A DNA stretch of 64,000 nucleotides, taken from the NCBI GenBank assembly GCA_021234155.1, contig JAJEKV010000075.1, positions 2,048,001 to 2,112,000 on the forward strand. Reading direction: 5' to 3'. The translations under genes were made by a program, and so were the position numbers. The notes beneath the pieces were generated by a model that was not told the DNA's origin, did no database searches, and saw nothing but the letters and a program-made list of their open reading frames with translations. The first letter of the stretch is position 1. The number at the start of each line of letters is the position of its first letter. This document shows positions 1-64,000 of this stretch, one piece after another. This stretch comes from Isoetes taiwanensis. Taxonomy: Eukaryota > Streptophyta > Lycopodiopsida > Isoetales > Isoetaceae.

Positions 1-2480
1 TTGTGCTTAAATCACGTCACGATAAAAGGTATGCTACTAAAATTTGATTAAACATCACGGGACCTTCTTAATTATGGCTCAAAGGGTACTCTTTGCACAT
101 CCTTAATGCTCTAAAGCCCGAGTGCGCACATGGGTGCATCTTGGTTTAGGTGCTAAAAACAATACTTCACGATTAGTTTAGATGATTTAATCTTGACATA
201 TTTATGGAATAGGTCAAGGTGTCCCAAAGGAACAACATTATAAAGGGAAGCGTGGACGGGTTATAGTCGAGATATCTTTAAAAGCGTATGTTCTTTGAAG
301 TATAAAATGTTTGACCGTGTATAGTGCCCAATGCTCACGGGCTTAAACCGGGTTTGCATAAACATGTAATGGGAGGCTGCGGCTCTTGAATATTTGAGGT
401 GCAAAGATGCATGCGGTTTGGGCCCCTAATGGAGCACAACAAACATAAAAAATTGATGGCTTACATAAATTGTGATTAATCTTTTGAGCTCTTATAATTA
501 TTTGGTAAAGGGTGATAAGTAGCGAGTGAAGTTATAGCTTACAGTCGGTTCCTTTCTAGTTTACCCTTCTCGAGGCTAACTCTAGGCGATTGGATTATTT
601 GAGGTAACCAACTTTACTCTTCCAAATATGCTTTCGTATTTTAGTGTTGGATGAAGTCTTGTACAATGGAACACTCTTGATACTACAAGATCGAGAAATT
701 AGAGTTTGCCTTGGACCTCTTAAGGTTTGTATTGAGCTTTCATTAAATCTGGTAAGTACATTAGCGGGGGCACATGGATAAAAACCTTGCAACATGTGTC
801 AAACTTTGATTACTTCTAAACTTGATATGCATTTTTGAGGTATTTGTTAGGCGAGTATCACGCAAGCTAGGCTTTAATGGAAAGAATGGAACTACTTTGA
901 GCTGGTTTTACATACTTTTCACGGTTTGGTGCTTAGTATCGACCATAGAACACCACGACTTAGAATGTTTGAATGGTGGTTGCCTGGAGACAATTGGGTT
1001 TGCATTGTAGCACTTAAAAAAGCAGTCTATGTAAATGCCTCTGACAATTATTATTTTTGATTGTCATATCTTTTTATCTTGAGATAAGCGTATCCTACTC
1101 TTTAAGTAGGTTAAGACGTGGTGTGGCATAGATCTGCACAGAATGTCATTGAAGTTAATCAAATATAGCTTTGATAAAATGTTAGGGCTTAAGACACATA
1201 TGCAGTATTGGGAATGAGTCTTGCATAGCTTGTATAGAATGAGGTTCTTATGGTTCCCCTAGTTTGCTAGGCACTTTATTCGATCCTTATAGTTTAGTTG
1301 TTTGAGATGATTGGTCATCAACAACTGAAAATGGGCAATTCTGTTTAACTCTAAACATGAATATTTGCAGATTTAAAGGCTTAAGAACGTATTTGTCTAA
1401 ATCAGCCCCGGTGAATGGAAATTCTCTTGAGAATGTTGTGTCTTCTCAAGAGAAAGCATGCAATCCATGTGAACACCTTGCGCCTAAGGTAAAAAAGCGT
1501 CTATCAATGTGATTAATATTTAGTTAGTCTTAAAATCTGAAATTTGAGTAAGCATGCTTGCATTCTTTTTAATATGTTGTCTTTTCCATTATGTGAAGGA
1601 AAAAGAGGCGTATGTATGTTCCTTACGAAAATTTGAGCGTGGATCAAATGTATTCTCAATTGAACAAGTTCATGGCGGAGAAAAAGAACAAAAGCAAAGC
1701 GTGAAAGCGTTCATAGGTACTCGGAGAACTACACAAGCACGAAGTTGGACTTAGTGCTAGAGTACTTGTTGAGCAAAAACTCTCGATTAAGCTGCTAGGA
1801 AACTTGACTGGACAAGTAGAAATTTGTGTATCCAGTTGTTTCTTGAAATCGATCGGTTATTCTTGTTGTTTTTGAAAATAATGGGAAATCTTATCAATTT
1901 ATTCTTGGTTAACTCTTCTCAATTTGTTACTTATCAACTTGATTTTAAAATGGGTATTATCTTACAAATAATAGCAGGGCATTTTTCTTATGAATGACAA
2001 TAGGGTGTTATCTCATGAATGATAGCGGGGTATGTTATTTAGAGAGCAGTCGTTATTTGAAGCGAGGGTATGTTATTTGGAATGGAGTATTATTTGTAAC
2101 GAGGTATTATTTGGGTATGATCGAAATAGGGTATCACACGAGCGGCAGGTATTATCTCTTCACGAATGGTAAGAGGGTATGAATTCCATTCTTTGAATGG
2201 GGGGATTGCGACACCGGCTTAATAGGGTATTATCATGCAAATGAGGAAAAGGGGATTGTGGCCAAATACCCCGATTCCAAAAATACATTTTATCCCCTGT
2301 TGTTTGACAGAAAAGGGGGATTTCGTAGGTATTTTGGGGGGGTATTTTCTAGGGTATTGGAGCACCTTTTTCGTTGTGTAATGATACATGTATTCTTGGA
2401 CTTTCGAGTCTGATGGGTCCTAGACTGATTGTGAATGCTTTAACACTATGATAGATTTTCAAAGTACAAGAGACTATACC
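1..2480. other. Non-genic AT-rich stretch
   Basis: I see no credible gene here; the open frames are short and have no recognisable protein. Between about 1940 and 2260 the motif GGTATTAT or GGGTATGTTATTT recurs many times at irregular spacing, which suggests a decayed minisatellite. Two G-rich blocks around 2255-2340 (GGGGATT and its inverse) could be the end of a degraded element. Confidence 0.5.
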
Positions 2481-2489
2481 TTTTGTCAG

Positions 2490-3500
2490 CTATAGCTCTA
2501 CACTTGGGAACACTGGTTGTAGATTTTTAATATGGTTAGTTTTCGTATACCACAATTTTGACTATCTAATAAGATCAAAGTATGAACTTTCTTCTTTAAA
2601 TTATTTCAACCTAAAATGTCCTTTAAATATTTTGGAGAGACAACATTTTGATCATATATAGTTTTTTATGATTTATGTATATTTAAAAACTTTTAAAACT
2701 TAATAAATAATAATATATAATTGATCGTATACAAAACTTAACTGTTCAAAAGATTGGAGTTCTATAATTTTGTAACAACCTCAAAATAATAAAGTTTTAA
2801 CAATTTTTTTTTTTTTTCATTTTGACAAGTTCACGATACATATTAGTCTAGATCATACGTAAGTTTAGTAATTATAATTTAATAATCTTTTTACTTTGTC
2901 AAATCATGTTCATGAGATTTTTAAGATCATTTGTAAGATTACTATTTTAAACTTACTATATATAATCAATATATTATTTGTTATGATGTATGCTACGATT
3001 TGTAAATTGTTAAATCATCACAATCATATTGATTCAATCGCTTATCCAACTATCATGATTCATTTAATTTTTGTAATGGCATATGCTACCAATTTTGAAA
3101 TTGCCAAATCATCATAACAATATTAATTCAACCGCTTATCAGATTACCATGATCCACTTATAAATTATCCTTTTTGCCAAATTTTAAATTTGTTAAATAA
3201 CTAGAAATATAAAATTTATGTTTTAAAATGTTCTATATAAGTGAAAATTAGTGTACAAATCAAATTTATGCTCTGATAACCATCATATTTTTAATTTAAA
3301 GATATAAACTTACAAAATTATTAAAATTAAGATGAATAAAAAAAAAAATTACGTATAATTTTCATAAAGCCAATTTACTAAATATAAATGTGTATATTTT
3401 GTTAAATATCTCATCTTATTGTAAATAGATGCAGGTGAAGGAAAATTAGTATGTTTTACGTAATACACACGCTGATTGTGAGATTTTAGGCGCAAAGATA
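2490..3500 (+). repeat. AT-rich repeat, copy A (uninterrupted)
   Basis: This segment matches 4180-4524 followed by 11849-13050 (copy B) in the same order. Shared blocks include GCTATAGCTCTACACTTGGG, the ATTATTTCAACC region, ACATTTT followed by TAGTTTTTTATG, ACTTTGTCAAA, and GATAACCATCAT. Copy A lacks the Helitron and so acts as the empty target site. The repeat has no coding capacity that I can see; what family it belongs to is unknown. Confidence 0.8.
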
Positions 3501-3559
3501 TGTTGTTCTGATAGTTATAAAAAAATGTCGATTTTACAGATATTTTCTAAGGCCAAAAC

Positions 3560-4187
3560 AATTTATCTTAAGTTTTCAAATAAGGCCTTCAGCCGAATTC
3601 CTTATAATCTAGTATTTGGGTGTTTAAAAAGTGGTAGCAGTGACACTCAATAATTGTTGCGGAAAGGTTATGGCATCCTATCATTCATTAATGCGACACT
3701 TGCTTTTCCATTCTAAGCTCAATATAATATATTTGTAATTTGTTTGTCCATTATGTTTCAATTGGAAGTTATAGACAATGATGGGGGAGTCTTAATACTT
3801 GGGCCAGAAGCCATATCTAGGACAACATTATAAAAAATACTAGCAAGTAATAATGCGTTTGGAGTCTTCATTTTAAAACTAAAAAATGTCGTGATAGATA
3901 GTCATGATATAGGTTTTGCATATAGATATGCTTGTTGACACATGATCAAGAGAAACAATTTTCCATGAAGACTCATTCAAGTTCCATCATGCTCCCTATG
4001 TTGGTTGGAAAAAATAAGGTGCTTCTATATTCCAAAATATGATGAAGTGCGTGATGCTTTTCCTAGCTTCAAATTTTACTTTGAGAATAGATTTATGCCC
4101 CCTTCCTCTACTTCCGAGCCAGCCACCCAACAACAGGAGGCAGGTTGGGTTGCTGTAGACGATGCTCGTCTTCAATGTCAGCTATAG
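3560..4187. other. Unassigned spacer with a 60-codon open frame
   Basis: This is the spacer between repeat copies A and B. A plus-strand frame at 4005-4187 encodes 60 residues, with a Pro/Ser/Gln-rich second half. It runs straight into the start of repeat copy B (the GTCAGCTATAGCTC block), so it is probably chance or part of the repeat. No domain is recognised. Confidence 0.3.
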
Positions 4188-4524
4188 CTCTACACTTGGG
4201 GATATTGGGTTGTAGGTTTTTTTGGCCAATATCAATTTCTATAGCGATGCCGTCAGCAATGAAGAGAGGTTAGTTTCTGTATACCTTTTAAAGATTAGTT
4301 TTAGGTTAAAATTAATTAAAAGATTTATTTTATGTTGTAATGACCATTTTGTAGATAGTTGATTATTGATGTAATAAATATTTAATTAATTTTCAACAAC
4401 TTGATTATTTACTTGATCAATATTAAACTATCTAATATGATTAAACTATAAACTTTATTATTTAAATTATTTCAACCTTAAATATCCTCTAAATATTTTC
4501 AAGAGACAACATTTTAATAAACTA
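4180..4524 (+). repeat. AT-rich repeat, copy B, left part
   Basis: This is the left portion of the second copy of the repeat seen at 2490-3500. It stops in ...AATAAACTA directly at the Helitron terminus and resumes at 11849 with TAGTTTTTTATG. In copy A these two flanks are contiguous. Confidence 0.8.
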
Positions 4525-4556
4525 CTAGAAAGGGCCCGGCGGCTGTAGGGCCCTTT
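4525..4556 (-). terminator. Helitron 3' terminal hairpin and CTAG
   Basis: A perfect 9-bp stem, AAAGGGCCC (4529-4537) with GGGCCCTTT (4548-4556), encloses a 10-nt loop. CTAG (4525-4528) follows directly on the minus strand. A hairpin plus CTRR is the defining 3' end of Helitrons, where it stops rolling-circle transfer. Confidence 0.93.
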
Positions 4557-4559
4557 TGC

Positions 4560-4830
4560 TCCTTTCCTCGGCTTCGGCCGGCCTCTCGGCCCGGCCTTCG
4601 CCTCGGTTTGGGCCCACCCATGTGCCCTATCTCCTATCTCTTCCCTAAAGGGCCCGGCCTGACGGCGACGGCCGGGCCCTTTTCTCTCGCATCCGTTCCT
4701 CGGCTTGGCCCCTCCGGGGCCTCGCCTCGGGTTGGGTCGACCCACGTGACCTTTTCTGTTACACCCTTCCTCGGCTTGGCTCCTCTGGGGCCTCGCCTCG
4801 GTTTGGAGGCCGGGCCCCCTCTTTTTTTTA
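4560..4830. repeat. GC-rich tandem repeats in Helitron 3' tail
   Basis: Three imperfect units carry TCCTCGGCTT...CCTCGCCTCGG (near 4563, 4696 and 4768). Their GC content is far above that of the flanks. Open frames on both strands here are a by-product of the composition and show no protein domain. Confidence 0.75.
4647..4682 (-). repeat. Second, internal Helitron-like hairpin
   Basis: A perfect 12-bp stem, AAAGGGCCCGGC (4647-4658) with GCCGGGCCCTTT (4671-4682), encloses a 12-nt loop. Nine base pairs are identical to the terminal hairpin about 120 bp away. It is followed by AGGG rather than CTRR, so it is not a canonical end. It looks like a duplicated or superseded terminator. Confidence 0.8.
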
Positions 4831-6346
4831 TCTCATTGTTACTCACATCTATTACTACTTTCAAAGTATCACGCATTGGGAGCTTAGTACATCTACTATG
4901 AATTTTAAAGGCTACTCACATATACTACACCCCAGAAGACTTGACATTCTTATTTGTATTTGTTAGCAATTCCAACATATACATCCATGAGGACCCATAG
5001 CACTTCTTAATTGCTGAATATTTTATTCACATGAGTGCCTCTTTATATACAACATTTGGAGTGTATATTCGGTGGTCTTTTAAGCAATGCACCACGGCGT
5101 GATGTCTCTTCGACCCGCGATTTTGACTCCGTTTTGTGAAGTGCATCTTGAGAGGGACGTAAAAAGTTGTCCATCGCGTGAAAACTAAGCGGCAAGTAAA
5201 ATAACGGTCTCCAAAGATTGGCCTTAGGACTTATTGATCGTCATTGAGAATGCTAAGCGGATTGGGTATTGTCTCCTTGTGAAGGGTATGTGTGAATCGG
5301 ATAGGCGTCAAGTTGATCTTTGGCAATAGGACTGGGGTGCCTTTGAATTAGCGTGACTATCTCCGCTTGTGGGATTCTCTGCGTTAACGTGTGTAATGCG
5401 TGGCGTGTTCCGTTGCATAGGCCTCCTTGTGGATACATGTTTCTAAGTAGCATTACTATTGCTCCCACCTTGATATTGAGCTTGTGAGGTGGCGGTCCGG
5501 AAGAAGCGTGAGGTGATTGATGAATTCAATCGGAAAATTCTGATGTCCTCTTCATCTTCCATGTTGAGAGTATCAATACCAATATATGTGTGCAAGTCTC
5601 CATGCAATCTTTGCAAAGTCTTGTCACTAAGGTTTAGTGTATCTTCATTTTTGGAGAGGCGGTATAGATTTCTCGAATAAAGCGTTCCATGTTAGGCTGG
5701 GTCTATACTTGTTCCAAACACCTCATCGATTATATTATTTTTCGCAATACATTTGCTTGGTAGCTCAACAACGTCTTCGGGGCGTGGGCTCGTCATTCAT
5801 CGTTCTTAGTTCCCAAGCTTTAGCAAGTATTGATCCATTCTTTTTCATCTTATTGGACCGCGTAAGTTCGTTGTCAACTTAAAAGTCTTGAAGTGTTTCC
5901 ATAGGGGGTTGCTCTTGACACATTTTGCAAGAATCTCCATCTTCTTGGCTCGTTTGATTACTGGCAATTGTTGCCTGAAATCACCGCCAGCTAATACTAT
6001 CATTCCTCCAAATGGTCTAGGGTCTCACTTGAATTTCCTTCAAAGGCAAAGTATCTATGGGCGTGAGTCGTCGGAATGTGTCATACTTAATTCATCCCAC
6101 ACCAAAAGTGTTGCTTTTCTTATTCTATCTGCCTGTTTGCTCGTGGCACGCAGATCGGACGTTGCTTCAGATGTCAGGTTTAGCGGGAGCTTGAACGTAG
6201 AGTGTACTGTATGGGCTCCCTTGAGCAAAAGGCTCGCTATGCCTGTCCATGCAACTGCAATAACACCGAGCTCTCTTCCTCTTAACATGCTGATAATTGT
6301 ATTGAAGACGAACGTTTTTCCAGAACCGCCGGGACCGTCCACGTTT

Positions 6347-6667
6347 GGGTAAAAGCATGTTAGGGTGTACCACTTTTGGAACCTGCAAAAGTACATACAC
6401 TAGGTACTTTAGAACTGGGTACTTTCTCATTTTTCTTTTCATTAAAACTAGTACAAAAGTTCAAAATAAAAGTCAAGGACGTGTTAATATTCAAAGTTAT
6501 GATAAATATAATGCTATCGAAGACCAAAATATATATAAAAGTTCTAAAATGTACCTTTTATTGACATATTACACAGGTACCCAGTACCTAGTCCTGAGTA
6601 CCTTTTTAGGTACTTTTTTGGTCACTAAATAATACTTTTTAAGGGACACCCTAACATGCTTTTACCC
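6347..6667. mobile_element. 321-bp TIR element inside Helitron helicase
   Basis: Perfect 22-bp terminal inverted repeats (6347-6368 and 6646-6667), beginning GGGTAAAAGCATG, are flanked by GTTT on both sides (6343-6346 and 6668-6671). There is no internal gene. The motif GGTAC(TTT) is repeated in inverted orientation in both subterminal regions. Removing the element plus one GTTT brings the interrupted frame into register through Walker A, which confirms both ends. A 4-bp duplication with GGGTAA ends does not match the commonest plant MITE superfamilies. Confidence 0.88.
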
Positions 6668-9569
6668 GTTTATGCATAAACTTGATGGTTGCACCCCGTC
6701 AATTGCATAAAGGATAGCATCAGCTATTTCTTTTTGGTCTGGAGTTAATTTTGCATATCGCTCATCCCCTTTAGCCTTTTCAAAGGCCACGTCGAGTGGC
6801 TCGCCAACTGTTGTGTTATGGTGCAGAGTCAGCTTTGGTTCTGGAAGTTGATTCAATTGACAACTTGTCCCATTTGCAAGAAAAATTTCATTCATGGATA
6901 GCAATGCTGCATTGTATGCATCTTCCTCTGGCATGTCACGGGCATAATCCTCTGCTAAATGACGTTTGAACTTCTCCCACAGGTTCAGTGGATCCGAGGG
7001 AGGTCCATATATCTTGATAAAAGCGAGCGTTTGGGCGCAATTGGGTAGGCATCTGAAAAGTAATTGCATCGTCAAGCGTTCTCTCCCAATCTGCATCATC
7101 TGCCAATAGCCCGAGTTGCTTTGCCGTCTCGTGAAATGTAGCGCATTGCTTTCCATCGACATTTTTCATGTCTTCGAAGCTAGTGATCCCTCTTCTGTGT
7201 AGCAGTAAAAGGCGCAAGTAATATCTCTCCATGTCCTTTGGGCTCACATTATACATCCTCGAAATCAGCTTATATTTGCCCTCTCTTATTTTCCAAATGC
7301 CCTCGCCCCTTATGAATGTATAATGGTGGGGGATTTCCGGATATGTGTATTGTCGAGCATTCACGTCTATTTTATTTAGCTCGAACCAAGCGGTGAGCAT
7401 CGTGTGTTTTGTTGCAGCACGCTCCAAGGCAATCCGTTCCTGGCCTTCTTCATAGTATACCATTTGTGCATTAGGTAAGTGAGCGGGTAACCTATGCGAT
7501 TATGTGGGAGGTGTGGTGCATTTTGTAACCATCGTTCTCCACATTGCTTCAGTGCGTAAATGTATCTCGCATCGAGGAATCTTGTATCTCATCCCAATTA
7601 TATGTGGGCGTGTTTTGTATCACGGGTGAGCGGTCAACTTAATGCTTGCTTTCGATGCGTGGCCTTTATGAATATACTTGAAAATATATTTTATGCTTGC
7701 AATACTAAAACAACATTCCACATTTATATGGCGGTCGTTTTACGCAAGAGGTAGGGATTGTATGGGACAACCATCTTTGTTGTCTATCGTTCGATTCCCT
7801 TGCTCATATTGTATGCCCGGTAGCGTCGTCACGTACTCACGGATATCCATTCTCTTTGATTGATGTGCTTTGTAAAGGCTTTGGAAAACCTTTGGAACAT
7901 TCCATCATTCCATTTTTTCATTTAACTTCATGCACGGGGCCACATGGTCCATGCACCATGCATTTCTTCACAATTTAAATTTACCTTCGGGGTTCTCAAT
8001 GGAGTGCGTATCTACTCGCACTTGTGATCTTATCAATATCATAAGCTATCGTATTTTATCTGCTTGTTCCATTATTAGGAGCATATGGCGATGTGGCAAA
8101 CCTAAACTTTTGATATTGATTGTATATGTATAGGCTTTAACTTTTCGAAGAATATCTGGATTCTAAAATATCATAAAGGATTGCCATCAACCGTGTGGTA
8201 TACACGGCGACCGCGTCTGGTCTATCCTCACGGTGATTGGCCCTTTTCTAGGTTGTCTTTTATCTCGGGCCAATTCCGTTGCATGTAATTATAACTAATA
8301 TATCGGCCTTCCCAAATCTTGACCCGATTGCCATAGAGTCTTGATAGTTTTGTTCCATGGCTTCGTTTGCCACCAATGAGCGATGGCGGTAAGATGATCA
8401 ATCTCCCGACCCGGTGCCCCGTGCCTGCCTCATGGTTCACGTGGTCGATGAGGCCATCGTACATCTCATTTCAATTTCTTTTGGTTGAATCTGCGTAGAA
8501 GTTCAAGGTGTTAGCCTCTATCCTTTACGTAGGCATCGACTATGAACTTTGTTGTGTCAATCTCCCCGCAATAGGGGATTGAAAGCAAACTTAAGGTCGT
8601 CGGCATATACGTGTTCGTCAATTGTGCTTAGTCTATACAAATAATCTTTTAACATGGACACATTTTGCCTCGATCGGCTTGAAGAAGCGCCTACTTGATT
8701 TCTCATGTTCATTTCCCATCCTTTGTGGCGGAGCGGTAACAATGGGTAAGTCGAACATCGATGTAAGATTTAGTGATGGCAATATTTCTTAAGCCGCCGC
8801 CTCTTTGATGGATGCATATATCTCTCCATTGAAAGGTGGCTCGCCATCCGGATTTACAAAGATCCGCAGCTGACTTCATTAGCGTATGCGGGATTATATC
8901 TTAAAGTCCAGCCTGTTCTATTGTCATTGAAATACATCCTTATTACGCATGCTCATTTGATCGGCGTGCATTGTCTTCCACCTCGTGCATCATATGCAAA
9001 GCTTGCGCCAAATGGGTTTACTGATCCTTATTTGTAAGTCAAGTTGCCTCATAAGGTCCATGTCACACTCTACATTGTGCACGTTTTGTGCACGTTCTTC
9101 GTTCGCGTACTCCATGTCTAGGATATACAATTGAGCATATTTGGTGGTACATTATCGCCGGGGTGAAGCGGGCCCATCTATGGTACATCCGGGTAGTGGA
9201 TCTTAAAGCAATATGGGCCCGTGTGCTTTGAAATGTTGTATGTCTGCTCCAAATGATACAAATGCCAATGCATTATTGTAAATCCTGATATGGGACTTGA
9301 ACTCTTTGCTTTTTGGATGATCTCCAATGAGCAGCTGGTATAGCAAGTGTGGCATTGCTGTCAAAGGGGGGAGGCTAACTTTGCCATCATAACAACACTT
9401 TGTATCATCGTTCTTAAATGCTAGAGCATGGCGGTGCTTGCACTCGGTCCGATTCTCCCATGATGATGGGCCTCGGCGTGCATTGAATGGTCAGTTCGGG
9501 CTATTCTATAAGTTGAAGGATTATCTCGGTTTGCCCGTCTTTGTTGAGCCTCTACAGCCAACCTTTCAA

Positions 9570-10262
9570 CATGCTCCTCCTCTGTCTCCCCCTGTCGTGC
9601 CATAGACCTGCTGGCCGCCATTGCCTCTGTCTGGTGGGCTAGCCTAACAGCACGCTCCTCGTCTGTCTCTCCCTGCCGTGCCATGAACCTCTTTGGGCTG
9701 CCACTTGTCTCTGGCGTGGTGGGCCCGACCCTAAAGACTGCAGCTCCTCCTCGTCTCTCCACGTCGGTCGGCGGACTGCTTTGACGCCACTCGCTTCTTC
9801 TGTCTGGTGGGCCAGCCTAGCAGCCCGCTCCTCCTCTGTTTCCCCCTGTCGTGCCGTGGATCTGGCGGGCCCCGCACCTCTGCGTGATGGGCCAGCCTGG
9901 CAGTTCCTCCCTCTGTTTCCCCTGTCGTTACGCGTGGACTGGCGGGTACGCCATTGCCTGGTGGTCTGGTCGCCCGACCTGTAACCGGCTCCTCCTCTGT
10001 TTCCCATAACTTTAGTGTGGGCTGGACTGGCTTTGGCCCTTACTGCCTCTGCATGGTGGGTCGACCCTGCGACCGCGGCTCCTCCTCTGTTTCCCCCTGT
10101 CGTGCCGTGGACCTGCTGGCTGCCACTTCCTCTGCGTGGTGGGCCAGCCTAGCAGCACGCTCCTCCTCTGTTTCCCCAATGGTGCCATGGGCCTGGCTGT
10201 GGCTGCCACTTCTTCACGCATGGTGGGTCAACCTAACGACCGCGGCTCCTCCTCTGTTTTTG
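9570..10262 (-). repeat. Coding tandem repeats in RepHel N-terminus
   Basis: Units of about 81-90 bp begin with TCCTCCTCTGTTTCCCC on the plus strand (near 9574, 9829, 9905, 9991, 10080, 10161 and 10247). On the minus strand they encode about 27 residues of the form ARQGETEEERAARLAHQ, rich in Glu and Arg and probably helical. Copy-to-copy slippage probably caused some of the frameshifts. Open frames on the plus strand here are shadows. Confidence 0.8.
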
Positions 10263-10544
10263 TCTATTCTTTATTTCGCCCTTCTATTTCTTTAAGCCCC
10301 CCGACTCTGTCCAACCTTGCTTGTCGCTCCTCTGGTGTCTCTGTTGCGAGCAATCGTTGTCTTCTATTTTGGTATCTTTCTCTATCCCGGGCGCGCCTAG
10401 CTTCCTGCTCCTCTAATGTCTCCTCTTTTCGTTTGCGTGGCATTGTTTTATTTTTAGCTTTTTTTATCGACTATATGTTCTGCACAAACAATATATAAAA
10501 GCGTGGTTAGAATAGCGGTTTTGGAGCATTTTAAAAAGTTTTTA

Positions 10545-11110
10545 ACCAAAAGTTTCTATACCTGGATATGACACCTATCCATGATTATTGAAAACACTGC
10601 AAAATATCAAGCCTATACTTTCTCTTTTGGGCCTCAAAGCCTGTTATTGCATACTCTAAAAAAGTTTCTATTTCTCAGCATTCCATCTATCTATGATCAT
10701 TCAAAACACTTCAAAAGATCAAGAAATGCTTATTTTAACTACAAACCTAAACACTACTGGGGTTCCCCAAAACATTACAAAACATTTATTCTAATTACAC
10801 ACCTAAACTTTCTTTTTTGGGCGTCAACCGCTATCAGGGCACTATTCTAGAAAAGTTTCTATTTCTGGACATATCACCTATTTATGATCATTGAAACCAC
10901 TGTAAAATATCAAGGGAACACTACAAAATCTTATAAAACACTTATTCTAACAGCATGCTTAAACTTTCTATTTTGGGTCTCAAGCAAGCTTCTATTTTTA
11001 GACATTCCATCTATCCATGATGATTCAAAACACTGCAAAACATCAGGAAATGTTTATGCTAACTACATGCTAAAACTTTTTATTTTGGGCCTTAAGCGCT
11101 AAAACTTTCT
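10545..11110. repeat. Tandem repeats upstream of RepHel
   Basis: About four imperfect units of 115-190 bp start near 10549, 10665, 10852 and 10988. Each holds GTTTCTATTTCT, CATCTATCCATGAT, AAAACACTGCAAAA and CTTTCTTTTTTGGGC variants. They lie between the RepHel start and the Helitron 5' end, so they belong to its upstream region. Confidence 0.7.
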
Positions 11111-11384
11111 ACTTTGGGGCCCAGCCACTCTCAGGACCGCACTAACCGTTAGTTGTTAGCGGGACGGGCGTTCCAGAACTAAAGTGTCAAATGGAGCACC
11201 TCTAGGTGTCTTTCTGCTATATTCCAACACTTGGAAATGCTCTCCACACTTTTGGTTCAACCAACGCGTTCCCTCCTACTATCCCGCAGGACTTGTGAAC
11301 GGCACCCCACACTTTCTTATTAAAAAGTAGGGGGCCCCCCCCCACCACCTTAACTATTTGTGAAGTTCCAATTATTTAACAAAT

Positions 11385-11452
11385 TGATGCTTAGCCTAGT
11401 GGTAAGGATGTAGGGCTCGGGGGGCAATGAGCAGGGTTCGAATCCCCCACAA
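11385..11452 (+). repeat. tRNA-like (SINE-head) sequence
   Basis: An A-box match, TTAGCCTAGTGGTAAGG (11391-11407), and a B-box match, GGGTTCGAATCCCCC (11434-11448), have tRNA-like spacing. No acceptor stem closes around them, so this is a tRNA-derived SINE head or internal pol III promoter rather than a working tRNA. It lies within the Helitron on the opposite strand to RepHel. Confidence 0.7.
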
Positions 11453-11487
11453 AACAGGAAAATTTTTGAAAAGGGTTAAGAATATTT

Positions 11488-11718
11488 TAGAAGATTCCAG
11501 AAGCTTCTAGAAGATTCCAGAAGCCTTATAGGAGTGTCTAGAATGTTATAGAACTTCCTGGAAGATTCCAGAAGCCTCCAGAGCGCTCTAGAAGGTCCAC
11601 TAAACTTGGGAGCTTTTGAGGAGCTTCTAGAACATTCTAGGAGCTTCTAGAATGTTATAGAACTTCCTAGAAGATTCCAGAAGCCTCTAAAAGGCTCTAG
11701 AAGCTTCTAGAACTTTCA
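11488..11718. promoter_or_regulatory. Heat-shock-element-like array
   Basis: Seven uninterrupted alternating units GAA-nn-TTC run from 11490 to 11522 with exact 5-bp spacing. Further runs of three to four units follow at about 11545-11570 and 11620-11718 (TTCTAGAA, GAAGATTCCAGAAG). Alternating nGAAn/nTTCn is the binding site for heat-shock transcription factors. It sits about 1 kb upstream of the RepHel start, near the Helitron 5' end. Function is inferred; the array could also be a chance minisatellite or a SINE body. Confidence 0.55.
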
Positions 11719-11786
11719 AGGATCTGGCGACCAAGGGCCCAGATCGCGCCACGTGGCGCCTCCTTTACCGTCGATGGGGGTGGAGT

Positions 11787-11820
11787 TACTCACTCACTCA
11801 CTCACTCACTAACTCACTAA
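11787..11820. repeat. (CACT)n microsatellite near Helitron 5' end
   Basis: A short run of CACT/CACTAA repeats lies about 30 bp inside the Helitron 5' terminus. Confidence 0.8.
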
Positions 11821-11848
11821 CGGACACTATTTCTTTATTATATATAGA

Positions 11849-13220
11849 TAGTTTTTTATGATATATGTATAATAGTAAAAAGATATTGGAATTCTATTAT
11901 TCTGTAACAACATTATAATAATAATAACTACTAAACTTGTATATAATCTAGATTACTATGTATTCTGATACTTGTCAAAGTAAAAAAAACCATAAGTCCC
12001 ATACATCACGGAGTCCAACCAACCAACGATTTCACAAGGCTTAACAACTGCTTGGACTTGCTCTTCTTTTTCCCATCATCCTTCGACTTCTCTGACAAAT
12101 TGCTAGACGACTTCTTCTTCATTTCCGGATTCTTTGCGAACAGCGAAGTGGTGACACATGCGAGTTTCAAGATTTTTTACGATGCATGAGACCAAACAAA
12201 GTTCACAGTGTTGTTGTGAAGCAAGTTGATGACATTCTGTTGCAGTTTATAGAGATCGAACGTGACCACACCAGCAAGGAGACGGGTATCACTCTGACAT
12301 CCTTCAAAGAGCGTCCGGTGGCAGGATAACTAGGAACCTGGAATCATTAGCCTTTATGCATATTACGGGGCTAAAGTCGATGTCTTTCTTTGAACCCTTG
12401 GCTCGTCCTCTCCAAAACCTCAGGTCTCATTTCATCACTCCCCTTCTTCTTCTTGAGCTTAACACGTACACAATCTTTGTGTACCACCGGTATGGTCTCC
12501 AAGATCATTTCGACCTTAAGTGTCTCGATAACCCGTTTTACTTTGTCAAACCATGTTCATGAGTATCTTAAATATCATTTGTAAAATATTTTTTAAATTG
12601 ATTTTATATAATTCAATAAATGATTTGTTATGGTGTATACCACAATTAAGTAATTTGTTAAATTATCATAACAATATTAATTCAATTGCTTATCAAACTA
12701 TCATCATTTATTTATATAAAATATTTTTTCTTTGCCAAATTTTAAATTTGTTAAATAACTCTAAATGCAAAATTTATATTTTAAAATGTTCTATATGAAA
12801 AATTCAATTTGTTAGTATAGAAATCAAATTTATGCTCCGATAACCATCATACTTTTAATTTAAAGCTATAAACTTATAAAAATGTTAAAATTAAGAAGAG
12901 TTAAGAAAATACATATAATCTCGGTAAAATTGATGAATTAAATTTAAATAGGTTTAAATTTTATTAAATTTCTTATCTTGTTGTCAGCAGTCTGGTGAAG
13001 AAAGATTACTATGCTTCATGCAATACACATGCTGATTGTATATAACTAGATTTTAAATAACTAGAAATGCAAAATTTATCTTAAAATATTGTATATGAAA
13101 AATCTAATTCTAAATAGATTGAAGTGAAAATTAGTGTAGGATTTAAATTTACACTTTGAAAATTATATAATCAAATTAAGAAGAGTTAAAAAATATATAT
13201 ATAATCTCCATAAAGTCTTA
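11849..13220 (+). repeat. AT-rich repeat, copy B, right part, rearranged
   Basis: This continues copy B after the Helitron. Relative to copy A (2660-3480), the 11926-11990 block is inverted (it matches the reverse complement of 2815-2880), and about 540 bp of unrelated sequence lies between it and the resumption at 12540 (ACTTTGTCAAACCATG). From about 13045 a second, partial copy of the repeat tail follows. Confidence 0.75.
11995..12540 (-). pseudogene. Captured gene-like fragment, unidentified
   Basis: This is more GC-rich than its surroundings and is absent from repeat copy A. On the minus strand, open segments read KRVIETLKVEMILETIPVVH, then a KLKKKK block, then FSPVICIKANDSRFLVILPP, and finally a Lys/Ser-rich tail (MKKKSSSNLSEKSKDDGKKK). 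Stops and frame changes separate them. The composition suggests a fragment of a nuclear-type gene carried into the repeat. I cannot name the family. Confidence 0.4.
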
Positions 13221-14240
13221 AATTTAGTGACCCTAAGACACTAAGATAATGGTTGGAAGGAGTTTTTCCTAATCAAATTTAGATATCTTTGAAGGTGTTG
13301 ATGAGTCAAGAATGATGGCATACCTTCAAGTGTTAGGGTAGAACAACTTGAAAAAAGGTTTGGTCATCGCATAAGTTGACAAAGGTGATCTTGATATATA
13401 TAATCAACTGCGATATAGGCGGTGAAAGGGTGGTACAAACCGATACTAAAGTTTATGCTCTAGATAGATTAAAAGTGAGGTGTTGACATTGGGAGTTCGA
13501 ACTCAAGCAATCACTATCTACATTCTGAGTATGTGTAAATTGGCACAGGAAAGGGATCTTTCCCTTTTTTTTTTTAATAAAGGAGCATGAACATAAATAA
13601 AAGTAGTGAAGGGTGATGGTACAATTTACAAATCCAAGGCCTAGAGGGTTGCTGCATGGCAATGTCTAGTTGGTTGGGTCAAGAGAGGTCTATTCTCTGA
13701 GTAGTAAGGTGAGTCAAGGCTTAGAGCTAAAAGAAACAGCATTAGATATGGTTGGATCTATAGTGCTACTTAGCTCCTGACATGTGAAGTTGAATAAAAT
13801 AGCATAAGCAGATGAAGGTACTAGAGATTAAACGAAGGCAGGGTTGAAAATTTTTTGCTACCAACGCATCTACCAGAGAAAAATATTTAAATATCAGTAC
13901 TGGAGAACTTTGTACTTCTACGGTATCGTTGCGAGCAAAAGTTTATCAAAGGGGAGAGCGGATTAGGATCCAACTTAGAAGATTCTATCTCGCTCAGAGT
14001 AGTCGTCGTCCATCTTGCATCGACACGGTGCTATACTATGGTCGGGGAACCCATTTGCCGAGGCCAATAATGACCCTTGGGGCGGCGGAGTTGTTGCCAC
14101 CATAGCATGGATTTACGGAAGGCAGTCTTTTAATTTAAATAGAAAACAGAGCCACTATAAATAAATTGAGAACTACTATATCCCTTGAAAAAGTAACTTA
14201 GAAGTAGATGTGTATAAGAAATATAAAACATATATAACAT
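13220..14240. other. No gene seen
   Basis: This stretch has no recognisable domain. A B-box-like GGGAGTTCGAACTC occurs near 13491 without a convincing A box. The minus-strand frame at 13453-13662 has no features. Confidence 0.4.
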
Positions 14241-14249
14241 ACTTAAGGA

Positions 14250-14326
14250 AGGCTGGCATGGTGGTAAGGAACTAGGGTTGGAATTAGGAGGTCACGGGTT
14301 TGAAATGGGGGCGGGAAAAAAAAAAA
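14250..14326 (+). repeat. SINE head with A-run
   Basis: An A-box-like TGGCATGGTGGTAAGG (14254-14269) and a degenerate B box, GGGTTTGAAATGGGG (14296-14310), are followed by a run of A at 14316-14326. The arrangement is that of a short tRNA-derived retroposon. Confidence 0.55.
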
Positions 14327-14740
14327 TTGATCAATGGGCACGCAGTCAAACCGGCGTAAAAGGGATTTTAGGCACTTTAAATTGAAAACTAATGTTGCTT
14401 TTTTCCGAGTACGCTGATTTGGGTTTTTAGCCCTATATTTTATACTAGAGAGTCATCCAAAGGGGTGTCCTATTCTGGACGCAATAGAACAAAAATCGCC
14501 TCAATCTGAATTTCCTAGAGAAAGTTATGGCCTGTGGAAGAACAACATAATCTCATCTTAATATTTTGATTTTTTCTTCCTATCAAGCTCATTCATCACC
14601 TACTTAGGCCAAAAATAATCCTACTTACGTATTTGGTGTAACTTTCCTACATTGGAGGTTCCCTACTATTTAACCGGTCTAACGAGTTAGACATGGCCAG
14701 TGCTATGATCTGATCTACCAAGATCATGCTCTGATACCAT

Positions 14741-16286
14741 TGTGATGCTCCCCGAACCTATACAATGCTCCCATTGTATAAATATGGAAAATCCCCTCTT
14801 CCATGGCGACTACACTACCATAGAAAGGCTCTCCGTACCTCGGACCACCTGTGATGGCCAGATGTCTGGGTGAAGGACACAGGGGTGTCATTTGTCCCAC
14901 GTCTTCTATGGGAATCCTATATAGCAGAAGCGTACACCTGGCAAGAATACAAATAAATAATATGCCACCACAAAGGGTGGCCCATCCATCATCACACAAA
15001 TAACAACAGAGTACCAATACAACATAGGAAATGCATCAGAAATAAGGATTCTACCCCGGGCTCAGACTCAAGGGGGTCAACTGACAGTCAAGGCCTTCGG
15101 ATAACAACAGAGAAAATCATAACAAAGGCATTGGCTAGCATAGAACAATGACTAGGGTAGTCCACTCCATCCATCCCTCCACATGCACACTTTGCGATAG
15201 GTGAATCATCTTATGGCGTGGTTATAGCCTTCTTGAAGAGCGAAATCTCATGGATTCACCCTATGAGACTACTTGGGGTTACATCTCCCCGATCCGATGA
15301 GGCGTAAAGGAAATAAATTCACTCCCGAACATGATGGTACCATGGGTGGCTAGAGGATCGTGCCACCACCGGTGACCACACATCCGTGCAGGCTTTTAAC
15401 CTCCCTCCTCCCCTCCCGGCCCATAGGTCACCCCAGCGAGCCCATCGGGCCCAAGACATCCCTTTAGGTGCGTGTCGGCCACCCAGAAGGTGTCAGTCCC
15501 ATACTCGGCCCTACACGGTGATCGATTATAAGCCTAGCACACTATAGGAATCTTGTAGTCATACTAGGAAGGATTCCACCTCCGTTTCACCGTCACGGCC
15601 GTTATCTGGTGCTGAATCAGAACATAGCATCCACAACCCGGTGGGCTCTTGTGCAGCAGTCGCATTTAATGGGATTTAAGAGATTCTAGCTAGGAGCATC
15701 ACTAAATCTAGATAGCCTTTAGGTCTCTACCCCCCCTTAATCCAATAGAACACAGGAGGAACATAAAGAGAAAACAACAATCAGATACAAACATCCATCA
15801 TCATCATAAATAGACCATAGAATAGAATCTAATCAGCCATCTACTCAAACAAGGGTCAGAAGAATACAAGCTATGCTAAAACTAACCGGTATCATAGCTA
15901 TCTCTCTGGTTCTCCATCTTTCTGGCTGGAACCAAGGTTGAACAACAGCTCCTCCTCCACCAATTTCCTCCCAATTCGAATTGGGGCAAATTGGAGTGGG
16001 AGCCCCAATTTGGGTGTCCCAAATTGGCAAGCATGATTTGCCCAATCTATCTGGGCCAGGTGGCAACTCTAAATTGGTTATTATTATTAACTAATTTAAT
16101 ATTTTAACCCCTTTTAATATTAGGTTAAGCCCTAAATTCGAATTAGGGTTTAGGGTTAGGTTTCCACCTTAATAATTAATGATCAACATAGCTACCCTTA
16201 GCTTATGAATAATTAATGCACCATTAATTATTCATAGTGATGTGCCTTGTATTTATACCCAAAAGGCGTATAAATATGTGGAACGT
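14741..16286 (-). mobile_element. Minus-strand LTR with adjacent primer-binding site
   Basis: On the minus strand the segment ends ...GAGCATCACA at 14741, then one base, then TGGTATCAGAGC (14739-14728), a perfect 12-nt complement to the 3' end of initiator methionine tRNA. This is the standard junction of a 5' LTR and primer-binding site in plant Copia and Gypsy elements. The other LTR end is probably TGTGACGTTCCAC at 16286, though this is less certain. No gag or pol follows below 14728, so the element is truncated. Confidence 0.7.
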
Positions 16287-16429
16287 CACAGAAATGGCTC
16301 TGGTTTGAGGTCTGGTCCAGAAGGCAGAGGGGAGGTTGGGAAAAAAAATTACAAGTCATGGTACAAATTAGATCTGGTCTGTCTGGAATATAATTGGAAT
16401 CCCACTTCATAATATAGAATGGCTGATAA

Positions 16430-16625
16430 TTAATCTAATCCATCTTCCTTTTAATAATTTGGTTCAAAGCAGCTTCTTCTCCACAGACAACCTCAAGGGT
16501 CTTGTCATCCACCTTAAAAATGGAGAGAAACGAGATATTCTGGATTTTCATGACCCAAAATTTAGCTTCACTAATTGAGAGGCATTTCTTGGAAATAATG
16601 TATAAGAAAAGCTTTCCTGAAAAAT
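16430..16625 (-). pseudogene. Short coding-like fragment, unidentified
   Basis: An uninterrupted minus-strand frame reads LFLYIISKKCLSISEAKFWV, continues through FKVDDKTLEVV and ends near ALNQIIKRKM. It looks like a fragment of a retroelement or host protein but has no decisive motif. Confidence 0.35.
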
Positions 16626-16929
16626 ATATCAGTGGCAGAAGGGTGCAATATAGAAAATAAATCTATATAGTCCTCATTGAACCCTTTATTCTGACATTCA
16701 TTGTTATCTCCTGTTTTAGAAGGATCCAAGAGATCACTTTACATCAATACATTCTTATAAGAAAGGGGAGGAGTCAGACCTTAAGTAGATTTCGCCATAG
16801 TTCTAACAATCACATGTGTTAACTTTTGCCGGAGGTCCATTGCTGTCTCTGACCTCACAATCTATGATCCCTCCTTTTTTGAGCTTTATCTGATAGGTTT
16901 CAAGGGAAGTGGTAACATCTTGCGAACAC

Positions 16930-17950
16930 TCCACTGCATTTTTGGATAGTCCAGTCTAGAGCCCAATTTATGCATACTTTCTATGGAGTTGATCCTACCA
17001 AGGAAAATTTGGCTACTGTTGTATCCAAATGCTTGGCTCAGACTCTTACTTCTAGTAATGTATGTGCTAGATTTTATGAAACACGGGTATGGCCTTGGAA
17101 GCCTGCTAAGGTTTAGCCTTAAACTTTGGCAGATGAAATGGAAGTAGACAGATTTGTTGTAGTTGGATCTGCTTCAAGTAGAGTTTCTACAGATGACGTT
17201 GGTATAGATGATGTTGCTAGTCTAATTGTTGCTGGTATAGATGACATTGTTGGTTTAGATGCACCGACGACCATAGCAAATAATATTGTTGGTACAGATG
17301 TAGCTACTACAGATTTAGATGTTGCAAATGATCTAGACTTAAATGTTTGCAAGTATATATAGGTGTTGCACTAGCAAATATTGCTAATCGTCCTTCTACG
17401 AGTGAGTGGGTAAGTGCTCTGCGCTTTATGGACCTTGGATGTTGCTATTTCTCCATGTGTTCATGGGTATCTGTAAAAAGTGCTTCCTCGTGGTAACTCC
17501 ACTAAACTCTAGTTGGACATTCCTATGGATAGACATATTTCTACTTTAGATGCATGGGATGTTAGAGTTGAAGGCCTCTGGGTAAGCATCTTCTCTAGTG
17601 GGCCCCACAATCAAAATTCTAGAAGGTTGTTGCAATTCATTTGGGTTGTTACTGAGACATGTGTGGTTGTGAAGGTCGCTTGGTCCACATGTATCAAACC
17701 AAGATTTGCCGATGGTCTAGATATGATTAACTTTCTCTTACAGAGTTTTATGATCTCTAAGTTCATTTCTCGCTACCTGGTGGGGATGATTCATGCACCT
17801 AGAATGAGGTTGGTTGTGCATGCACTTGGACAATGTATTCTTTTTGAGAGACTGACACTTAAGACAGTTCTTTCTTGCAGTCCTTTTTATCAGTTTCGCC
17901 TATATTCTAATGCTTCCCAATTCTTAAAGGGCCTACTTGATTTTTGAGAG
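16930..17950 (+). mobile_element. LINE remnant (L1-like), deleted
   Basis: The 17513-17947 frame matches the better LINE copy at 62600-63130: STLDAWDVRVEGL versus STSDAWDVIIEGL, VVKVAWSTCIKPRFADGL versus VVKVAWSKCIKPKSAGGL, and NASQFLKGLLDF versus NASPFLKGLLDS. A stretch corresponding to about 60 residues is deleted. The upstream 16950-17115 segment (FYETRVWPWKPAKV) may derive from the same element. No reverse-transcriptase catalytic core remains. Confidence 0.75.
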
Positions 17951-18279
17951 ATGGTTCGAGCACTGTTTCAAATTAATCATGATGCTTGCACACAATTAAG
18001 CTCTCAGTGTTGGTGGATTCCTCTAAACAATTATATGTCTTTGTGTGCTACTGTATATCCATTGGCTTAGGAGTGTTGGAGGCTTGCTGGCATTTTTGGT
18101 ATGAGGCTGAGTTCACTTGTTGCCTTGGAATGTTTTTTAGACTAAGTTTATGCTATCTCGATGGAGAAGAGATATTGACAAAAGTTGGCTGATATTCACA
18201 TAAAGCTCTGTTATGTGACAGTTGTTATGTATTGCATAAAGCCTTCCAGTCTGGCGTTCCCTATAGCCTAATATAAATA

Positions 18280-19170
18280 TTTCAATATTTGGTAGTAGTG
18301 GACTCCACTCGTAGGTAATTGTACATGTGCACTACTTCCACGTCTTGACCTTGGTAAGTGAAGCAAGTGAATTGATGCGCATTCCAGTGAATTGGCAGAA
18401 AGTACTCAAGGCATCCAGATGCTGCTACATACTCGCTGGGATATAGGCTAAGAGGTCCACGTCATCCACATATATTAGCTGCCGGATGACTTGGTATGCA
18501 AGCCTGGCCCCCTCCATCTCCATGCTGTGCAAGCCAATCCTCAAAACTGATCAATCTACAATCTGCACCTACATGTTGTACAAGCCAATCTTCCAAACAA
18601 CCTAGTAGAGACTGGGCACCCTTTGGCGAATCCCAATACTCTTTTGTTGGTAATCCTTCATGGGGGTAGCATTCGAGCTAAGCAAGTTTCATAAGGCTTG
18701 TAAACCTGATTTGCGATTCCCGAGAGACTCCCAATCAGATCAAATCTTTTCCATAGTTCCTCCCTAGAGACTATGTCGAAAGCTTTGGCAAAGTCCACGA
18801 AGCAACAATACAAAATCTTGTCATTTTTTTTTTCTATTGTCCTCTATCAAGGCGCCCAATGTGAAGATATGGTCGCCCAATGTTAAGATATGGTTATGGA
18901 GTATTTGGACCTAAACCCTACTTGTGCAAGTGCATGTATCCCCATTTCCTCTGCCCATGCCGTCAATTGCTGCCCAAAAATACCGGTCAACCATTTTGCC
19001 AATAACTAGCTGACCATAATTGAGCAGGGCAGTGTGAATTACCCGCCTTATGTATTAGGACCACTCTGCCGATGGTCCATTGTGAAGGTAAGCCATCCAA
19101 TAGGGCTCTATTGAATAGATCATTAAGGAGGTGGACAATTTGTCCACATTAACGATCATCGATCTAATCT
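18280..19170 (-). mobile_element. LINE reverse-transcriptase remnant
   Basis: Minus-strand frames, interrupted by shifts, give in order LFNRALLDGLPSQWTIGRVV (about 19110), a DHIFTLGALIEDNRKK-like segment (about 18860), CFVDFAKAFDIV (about 18790) and QLIYVDDVDLLAYIP (about 18470, the YxDD catalytic box), then QHLDALSTFCQFTGMRINSL (about 18400). These are reverse-transcriptase blocks of a non-LTR retrotransposon. The lineage differs from the neighbouring plus-strand LINE. Confidence 0.82.
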
Positions 19171-19439
19171 ATAACTAGTTTATTTGTAAAGTTGATACAA
19201 CCTAAGCACCAGTTTGCATTAATATTCCATGTCAAAATGATGCGCATTCAATTGAGAAAGATCAATGCTACATTACAAATGGATCACGTCCTTAACTTTG
19301 TTAGGAAGGTAAGGTTATCCGTCTGGCTGAGGCTGATAACCAAAATACTCCAATAGTAGTACTCCAATAGTGGTAATCAATTATCAGTACTCCTACAATA
19401 GTGATAACCAAAAAAATGACTCTCACTTTACACAATTAA

Positions 19440-19735
19440 ATACTCCCTTTTTGGTTAAGTTGTAAGCTCTCGAACCTTTCTACTAAAGAGCACATTTCGT
19501 TTCTTTTATTCCTTTCCGGAAAACCCTCGTGGTTCTCTGTTTTGAATCTAGATCCGTTTCAGCTCTCTCTCATCACTAGCTTCTTGCTTTGCTGCCGGAA
19601 CTATGCTGTCGAATATTATAGAAAGATTGCAAGTCCAATGCCAGGTCTAATTCTAGCTCTCCAAACTCGGATGGTGCAAGTGGAGCATGCAAAGTCTTAA
19701 CACAGGAGCTCCGAGATATCGATCTGTTTTGTGAG
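19440..19735 (+). promoter_or_regulatory. 5' region of FKBP42 gene with two small uORFs
   Basis: A pyrimidine-rich leader (TTTCTTTTATTCC, CTCTCTCTC) precedes the gene. Two short upstream open frames lie at 19603-19650 (15 codons) and 19638-19700 (20 codons). If both are in the transcript they could lower translation of the main frame. The main frame is open back to 19622 without an ATG and reads as Ser-rich protein, so an unseen upstream coding exon is possible. Confidence 0.45.
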
Positions 19736-22489
19736 ATGGGGGCGGAGAAAGCAACTACCCAAGAGATTGTTGAAGAGTTTGACTTGGATAACAAGCCTGG
19801 CAGCGGGGAATCTCCTAATATTCCTGTAACAGGTGAGATTTTAACTTAGGACAAACAATTGCATCGTTCGTTTGTTAGGAAAACATCTTTCAGCATTTAA
19901 TCTTTTTGAGACTTTGGTGCATTAAATCATATACTGTAGACCTGTTATAAAACATTGCAGCGTTGCAAAAGTTGGAAGGCTTAATATGCTGCACTGCGCT
20001 GAAAGATCCTACGCATCCCCGTGCATACACGGAAAGAGGGTCCAATGTTTCACTGTCTATGATCACATTGTAGCCTGTGTAATTGCAACGCATATTTATT
20101 GTGTGTATTAATATGATGTACATGCTGTCTTAATTGTTTTTCTTAAAATGGAAATGATCTGCAGGTCAATCTGCCAGGGAGGATGTTAGTATTAAAAAGA
20201 ATGAGGGAGATCACAAACACTTAAGAACTGATAATCAACATCCACCGGAAGTCGATACTGAGGTGGAGAGTATAGCTGATGGAGTCTCAAAGCAGTTAAT
20301 AAAGGAAGGCCATGGAGACAAGCCTCGTCGGCATACTACCTGTTTCTGTAAGATTTCATATTTGTGATAGTATATCTGGAATGTGCCTTGTTGTTGAGCG
20401 CTTTGAGAAAATTACTTAGCATAGGCAAGGGGGCCTTCAAGGTTGCTAATTGATTTCCTGGGTGAATGCTTGTAGGGACTGGGATTACATAGGTAAGAGT
20501 CATTAAACTTCTATTAAGATTTAAAAAAAACTCTACTCAATATATGTTTGTCATTAAGGTTGCAGTTCGGTGGAAGTAGCTTGCATGTTTTATACAAGTG
20601 GTTTGTTGCTGGAAAGTTTTACTTATGCTTATGCTGAATTGAACCAGTGCATTATCGAGCATGGACGGAAAGTACAATGCACAAGTTTGATGATACTTGG
20701 CAAGAGCAGCAACCTATGGAACTTGTCCTTGGACATGGTATGCTATTCTCATTCGGTAATATATTAGCTAATGATATGTAAAGCACCATGGCCATGAAAT
20801 TAAGCCCTTTACAATGGCATCTCCATGTTGCATTTTTTTTCTACAACATTCACAGGTCTCATCAGTTGGTTTCGATGTGATATGAGAAATCTGTGCCTGG
20901 GATTTGTGAGATTATCTACTGACACTCTAATTCCGGATATTGGACCTTTCCTCTGATTCACACAGATGAGTTTTCAGGGAAATGTGATTGTAAAGAATCT
21001 CATATCGGTCATTTTTGCAGAAAAACCAGTCCTTTGTGGCCTTGCAATGGGAGTTGCAAGTATGAAAGCCGGTGAACGAGCTCTGTTTCATGTAGGCTGG
21101 CAGCTGGGTTATGGGAAAGAAGGGAACTTCTCTTTCCCTAATGTTCCACCAATGGCTGATTTGATTTATGAAGTTGAGCTGATTGGATTTGAAGACGTAA
21201 AGGAAGTAAGCTCAATAACCATTGAGTTCATGTGTTGCAACTGGATGTTAGAAGAAATTGATTTTTCTTCAAACATGTGAGAAAAGAGATTGTGTGTTAT
21301 AAGAATTTAATTTGAGGGGAGTTATGTGTCTTGCTTCTATAAAGTCCTATGGTACATGTGAATCCTTTTGAACTGGAATGAACTGTTTATTGCAAACCTG
21401 AATCACACACCCAAGTTTCTAGAATGGCACTGATGAGTAAATGTGTACTTAATGCTCACAAAGGATGCAGGCCACGTGCCTTTGCATGATGGCTATGGCT
21501 GGAGGACTTGTCTCACAATTTTGTTATGTATGAGATGAAAGGTTTAGGAATGTATAATGTTATAATTTGCACAACTGCAGGAGATTTAACAGCATTGTTT
21601 AAGGATTCTTTGTTGTTCTGTCAACAGGGTAGGTCACGTGCTGAGATGACGGTTGAAGAGCGCATTGAATCTGCAGACCGTAGGAGGGTTGATGGAAATG
21701 AAGCTTTTAAATCAAAAAGTATTGAAGAAGCCATGCAACAATATGAAATGGTAATTTTCAGGGATTCCTGATAGTTATCCCATATCTATTTTGCAATATG
21801 GTGTTTTGCACATGATAGCTTCTTTATGAGCACAACTCTTCGTATTGCTTTTTAAGGGTCCAGGGCTAATCTGACCTCTAGTTTTTGATCTGCAAGTCTC
21901 ACAATTATGCTTATTTTTTGCAGGCGCTAGCCTACATGGGAGATGACTTTATGTTTCAGTTATTTGGAAAGTATAAGGACATGGCGAATGCTGTGAAGTT
22001 ACCATGTCATTTGAACATGGCAGCCTGCTATCTGAAGCTTGAAAAATATGAGGAAGCAATTGGACAATGCAACATGGTAAATCACAAGTTGAATGAAACA
22101 TTTTTAGCTTGACAAGGGTAATGCTTTTGTGGATTATGATAGATTACAGTACCTTCTTGCAGGTGGTAGCAGAGGAACCAGATAATGTTAAAGCTCTCTA
22201 TCGACGTGGTAAGGCACAAGCTGCTCTTGGCAGAACAGATGAAGCAAGGAATGATTTTAAAAAAGTAAAGCAACTGGCGCCTGATGATAAGGCAGTAATT
22301 CATGAATTGCATGTTCTGGCTCAACAAGATAAACAGCTATATGAAAAGCAAAAAGAACTTTACAAAGGATTGTTTGGTCCACCTCCAACAAAGCAACCTT
22401 CAAAGAGAAGATGGTATGTAATAGTATGGATCTGGTTACTCTCTCTTTTTAGGGCCATAGGATGTGGATTTCGAAAGAAAAAGGATTAA
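19736..22489 (+). CDS. TWD1: FKBP42 / TWISTED DWARF 1 immunophilin, 7 exons
   Basis: Exons are 19736-19832, 20165-20347, 20648-20737, 21021-21205, 21628-21750, 21924-22076 and 22163-22489. All introns are GT-AG and the phases join into 385 codons; Arabidopsis TWD1 has 365. The protein has an acidic N-terminus, an FKBP domain from about residue 70 (VSKQLIKEGHG, LHYRAW, GWQLGYGKEGNFSFPNVPP) to about 185 (GFEDVKE), three TPRs at about 190-330 (MTVEERIESADRR, AYMGDDFMFQLFGKY, ALYRRGKAQAALG), and a C-terminal hydrophobic anchor (WYVIVWIWLLSLF) before a basic tail. In angiosperms TWD1 is an ER/plasma-membrane co-chaperone that binds HSP90 through its TPRs and brings ABCB auxin transporters to the membrane. 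The PPIase fold in this family is usually catalytically weak. No frame damage is visible. The start codon is provisional. Confidence 0.95.
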
Positions 22490-22689
22490 ACGTTCTGCTA
22501 TTAAAATTATTATACATGAGTCTAATTGTACTTGTCTACATCAGGTTATGCTTTCAAATAATATAAATGTTACAATTTTTGGGGAATGATAAAATGGCAA
22601 CAAATCTGGGAAAGGGAAATCCTTCCTATTATATCATATGCAGTGGGACTCGTTAACCAAACATGAAACCTCCGCGGACGATAAAAGAA

Positions 22690-23000
22690 CCTTCCTTCCT
22701 TCCTTCCTCTCATTGTCTTATGCTATGTAGATGATCTACTCATTGTGCTACCCTTAAGCAAGTTCTCAAGTACATTATTATAGGTGCTCTTTAGCGGAGA
22801 CTTCGATATCAAATCATCACAGATATGACTCCTCTACATAGATACTCCAATGCCAATTGGGCTAGTGACAATCATGATTGCCGATCCATTTCTGGATATG
22901 TTTTTATACTTGCTGGCAAATACATTAGCTAACACAGAAGCTGAGTACATTGCAGTGAATTATGTTTCCTGTGAAGCTATCTATTCCTCAAATGCTTGAG
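22690..23000 (+). mobile_element. Ty1/Copia polymerase scraps
   Basis: Plus-strand frames give LCYVDDLLIV (about 22720, the reverse-transcriptase YVDD box) and then RYSNANWASDNHDCRSISGY (about 22838) with a TEAEYIA motif (about 22940), the RNase H region of Copia elements. Most of the domain between and around them is deleted. A (CTTC)n run sits at 22690-22708, just downstream of the FKBP42 3' end. Confidence 0.85.
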
Positions 23001-24560
23001 GTTTGGTCCATTTGACATGCTGTCTAACCACAGACTAGTCTATCCAGCGCTCCTAGACTAGTCCAGCACTCCTTACATGCGGAACAAAATATTCAGAAAG
23101 AATTTAATCCATATAAAAATCTTGAGAATTAAGAATTGCGCTTAGCCTTTAACTTCAAGATCAAAATGCTTGAGAATTGCTTATTTTCCATTATTCCAGC
23201 CTACCTACATGTAGTTGTTTGATATCGTTGCCATGTGACCATGTCAGTTCTTGTAAAACAATGGGAAATCTTGAATAGTTCAAATTTTTTTTTTCTTTTT
23301 TTTTTCTTTTTTTATATAAATTATTGGAGAATGCTCCCATTTACTCAAATAGGAGGACTTTTGTTTGTGAGATTAATATGATATAATACCTTTTACGCCA
23401 TGTAAGGGGGACTCCGTGGGGAGTCCACTTTCACCTCCCTTATAGAATGTAAAAGGCCACAAGGGCAATTTATATAATATGAAAGGGGGGACTTCAGGGT
23501 GGCCGTTGGGGAAACATATGGCATGCTCTTAGTGATTACGGTAAAGAAAATAACAAAAATGTGACATAGAGATGTAGTTGACCCACCCGTCCTTTCCATC
23601 ATGCCAACATCATCGTATAACAAGAATAAGTTCTTGTTTTCTCTCTTTATTAATTACTCATACCAGAGTGCAACCAAAATCATCTCTATCAATCATTATA
23701 GACTAATGTATAAAAATTTCTTTTAGATTCTTCTGGAAAGGCATTCAGAGTGAAATATTTGATGAAGCATTGCTTTTGTATGAATTCGTTGGCATATTGT
23801 TAGTGCATATTGTTTGGCTTATACCGTTTTTTACATTTTGAACTATCATGTTTTACTTGGTCATGATTTTGAGAAGGGCATTTGCAGGGAGCGATAGAGG
23901 GGGATGATATGTTTAGTGCACTTAGAGCTATGTTCATTGCTTTTAGAGCTACATTGTAACAGTTATGGCAACAGGTGCTGCCCCCTTCCATCAAGGTTAA
24001 CGCTTCCTATGGAGACACACAATGTTCTTTAGCACATTTTCAATTGTTCCGACTTAGTACATGTTCATTTCGTTGTCTTACTTAAGTGGTAGTAGCTCTT
24101 ACTGTCATGTATTTGGTAAATGTTTGACATATGATTCTTCGTCAGGCTGTTCGAAAAGCCAATCCAGAGAACTTTCCTCAGAGGGGTGCCTTGAAGACTT
24201 GGAAGAATTATTGCTAGTGAATCATCTTTACAGGAATTCAGCATAGGTAGATTCTTTTCTTGTATATAAAGAAAATTGATCAATTCTAGGGTTTGGCCAC
24301 AATGAAGATTGAATTATGGAAGGTAAGGTGCTACTAAAATTGCTTATCCCTTATCAAAGATGAATTGCATTGGAAATGTTATCTATGTCGTTAGATATAC
24401 TCTAACTTGGTTAGCAAGATATACCAACACCTTCAGGGATGCCCATAATATAAGTCGTTTGAGGTCAGCAATGGCGTAAGCATTGACAAAAGGTCAATTC
24501 GTAATCTTGGGACATCATTATGTCGGCGATCTTTGGCCTATGATCCATGTGGTTAGCAAC
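23000..24560. other. No gene seen
   Basis: Contains a T-rich tract at 23286-23317. A segment near 24140-24245 (plus: SQSRELSSEGCLEDLEELLL) has gene-like composition but no recognised family and no clear splice sites. Confidence 0.4.
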
Positions 24561-24580
24561 TTGAAACATCTTTACCATGG

Positions 24581-25170
24581 ATGTCCCTTGAGGAGAGAAA
24601 ATTTATTACGAAATTTAAGGATATGAATGCTAAAATTCCTAAATCTTTATGTGCAAAATGCACCGAGAGATTCATTTTTGATTGGCATATAACAAAAATC
24701 TTTATGCAAGACGTGCATTTGCAGCTCGGGGTGGTCACAAGCTCAAGGATATGTGAGTGGCGGCAGAGGATCCAGACTATCTCTAGCATCAAGAAACATA
24801 ATCTTATTGCATGCTACCATATCCTTCACAAGATATGGAATTCAATTAATAGCAAGGAGGATATATATATTAATCCAGGAGGTTACAACAGAAGCTACAT
24901 AATTTTAACAAACTATATAAATTCAAGAGAAACTGATGCATTGTTCCAAGCTCAAGGAAGTGGAACTCCTGATTTTTTGGTGCATGGCAAGACTAGACTG
25001 TCCCATGATGGACCATTAATGGGCATTTTTAAGGTTCATGTATGGCAGTCATGTCCACATGAAAAATACACGAAAATGTATCAACCTCCATTCAATTGTA
25101 GAGGATCATGTAGATGCAAACAAAATGTAGTTCTTTTGTTTTGGGTTTTTTTTTTTTTTTGGGGGGGAGG
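24581..25170 (+). other. Open frame of unknown origin, upstream of LTR
   Basis: A plus-strand frame of 248 codons (24581-25327) is the longest in the window. It begins MSLEERKFITKFKDMNAK and holds several Cys (CAKCTERF, CRGSCRCKQN). It runs through a poly-T/poly-G tract and on into the LTR repeat, so its last third cannot be protein of the same origin. I recognise no domain. It may be the degraded end of a retroelement internal region. Confidence 0.3.
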
Positions 25171-25179
25171 GAGGGGGCT

Positions 25180-28100
25180 GCGGTTAAAGCTGCGATCACG
25201 AGTAAATAGTGGTTTGGAAAGAATGCTACTTTGGCATGAAAGAGAATTGGAGAAGTTTTATTTTAAGAATAAGATAAAATTCAAGCTGTTGAATATGTTG
25301 CAATTTGAAACTGCATTGTGCCAGTGAAATAGTAGTTGTACTTTGAAGCTCCATAGTGTTAATGGAATTTCCCACTTTTAACATGTTTGAAGGATTAGTT
25401 TTGTTTGAGTTCTTCCTTGAAGTTGTGGCATCAACTTCACTATGTTACCTTTGTTTTTGGAAACTTTGACATAGGTGAATTACAACGAGCTAGAGGAAGA
25501 TATGCAATCCCTTCGCTTTGGGAAGCTTTAACTTCTTTTTAGGATTAGCTTTGATTGTATATGCATGAGGTATTTTAGCTGCAGAGGAAGCAAGAAAGGA
25601 TAAGAATGAAAAAGGATTGTCTTGAACTAGCTGAGGCTCCACATACATAAAATGAAATTGAAACTGTTGAGGAGCAAAAGCATGACCTCTTGCATGTTCG
25701 ATTTGTTGATGCTATACCTGGAATCCTATGCCCAATGTGACAAAGAAAAGATAAAAGCCTATGAGAGAGGATAGCCTCAAATTGGTCATCTGAAAGATAA
25801 ATAAAGTAAAGAAGTTTGTATGTGCATGTGAATGGTGTATTGACTTGAACATAGTTTTTTATTTGAGTTAACGAAAGAGTATTTTCTCAATCGAATATTG
25901 CTCTTGAGTCAAGATGTAAGGAGGTAATTGTCTAACAAGATCCTTAGTATAGAAGTCTTATAGGCAAATGGTAAACCTTAGAAAAAACATTTTGAAGCGG
26001 ATAATCGATGATAGCTTAACTTTGGAAAAAGGTTGAAACCCTTCAAAGCATATAGCCCGGTGACTAGCTTTGAGAAAAAGTGGTTATTCCAAAGAAGGTA
26101 GATGATGGAGGTCGATCAACCTTGAGAAGGGAAGAAATCGTTACAACATAAGGTCGGGGCGTGGCTCGGAAGACTTGCAAAATGAACACAGATGCAAACT
26201 CATGCTTAAAAGCCTGAAAAGATAGTAGATTTGAAAAAGAATACCTATGGTCTACTATGGTAGTAGTAACCAAAGGAAAATCTAGACATCAACATGTGAA
26301 ATCACGGAACCAAAACGAATGATCCGGAATGGATTGGAATTAGAAGTGAAGACATTGTGAGCTGATTTAGGCGGATTTAGCTAGATTAGGCAAAAAGGCA
26401 GCTCTTCTTGAGCTAAAGAAAAACCTTTTCAAATGTATATATAGCATATATATGCATCCTAATTCTATAATCATGGAATTGTAGAAGCTTGAGAATAGTT
26501 TATTTCCTAAATCCATTGCAAAATTAAGTCAATTCTTGAATAAGCCTCGATATTGTAATCCTCAATTTTCTAGAGAGTTAGAGGAGGCCTTTGCATTTCA
26601 ATTGGAAACCAACATTTGTACTTGAAATAGAGTGGTTGTCCATTAGATTCTCGATTAGGAAAGAGCCGATAGATCTTATTTCTAGTGTTTGCAAGTCCGG
26701 GTCCGATTGGGTGGTGAATTTATGCCAAGAGATCCCCATTATCGAGATTATACTTGATTAGTTTGTCAAAACTAGAGATGGCATGTAAGAATTGGCATCA
26801 GAGCGGAAGTTCATCTTGTAAAATAAAAATTCTATGTTAGGGCCTTGAAACTTTTCCAAGTTTTATTTTTGCAAAGATTTAATGCATCAAGGGATCCAAT
26901 TTTTTTAAATGCTATGCATTCAGGAAAAAGGAAATTAGGGGAAAAGAAAATTGCAAAGGATCATGTAGATGCTGCAAAATGTAGCGCTTTTTAAAAAACG
27001 CGCGCAGAAAAAAAAAGGAGGGAGGGAGGGGGGAGAGAGAGAGATGCCTTAGTAACCTGCAATTAAACTGAAAAGAGATGCCTTAATCCTGCAATTAAAT
27101 TGAAAAGATAAGTAAATAGTGGTTTGGAAATGCTACTGGCATAAAAGAGAGTTGAAGGAATTTTATTTTAAAGATAAGATAAAATCCAAGTTATGGATTA
27201 TATTGCAATTTGAAACTGCATTGTGCCGGCGAAATAGTAGTTGTACTTTGAAGCTCCATGATTGATGGAATGTTTTGTGATAGCAAGGCCCAAGAAGTTC
27301 TTTGTTGTTTTGAAAACTTTGGTGTAGGTGGATTACAACAAGCTAGAGGAAGGCATACAATCCCTTTGCTTTAGGAAGCTTTTAACTTCTTTTTAGGATT
27401 TGATTTAAGTTTGTGTTAACAAGAGGTATTGTAGATTCGGGGAAAGCAAGAAAAGGACAAGAATGAAGATGGATTGTCCCTAATTAGTTGAGTGAGGCTC
27501 CATATGAACAAAAACGCGAAGTGAAGGCTTGAGAAGCAAAAGCATGATCTCCTACATAGATTGCATGGTTCAATTTGTTGATGTTGTATCTGCGAATCCC
27601 ATGCACAAGTTGACAAAGGAAAGGAAGAAGTCTATGAAAGAGGACACTTCAAAGTGGTTATCTAAAAGATAAGTACAATAAAAAGTTCATGTATGCTTGT
27701 GAATGCTATATTGGTGAAGCATAGTTTTTTGTTTGAGTTAATAAAAGCGTTTTTCTTCAATCAAATGTTGCTCTTGAGTCAAGATATAAGGAGGCATTAT
27801 GACTGCAAAGACAAAAACCGGATCCTTAGATAAGGTCTTATATAGGCCCGGATGGTAAAAGTCTACCAGCCTTAAGAAAACCTTTCAAAGCAGATAGTCA
27901 TGTGACTAGGTTTGGGGAAAATGTTGTTATTCCAGCAAGGCAAATGATCGAGATCGATCGGCCTTGGGAAGGAAAAGGATTTGTTACGGCACAATCTCGG
28001 GGTAGTGACTCAAAAGACTTCTAGAATGAACACAAATGCAAACTTACGTTTAAAGCACGAAAAAAAGATTCTTTATGGTTTGAATCAAAACAAGTTTATA

Positions 28101-28734
28101 ACATTTAGATATAAGAACCTCAAAATAAAGCAATGAAGTTTAAAACTGGTCGCTGCAATAGTAGTGACCCAAGGAAAATCCGAAAGCCGAGATATGAAAT
28201 CGAAACCAAATAAAATGATCGAATGGATCATAATTGGAAGTGAGATGTGAGCCAATTTAAGCCGATTTAGCTAGATTAAGCAAAAAAGTAGATCTATTGA
28301 GCTAAAGGCAAAACCTTTCCAAAACACATGAATAGCATATATACTTCCTACTTCTATAATCTTGGAATCATAGAGGCTTCAGAATAACATGTTTCCTAAA
28401 TCTATTGCAAAATTAAGCCAATTCTTGAGTAAGCCTTAGTATAAGCCATATCGTGCACTAAAACTCGAGCCAACCCTAGACTTATATCTTGTGCAAGGAA
28501 AGCAAAAAACCGGAAGAGGCAGGCTTCTGTCGATTCTCATATTGGAAAGAGCCGATAGATCTTGTTTGTAGTGTTATAAAGAGCCAAAGAGATCTTATTT
28601 AGCGATAAATCTTGTTTGCGGTGTTTGCAAGTCCAAGCTCTGATTAAGTGGTGAATTTGTGCCAAGAGATCCTATTGCCGAAGATTATACTTGATATTAC
28701 GTATTGAGCTTGCGAATAGAGATGACATCTAACA
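25180..28734 (+). mobile_element. LTR element with almost no internal region
   Basis: Two direct repeats of about 1.6 kb (about 25180-26790 and about 27044-28734) match along their length, for example GTAAATAGTGGTTTGGAAA, ACTGCATTGTGCC and TTGTACTTTGAAGCTCCAT. Between them lie only about 250 bp: TTGGCATCAGAGC at 26792, one base different from the initiator-Met primer-binding site, and a purine tract at 27008-27050. No gag or pol is present. A similar purine tract and short upstream homology precede the first repeat (25095-25180), which suggests a tandem LTR array. TATA-like sequences occur near 26440. Confidence 0.75.
26792..26804 (+). promoter_or_regulatory. Primer-binding site of the LTR element
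   Basis: TTGGCATCAGAGC differs at one base from the canonical initiator-Met primer-binding site and follows the LTR end directly. A partly preserved version occurs at about 36454 in an LTR fragment of the same family. Confidence 0.75.
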
Positions 28735-28839
28735 TTCTCCTAACTAGGATAGTGGGATTTAGGCATAAACCGGGATCTATCCATAAACTTGGTTTTTTGG
28801 TCGCATTTAATATTGGTAGTTGAATTCCATAGTTGTAAG

Positions 28840-28990
28840 GAGCAACATCCACCATTCCCTAGTCATAAGGAGCAACATCCCCATCCTACGGGCAAGGGAA
28901 TACAAGGCAAAATGTGGGTTCGGACCCCATGTTATATCCCACTTGGCATGGGAACACAAGGGAAAAATGCGAGTTCAAATCCCACATGTT
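28840..28990. repeat. Short tandem duplications with B-box-like motifs
   Basis: A unit containing GGAGCAACATCC occurs twice (about 28839 and 28869). A second unit of about 55 bp occurs twice, with GGGTTCGGACCCC (28918) and GAGTTCAAATCCCAC (28971), which resemble pol III B boxes. No paired A box is convincing. Confidence 0.5.
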
Positions 28991-30560
28991 TTGCATCATG
29001 TAGACTGACACAAATCCACAGTTTGACATCAAGAAATGTTCCTCGACAAGTTTCTTCTAGTAAGAGCTTGCTCCTAAAAAGAGAATCATATCTTTGCTTG
29101 CCATGAAACACGGGCAAAAATAATATAGGCCTTTGCACCATTGAAATGATCAAAACCTAGATAGATGCATGCAAAGAAAGAAAAATATCTAAATGTGATA
29201 ATTCCAAAGCAACTTGGAACAATGATTGTATTGAGTAAACATAGATAGCTTTACAATATCCTATTGTTTAAATTTGGTTTTACGGGGTTCCAAAAACTTT
29301 TTGGATTTTATTTTAAGGTTAATTTCCTAAGATTATTAAGATTTTGGTCACTTAGGCACACATTCCCAAATATCCAAAAATCGGGATGTTTTTTCCCCTC
29401 AATATTTCATCATTTTTTATTTTTTTTTACTTGTATGTGGAAACGTCTTTATCCGATCCATCTTATTTTGGTAACATCGTGCATGCTTCATTCATCCGGA
29501 TGTCCGGTTTTGAATATTTAAGGCGATAAACGAGAATGAGCCTTAGATCTTTATATTAGGTTTGGACGATTAAGCTTAGTTAGTTGTGCAATATTCCTAA
29601 ATTGTGGTGCTCAAAACCAATGCTCGAGATAAAATATTCTTGGATCATATATTTCCATGCATTCTTTTGGTGATTTCATCAACAGAGATTTTATGGAAGC
29701 TTTCCCTAAGGTTGTTGGGATCTTTTTGTTGAAATTTTTGATGCTGAAAACAATTTTAGTTTTATCCAAAATTATTTGTATTCTTCATTATGAATTTGAG
29801 AGAGTTTTTGGAATGGAGGCTTGCATGTCCAAACACCCATCTTACATCCCGCATCGACATACGGTGAAAGTCGTATCTCTTTTCAATCAAATCCAATTTT
29901 GGATGTCTTGCTACATCATGGAGACTTTATGCAAAGCTAATTTGTGCAGGACATTGGTTCTCCAGCATTTGCAAATCTCCCCATTATTCTCATGTTTGCA
30001 AACATTATAGTTTAGGCAGCTAGCGGCCTCCAAGAATTACACGCTCAAGATAGAATTTCGATTTGAGGGTAATGCTCAATATAGATGTGTGGTTTTATTG
30101 TTGTTTGTTTGATCATCTATAAAAGCTTCGGTTCTTCACTTTCGTTTTCAATAGCTTCTATTTTGTTGTGCAATATTCATGCCAATCTAACCTGGAAGGT
30201 AGCAAATCCTTATCAGAATGTGTTGCTTTCTTCAAGTTATGGATTTTTGGCACTACCTAAAATTTAGAATGAATTGTATCTTTGGGGCAATAGTTAGAAG
30301 AGTGAAGGGAATGTAGCTTATTAAATTACCAATATCTCAAGCGACATTGAAAAAACTCTATTACATATGGTGGTGAAATGCGTTATAAAGCTCTTTGTTG
30401 ACTGTGTTTTATATGGACATTTGAAAGAGAGATGTTGCATATTCTCTCTAGAATACTTGGCCCTTTTTGCATTGTGATGATGAAGAGCCCATGGAGTACT
30501 TGAGAGGTTCAACTCTAGGGTTCTCAGGTGGTCTCTTCAACGATAATGTATCTATCTTTC
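28990..30560. other. No gene seen
   Basis: Open frames at 29264-29521 and 29657-30010 are aromatic-rich low-complexity translations of AT-rich DNA, without recognised domains. Confidence 0.4.
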
Positions 30561-30617
30561 ATATTGGCATCTTTCCATCAGTTGCTAATTGTTGTTGCTT
30601 GGTTTATCCTTATCAGG

Positions 30618-31385
30618 TGTGCTAGAATCTGATAGCTTCGGAGCATATGGGTTGGTAGGAAGCATACAAGCTTTGCTCTCTTCAAATCTTGAGGTGAGCA
30701 TTTTTGGTTCCTTACTTCACACGCATATTCTTATATATAGGGTTTAGTTATCAACTTAAAAAGCGAACTGCCAGATGGCACGGTTGTTGCAATAAGAATT
30801 TTGATCTTGCCGGATGATAATTTATTTTTTTATGATTGCTAGATGTTCAAGTTGTGTGTTTGCCTCTCCCCAGATGAATAATAATGGACTCATAAGCATT
30901 GCAGACCAATACCCAGGTCATATGGTGTAGGGCCTAAGAGCCAAGTCAGGTGAAAACAGCTAATTGTATTTGCATTTCCTTAGGAAGTTGCTACGTTTGC
31001 TTCTACAACATACTGAGGGTTAAAAGGCAATTACTTCTTTATTGAACTATTGGGAGTGCTGGAGTCCTACTTCATTTATTTGTCATACTTTGTAGTGATA
31101 TTGTAGTGACAGAGATGAAATGGAATCCATCTTGACTACTCTAGTTTGTTTAGAGGTCAATTTGCATGTCTCGAATCTAGGCAGACAAATATGGCAAGGC
31201 TTAAAATATGGTTTAACATTATGTTGTAGATTCATTTAAGTGGACTGGGTTATATATGCCTTCCAGTTGCAAAGCTCTTTGAAGTTGTCTTTGATATATC
31301 AAGACCGCACTTGGAGCTTGCAGGCATTTCTCTGCCAGTTCGGCAACATCTAGATAGAACTAAGTGGGCTCTTCATTTTAGGTTG
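30618..31385 (+). pseudogene. Exon-like fragments of an unidentified gene
   Basis: 30618-30692 lies between a CAG acceptor and a GTGAGC donor and reads GVLESDSFGAYGLVGSIQAL. Near 30763 a segment reads ELPDGTVVAIRIL, reminiscent of the kinase P-loop lysine region in receptor-like kinases. Near 30880 a segment reads MNNNGLISIADQYPGHM. Near 31275 a segment reads EVVFDISRPHLELAGISLPV. The pieces do not join into one frame. They could be remnants of one or several genes. Confidence 0.3.
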
Positions 31386-32257
31386 TCTGCAGTTTAACCA
31401 TTTAACCTAAGGTAAAATGAAGGATATGCTGGAGCTGATTGATTCGTTCTCTAGAGTAGTGGATCAGTAGAGATTGAAGGTAGGTCTGTGCTTTGAAAAA
31501 GCAGGATGGGCCCTTTACTTATTCCAATTGTTGAAAACGTACATCTTCATATCCAGGCTTCATAATTTGTTTTTTGTTTTAGTTGGTCAAGATTGAAAGA
31601 CTTGCATAAGCAATTGCAAGTTTTGAAGATAGTGCTTGATCTATGGAGATGGATTCTAGGAAACATGTAGATGGTTTGAAGCATCTTGCAAATTTAATAA
31701 TTATGTGCCCAAAAGTACCCATGAAGTCGTCCAAACAATTTAAGGTTGTATTTACCTTTGCAAAATGAAAAGAGGAGATCTTCTTTCTTTGGCTAGCTTA
31801 AAACCAATTTTCTAAGGCTCTTTGCTTCATCCGATCTCAAACAGTTCTAACATTTTAAATGTGTTGTTGCCACTTTAAAATTCAAATTGAGAATGTTATA
31901 GGCATGGCACTCGGACATGACATCAATACATTGTCTAGGTTTGTCTAAAGCTTTATGAGATTTCAAAAATGGGGATGCCATTGTAGAAAAATCATGTTGT
32001 GTTCATGAACAATAAAAATAAGCTCCTTATTGGAGCTATTACAAGTCTGCATTTTGTTCTCTCAATTTTTTAAACATGGTTGTTACAAGGATCTCATATG
32101 ATGTATCATCTAAATTGAAACCAAAAGACACATGGAGGCCCGAAACAAAAGGCAATAAGAGTTTAGATAATGACATTGCATATCATGAGTAGTTGTATAT
32201 CATGGAAGTAATTCAAATTTGCATACCTTGAAAGACGTAAACATCAGTGCTACCATA

Positions 32258-32500
32258 GTCAGTCTCTCCTTCCTATATTATTATGGAATCTAGATTCCTT
32301 GGAGTTATGGTCAAAGCGTTAAGCATGGTCAGTCTCTCCTTCATATATTGTTATGGAATCCAGATTTCTTGTTGAAGCGTTATAATATAAACTTCATAGA
32401 GGATGAAGAGGTTGAGGTTACTCTCAGTAATCCTACTGTGGAAGTTTGAAACATTGTACTTTGTCTTTTTATTATATAAATATAAACCCCACCTTGCCTT

Positions 32501-32533
<33 letters not shown>
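32258..32533 (+). repeat. Retroposed 3' end with poly(A) tract
   Basis: An uninterrupted run of about 30 A ends at 32533, after a sequence with an internal duplication (GTCAGTCTCTCCTTC...ATGGAATC at about 32260 and 32330). A long A-run on the plus strand is typical of the 3' end of a LINE, SINE or processed copy. The source is not identified. Confidence 0.5.
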
Positions 32534-32535
<2 letters not shown>

Positions 32536-33769
32536 GTAGGATGAATAAACATATAATCAGGATGGATGAAAGTACACGCAGTTGTATTTGGAAAGTCACA
32601 TCCATAATATGTGTAAAAGGTTAAGCATCGCAATAGGATGGTCTTAGCCTATAAAACATGGCGGCATTTGGGAATAGGAAGCCTGAATGGCTCTCAATTC
32701 CCAATGGCCTATCTTCCATAGCATGTAGATTTTCCTGCATGTTCTCAAAAACTTGATCTGGTGGTAGTACACAAGATTCTTTGCCATGTTCTCGAAAGCT
32801 GGTGGGTAGTACACAACATCTTTTAACTTAAACTTCTTTGACTTTTGTTTGAAATAAAGTTGGGTAAAATAAAAACAAAGTTTCCAATGGAGATTTTCAT
32901 CTATTATATACTTTCAATTTGTATCATGCCCAATTGATTAGGCACTCCTTTGCATAAAAATTCTTAGGCACTCCTTTTGCATAAAAAATTCTCCTTGGCA
33001 TGTAGAGGTGTTAATAGCTCAAGGTAGAGATTAAATAGCTTAATTAAATAGAGGCATAATTAAAATATCGATCCCCATTAGGACTTGCAGACAAAAGGAG
33101 TCCCACCATTCTATCCCTTGACAATTTAAAAGAGGCATTAGAAGATCCCTTCAATGAAGAAATTCGATAATGCAACAAGTAGTCAATGGTTAATTATGCG
33201 ACTTAAAACACAATGAAAGCAATCACTTCTTATTCGAAAATGATCTAAACAATCTAAATTCATAGCTTCTATAGAGTGAAAGGATAGTGACTAATATTTG
33301 CTCATGGCATTGTGTTTCTCATATCCATATAACCATATTAATTGCTCTCATACATAGGGATTGGATGGTAATATCTTAGCTACCATTCTTTTTTTAATTA
33401 TAAACTTTCACTCTGCAAACATTCAAACAGAAAAACAATTACATTCTCATTTTAGTTTATCCCCCCTTTTTTTTTTATCAAAATAAGGACAAATTGCTCA
33501 GAACGTCTTCTATTAACTATTGACTATACAAGCTTTGTACCTTCAATGGTTCTGGCAATCCATGCATGTGACATGTACAACTCTCATCTTTGTATTCAAT
33601 TATGTAGCCACTTTACATACTGCCAATTCTATGAAATGCTCTTCCTTCTCCTATTGCTCTCTTCGCTCCTTCTCAAATACATCGAGGTATTATAAGTGTG
33701 TCTACAACCTCATGGTTGTCAAATGGAACCGTACTTATGCCCGGCAACGCCGGGCACCCATTACTACTA

Positions 33770-33940
33770 CATACAATGGTTGGCTTGCATGCATGCATAT
33801 GCATACTCATTCATTGACAACACACATGCATTGCATGACACACATGGGTTACAATATACATACAATGGTTGGTTTCCATGCATGCATATGTATACTCATG
33901 CATTGACAACACGCATGCATTGCATGACACACACTGGGAG
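33770..33940. repeat. 86-bp tandem duplication rich in CATGCATG
   Basis: Two units (about 33774-33850 and 33860-33936) contain ACAATGGTTGG, CATGCATGCATATG, ACTCAT and CATTGACAACAC followed by GCATTGCATGACACAC. CATGCA is the core of plant RY elements bound by B3 factors of the ABI3/FUS3/LEC2 group. No gene lies close by, so a regulatory role is only a possibility. Confidence 0.65.
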
Positions 33941-34075
33941 CCAACGTGGCATCTCAACATCTCCACTACAAACCGACGCAAATCCACAGGTTAAGGTTCA
34001 ACGAGTTTGGTTTGAAACCAAAGAAATGTTTGCCGCTTGTATAATTCTTTATAATTAAAGATACACCTAAAAGGC

Positions 34076-34245
34076 GTCTCACATGTAAATTTTTAGGTAT
34101 TCACATGTAGTTCACCTCAGACGGCCGGTTTGACATGTGAGCCGTTCGTCCCCGAACTGCTGGAGCAGTTTACACCTGAGCGTCTCGTCTCGAACGGCTT
34201 GACGTCCGGCAAAAACTTGCCGGTGACATGTGAGGTGTCCCTAAG
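34076..34245. repeat. GC-rich fold-back segment
   Basis: Inverted motifs CTCACATGT (34078) and ACATGTGAG (34227) bracket nested inverted pairs: GAGCCGTTCG (34139) with CGAACGGCTTG (34191), and a hairpin CCGGCAA-AAAC-TTGCCGG (34206-34223). It may be a small non-autonomous element. Target duplications are not clear. Confidence 0.45.
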
Positions 34246-34570
34246 AGACCCAACAGCTTGCTATCCAAAAGGAAAAAGAAAAAATAGAAACAGAACAAGT
34301 AGTATCTTTGTTTGTGTCACCAAGGATAAGGATAAATTGATTTGTGTTTGTTCTATATGAAAAAGTGTTCAAATACGCATGTGTCTCTGTGCGTATACAG
34401 ACGTTTCAATACGAAGCAAAAAATGGATCTTAAGGGCGCATTGTGAGTTGTTGTGGTTACTTGGTGGAAATATCAAGAAGCAAGGCGACGGAAAACTAAG
34501 AAACAATACTTATAACAATACTTATTCTCAAAAGAAAACACAACAAACAAAGAAATAAAATCTTAACACT

Positions 34571-34860
34571 TCAGCTTTGAGTTGAAGTATCTCCTGCACT
34601 TACTCTGTGACCTGGATTGAGAAGCGAGTAAGGCATAGCGTCTTCAAAAATGTCGTGCTTGATGCGGATGCGGAAATAGTCCCGTTGGGCATTCATCTGG
34701 TGCATGATTTTAAGCATATTTGGATCGGCGCCCACATCATCCTTTTTGCCTGATAATCCCGGCACAGAGCCTGGAGCAGCTTGAGCACAACACACGATTG
34801 ATCTGATTACCGGAATGGGCTGAACCAAAAGCTCATACCTTCTTTTTCAGATGGTTTCCT
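34571..34860 (-). CDS. Small unidentified coding-like frame
   Basis: A minus-strand frame runs from a stop near 34851 to the stop at 34571. It includes ELLVQPIPVIRSIVCCAQAA, GKKDDVGADPNMLKIMHQMN and FRIRIKHDIFEDAMPYSLLN. Its composition is more protein-like and GC-richer than the surroundings. There is no ATG at its start, so if real it is an exon or a truncated gene. A TATA-like GCCTATAAATCC lies upstream on the same strand near 34905. I do not recognise the family. Confidence 0.35.
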
Positions 34861-35098
34861 GATCAATTGAAGGCCGCCTCTTCTGTTCCTGGGCTGCTGG
34901 ATTTATAGGCTGCTTGTTTACGCTAACGCTGGATCAGATCTACCACAGCCCAGATCCAGATATTTTAACGGCTCAGATTCGTCCTAACTTAAAAGCCAAA
35001 ATAAAATTCTAACCGTGATTTTAAATGAATAAGAAAAATTTTTAAAAGAATCCAAAACGAACTTCACCCCTAAATGTTTGAGAATATTGTCAAATAAC

Positions 35099-35345
35099 CG
35101 AAAGCGTGGATTCCTTAGGCCAATCATATATGATCTTTAGATATGGAAAACGTGTTATATTTGTGGTCCTACTTAATTATCAAAGAGAAATCATGTATTG
35201 TGTTGGACCTCATATGTAGAAATGAGGCAAAATAATTGAGTGGGCACAAATTCAGAAATTGAAAGGAAGTGAAGCACCACATCTAGGTATGTTGTGTGGA
35301 TTGTAAACCAACATCAAAAGGCTACCTAGAATTTGTTGTCATGTT
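35099..35345 (+). repeat. Dispersed repeat C, partial copy 1
   Basis: Shares TTAGGCCAATCAT, a ...GGTCCTACTTA...TCAAAG block, ATTGAGTG, GAAGCACCA and TTTGTTG(T/C)CATGTTAGGCCAA with 43150-43420 and 52485-52760. Confidence 0.75.
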
Positions 35346-35404
35346 AGGCCAATAATGAAGCACCTTATAAAATATGGATATTCGAACTCTCTTTCTATAG
35401 AGAT

Positions 35405-35545
35405 TCCTGGTGTTGCCAGGCCTTTAGCAATTGTTTGCCATATTGTGGCATTGGTTGTTTTAATGCCTAAGTGAGGAATAAAAGTTGTTCCTTTAGCAAT
35501 TGTTTGCCATATTGTGGCATTGGTTGTTTTAATGCCTAAGTGAAA
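35405..35545. repeat. Tandem duplication (about 79-bp period)
   Basis: CCTTTAGCAATTGTTTGCCA and the following TATTGTGGCATTGGTTG are repeated almost exactly at 35410 and 35489. Confidence 0.85.
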
Positions 35546-35664
35546 TAAAAAGTTGTTACTCGGGTTAACACAGGAATCACATGGGAAGGCCATGGGCTTA
35601 TGTTTATGTGTGGAATCTAAGTTGATAGTCGAACTGACATAAAGGGTATTGCAAATGGAAGATT

Positions 35665-36690
35665 TTATTTATCATACGTGAATAAAAGAAGGGGGTATAT
35701 TTGCAATGCTACACCTTGGTGCATGAGGCCAATGAATAATGTGTGTGACTCTATATTCATTCTTAGTTGATGTACCACCATCATAAAGGATATGTGAGCT
35801 CCGTCTCAAAGTAGGACTTTTTATTGAAACCTGAGAAATATATAATGTAGGACATATAAGAGAGGTCAACCCTCCCCTCGAACGTGTATAATGTAGGACA
35901 TATAAAGAGGAGGTCAACCCTCCCCTTGAGGGGGGAGGTTGACCTTAAAACCTTTAGGTCGGCAAATTCTTGACACATTAATTATCTGACCAAAGATATA
36001 TATGCATCCCATTATGTAATCATGGAATCGTAGAAGCTTGAGAATAGTTTGTTTCCTAAATCCATTGCAAAAATTAAGCCAATCTTGAATAAGCCTTTAG
36101 TATTGTAATCCTCGATTTTCTAGAGAGGTATGGATTCTAACCCAAGAGAGGAGGCCTTTGCATTTCAACTAGATTCCACCGTTGTTCTTGAAATAAGACG
36201 GATCTTTGTATTAAAACTTGAGCTAGAACATAGACTTATATCTTGTTGAATGAAGGCAAAACCCTGAGGAGATAGAGTGGTTGTTCCGTTAGATTCTCGA
36301 TTAGGAAGAGAGCGGATATATCTTATTTATAGTGTTTGTAAGTCCGGGCCGGTTGGTGGTGAATTTATGCCAAGAGATCCCCAAGTATCGAGATTATGCT
36401 TGATTCTATGTATTAGTTTGTTGCATTTGCAAAAAACTAGAGATGACACGCAAGAATTGGCATCGTGAGCTTAAGTTCATCTTGTAAAATAATAATTGCA
36501 GTTAGGGCCTTGAAACGTAAGTTTGTTTATCATAAATGAATAAAAGAAGGAGGGTATATTTGCAATGTTACACCTGGTGCATGAGGCCAATGAATAATGT
36601 GTGTGACTCTACACTCATTCTAGTTGATGTACCACCATCATATTGAAACCCTCAGAACCTATATAATGTACGACATATAAGAGCTTAGAA
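35665..36690 (+). repeat. Direct repeats flanking an LTR fragment
   Basis: About 130 bp (35668-35797; GTATATTTGCAATG, GAGGCCAATGAATAATGTGTG, TGTACCACCATCAT) is repeated at 36527-36655. Between them, 35990-36526 is the 3' part of an LTR of the 25-29 kb family, with its primer-binding region (AGAATTGGCATCGTGAGC) and the start of the internal region (GTTCATCTTGTAAAATAA, TTAGGGCCTTGAAAC). Confidence 0.7.
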
Positions 36691-36749
36691 ATGCGGGAAT
36701 TAGTTGTCTTCCTTTTTGAGGGATAAAGAATATACTTTATTTACTTTTA

Positions 36750-38640
36750 AGAGAATGATACAACGCCTCAAGGGGTGCACCCATCTCAGAAATATAAGAT
36801 GAGGATAGCTACATGGCTCCATCTTTGCACTATTCTCTTTACGACCTAGTGTATATTTAGATAGGTGCCCCATATTTCAACCTTTACTTCTTCTTCTTCA
36901 CTCTAATACTAGCCAATTTTTAAGCCTTTCAAGTACCATACGAAGAAGTCAAGTTGATGATATGTCCTCTTGATTCTCATTGAAGACTAAGGTATTCCTT
37001 TTCCATATGACCGCTACTGTCTAGGCCCTAGCTATGAAAGGCCACCTTCTTCATGGGTGCACCATTCTAGGGAAGGATTTCCACAACAGCCTTTGGTACC
37101 TCCAACGGTATTCAAAGTTATCCGCATTCTCTATGCCCATACTACTTGTAAATATCTCACATTCCACCGTGCAATGTTCTATGGATTCATTCGCTTCCGC
37201 ATATAGGGCGCATTTAGGTTGACGTTAATGTCCCATTCTCGAGACTAGTTGATTGACCCTTGGAACCCCATGGATCACTTGCCAAAGGAAAAGCGTGAAC
37301 TGGGGGGGGCGATATTTCAGCCAAGCATTTCTCCGTGATGTTTTTATGGTTTTCCTCCTCGGATCACCTAGTTCCCCATTTGTAGATATTGAGTAACCCC
37401 TTAGTCCTTAAGGGGTTACTTGTCCCAGATCACTGCCAAAGAAAAGCTGCTAATCCGGGGGCGATATTTCAGCCAAGCATTTCTTTTCTTTGTTTTTATG
37501 GTTTTCCTCCGTGATCACTAGTTCCCATTTGGTAGATATTAGCAACCCTAGTCCTTAAGTTTCTATAACTTGATTTCACAAACTTGTTTTGCCAATCGGG
37601 GTGCAAAACCCATGGATTTTGATCTCCTCTAGTTATAATGTTTGAGAGTACCGTAGCCACACATTCCCATATTATTTTATCTCTCCTTTAAGGCAAAACG
37701 CACCAAATTCACTAATCGACTAATTACTCTCTTTGTACCAATCGGAGCACAAACTATTCCACGCTTTTTCCACCTCGCATCATCATACCTATACCTTAGG
37801 TGTTGTGCAAGCACTAATCGGTACCCACCATGGAAGGGAGTCTCGCCGAGATTTGTTGATGTCAAGCCTAAATAGTTTTTATGACATGCCATGTCAAATT
37901 AATCCCTTTTAGGAATGGAGAAAGCTTCACATGGTTTTGATAAAAAAAGAGTGACCATGGGAGTGAGACTTTGACGAAGGGCTTACTATGCTTACATGAG
38001 GTTGATGAGGTGCATACCAAGATTTCACCTTTTTTTGTAAGATCATCCATATGTATTTGGCTATTACTTTGTTCTCAGAATGATATGTCAAATCATTCCA
38101 ATTCCTCCTTCGGGCTTATCTCTTTGCACTTCCACCAAGGAATTTGACCATCGCTTCTTCATTCCTCTCCGTAATAAAGTTATGGATTAGCCCTTCTAAT
38201 TTTGTGCCTTCTCCTTTGGGATAAGTAGAATTGATGATGTGTAGACATGAGTATTAACACATGTTTTGCCATAGTAACCGGCCCGCTAGTGATAGTTTTT
38301 GACACCTTCCACCAATTCTAAGTGTTTCTCAAGGACTAGCAAGATTATTCCATATTTGTGCATTAAATCCATGTTAATGCCCACCAGAATTTCTAACAGG
38401 TTAGAGTGCTCACCGATTATTTTTTCATGGTAGGATTGTCGCTACGTGGGATGGTTTTCCAAAGGCACCGCATTCACGCATTTTTTCCAATTTATGAGAC
38501 ATCCTCAGGCTATTAAGAAGGAGGTTAGTAATTTTCCTCGCATTACGACAAAGTTGTTTTCCTGGCCTCTATGAATAGAAATGTGTCAGTCAAGGTATTG
38601 ATTACATATTTGTTGAGAGCCATCCAAAGATTTCTAGTCC
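36750..38640 (-). mobile_element. LINE 3' half, minus strand
   Basis: Minus-strand frames give, from high to low coordinate, GPVTMAKHVL (compare GRVTVAKHVL in the 62-kb LINE), LSPFLKGINL, a FTLFLWQVIHGVPRVNQLVS segment (about 37280) and KCALYAEANESIEHCTVECE (about 37190), which is the zinc-binding zf-RVT domain, then WKRNTLVF. Frames are broken repeatedly. A local duplication near 37300-37560 repeats GGGGGCGATATTTCAGCCAA. Confidence 0.78.
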
Positions 38641-38689
38641 CCAATCATACCGTCCGGCAGAGGCTTGCATGAATGTCTCATAATGTCTA

Positions 38690-38755
38690 GAATGTTCTTA
38701 GAAATGAATGTTCTAGAATGAATGTTCTAGAATGCATGAATGTTCTAGAATATCC
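38690..38755. repeat. TTCTAGAA-containing short repeats
   Basis: AATGTTCTAGAATG recurs three times (38708-38750). Each unit resembles a three-site heat-shock element but the run is not continuous. Similar units appear at about 40495 and 40590. Confidence 0.6.
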
Positions 38756-38759
38756 TGAT

Positions 38760-41260
38760 GCTCCTCTATGGTGATACCTTTGGAATTGGTAGTAGCAATG
38801 TGTGTAAGGTCCACATGGGTGATACTTTAGTTCTGTGAGCCACCCCTCATGTGTGATAATTTAAATTGTTAGTAGGTATGAGTCACCCTCATGTATGATA
38901 CTTTCAAATTGGTAGTGGGTGGAGTCAACTTTTCATGGGTGAAACTTTGGAATTGGTAGTAGGTGTGAGTAAGTTCCCACCGGGCAAGAGGGGCAAAGAA
39001 GCTCCCTCATAGATTTACAAAATGAATGTTGAAACTTTTGCAAAATAACAAAATAGGATGTTCTAGATAGTTCCCAGAAAGTTCTATTTCTAGATGCCTC
39101 ATGGTTGAGCAACCCCGCCTAAGAATAGAAATTTCTTTTGCCAAAATAGAATGTTCTTACTTTGGAATTGGTAGTAGGGGTAGGTGGGGAGTAGGTCATA
39201 GGGACAAATTGGTAGTAAATATGAGCCAGCCTTCCATAGTGATACTTTTGCAAGATTGATAGTAGATGTGTGAGTAGGGTCCTAATGGGGGATACTTTTA
39301 TAGATTGGTAGTAGATCCGGTTCCTCCCTCACAAGGATACTTTCAAATTGGTAGTAGATATGAGTAAGCTCCCTCATGTATGATACTTTTGGAATCACAC
39401 AAACTGGCAATAAGATTGGAATTTTGTATGATACTTTGAATTTAGTACCAAATTGGTAGTAAATGTGAGAATGCTGAGGCAATAACATGGATATGAATGT
39501 TGAGTAACATGGATATGAATGTTAAGCCATCATGATATTTCCCCATTTGGAATTTGGAATTGGCAGATGTGAGCCAACTTCATCATGAGACTTTGGAATT
39601 GGTAGTAGGTGTTGACCAAATGATCATACTTAGTAGTGTGTTGGTAATAGATGTGTGTAGGCTCACATAAGATACTTTGAAGTTCTAGCGCATGTGACTC
39701 AAATCTCATGTGTGATTCTTTAGAACCGTAGTAGGTGTGAGTCAGCTCCCCGTGGGATTCACCTTGATCCAGAGAACCCATGAGAGTTCAACGGAACCAT
39801 TTTATGCCGATACTTAGGGTTAGAGGTGTTTTTAGGCACTAATTTGGAGCAATATCTATACAATGTAGGGTCAAATTGCCTTTTAAAATTATGCATACAA
39901 GGGGGTTTTTGTTACCTTCAACGCGAGATGCCAATACCCCCTTATGTATAAGTGCATTCGAGCTTCCTCATGGGTGATACTTTGAATTGCGGTAGGTGTG
40001 AGTCACCTTTACCGCCGTAGATGTCCAAACCGGGCGAGGCCACCGAGCCGAATAGTGCAAAAGAGTAGTAAGTATAGAAGGTCCCTGTGGGAGTAACATA
40101 GAGGCTGCTTTTATGCAACCGAGGCGCAGGGCCGATCAAAGGTCGAGGCCGAAAGGAAATAGTGCCAAAGATATCCAAATCAAGGCGCAGGCCTTGGGTC
40201 GAAGCCGAAATAATGCTAAGGGGTGCCCTTTCAGAGGTGAATAAAGTGCAAAAGAGTAGTAAGTATAAGATCCCTATAGATGGGGGTAACATAATAAGCG
40301 TATTCTTTTATGCAAACCGAGGTGAGGCTCCCTATCCGAGGAATAGTGCAAAAGAAAAGGGTTCGCCAGGTAATTACCTAAAAAAGAAAAGTTATCCCAA
40401 ACTCCGTATAGAATGTTCTACAATGTTTCAAATACTCATGGTAAGCACCCCTGAAAATAGAAATTTTTGAAACTTTCCAAAAGAAGTCAAAATAGAATGT
40501 TCTAGAATGTTTTAAATGTTCACTGGATAAGTTTCTGGCCTAAAAATAGAAAGTTTTTGGAAACATTGCAAAGGCCAAAATAGAATGTTGCAAGATTGTT
40601 ATATATGCCCAGATGCTCATCCAAGAATATAAAGTTTTTAAAGTATGAGTGTTTCATGCGGGTGATGTTTGGAGTTGGTAGTATGGAATTTTGAAGGTAG
40701 TAACATGCATATAGGTCCGGGCAGGCACTTCATAACTTTGAAATTATGGTAGGTGTGACCAGCTCCCCCAATAGGCAACACTTTAGAATTGGCAATAGGT
40801 AGCAGAAGTCCTCAGATGACAAATGGATATTGAGTAACATGGATATGGCGATATGGGTGATTATGATGCTTTAGAATTGGTAGTAGGTGTGAACTAAGCT
40901 TCCCAGGTGATACTTTGGAATTGATAGTAGATGTGAGTAAGCTCTAATGGGGAAAGAAAAGTGCTTTGGAATCTACTCATGGTGGGTAGTAGATATGACT
41001 CCCAACATGATTCTTTAGATTGGTAATATGTGGCGCAAGCTTCATAAAATTGTCTTGGTAGTAGGTGTGTGAGTAAGCTTCCAAATGGATGATACTTTGG
41101 AATTGATAGTAGGTGGTGTTAGTAGTAAATGTGTATAAGATCCACATGGATGATACTTTTAAATTGTAGTAGGTATGAGTCACTCATCCGGTGATAACCT
41201 TCCAATTGGTAGTAGGTGAGTCAATTCTTCATGGGTGATACTTCGAAGTTTTTTTGAAGA
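38760..41260. repeat. Degenerate minisatellite, about 2.5 kb
   Basis: The phrase GATACTTTGGAATTGGTAGTAGGTGTGAGT followed by AGCTCC or a close variant recurs dozens of times at roughly 40-65 bp spacing. It is interrupted by a GC-richer block at 40010-40380 (GAGGCGCAGG, GGCCGAGGC-like) and by TTCTAGAATG units. Short open frames on the minus strand (Tyr-rich HIYYQF) are translations of the repeat, not genes. Confidence 0.85.
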
Positions 41261-41379
41261 ACGGTTTTACATCATATTATACACTCAAAATATTACAAAG
41301 TACTTCCGTATAAGAAGTGATACTTCAGAGTTGGCTTGGAGCAGTTGTTGGATTTGATTTTGACTTTTGGGCCTTGAAT

Positions 41380-42780
41380 TTTTTTTTAATATATATATAT
41401 AGCTTAATTTGATGCGTGAGTTTTTCAATGGAAAGGCGAGGCTAAGAGTTAGCTAGGACGCTGTTAATGAAATATCGATGACTCCGCAAAATGGCTCAAA
41501 AAGAGTGGAAGTGTAAAATGAAAAGTAGGTGTAGGAACATCTAGAACATGGCATCAATTATAGGTTGAACAAGACGACCATATGTTTTCCCTCTGCCAAC
41601 CTCTCAGAAAAATAGAGAGCAATTTTCAGTATTTCGACCTTGAATCAAAAATGGACATAACCTTCACAATGTTTTATGCTGAAATAAAATATTCTATGCC
41701 GTTCCTTTTGTGTTACATGAACTTGTCTATTCTTTGGGTCCAAATAATCAAGGTGAGTGTTTTGTAGAGTTTCTAGATGCTCATCTTAGAAAACAAAATA
41801 ATGGGTTTAGTCCACCAGTCTAAGTTAGAAAAAAAAAATAAAAGAACTATTAATTTATCCTAAAAAAGCTTGTTAGCATGAGGGTGTTATCCGTGGTACT
41901 GTGTAGGATAAAGAAGTGCCCCCGGACTGTGGTCATTCTTTTTCTTTTTCTTTTCTTTTTTTTTTTGTTTCAATTATTGCTTTGTTCAACTCGTTACAAC
42001 ACCTTACAACACTTTTGTCATAAAACATCAACGAAATTTATGTCTTCATTTTGGGATTCACTCATGAGGTGACTTAAAGAATCTGCATGATCATTTAAAT
42101 CCCATTCATTTTGTACGCATTAGGGTCCTCGCATTTTACGGTGTCTCCTTTATTGTCATTTTGTCCACCCAAATTAGCACTATCTTTTAGTATTACGAAG
42201 AAGGAAATTCAAAATTAGCGAGAATATTCGGGTAGTTGATTCCCCTTTCCTCGAGGGAGATAGATCTCGCTTTCTTTCTTTCCATCCATTTTTTGTTCAG
42301 GCTTCTTGTAATCCAATTACTAATGATGAAGACAAGAGGCAAAAATGGCATTTGCAGAATCAACGGCAAAGAGCAAGCAAGATGAGGCAACAATATCAAA
42401 TGAAAATTTAGATTGGAGTATTGAGCCTTCAAGCAATTGCAAATGCAACCTCCGTAATCACAAAACGCTTTTTGGATTTGATAAGTTCGGATGTCTGCTG
42501 CACCGTAAGAAAGAAGTATGGCATCTAGTGGAGAACAAAGAAAGTCATGCATGAGTTGTGTTTGATGTTGCATGATCAACTAAAATACGCTCAATGAGTC
42601 AGCATCTTGTTAATCTAACATTCATCTTGTTAATCTAGTTTTAGTTGGATAACGTCATTTTTTTTAAATGGCCAACTTTAACTTAGGAAGTACATGTAGA
42701 TACTCATCCCACATTTAACAACTATTAAAATGTATGGGGGTTCTTAAACACCTAATGCTCATATGTCCCAGCCAATCGTT
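41380..42780. other. Mostly unassigned; weak open frame
   Basis: The plus frame at 42345-42554 (MAFAESTAKSKQDEATISNE) and the overlapping minus frame at 42193-42579 are both open, and neither is recognised. Only one could be real. A poly-T tract lies at 41936-41966. Confidence 0.3.
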
Positions 42781-42789
42781 TGATGAAAT

Positions 42790-43500
42790 GAGTATGAGGT
42801 TGTAGAATTGATGATACGGATTATAAGTTTTTAAATGGAAGATGAGGTATAGAAGATGATATAGATGTCAGTTTATGGGCTTCTTTTCACTTACTTTTAT
42901 GTCTTCACGCTTAAGTTACTAACCCCCACATAAATCAATGTCTTTCAACCAAACATTGTAATAAAATTCCAACCACATGTATAATGCTCCTAGCTTCCAA
43001 AATAGGTTTCTGCGTTTGTTCAAAGGAATAGAATATAATAGAATAGTGTTTTTTTACGGCCCACGGGACCAATAGGTCACGGACCCATACAACGGGCAAG
43101 ACAATCATTACTACTGTGATTAAAACCCCGCCGAAAGGTTTTCAAGGAAAGTGTTGGATTTTAGGCCAATCATAGTACTATTTAGACATGACAAATGAGT
43201 TCTATGGTCCCGCTTTTTTGCTCAAAGTGAATTGATGAGTTTTATATATTAATTTCTACTACACGGGATAAGGCAGTAGTTAACAATTGAGTGAATTTCC
43301 TTTATTGAGAAATTGGAAAAAAAATGAAGCACCATAGTTGGGTTGTGTGATTTTAACCAAAGATAGAAAGACCTACAATTTGTTGCCATGTTAGGCCAAC
43401 AATGAACTCCCCTATCAAATATGAATATTCAAAGGTCTTGTATAGATATTGAAAGACACTGGACTTATATTAGACATTATGACAAAAGCCTACGCATTGC
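42790..43500 (+). repeat. Dispersed repeat C, copy 2
   Basis: Matches 52260-52870 along its length: GAAGATGATATAGAT, CCCACATAAATCAATGTCTTTC, TTTAGACATGACAAATGAGT, and TTAGGCCAACAATGAACTCCCCT. No coding signal. Confidence 0.8.
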
Positions 43501-43584
43501 AGATATGAATGATTATATGCTTGACACTTGGTTGATTACTTGATTATATGCTTGATTACTTGATCAATGAGTAATTATATGCTT

Positions 43585-44070
43585 GATTAATTGATTGGAA
43601 TTAAATATATCGTATTCTCCTACAAAGAGATTCGGATTTCTTCCCCCTCTATGCTGGAATGGAAGGCCACATACTAAATTTTCAAAAGGTGGTCCAAATG
43701 GGGGACATGCAGCTTTCAAACCTTGCATACAATGGCCATGGGCCCACAACAGCTTAAAACCTATTAAAAAGAGAAATGTGTGGGGTCGATTTCCAGATGG
43801 ATTGTGCTGGAGCATGTATGTGTACAGGTGAACATCATGAAGACTTGGATCACTTGAAACAATACCTGGATGTAAGCCTTCTTAGTAACCTTTGGGATGC
43901 TAGAGTTTTGGAGATGGCTAAGACATGAGATTATAAAACACAAATTAATTCTATGTTAGTTTTGGTCCACAAGGACACGTATTAGCACATCTACCCATGA
44001 AGAAGCGCAAAACAATTGCATGTATATGTATAGATGCACATTATCTTAGAATTGGAACAAGTTGATGGGG
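43585..44070 (+). repeat. Repeat D copy 1 with protein-like frame
   Basis: Paralogous to 44958-45405. Plus frames read YSPTKRFGFLPPL, WNGRPH, WPWAHNSLK and then, after a frameshift, REMCGVDFQMDCAGACMCTG and LDHLKQYLDVSLLSNLWDAR to a stop after VLEMAKT. Changes against copy 2 are mostly conservative in this frame, so it descends from coding sequence. The family is unknown. Confidence 0.6.
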
Positions 44071-44089
44071 TTGTGATCCATATGAGAAT

Positions 44090-44840
44090 AGGAAGAAGAT
44101 CTACATTGGCTTTGTAACCCCGCCCAAGTACTTGGGTAAATTGCCAAGACCACTTGTTGACTTTGTTAATGAAACTTGAAAAAGAGAGAACAACCAATCC
44201 CATACCGCTTGAGGTGATCACATATAAAAACAATGTTCAATGGTCTCGTGATTCACGCTTGCATACCGGACACTGATTTGATATTCTAGGGTTAAACGTT
44301 GGACGACAATACGTTAACTCTAAGATATCGATGAAGAAGAATCGCCACCAAAGAATCGCCACTTTAGGATAAAGTAATTTATCCCCGCCCAAGACCACGC
44401 CTGCCGCCATTGAAGAGGAAGGAGTTGAAGGGCCACTTTAGAAGGGGAAGAATATTAGTATCAAACAATAACTTATACATAGAGTTCACAAGTTTACACT
44501 CCTTAATCTCCTTATGACAAACCCATATCAAAAATATCTTTGGTGTGGCGGTAATGTTTGTAGATAATCAACCACTTTTTTTGCTAAAGATCTCTATCCC
44601 ATCGCAAACAAAACTTTAGCAAAAATGCTTCCTCCCATGACGCCAGCTTGCCCTAAGTCATACCATGTGCCGCAATTGTTAAGATTCTTGCCATTTTTCA
44701 ACGTCGTTGAGTCAATGGATGCACAGCAATGCAAAGTGGTGCATTGTCCGCCAGGGGATTTACCAACAAGGTGCATTCAACCTGGCACAAGCGGCTGGAC
44801 CGATGTGAAATAATGTTTTAATCGTGTGCCGGGAATCTAA
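44090..44840 (-). mobile_element. LINE 3' fragment, minus strand
   Basis: Its reverse complement follows the plus-strand LINE at 63130-63885 closely, including CAATGGCG, the GTGGTCTTGGGC block, AATCAGTGTCC(G/A)GTATGCAAGCG-like zf-RVT DNA, and TTTCATTAACAAAGTCAACA followed by TGGCAATTTACCCAAGTAC. It is 5'-truncated and frame-broken. It lies exactly between the two copies of repeat D. Confidence 0.8.
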
Positions 44841-44957
44841 CGATCCCTTTAAAAATGGAGAAGCATTATGATAGGGCCGCAACTCATAAAATAGACTCCA
44901 TGGAAGAACAGATTTATGTGTAGCTTTACCAAAAGGAAGACAAGGGATAAGAGCCTT

Positions 44958-45405
44958 TTAATTGATTAGAGTTAAATATATTGTATTCTCCTACAAAGAG
45001 ATGGGATTACTTCCCCTATCTTTGGAATGGAAGGCCACATTGGGGATATCACGACTTTGCATACACAAAATGGCCATGGGCCCCACAATGGCTTAAAACA
45101 CATGAAAGAAAAGAAATGTGTGGGGTGGAGTTCCGGATCGATTGTGCTGGAGCATGCATGTGTCTGGTGAACATCATGCACTTGGATCACTTGAAGCAAT
45201 ACACGGATGTAAAGCTTTTTAGTAAGCTTTGGGATGCTAGTGTTTTGGAGATGGCTAAGACATGACATTATAAAACACAAATTAATCCTATGTTAGTTAA
45301 GTGGTCCACAAGGACATATTAGCACATCTACTCATGAAGTAGCTGAGAACAATTGCATATATCCGTACATACCGCAATATCTTAGAATTGAAACAGTCAA
45401 TGGGG
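44958..45405 (+). repeat. Repeat D copy 2 with intact 94-codon frame
   Basis: The plus frame 44981-45265 reads through YSPTKRW, LWNGRPH, WPWAPQWLK, EMCGVEFRIDCAGACMC and LDHLKQYTDVKLFSKLWDAS, ending EMAKT. It lines up with copy 1 and keeps its frame. There is no clear start or splice context. Possibly the last exon of an unidentified gene or element gene. Confidence 0.55.
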
Positions 45406-46700
45406 AGAATAGGAGGATTGGTCAGTGTCGTCAGATGGGAATGATTGAATATGAGCACCATACTCTTCATATTGTTTTAAGCATTTGCTAGTATCGTAGC
45501 AAAATATACTAGTCTAGTTACCCCTTATTAAAACTTTGGTGGGCCTTTTGCAAATGGTACTAGCTAGCATCTTATATCATAGAGGTTCTTGACCAACGGG
45601 GCCATTTATGCCCACCCTCCAAACACACCGATGTCATACTCATTTATTCCTTAGGAAGCTTATTACTATTAAGGTTTTTACCTTATTAGTCATATATCGT
45701 AATAGGCTTAATGTGTTTTTTTTGGGTTGCCCCTAGGGGGCAAACCCTTGTTTATGTGGGGTTTGTGGCATATTCTGGGTATATGCTGGAATATAACCGT
45801 AATATCTTGGTGACTTGCTAAAACCCACCGCCGTGTAAACCGGGCGTCAATGCGTACCCTAGCATTTTGCACGACTTACATCCTCATAATTTTCTTCTCG
45901 TGGTTGATCCTTGTATCTGCCTGTGGTTGCTTGGCAGGGACCGCCTGGACCATCGTGAACCTGATCGATTTTGGTAAGTGAGTTTACTTGAAGAGGAATT
46001 TAAGAGATTTGATGATTTCTTTGCGTTTTCCATTCCTAGGAGTAGACCATTGTCCCGACAATAATGGCCTAAACTAGTATTTGCAGTAAAACCTCCTGTC
46101 AAGTAGTCATATTACTATCAGTACATGGGGACTCAGAAACAATGAAGGTTTATAATTGAAACGATCCGCACAGCTTGGGTTAAAGTCGGGCAAGGAACTC
46201 AGATGCAAAACCAAGCCAACACATTATAGAAAAGAACGTTCATAATGCCTAATGATCAGACAAGATACTAAAAGCTTTGAAATGGGGGCATTTTGGAGGA
46301 TGTACCTCGTATTACAGACTGGTTACCTGATGCACCTGTAAGATCTACCAAGTTGAACCATTTACGCATGAAATTACCTCTTATAGACCTTTTGTATTAC
46401 CTCCGATATTTTGCATTAGACTTCTCTTACGCTATGTTTAATCAAGTACTTTAGAAAGGAATTTCTCCAATTTCAATTCCTTTTTCGTAATCTGATACAT
46501 TGCTAACCGTTAAAAAGCACAATCCGGATATGTGGCTCAAAGTCTAACACTTCAACCCTTCATTATTATGTTTGAAGTTAGAATATCCCTCTCTCTATTT
46601 TTTTTCACGGTATTGTCTTAATGCAACCCTATTGGAGAGTATACACTTGAACAGATACTAGTCAAATTGCAACTCTAAAGAATCAATCTTCTGTTTGCAG
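45405..46700. other. No gene seen
   Basis: Unassigned sequence upstream of the phosphofructokinase pseudogene. It might hold its degraded 5' exons (an exon-like GGACCGCC...GATTTTG lies between a CAG and a GTAAGT at 45939-45974), but I cannot confirm this. Confidence 0.35.
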
Positions 46701-48960
46701 GCAATATTTTATAGAGGATGATGACATTGTCTATAAAGATGTGAGTGTGGATGTTATTAGTGAGATTTATCTTTTCCTTACAGCTGATTCATTGAATTTA
46801 TGTACAGATTATTATCAATTTTTCTTCAATTCCTAATGGTATTCATTTTCTGCGTGCGGGGCCACGTGACAAGGTAGATTTTTTTGTCAATTCCTCTTGG
46901 GGCTTTTCAATTTGTGAATCAATATGCTTTCCTTGGGTTTTCTATTTGAGTCTTTGAAGCAATGATATATGTGGCAGATATATTTTAAGCCAGAAGAAGT
47001 TCGGGTTGTATAGTGACATGTGGGGGTTTATGTCCCGTCTTAATATAGTCATCCCAGCCATTGTGTATAGCTTGTGGACCCAATATGGTGTTCAAGATAT
47101 CCTTGGCATAATTGTAAGCTGTGTTAACCTTGTTTAGATGGCTGCCCTAAATTGTATATATGTTCATTGGGCTTGCTTAGTGAAACAAATCTCAGCACTC
47201 GAAGCTATGAAAGATACACGTAAAGATTATTTTGAGACTATGGTGAGTAAGTAGATCTAGATCCTATGATACATCATCCTAAACACTTGTAGTCGGTAAT
47301 CTAGCACATAAAGCTATAAAACGAGAATGTGGAGAGCCACAAATTGAATGCACCTTTTAATTTCTTTTCATGCATTGATCCAAAATATATAGAGCCATGC
47401 AAGCAATATAAAACATCTATCATTTATTGAATTGGTCATTTGGGTGTAGTTATCATGTTGAGTACATGATTTCAACAAAGGATGTGGTATGAATACTTTA
47501 AATGATCCCCAAAAAATCTTGACATTTTAGGAGGCTACTGTGGCTTTTATTCTGAAAATACAATAATACCGGATCTGAATTTAAATAAATGATATCCATA
47601 AGCGCGGGGAACAATCTTACGCACATCGAGGGTGGTCATGAAACAATAAAATAGTGGACAAACATTGAAGACAGCGCATTAACCGTAATTTTATTGTAGT
47701 CTCTCTTCGATGCCGGTTTCGGCTTGTGTGCACGCTTTTGGTCGCATGTTGATGTCCTTGCTTAGCACCGGAAGATTACCGCATAGGTATATATAATTGG
47801 CGGCGATGGGACACAAAAAAGGAGCTGGAGCCATATATGAGGTATGAGATACACTTTGGCAACACAAGGAGATGAGTCAATTTCCTATATCCGAATGTCT
47901 AGCTAGTTATATATTAAACTTATCTAATGGCAAAACATGCAATGCCTTATGTTTTCTGCTCCAAAGATATTTCTAAGAAAAATTTCTAGACATATGCGAG
48001 GAGCCGGGTTTGAAAGTGGCGCTTCTCGGTATTCCTAAGACAATTGATAATGACATTGTTGTAAGTGTGCAATGATGTGGAGGCAATTCACTACCCTATT
48101 GTAATACTCCCTATTTTATGCTTGCAGATCATTGATAAGTCATTTGGTTTTTGATAATCTGGCTGTTGAGGAAGCGGCGTGCAATCAATCTTTGCTCATG
48201 CAGAGGCGTAAAGTGCCCCGGGATAGGCCTTGTCAAGTTGATGGGTCGTTACTGATTGGTACGAGATAGTTAAGTGGAATTGAGTGACCACGAAAGTAAA
48301 GACAAGTTCGAAGCTTATGTGTTTACGCTGGGATACATAACAATGTATGCCACTCTTGCCAACCCAGTGATGTGGTATGCATTTTGAATGGCCATCGCAT
48401 TCATTTCATGAAGTTTGGTCATTATGGACAAAAAGCTTTTTGATGTGCTTTCTTTCGGGATTGCCGTTTGGTTCCGTATGCCTTTCTATTTGGAAGGTGA
48501 AGGTGGACTGCATTTAATATGTTGAATGAAAGATGCTTACGAAAAATGGCCACATAGTCATAGTTGTTGCGTAAGGAGCAAAAATGAGGGGAGCTAATCA
48601 TGAAAAGTTTGAGCACGAATAGTAGTATTGATGCTTCGAAACAAATTACTTATGGATGTTGGGTATTGGCTATCTCAGAAGCTCCAGATGATTGAGCGAG
48701 GTCTTTCCCTTATCTTTTTTAAAGATGAAGTGTATATCAACTTCATGCCATGTATGCGCCCCTAACCCTACTACTTTTTTTTTCTTTCACTCGAGTCATT
48801 AGACCAGGAATCAGCACGTCAGTTTGAAGTACATAGATATGGTGGCTTTATGATGCATCACTTACCAAAATATGTCTACATTTATAGGCCATTTATTTGT
48901 CAAGGTTTTGTCACAGATCCAACGTATATGATTCGTGCTATTCCAAGCAGCAAATATTAA
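46701..48960 (+). pseudogene. ATP-dependent phosphofructokinase pseudogene
   Basis: Plant-type PFK phosphorylates fructose 6-phosphate in glycolysis. Remnant exons in order: QYFIEDDDIVYKD (46702, donor GTGAGT), IPNGIHFLRAGPRDKV (46831), IYFKPEEVRVV then VTCGGLCP after a lost base (46980), LNIVIPAIVYSLWTQYGVQD (47038), VYIIGGDGTQ then KGAGAIYE after an extra base (47786), EPGLKVALLGIPKTIDNDIV (48003, donor GTAAGT), IIDKSFGF (48129), GIGLVKLMGRY (48222), FYLEGEGGL (48484) and PTYMIRAIPSS (48917). The catalytic GGDGTQ and PKTIDND motifs are present, but frameshifts, stops and missing exons disable it. Introns survive, so it arose by DNA duplication, not retrocopying. Confidence 0.88.
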
Positions 48961-49233
48961 ACGCATGGCAAATATTAATGCTAGCTAGTCACATGTATAT
49001 TCTAGAAGCAAAAATGCTATATATAATGAGCAAATACAGAGGGTCTTTATTTTCCTAGGAGAGCATGTGGGCTATCATTGTACCACATGCACAGCGTCAC
49101 TTTCAATTTGTTGCCCATTATTGTCCTCGTCATCGAGCGGCTGAGAGATCAAAATGAAGGGCTTACATTCTAAAAGCATGGTTGAGGGGCTGCATATGCA
49201 CGACATATGGCCAAAATTGCACGGAAGGCAAAA

Positions 49234-49450
49234 ATTCAGTAAACATTATCCAAGACAAAAGTTGATTAAACATTATCCACAAAGCATTATTCTTATATAT
49301 TGCTTTTTGCGAATTTGTATAAGAGAAAGGCCCTTTCTAGCCTGTCAAGGCGACAAAAATTGATTAAACATTATCCACTCATAAGACAAAATTGAGTAAG
49401 CATTATTCTTATATATTGTTTTTTGTGAATTTGTATAAGAGAAAGGGCCT
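49234..49450. repeat. Tandem duplication (about 116-bp period)
   Basis: TGATTAAACATTATCCAC, then ATTATTCTTATATATTG, then GAATTTGTATAAGAGAAAGG occurs twice (about 49242-49334 and 49360-49450). Confidence 0.8.
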
Positions 49451-49545
49451 GTGGGCAAATTTTTGGCCGCAAAAGGTGGCTGACATGCGGAGCGCTGAGA
49501 CTGCCTTGACCGCCCAGAAATTTGCCCACGAGGCCTTTTCCCTAA
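49443..49545. repeat. Small fold-back element
   Basis: GGGCCTGTGGGCAAATTT (49446) is inverted as AAATTTGCCCACGAGGCC (49519), with about 55 bp between. The left arm lies at the end of the second unit of the neighbouring tandem duplication. Confidence 0.55.
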
Positions 49546-49814
49546 TGGAAGAAATGATTGGGCCATTCCAGCTGTGCCACGTGGCTTGCTGCCACCAGAA
49601 TACAGGTAGAAAAAAGAGGCGTAAAAACAACGGCAATGACAGTAAAATTATTGCACTGCTTTCAAAAATAGAAGAGGTGACACCTGCCGTGTTTTGATTG
49701 CACAAGACGACTGGATCAGGCCCATCCATTTTCTTTTTTCTTGCATTGAAAAGCCAACTTCTACGACTTTTTGCCTGTTGGTTGCATTTTGTTCTATTGT
49801 GGGCACTATCTTTT

Positions 49815-49940
49815 GCCAGTTCAACTTTATGAGTTTGTGAACTGACAAGAGAGGGAATTGAAGGCAAAGACTAAAGAATGCACTTCCAACTCTATGAGTT
49901 TGTGAACTGCCAAATGAAGGAATGGAAGGCAAAGACTACC
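49815..49940. repeat. Tandem duplication (about 68-bp period)
   Basis: CTTTATGAGTTTGTGAACTG...GGAATTGAAGGCAAAGACTA is repeated as CTCTATGAGTTTGTGAACTG...GGAATGGAAGGCAAAGACTA. Confidence 0.85.
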
Positions 49941-52220
49941 ATGGCACTAAGAGGCATAACAGAGTAGACCCATAATGATTGCTTCATCCCTTGAACCAAC
50001 ACAACAAAATATATGTCAAACAATTTGCAATAGAAACTTCGTGCATCTCTAGTTAATATTCCACATGCTCTCCATAGATCAACAAAAATATACATGACAA
50101 ACAATATACTCCACCACAAGCAAAATAACATTATAACTTGTAGGCTAGTGAAGTCAACTGACGCAAGAAACTTCTGATTCATCTAGCATAACTTCTATTG
50201 TCAGCAAGCTCCTATACTAGGTACACAGACTAATGAAAAACAATCCAATGTTAGATAACCAAGTTGCAGGCTTGATTTATACTGGTTGAAATATGTATAT
50301 GAAATACAAGACTCCTCTATTCCCAAACGATACATAGAAAGGTGGCAACTGGGTAAAAAGGAGATAGGGCCGACTTGCAAGATTGCAGTATAAGGTGAAG
50401 CTCCATAAGATGAGGGGAAACTAGATGTGAGATTTGGTAGCATAAATAAGGAAGCGTGAAAAACGAAAGTCGCAGTGATATAGGAAAACATTTAAGTGTA
50501 AGACCAACCAGCTGATGCCTCTGCAAATGATTAGCCAGGAGGAGAGTGAAAAGAATATAAGCTACATGATATGAAGTGAACAATGATGATCGTCGTAACT
50601 TGATGCCATATGACCACATATCAAATAGTGATTCATATGAATTCTTTATCCAATGTATGGGTTTTTACAAGCTCGAGATTTTGAAGGTCTATCCTTCCTA
50701 TCAGATTTATAAGATCTATATATCCTATGAGATTTATATTTATTTTATCGTTCTCCATATATTATTCTAGAATGTCCAATGACAAGGCCACATGCCTAAT
50801 TGCTAGTTTGATGGTAATTCATAAAATTTATAAAAGTTTACTTACTAAGGGAGTAGACTATTAGGTCCCGACTTCCTAAAGCGGGATTGAATTCTCATGT
50901 ATTGCAACAGTTTTGTCAATGGAAGTGGTCTGAGTTGGTATAAACCTAGTAATGTGCCTTAAGTTAAGCGCACTTTGGCTATAATAGAACTGAAAAAGAA
51001 CGCTACCAAATTCATGCTCTTTCCTATGCTTGAATAACAAATTTAATTTAACCGTAAAAATAGACCAAGAATATATAATCATTCAAGCCATATTGATGAA
51101 GCTGACCCACCAAATGAGGCATAACCAATTTAAATTTCCTTGAATTTCCCTGGTCATCAGGAGTAAAATGATCGAAAGACTATCTGGCTGCAACATGGAT
51201 GGCCTCATATTGCAAGAAAGGCTGAATAACAAAAGCGTTAGTAGGACAAACACTACAAAACCTGGTTGCACCAGAGATTAAATTTTCAACTACCCTAGTT
51301 ACCACACGAAAGAGTGCCAGAATGAACATGAGGATACCCTTTTTGATCACAGTCCAACCAAATTGAATCAAAGGGAAAGCTTGTCGAAAAGAAAAAACAA
51401 CATTCTTAAACCCTTGAAACACCAACCGGATAATCAACCGCACAAGATAGACTTTGAGAAGGAAAAAAAAAGGGTGCATCGAAGTATAGGAAACAGAAGT
51501 AAGAGGTGGGAGGAAGATTGCAACAAAACGATCTCTCTTCACTAGAAAATTTGCAAACTTTGCTAGCTGGGTAGATAATATAGCAAGCCTCGGACTTAGC
51601 AAGCTAGACACTATTAAGCAATTGCAAGGCAAACTTGAGAAACATGGAGCTACTTTTAATCACAACAGACTCTGGCAGAGCACAACCACCAAAAGGAAAT
51701 GACACACATATCTTTACCCCATCAACGATAGAGTGGGCCAAGTGAGTTCCTAATGGATTAGCAATATTAATGAGAACTCTAATACCAATAAGTCGAAATG
51801 GAAGTTTAGAGATTAAGAACCAACAAGTCATTTTCGAGAGCATTGCACATATTGGATTAAAACCAGAAGAATAAAACTGGTGTAATATATAATCACTCCA
51901 CACGGGATCAATCCCCCACGTGCCACCAACTGATCTAGAAGTAGCAATTTGAATTGTTTGTCAAAACATGACTTTGAACTATGATTTAAGTCACTCCACC
52001 CTCCGCCATAGAGGGGCAACCCTCTGTGCGTAGCACCTTGTTTGTATTGGGCCCATATACCAAGTGGTCTCCCTGGATGGTGTAAAAACCAATTCAATAC
52101 AATCCAATTTAGTGGTTCTACCAGAGACTTTACTACGTGTACTCCTTTATATTAGACTATCCTAGTAGAGTCTAAGACCGTACTATTATAATTTCTTTTG
52201 CTCTTTCTCTATTTTCCATC
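49940..52220. other. No gene recognised
   Basis: Several minus-strand frames of 60-150 codons overlap here (for example 51180-51632, 51604-51903 and 50201-50491). They are hydrophobic, have no recognised domain and do not join by clear splice sites. I cannot tell a decayed gene from chance. Confidence 0.35.
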
Positions 52221-52259
52221 ATAGGAAGAAAAAAAGAAGCAAAATAGGGCTCGAACTAG

Positions 52260-52870
52260 TAGGTTGTAGAATCATTGATATGGATTAAACTTTTTAAATA
52301 GAAATTTTGTGAAAGATGATATAGATATTGGTTTTATTGGCCCTTCTTCACTTGTTGTGTCCTCACTTTTTAAGTTACTACCCCACATAAATCAATGTCT
52401 TTCAACCATAAATTATAATCAACTTCCATCCACATGTATGCTCCTAACTTCCAAAACAGATTGTTCAAAATGAAGAAAGTGTTGAATCTTTAGGCCAATC
52501 ATGGTGATATTTAGACATGACAAATGAGTTCCTGGTGGTCCTACTTATTTGATCAAAGTGGATTGATGAGTATTATTTATCAACTTGTACGTATGTTGGA
52601 GCTCATATATAGGACATGTGTTAAGAATAATTGAGTGGATCCCAATTCCATTTGGGAAATTGGAAAGAATTGAAGCACTGAATCTAGGATATGTGGCTTA
52701 TAACCAACATAGAAAGGACTAGAATTTGTTGGCATGTTAGGCCAATAATGAACTCCCCTCTAGAATATGGATATTCAAAGCTCTCATATGGATATTCAAG
52801 ATTGGACCTGGATTTATATAAGACATTATGACAAAAGCCTTCAGATTGTAGATAATGAATGATTATGCTT
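52260..52870 (+). repeat. Dispersed repeat C, copy 3
   Basis: Aligned with 42790-43500 from AAAGATGATATAGAT through CCCCACATAAATCAATGTC, AGGCCAATCATGGTGATATT and GGCCAATAATGAACTCCCCT to TATAAGACATTATGACAAAA. Copy 1 at 35099 covers only the second half. Confidence 0.8.
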
Positions 52871-54179
52871 CATAAGTTGAAAGATAGTCAAATAAACATG
52901 TTGACCTATCTTTTATCACATGATTAAGTAGCCAAATCAATGCCTTAAATTCTCGACAAAGGACTACATCAAGGAAAATAGTGAATGTGCCCGCAATAGA
53001 TTGCCATGTGGCAACCATATTATGCAAGAATGTCAATTTGTTACAATTATAATTTCTTTCCTTTGATGTTGTGTAACAAAGAATAGGTGCTAATCACGCA
53101 TATATATTATGCATGATTGATGCCGATATCAATGCTCCATGCTAAAATTATGCCAATGAATATGCCAATGAAGTTTATGATGGGGATTAACGAGGACTTG
53201 TCAGGCCCAGATTTGTAAGGAAATTTGATGAGTGATTCCCATAATGGTTACAAACTTCAACAGAATTAAGCTTGGGGACCAAGCGCTTCAAATTCCTTAT
53301 TTTGTGAGGGAACGGCATAAGATCAATGCAAGGATCCTTCTTTTAGAAATGGAATCATGTTTAATTCCATTGAACAGATTCTAAGATCTAAGGGAAGCAA
53401 ATACACTCCAATTTACCAATAGTGGATCAACACATATATTATTATTTTAGTCTCAGCCATAGCAGGTTAAGTATATGGAAAAACACACCATGTAATTTTA
53501 GGTGTAATTGAAATGATAAAATTATTCCACATCTTCCTTTGCACATCGTTCCGAATTTAGATCATTCCAAATGATTCCTTCTTCCTGACAAAGCTTGCAT
53601 AACTCAGAGAACTTTCTCTGCGAAAGAAATTTCTTGCACAGGTACCTTTCAAATGCCCTTTCATTTTGACAATTTGTTTGTACCAGAATAATATTGAACA
53701 GATTTTCGATCTTACCAACTGCATATGAGAAACCTTGTGCCTTTTTCGGCACAATAGCTTCATAGCTGTGGTGTTACATAAACACTCCATGGCAACAGAA
53801 CATTTAAACCTTTTTTGTCACAGTGGCCATCTCAAAATCCTATGGCAAACAAGTATAACCTTGCATTACTTCAGAGATTTTACAATAAGCTCTGAATAAG
53901 CACAGATAAGCAGGGTTTTCGTTTATAAGCTCAGCTCTGCAACGGTGTATACACTAATCTGTAAGTGGTTTACTTCATAACCACAGATCAAACAAGCTGA
54001 GCCCTTCAGAAGCCTAATCTAGACATTCTGTAGACATTGAATTTCCTATTTCCAAGTCACAAATTAGATTTCTAGTATGTTGGTAGATTTTGCCCTTCAG
54101 ATCTGGTATGCTGCAGCAATGGCTGAACAGGTGAAGATCAAAGTCCAATATTGACGGCCTTTCCTTCATCGAAAGGCTT
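52870..54179. other. Spacer and possible 3' UTR of the 188-residue gene
   Basis: The minus-strand frames at 53522-53790 are not recognised. The segment next to 54179 probably contains the 3' UTR of the following gene; a further open frame at 54014-54208 overlaps the gene's last exon in another frame. Confidence 0.35.
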
Positions 54180-55039
54180 CTAAGAAAATCCGAAAGAAAT
54201 ATCTTCATTCACGGCCTTTGGCATGTCGTCAAAATAGTCATTTCTGCCATCTGACAGAAAATAGGTCTTGATGAAGTTCACCGTGTTCTCAGGTTTAATA
54301 TGAGGAAGCACCTTTCCTATTCATTCCGAAGAATTAATATTAGAAGAGGAAAAGAAGGATTGCTTCTTTATAAAATTTCATCTCAAAACCCACAATATAT
54401 ATTACCTGTTCTTGATCGGCCCTTCTTCCCCTTTGTGAAAATCTACAATCCCTAATATCTGATGTTCGGTTTTCCATTTTCACGAACTTTGGCTTTTCAG
54501 CTTTAACAGCGGGCTTTCTGTTTCTAAAATGACGCTCTAATGCTTGTGTAGATTCTTGAGACATGATCCTGAAGAAAAATTAACCAAAATTTACTCAATT
54601 ACATACCTCTTTGAAAAAAAGGAGATCAAGGAACATGTGATACACCGACAAGGATAAACTAAAAGTAGCACTTACGCAGAACACCGCAGCCTCAAATCTA
54701 AATATTCTTCCGTTAGCCATCTCGATTTGCTCTGTTTGTTTTCTTCCTCGGGGTATTCAATATGATAAATTTCATCAATAGGTTCCTCCTCAACCTGGAT
54801 GGAAAAAAATTCAAGCGATTCAGCGAATTTGTGTATCTTATGATCGAAGTCGGTGGTAGCCTAAACTTTTCAAGAAAATTACATACCTTCAAAGAAGGGA
54901 AAGAAATTTGCGGAAAGGTAAGAATCGAAGCCGAAAAACAGGCCGCAGGATCTCCAAAACTTTTACAGCAAACTCGATTCAGCGGATTCTTCGAACCCCA
55001 TTTTTGAGCACCGAAAGCAGGCACCGCCAAAGGGGCCAT
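54180..55039 (-). CDS. Unrecognised four-exon gene, 188 residues
   Basis: Exons (minus strand): 55039-54887, 54794-54676, 54568-54406 and 54311-54180. All three introns are GT-AG and the phases (0, 2, 0) join into one frame of 188 codons plus stop, which is unlikely by chance. The N-terminus (MAPLAVPAFGAQKWGSKNPL, then Cys/Ser-rich, few acidic residues to about residue 51) resembles a plastid or mitochondrial transit peptide. The mature part begins acidic (VEEEPIDEIYHIEYPEEEN), continues RWLTEEYLDLRLRCSAIMSQ, a basic stretch (about residues 100-120) and ends acidic (FIKTYFLSDGRNDYFDDMPK). No transmembrane segment. I do not recognise the family; organelle targeting is inferred from composition only. 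Confidence 0.75.
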
Positions 55040-55260
55040 GCTTCAAAAAGAACTTTCTAAAAATCCAAAACCTGCTCCGAAAGAAGGATGGAAGCGCTCT
55101 TCCGGCGAGATGAATCAAAGCAGCAAGCTGGGCATGACGAATGATCAGAAATGCCAATTTTTTTTCGCTGCGGATCGGAAGGGAGAGATCTGATTTCGCA
55201 GATACTCTGCAGCAAACGGAGAAAGGAGCGAGCATATAAAACAAACCTTTTACGGGCCTC
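55040..55260 (-). promoter_or_regulatory. Promoter and leader of the 188-residue gene
   Basis: A TATA-like GTTTTATATGCT lies at about 55231-55242 on the minus strand, roughly 200 bp before the start codon. The intervening sequence is pyrimidine-richer and GC-richer than its surroundings, as expected of a plant leader. Confidence 0.5.
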
Positions 55261-55699
55261 AAGTAAATATTAAAAACGTAAAAATCTGCCTGCTGACATG
55301 GCGGGATACAACTGGCTACCATTTCCATGTACTGACATGCCAGCTCATTTTCCAGTTTTTATTTTTTTGTTTTTATAAGGAAGCTGACACCTGGGTTCTT
55401 GCGCTTATTCGATGGTAGGGAAGCTGACACGTGGCATTAAAATTTTATATTAGCCTCTTGATTTTTTTGCACACTTGCAACTTTGCAACTTGGTTCCTAA
55501 AATCTTTGGAAGCCAAATCAAAATTTCACACTACAGTTAGAAAGAGCAAGATATTTTCCTGCTAAAAAATGCTATTTTTCTTGGTACTAGGAACAAAAGG
55601 TAGTATGTAGTTGGTAGGCTGGGCTAGATCTAGCAGAAACCTTGCCGACAGAAAACTTGCCGATTGTGCCTAAAATAATTTCCGATTGCAAATTTCATT

Positions 55700-56420
55700 A
55701 TGCAAAACATATGGAACAAACATGCTCTTGTCAACATCCAAGGCCACATGCATTATTCCCATATGGCTCCTCTCCTGCCTCCCATCCCATATCGTGTCCT
55801 TCACATGGGAGCCCACACTGTGTATTCGTACGCCTCCGTCTCTCCCTGCCACCTATACAATAAGAACTGCATCCTTCATGGGTTGCATAGATATTGTCAA
55901 CGTAATCAGTCGTTCGACTGTCCTCTCCCATCTGTTATCCCAATTGCACTGAAGTTGGCCATAAAATCCCTCCTCCATCTCATCTAAATCTCGGTCCCCC
56001 ATTCCTGTCATCTGCTACGTTGGCATTCTACAACTGCCAATTCTAGACCCCCTATAGAGCATAATATCTCTCTCTCTCTACAATTAAGCCATGCTGATCA
56101 TGCCTCTATGAGCCACAACAATTGCAATTTGCATAGGTTGCATAGAGAGATATTCTCAACATACGTAGTCAGTTTGCCTGTCCTATGTCATTAGTTATCC
56201 CAATTGAACTGATGTTGGCCATGAATTCCTCCTTTATATTCTTCCCTAGGAGAACAAATCATGGCCACTCCTCTATATTGTTCCCTAATGGAACTGATGT
56301 TGGCCATGCAATCTAGGTCCCATTTCTGCACCGTTGGTCATTGGTTAGAAAGAATGATCCGTGGAATTTTGGTCCTAGCTACAGCCGCCAATTGTAGACC
56401 CCTTATTGAGCATAATATCT
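55700..56420. repeat. Imperfect tandem repeats
   Basis: GGTTGCATAGA(T/G)A, ACGTA(A/G)TCAGT, GTTATCCCAATTG(C/A)ACTGA and GTTGGCCAT occur in order at 55880-55965 and 56137-56225, with a partial third copy near 56290. GACCCC...GAGCATAATATCTCTCT recurs at 56047 and 56397. The flanks hold nothing recognisable. Confidence 0.7.
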
Positions 56421-57420
56421 CTCTATCTACAATTAAACCGTGCTTATCATGTATATGGCAATACGTACTTGTCCATATCCCGTCGTGGACATTAGCATTT
56501 GTTCAAACCATACATCATGATGTGCTTATTACAAGTAGATAAATATATGTTGTCTATGTTAGGTGCATTGTAAAGAATTACTTATATCATTACTTCAGCT
56601 TTGTGAGATGTTTCTTTCTTTGCTTTTCTTTTTTTGGCTTATAGATACGTCGACTTAATTTCAAATAGGACTTCCAATATCACGACATATATAATGCAGA
56701 TCGATCCATGCTGTAGGATCGAGATTCTTGTGAGAGGGCGAGCGATCTATATTCGGTCTTTTCGTGTTTCTTCTCATTCGGCGTTCTTCTCACACCAATA
56801 TAGTAGCATTGGGCAAACTTTTTCTCCACTATGTATGGGTTGAACTTCTAGCATTAATCTTTCAGTCTGGCCACGGATGGATAATGCTTGAATCCTTTCT
56901 CTACATCACGTCTTCATTGAGATATGCTCGAACCCTTCCTCTACATCAAGTCTTCATTCGGTTGGATGTTCTAAGCAAATTTTATTGGTGGGCCTTCTCT
57001 CAATCATCCTTTGGAAGGTGTTTCTTTTTTACCCAGGCCTCGTTAAGTTATTAGGCAAACGAATTCTAATTTAACCAATTGAATAGGGCTTGTTGAATTT
57101 CGATTGAGAAAGATTATCTAGAAGTTTATATTGGTGCATGTTGGATTCGTGCATATTGGATTTTTCAAGAAAAGATCGTGGTTGTTTTAGATCTTCATGG
57201 CTTAGAGTTAGGCATTTTTTTTTTCTATTTCATGGATTGCAATATTTCTTAAAGTACAAGTCTTACATTCTTGAATATCTTGAATTTTTAATCTCTGATT
57301 ATCTTTTGATCTCAAGTTACTCTTTAATCTCTGAGTGTATTGAACTATTGAACTACGATTTCCATTTCAAGTTTATGTATCAGTTTTTCTCTCTGGTTTC
57401 TCATATAATGATTCTTGTAC

Positions 57421-57572
57421 GTAAGTGCGATTTATCTGCGTTTTGAGATTAGAAGATAAATCCACTTCTTGAGGCTAGTTGAGAGAGTTTCCCTTGGAGT
57501 ATTTATAGCCTTGTTGCATTCCTCTCAGTTTCATCAGCCGTCTTTGAGCCTTTCCATTTGTGGTCGCTTGCC
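57421..57572 (+). repeat. Direct repeat E, copy 1, promoter-like
   Basis: About 150 bp shared with 59691-59842. Contains GAGTATTTATAGCC (TATA-like) then TTGCATTCCTCTCAGTTTCATCAGCC and CTTGCCCCA. Could be a short LTR or a duplicated promoter; TG/CA ends are not obvious. Confidence 0.7.
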
Positions 57573-57599
57573 CCATTCCCCCCCAGATTATAGTGGAGT

Positions 57600-59690
57600 C
57601 ACAAGATATAGATTATGCTGGCAAACTCGCCTTACAGTTCTGAGATCACAAATGCATTCAAAGTTTGCCATTTCAAGCTGTATCGTACCTCCGCGATTAG
57701 CCATCCCTTTTCTGCTGTTGGATCTCACAAACAGGATAAGGTGGACCTTGTTGAGATACCCTGTCAGTCCTAGAACGAGTAGGAGATAAGCTACATAAAT
57801 TCGAATGCAAGATGGAGCGCCATAAATCCAGCTCTTTAGCAGTAAATCGATTATGTGTTTGTGATCTTGCATTCCTTTAGTTATCCAAGAGATTAGACTG
57901 ATTAAGCTTGTGCATCAAAATGGGAAATGCTACATGCCAACCTTTCCACCTCTCCAATTGCACCTTTCCAATTGCTCATGTGATGCATGCTCTTGCAGGA
58001 ATTTAAAAGGATGGCATAACAGCTGTTTTAAGTCCTCATCACAAAATCTTAGCTCAAGTGGTGAATGATCTAGTTAGCAGGTTTAAAGGAAAATTTCTCA
58101 AAGGTGTTTTGTTTTTAATATGGTGCTTATATTTTCAACCAGAAAGGGGGTTGTGAAGGTTGAGAAAGGCATGCATTGTTTGTGGATTGTTGTTGAACAG
58201 GTTGTTGTAAAATGCTTTGATAATATTCAAATGCAGTGTTGTTGTCTGCATATTAATTGATCATATATATGTGGTTGGCGTTGAGAAGAACATGAACCTC
58301 AGGCTTAAAAAGCCCAGCCTTTCAAAATAAAGTTAGATGTTCTACATCATGTGATTGATTTCAATATTGCTGCTACTGTGCAGATTATTGCACGATAAGC
58401 TACCAGGGCCAAGTTCCAGAAAGTTTATATATGCAGCAGTCCGTGGAAAATGTGGTCTTCCATAAGTTTATTACTACTCTAGGATGAAAAGTTGCTTGTG
58501 TGCATCTTAAAATTATTGGGAACAGGATGACTGTTAGTTGGAGTTTCAGTTGCCAACTACAACTATCCTCCTTTTATTGTGCAAATGGCTGTTTAAGGCA
58601 GATTTCATGTTAATGCAATGATATTTCGTACTAAATGTCTTTGTTTGCTTTGTCTATTAAAACTGTTAGTTGGGATAGCTTGCTTCCATTTATACGAGAA
58701 ATTGAAGAATTTTTATCCTTTGGTTGATATTAATTCTATGCGGCATGGTATCTCATTGATTGCCTTTTATTGTATGCCATTCTTCTGTACTGTTCTTTTC
58801 CTATTTCACTATGAGCAAGAGTGTCTAACTTGGGCCCTGATTCTTTTGTTGTAGTTATGTCATCTGTGAGTGGTATTAAGGCTGCACATCCGGCTTTCTC
58901 ACATGGTAACTATTTTGCTTAAAGTCTAGACCTCTGCAGCTTGAGTCAAACTCTCTCATGTTCAGTAATTTCTTGATCTGTAACTTTGATAAGCTTTGGT
59001 TATGACATGACCTTTTAAAAGAGATAATAGACCATGCCTTGTACTCTGTGAAAACAGCTGCATTTCATATTCAAATGCAGCCCAAATGGCACAATATTCT
59101 AATCGTTATTTCAATCTCAAGCTCATGAAGGAAATTCTATCACACTGTCTGCAACAAATGGACCCTGGACATTGAATGGAACCATCACCAGTGAACTTAT
59201 TTAATGTAAACTTCCATCTTTGGGGACCTATCCTTGGCTAGCTATGTATAACAGTGCTAAATCATGTCGAGTAAGTCGATTTATCTCTCTTTAGAGACAT
59301 CAAGCTACTGCACTTCTGGAAAATATTGAGATGTCTTATCACTTGAAATGTTGTGTATGGTTGCAAGGGTGAAGATGCTATACTAAAATGGTAGTATTTA
59401 CTGATGTGAGACCAAGTAGATATACATTCTTTCTTTATCTTCTAGGAGGAGGAGCGCATAGTCTCTAATGGTCGAAGTCTAATGCACCCATACAAATTCA
59501 TTGCGTCTTCCATGAAAATTGGTATGATGATGTTTGTACACCATAAAGCCACAATAGGGCATTCCATTGGAATATTTGCAATAATTGTAGAAAGGGTCTA
59601 CACCATGTATAAGCTTGCAAACTCCCCCTCTTTTTGTAGTTCCAGAGGATTGTTATTACAGTTTCATTTTAGCCCATTACATTTAATAAG
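57600..59690. other. No gene recognised between the direct repeats
   Basis: I find no retroelement motif between copies of repeat E. Short exon-like pieces (for example AAHPAFSHGN near 58881) are too weak to call. Confidence 0.35.
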
Positions 59691-59842
59691 TGCGATTTAT
59701 CTGCATTTTGAGATTAGCAGATAAATCCGCTTCTTGAGGCTAGTTGAGAGAGTCTCCCTTGGAGTATTTATAGCCTTGTTGCATTCCTCTCAGTTTCATC
59801 AGCCATCTTTGAGCCTTCCCCTTTGTGGTCGCTTGCCCCACT
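59691..59842 (+). repeat. Direct repeat E, copy 2
   Basis: Nearly identical to 57421-57572, including the TATA-like GAGTATTTATAGCC at about 59761. It is followed by a GC-richer stretch (59900-60180) that differs from what follows copy 1. Confidence 0.75.
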
Positions 59843-61770
59843 TCGCAATTTAGATCTTAAATCTGCTCCATTTAGTCTATTGGTGTCCTTATGCGCTTCC
59901 CTCCATGGCGGTCTCTCTGGCTATAGAGTTCCCGCCAAAGGGCTTAATGGTGTTATGTCGTTTATTTTATCTCCAGCGATCTAGTTTCGGCCGAGGGCAT
60001 TTTTGGCCAGTTGATTTTCTCGGGCGTTCTGCAAAGTTCGTGGCCCGCATCCCTTCGTAATTTCATTTTTCAAGCTCAGGAAGCGCTGGAGATGGGCTCG
60101 AGTTCGGCATTTCCGGGGCGTGTCATTTCACAGGCATTATTTTGGATGTTGATTCGGAGACGCCTTTGATGTGATTGTAGATTAAGTCGTAAGTCTTCAC
60201 TTTATTTTTATTCATTTTGATTGGATAAACATGGATGCAGAGGTCGTTGGCTTCTAGGCCTGTCTTACCAAACTAAGTCCATCCAGAAGTTTCCTACCAA
60301 ACTCTCTTTTACATTGGCTTGATCTTTACTTTGTTTCCTTGCCCTTCAAACTGCATTTTAGTATTGTTCTGTTCTGCCTTTCTTGTGGTCCAATAAGCTA
60401 CCTGCTCATAAAGTAAGAGTTTGGAGCATTTGTTGCAGTTTTTTGAAAGACTTTATGGCAGACTCTCTTGGCGTGTTGTGTTCCTTATGCTTTAAGTCCT
60501 AGTTCCTCTGCACTACAGCCACTACAGACATAAATTCATTTTTATCATAGCTTCTGGTGAAAATTCATGTTTAGAAGGTAGGGGTTGAACATATATCCAC
60601 CAAAGTTTTGCTATTTGCAGCCCCTTTCTATGAGTTGAGATTCTATCTAAGCTTCTCCAGTAAGATTATTGGTTCATTGGGAGGCAGGTGCAGCAGTCCT
60701 ATTTTATATTTCCTGCATGATCCAGATCTGTTTAAGTCAGTTTGCCTTTGGAGTAGGTGTTAAACCCGCATCTGCATTGCAAATTGTTTTAGGATGCATT
60801 TCTTTGAGCGAGATGGAAGACTTGTTTGTGGTTCTTTGACCGGCCTCCTACTGCTAATTTTGCGATTTCCTACCTCTACAAGTTGGTGCACTGGATAAGT
60901 CTCTTTTAAGGTTGTCCGAATTTGATATTTGAGTCCTTATGTTGACCCTTTCAATGTTGAATTTCATATTAGATTCCTTATGCTGGTCAGATACATTTGT
61001 TGCATTCTAGACTTGTTCACATTATATATTTGGATATACGTGATGTGAATCTGCCCTCTTTCTCTAAAGCATCATTCAAGCATTCAATACTTTTTAACCT
61101 CTTATTTTGAATAGGCCACTCTCGTGCATTTTGTTAAAACATTCTGAGTTGGTTCTCGTATAATTGCATTAGTTGGATGGTTACTTGTACTACATTTTTT
61201 AGGCATTTGCTATTGTATATGTGTTTGATTTGCTTCCAATATTACTTCAACAATATTATTTCAACCTGTTTATCAGTTTATGGTATACTTTGGCGGAAGA
61301 TCTTTAACGGCTAGGATTGTTGATGGGCCAGGGACAGAGTATGCTTATGGCTAGCCTTGCATCTAGATTTACCAGTGGGTCTCGTATTAAGTTTGGTTCG
61401 CCAGCAAGCTTTTTGCAGCAGCGCCTGGTTCATAATCATAATTGGCCTTGTTCTACATTTTAGTTAGTTTAGTCCCCAACAAGCTTTCGATAATGGACCC
61501 TTTTCTACAATCAGAATTGGCCTTGTTCTACATTGTATGGTCATTGTACAAATTGAAGTGATACATCTTCGTGGCTTTGGGTTCTGATTGGTATTCGTAG
61601 TTGATGTATTTTCCAACTTGGAGCTTTGCTCTTTTTCAACCTTTCCCATTTTAAGCCGTGGAGTGTGGAGTTTGCTCTTCTCTCTGCTTTTCAAATATGT
61701 AGTTTTGGGTCAGCCTTTGTTTGGATATTTTGGTATTGGATTTGAAACTTAAGATTGATTAACTGTGGTT
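59843..61770. other. No gene seen
   Basis: A GC-richer block lies at 59900-60180, then T-rich sequence without domains. It could be the 5' region of the downstream LINE, but nothing links them directly. Confidence 0.35.
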
Positions 61771-61772
61771 GG

Positions 61773-61893
61773 CAGCATATATATATTGTATATATCTTCT
61801 AGAGCTAGTTACAATGTTGTTGAATATTTTGCTTGGTAGCATATATATATTGTACATCTTCTAGAGCTAGTTACAATGTCATTAAATATTTTG
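61773..61893. repeat. Tandem duplication (about 63-bp period)
   Basis: GCATATATATATTGTA...CTTCTAGAGCTAGTTACAAT is present twice. Confidence 0.85.
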
Positions 61894-62034
61894 CTAAGTT
61901 GAAGATTTTTGCTGAGAATGCTAGTTTGGAAGTCCTGAAGTTAAGATTAACTAGGTTGGAGGTGTTCTAGTTTTCCAGAGACTGCTACTTTTAAGTTTTG
62001 AATTTGAGATTACCATGATTATCTAAAAGATTAG

Positions 62035-62237
62035 ATTTCTAGGGAATGCTACTTTTCGAAGTTTTGAAGTTGAGATTATCATGATTATTTAGGAGATTTA
62101 TTTCTTACTAACATCAATTCTTATGGATTAATAAGAATTGAGGAGTTATTTCTAGGGAATGCTACTTTTCGAAGTTTTGAAGTTGAGATTATCATGATTA
62201 TTTAGGAGATTTATTTCTTACTAACATCAATTCTTTG
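62035..62237. repeat. Tandem duplication at LINE 5' junction
   Basis: About 85 bp (GGGAATGCTACTTTTCGAAG to TTTCTTACTAACATCAATTC) occurs at about 62040-62124 and 62154-62235. The second unit abuts the first reverse-transcriptase codons. Confidence 0.85.
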
Positions 62238-64000
62238 GTAGAGGAGTTCGTCAGGGTTGCCCCTTGGCTCCATTGCTTTTTACAATAGTGGCAGAGGTGC
62301 TTTCACAATTATTTTCTAGTGCTGCTGAGGATGATGTGATCAGGGGCCTTCCTATGGAAAATGGCTCTCAAGAAATTATTAATCAGTATGCAGATGATAC
62401 CTTTCTATTTTTGAAAGCAGATGCTGATAATCTCCAAAATGCAAAGCTTCTGCTTGACACATTTTCCTTAGCCTCTGGAGTTTTGGTCGGTTGGCAAAAG
62501 TGTCCTGCTTTGTGGACTCTAGATGATGAAGTCCCACCATGTGTTCTTGCTTACCCCTGGAAGGTGTTGCCTCATGGGAAGGCAACAAAGCTTCTTGGTA
62601 TCCCAGTGGGTATTCATGTTTCAACTTCTGATGCTTGGGATGTTATAATCGAGGGGTTGCGGAGGCACCTTTTTTGGTGGGATACGGCTAAGCTATCTAT
62701 GCCTGGAAGGGTAACAGTTGCTAAGCATGTCTTAAGCAACACACATGTCTATATGGCTTCTGCCATTCTTGCTTCCCACTCAAAGTTTCAGGAGATTGTA
62801 GGTGTTGTTAGAAACTTTATCTAGGGTGGAAATGAAGCAGGGGTAGTGGTGAAGGTTGCATGGTCTAAGTGTATAAAACCTAAGTCTGCTGGAGGTTTGG
62901 GCATGACAGATTTCCATTTGCAGAGTAAGGTTATGATCTCAAAATTCATTTGGCGGCTTCTCGTAGGTAAGGATGATTCTCCTGGTTACTACGGCTTATT
63001 GCACGTGCTCTTACCCATCAGTATCCCTTTTGGTAAAGTCACACTCAAACCTGTTCTTCCATGGAGTTTATTTTATGAGTTGCGGCCTTATCATAATGCT
63101 TCTCCATTCTTAAAGGGATTGTTAGACTCCTAGCACACAGTCAAAACTTTATTTCACATCAGTCCAACTGCTTGTGTACGATTGATCGCACCTTGTTGAT
63201 GGATCCCTCTCGGTAGACAATCAACCACTTTGCTTTTACAAAGGCACCCATTGACTCAAAGACGTTGGAAAAGTCTTTGGAATCTTAACTATTGCAGCAT
63301 GGTATGACTCGAGCCGATTCTTGACATGGGAGGCTTTTCGATTAAAGTTTCTATTGGGGCGATGGGATAGAGTTCTGTGGCAAAAAGTTGCTGATTTTCT
63401 ACAGCCTATTCTGCCACGCCAAGAAGATATTTTGGTATGGGTTTGTCATGAAGAAATTAAGGAGTGCAATCTTGTGAACTCTATGTATCGGGTTGTTGCT
63501 TGATAATCGATATTCTTCCTCCGCCTAATAAGTGGTCTCTTCAACTTCCTCCTCTTCAATGGCGTAAGGTGTGGTCTTGGGCATGGGACAAGCTACTTCA
63601 TCCTAAAGTGGCGCTTCTTTGGTGGCGATTCTTCATAGGTGTCTGCGGGTTAACATGCTTGTCCATAAGTTTAACCCTAGAATATCAAATCAGTGTCCAG
63701 TGTGCAAGCGTGGATCTGAGACCATTGAGCATTGCTTTTTCATGTGTGCACACCTTAGACAGGTATGGGACTGGTTGTATTCCCTTTTTTCAGGTTTCAT
63801 TAACAAGTCAACAACTGCTTTTGGCAATTTACCCAAGTACCTGGACAGAGTTACAAGGCCAGGCTTTTCATCTAGCAGCAGGATGGTTGCTTTGGACTAT
63901 CTGGAAAAGACGAAGATTGGTAATCTTCAAAGGTCTGGATGTGGCAGATAATCGTATTCTTCAAGAAGCTCAAGGTTACATTGTAAAGTCGTATCATTGT
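62236..64000 (+). mobile_element. L1-like LINE, 3' half, runs off the window
   Basis: The element starts abruptly within the reverse transcriptase at GRGVRQGCPLAPLLFTIVAE (about 62241). Then come QYADDTFLFLKAD (the catalytic YADD, about 62385), GVLVGWQK, KATKLLGIPVG, LSMPGRVTVAKHVL, a stop where Trp is expected (NFI-stop-GG, 62822), KVAWSKCIKPKSAGGLGM, FHLQSKVMISKFIW, NASPFLKGLLDS, then WDRVLWQKVADF and the zinc-binding zf-RVT domain (NQCPVCKRGSETIEHCFFMC, about 63688). The 5' half, including endonuclease, is missing. Several stops and shifts. The fragments at 17 kb and 44 kb belong to the same family; the one at 37 kb is related. Confidence 0.9.

What the first reader, a model, noticed from the sequence alone, without database searches (positions are those of the whole stretch)
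11488..11718. Heat-shock-element array near the Helitron 5' end
Seven consecutive, perfectly spaced GAA/TTC units plus several shorter runs lie about 1 kb upstream of the transposase start. Heat-shock factors bind alternating nGAAn units, and the Arabidopsis Copia element ONSEN is heat-activated through such sites. A heat-responsive Helitron would be new to me. If so, Helitrons of this family could seed heat-responsive sites across the genome.
Basis: partly seen in the sequence, partly recalled or inferred. Interest (0 to 1): 0.75.

Follow-up and report, generated by a model that had tools for sequence, protein, structure and literature searches.

The report
Heat-shock motif array in a Helitron
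A jumping-gene family in a plant genome that is probably a quillwort carries, just inside one end, a dense run of the DNA signal that heat-shock factors recognise; it probably lets heat switch the element on, but this is predicted from sequence alone, and heat-responsive elements of this type are already known from a worm and from wheat.

Summary
Window 11490-11522 has seven perfectly spaced alternating GAA/TTC units, with runs of 3, 3, 3 and 4 nearby. The array lies 131-361 nt inside the 5' end of a decayed Helitron on the minus strand (4525-11848), about 1.05 kb upstream of its putative transposase start.

It is a family trait. Of 58 genomic copies picked only by their terminal 24 bp, 50 have at least 3 perfect units, 40 at least 4, 25 at least 5 (shuffles: 0.9%, 0.03%, 0.02%). 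The unit reads TTCTAGAAnn, with only nn free. Genome-wide, six perfect units occur at 1,424 (partly overlapping) places, against 1 for the reversed pattern. In a non-random sample of 20 regions, 17 belong to a second repeat family that shares the array and an adjacent tRNA-like block.

Best reading: heat-shock factors bind the array and drive Helitron transcription in heat. No expression or binding data were available, and GAA/TTC bases of the Helitron diverge about as fast as DNA outside the array, so selection is not shown.

Novelty is limited: heat-induced Helitrons with such sites are published for C. elegans (2019) and wheat (2026). New are the density, the sharing by two element types, and the probable lycophyte host.

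The parts
4525..11848 (-). decayed Helitron; 5' TC at 11847-11848, 3' CTAG at 4525-4528
   Evidence: A|TC at 5' end and CTAG|T at 3' end; similarity of other copies stops near 11848; many broken reading frames
11488..11718 (.). heat-shock-element-like array, period 10, unit TTCTAGAAnn
11490..11522 (.). seven contiguous perfect alternating GAA/TTC units, starting 20 nt after the tRNA-like block
   Evidence: a 7-unit run at the same distance from that block in L002, L004, L008, L011 and L013
11700..11717 (.). four-unit perfect run nearest the Helitron terminus
11348..11470 (+). conserved tRNA-like block (box-B match GGTTCGAATCC at 11435; only an imperfect box A near 11393), antisense to the transposase; shared with the TA-flanked family
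   Evidence: ARAGORN finds no tRNA
11748..11757 (.). palindromic G-box GCCACGTGGC between array and terminus
   Evidence: exact in 40 of 58 copies
9206..10443 (-). N-terminal part of putative transposase, ATG at 10443, with about 81-bp coding repeats, frame broken
6058..6399 (-). PIF1-like helicase fragment of the transposase
   Evidence: Pfam PF05970, E 5.7e-26
4525..4556 (-). Helitron 3' end: hairpin (arms 4529-4537 / 4548-4556) plus CTAG

Best explanation
The array is a cluster of strong heat-shock elements in the promoter/leader of a Helitron family. Shown: sequence, position, presence in most sampled copies, HSE-like unit, presence of canonical heat-shock factors in the genome. Inferred: in heat, trimers of host heat-shock factor bind the tandem units, open the otherwise silenced 5' end and drive RepHel transcription on the minus strand, so that autonomous members transpose in heat and short members carry the array to new places. 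Inferred more weakly: inserted copies can make neighbouring genes heat-responsive.
For: 50 of 58 copies chosen blind to the array carry at least 3 perfect units and 40 of 58 at least 4; one per 95% cluster: 43 and 34 of 51. Published plant yardstick: 3 adjacent nGAAn = moderate, 4 or more = strongest (PMC5059998, passages). Unit columns: TTCTAGAA matched at 80-96%, the two nn at 50-56%. Of 10 loci that keep part of the leader, 9 hold a run of at least 5 units. Genome-wide 1,424 six-unit places against 1 for the reversed pattern. Array CG observed/expected 0.10 against 0.98 for the adjacent 130 nt (partly built in, since GAA/TTC cores hold no CG). HSF DNA-binding domains present: 16 matches, SFVRQLNTY read in 3 of 3 fetched. 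Functional precedents in C. elegans and wheat.
Against: No expression, ChIP or DAP data. In the Helitron set GAA/TTC positions do not diverge more slowly than DNA outside the array (outside/core interval 0.90-1.44 at 80% identity, 0.85-1.47 at 90%). In my sample the same array is commoner in a TA-flanked repeat in which I saw no coding evidence and tested none. None of 14 sampled HSP20 loci (of 76 matches) showed a perfect run of at least 3 units upstream of the start used, and their imperfect best scores were like random 500-bp pieces, so the perfect-unit yardstick is not calibrated on native heat genes of this species. 8 of 58 copies lack a 3-unit run in nt 60-420. The array keeps 6 CHG sites, unlike the ONSEN promoter, reported free of CG and CHG (PMC3907296, passages). 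It is about 1 kb from the ATG and no TSS is known.
Confidence: 0.5

Rival explanations
1. Neutral minisatellite: a 10-bp palindromic unit that spread by slippage, unequal exchange and transposition, matching heat-shock elements by accident; not used by any factor.
For: In the Helitron set core bases diverge at the rate of outside DNA and nn faster than both, as unit exchange would give; the array is also in a second repeat family; longest run varies from 1 to 10 units among 58 copies.
Against: Eight of ten columns fit the HSE form while only the two positions that HSF tolerates vary; strict 5-bp phasing in most copies; reversed-pattern control 1 against 1,424; in the TA-flanked set at 90% identity cores do diverge more slowly than outside (interval 1.12-3.13, one of four sets tested).
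Confidence: 0.28
2. Structural role in rolling-circle transposition: the palindromic array folds in single-stranded 5'-end DNA and helps Rep recognition or replication control.
For: Single-strand DNA fold z -4.25 and RNA fold z -4.77, 0 of 200 shuffles as good; 56 of 58 copies have a run of at least 3 units within 870 nt of the terminus.
Against: Distance from terminus is not fixed (nearest run 5th-95th percentile 113-476 nt); 8 of 58 copies lack a 3-unit run in nt 60-420; the array is also in an element without recognised Helitron ends.
Confidence: 0.1
3. The array is a passenger of a captured module (tRNA-like block plus array) that serves another purpose, such as Pol III or small-RNA transcription, in both element types.
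For: tRNA-like block adjoins the array in both families; box-B match at 11435; weak miRNA-precursor-like Rfam matches, all below gathering scores.
Against: No tRNA found; no strict box A; box B pattern in only 23 of 58 copies.
Confidence: 0.12

Closest known systems
Helitron1_CE / HelitronY families of Caenorhabditis (HSEs inside Helitrons)
   Same: Helitrons carrying multiple tandem HSEs; reported HSF-1 binding and heat induction of the Rep-helicase mRNA; 61.4% of C. elegans HSEs reported inside Helitrons (PMC6927752, outline, first part of Results and one section; PMC6765114, passages).
   Different: Different kingdom; here binding and induction are untested, and in my sample of 20 regions most six-unit arrays lie in a second repeat without recognised Helitron ends.
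Xuan-Feng Helitron family of wheat
   Same: Plant Helitron with predicted nTTCnnGAAn in its promoter; reported heat-responsive promoter-GUS and mobilisation under heat plus reduced methylation (PMC13286980, passages).
   Different: The passages read describe a predicted heat response element, not an array; sequence relation to this family not tested.
ONSEN / ATCOPIA78
   Same: Heat response element of adjacent nGAAn units in the promoter (PMC3907296 and PMC5059998, passages).
   Different: LTR retrotransposon with a 4-unit HRE and a CG/CHG-free promoter; here a rolling-circle element with up to 10 contiguous units among the 58 copies and 6 CHG sites in the window array.

Membership tests
Helitron | 5' TC inserted after A | tested here: met
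   window A|TC; by loose patterns, A|TC near the terminus in 26 of 58 copies and CTAG just outside in 25 of 58, two counted in both, nine in neither
Helitron | 3' CTRR preceded by a short hairpin | tested here: met
   CTAG 4525-4528 with hairpin 4529-4556
Helitron | head-to-tail tandem copies (3' CTAG abutting 5' end) | tested here: met
   25 of 58 5' ends have CTAG within a few nt; in 22 of these it ends a CCTTTCTAG/CCTTTTCTAG/CCCTTCTAG-type stretch
Helitron | RepHel protein: helicase | tested here: met
   PIF1 PF05970 E 5.7e-26
Helitron | RepHel protein: HUH Rep domain | tested here: inconclusive
   no Rep match among the 10 ORFs scanned, 9 of them Helitron fragments; the frame is broken and not all fragments were scanned
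Heat-responsive TE (ONSEN / Helitron1_CE type) | at least 3-4 adjacent nGAAn units | tested here: met
   7 units here; 50/58 copies with at least 3, 40/58 with at least 4
Heat-responsive TE (ONSEN / Helitron1_CE type) | element lies in the promoter of the transposition gene | tested here: inconclusive
   upstream by 1,045 nt of a putative ATG; TSS unknown
Heat-responsive TE (ONSEN / Helitron1_CE type) | HSF binding | not testable with these tools
   no binding data
Heat-responsive TE (ONSEN / Helitron1_CE type) | heat-induced transcript | not testable with these tools
   no expression data

The most novel reading that the evidence does not exclude
In this plant, probably the aquatic lycophyte Isoetes taiwanensis, two kinds of mobile element share one promoter-like cassette (HSE array plus antisense tRNA-like block). 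They have spread it to roughly a thousand places with six or more perfect heat-shock units, so that most of the strongest HSF-binding capacity of the genome is transposon-borne and either rewires or sponges the heat response.
Probability: 0.3. Interest if true: 0.72.

Novelty: new member of a known kind. Interest (0 to 1): 0.5.

Why it matters
If the array binds heat-shock factor, it extends HSE-bearing Helitrons, already published for a nematode and wheat, to what is probably a lycophyte. It would also show the same heat cassette shared by two element types at roughly a thousand sites. That makes it directly testable whether transposon-borne sites rewire, or titrate, a plant heat response.

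Tried and rejected
SINE reading: the tRNA-like block first suggested a tRNA-derived SINE. Rejected because similarity ends at the Helitron terminus 11848, many 5' ends abut Helitron-type 3' ends, and the block has a conserved stretch of about 40 nt upstream. ARAGORN found no tRNA. microRNA precursors: the Rfam matches were all below gathering scores and fit any inverted repeat.

Selection test: labelled core positions only where the query copy was perfect, which favours 'conserved' cores, so I discard their ratios. labels by repeat register, counts only positions labelled alike in both copies, and gives outside/core intervals of 0.90-1.44 and 0.85-1.47 (Helitron set, 80% and 90% identity) and 0.95-1.68 and 1.12-3.13 (TA-flanked set): one of four excludes 1. 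The AGA/TCT and TAG/CTA control labels had the wrong spacing and gave almost no data.

HSP20 promoters as a positive control (14 of 76 matches) failed: starts were uncertain for most; no perfect run of at least 3 units lay upstream of the starts used, and imperfect scores (7-10 of 12) were like those of random pieces. TTCTAGAA repeats at 38690-38738 have a 14-bp period and give no run of 4 or more.

Literature searches: 'Helitron'+'heat shock element' 15 papers; 'Helitron'+'HSF'+'heat stress'+'plant' 26, 20 listed; three of four heat/Helitron terms 36, 15 listed; 'Isoetes'+'Helitron' 2; Helitron minisatellites 18, 8 listed; 'heat shock element'+'transposable element'+'lycophyte' 0; 'Helitron'+'heat shock'+'Selaginella' 4. 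By title none of those listed concerns this family or a lycophyte Helitron; subscription papers are mostly not held.

Full report
Observation. The window holds seven contiguous, strictly alternating GAA/TTC units at 5-bp steps at 11490-11522, four at 11700-11717 and three 3-unit runs between them; elsewhere in the 64 kb there are four 3-unit runs and none longer. Shuffles of the window (50) or of the array (2,000) never exceed 4 units. TRF sees a period-10 array at 11488-11712.

Anatomy. The element is a Helitron on the minus strand. Its 5' end is at 11848 (A|TC) and its 3' end is CTAG at 4525-4528 with a hairpin. A PIF1 helicase fragment lies at 6058-6399; no Rep domain was matched among the ORFs scanned. 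The putative transposase ATG is at 10443. The frames are broken, so this copy looks dead. Seen from the 5' end, the order is terminus, G-box GCCACGTGGC, HSE array (131-361 nt), antisense tRNA-like block, leader, transposase. Other copies lose similarity near the same terminus. By loose patterns, 25 of 58 exact termini directly follow a CTAG, in 22 of them after a CCTTT(T)CTAG-like stretch, which fits head-to-tail rolling-circle products; 26 show A|TC; two show both and nine neither.

Family test. The terminal 24-bp pattern occurs 58 times exactly and 313 times with up to 3 mismatches, against 2 for the reversed pattern. All 58 exact copies were read; the 255 others were not. In nt 60-420 from the terminus, 50 of 58 have a run of at least 3 perfect units, 40 at least 4, 25 at least 5 and 8 at least 7; shuffles of the same stretches give 0.93%, 0.03%, 0.02% and 0. 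Taking one copy per 95% cluster, 43, 34 and 20 of 51 reach 3, 4 and 5 units; within 870 nt, 56 of 58 copies have at least one 3-unit run. Ten fetched loci keep part of the leader towards the transposase: nine have a run of at least 5 units and one (L020) has no 3-unit run. In five of them (L002, L004, L008, L011, L013) a 7-unit run starts about 20 nt after the tRNA-like block, as in the window, so the 7-unit run itself is inherited. Some of these loci hold more than one copy.

Unit. A wrap-around alignment with equal penalties at all ten columns (guide TAGAAGATTC, 56 blocks from the 58 copies) shows the TTCTAGAA columns matched at 80-96% and the two remaining columns at 50-56%. That fits the classical heat-shock element (the optimum is recalled, not from a call). 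Published plant classes call three adjacent nGAAn moderate and four or more strongest (PMC5059998, passages).

Genome-wide. The six-unit pattern, which is its own reverse complement, occurs at 1,424 places, against 1 for the same pattern read backwards. Longer arrays count more than once: the first 50 listed places make about 40 distinct arrays by my reading of the list, so roughly a thousand arrays; runs that start with TTC and have just six units are not counted. I fetched 20 regions around places among the first listed, chosen by hand, three of them on one contig. Seventeen resemble one another and form a second repeat of about 1.3 kb; its left or right end, mostly beside TA repeats, was recognised in 15 of the 17, not in L030 and L038. 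L025 bears this Helitron's terminus. L027 and L034 are unassigned, L027 with weak similarity to the helicase region. The TA-flanked repeat has 675 exact left ends, against 0 for the reversed pattern. It shares the array and the tRNA-like block with the Helitron. The sample is not random, so the genome-wide split is only indicative.

Function. For HSF action: motif form, spacing, retention in most sampled copies, and canonical HSF DNA-binding domains in the genome (16 matches; SFVRQLNTY read in 3 of 3 fetched, followed after the intron by GFRKV in two and GFRKI in one). CG is depleted in the array (observed/expected 0.10, against 0.98 in the adjacent 130 nt), but the cores cannot hold CG, so this is partly built in, and 6 CHG sites remain. 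Against or missing: between Helitron copies, at 80% identity, cores differ at 0.080 per site, DNA outside the array at 0.089, the TA spacer at 0.046 and nn at 0.186; the outside/core interval 0.90-1.44 includes 1, and so does that at 90% (0.85-1.47). In the TA-flanked set the intervals are 0.95-1.68 and 1.12-3.13, so one of four suggests slower cores. Selection on the cores is therefore not shown for the Helitron. Fast nn change can come from exchange between units. None of 14 HSP20 loci (of 76 matches) showed a perfect run upstream of the start used, and imperfect scores were like random pieces. The array folds well as single strand (z -4.25 DNA, -4.77 RNA), as any palindromic array would.

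Host. The assembly size (1,658,258,908 bases, 1,110 contigs) and a contig of 17,402,236 bases match the published Isoetes taiwanensis assembly (1,658.30 Mb, scaffold N50 17.40 Mb, 204 scaffolds plus 909 contigs; PMC8566536, passages). The intron inside the HSF domain and the HSP20 sequences fit a plant (recalled). The species is an inference. The word Helitron has 0 occurrences in the main text of that paper and of the I. sinensis genome paper.

Known work. HSEs in Helitrons, HSF-1 binding and heat induction of the Helitron transposase are published for C. elegans (PMC6765114, passages; PMC6927752, abstract and outline, part 1 of 4 of Results and one section). A heat-responsive plant Helitron with nTTCnnGAAn is published for wheat (PMC13286980, passages). 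A meta-analysis of stress-linked plant elements (PMC8725346, passages) reports HSF motifs in Gypsy and Copia elements; the passages shown report none in Helitrons. The finding is therefore a new member of a known kind, with unusually dense arrays and a cassette shared by two element types.

Verdict. Observation confirmed. Heat-responsive promoter is the most likely reading (0.5), with a neutral minisatellite as the main rival (0.28). Interest 0.5.

Noticed in passing
L021-L024, L026, L028-L033, L035-L040: A second repeat of about 1.3 kb, mostly beside TA repeats, with 675 exact left ends in the genome, carries the same HSE array and tRNA-like block plus a long degenerate GATTC-rich stretch; its class is unassigned.
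   Followed up: partly
window 11348-11470: tRNA-like block (box-B match GGTTCGAATCC, no strict box A) antisense to the transposase with about 40 nt of conserved upstream sequence, shared by both repeat families; might be a captured tRNA gene with its 5' flank.
   Followed up: partly
window 11748-11757: Palindromic G-box GCCACGTGGC, exact in 40 of 58 copies, between the array and the terminus; a possible bZIP site beside the HSE array.
   Followed up: partly
window 9573-10259: About 81-bp tandem repeats within the transposase N-terminal region encode a repeated ETEEERAARLA-like peptide.
   Followed up: no
window 38690-38738 and 40408-40589: TTCTAGAA-containing or similar repeats with 14-bp and 84-bp periods that do not form HSE runs of 4 or more.
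   Followed up: partly
window 62225-62821: Reading frame with RQGCPLAPLLF and YADDT motifs, looking like a non-LTR reverse transcriptase (recalled motif, not searched).
   Followed up: no
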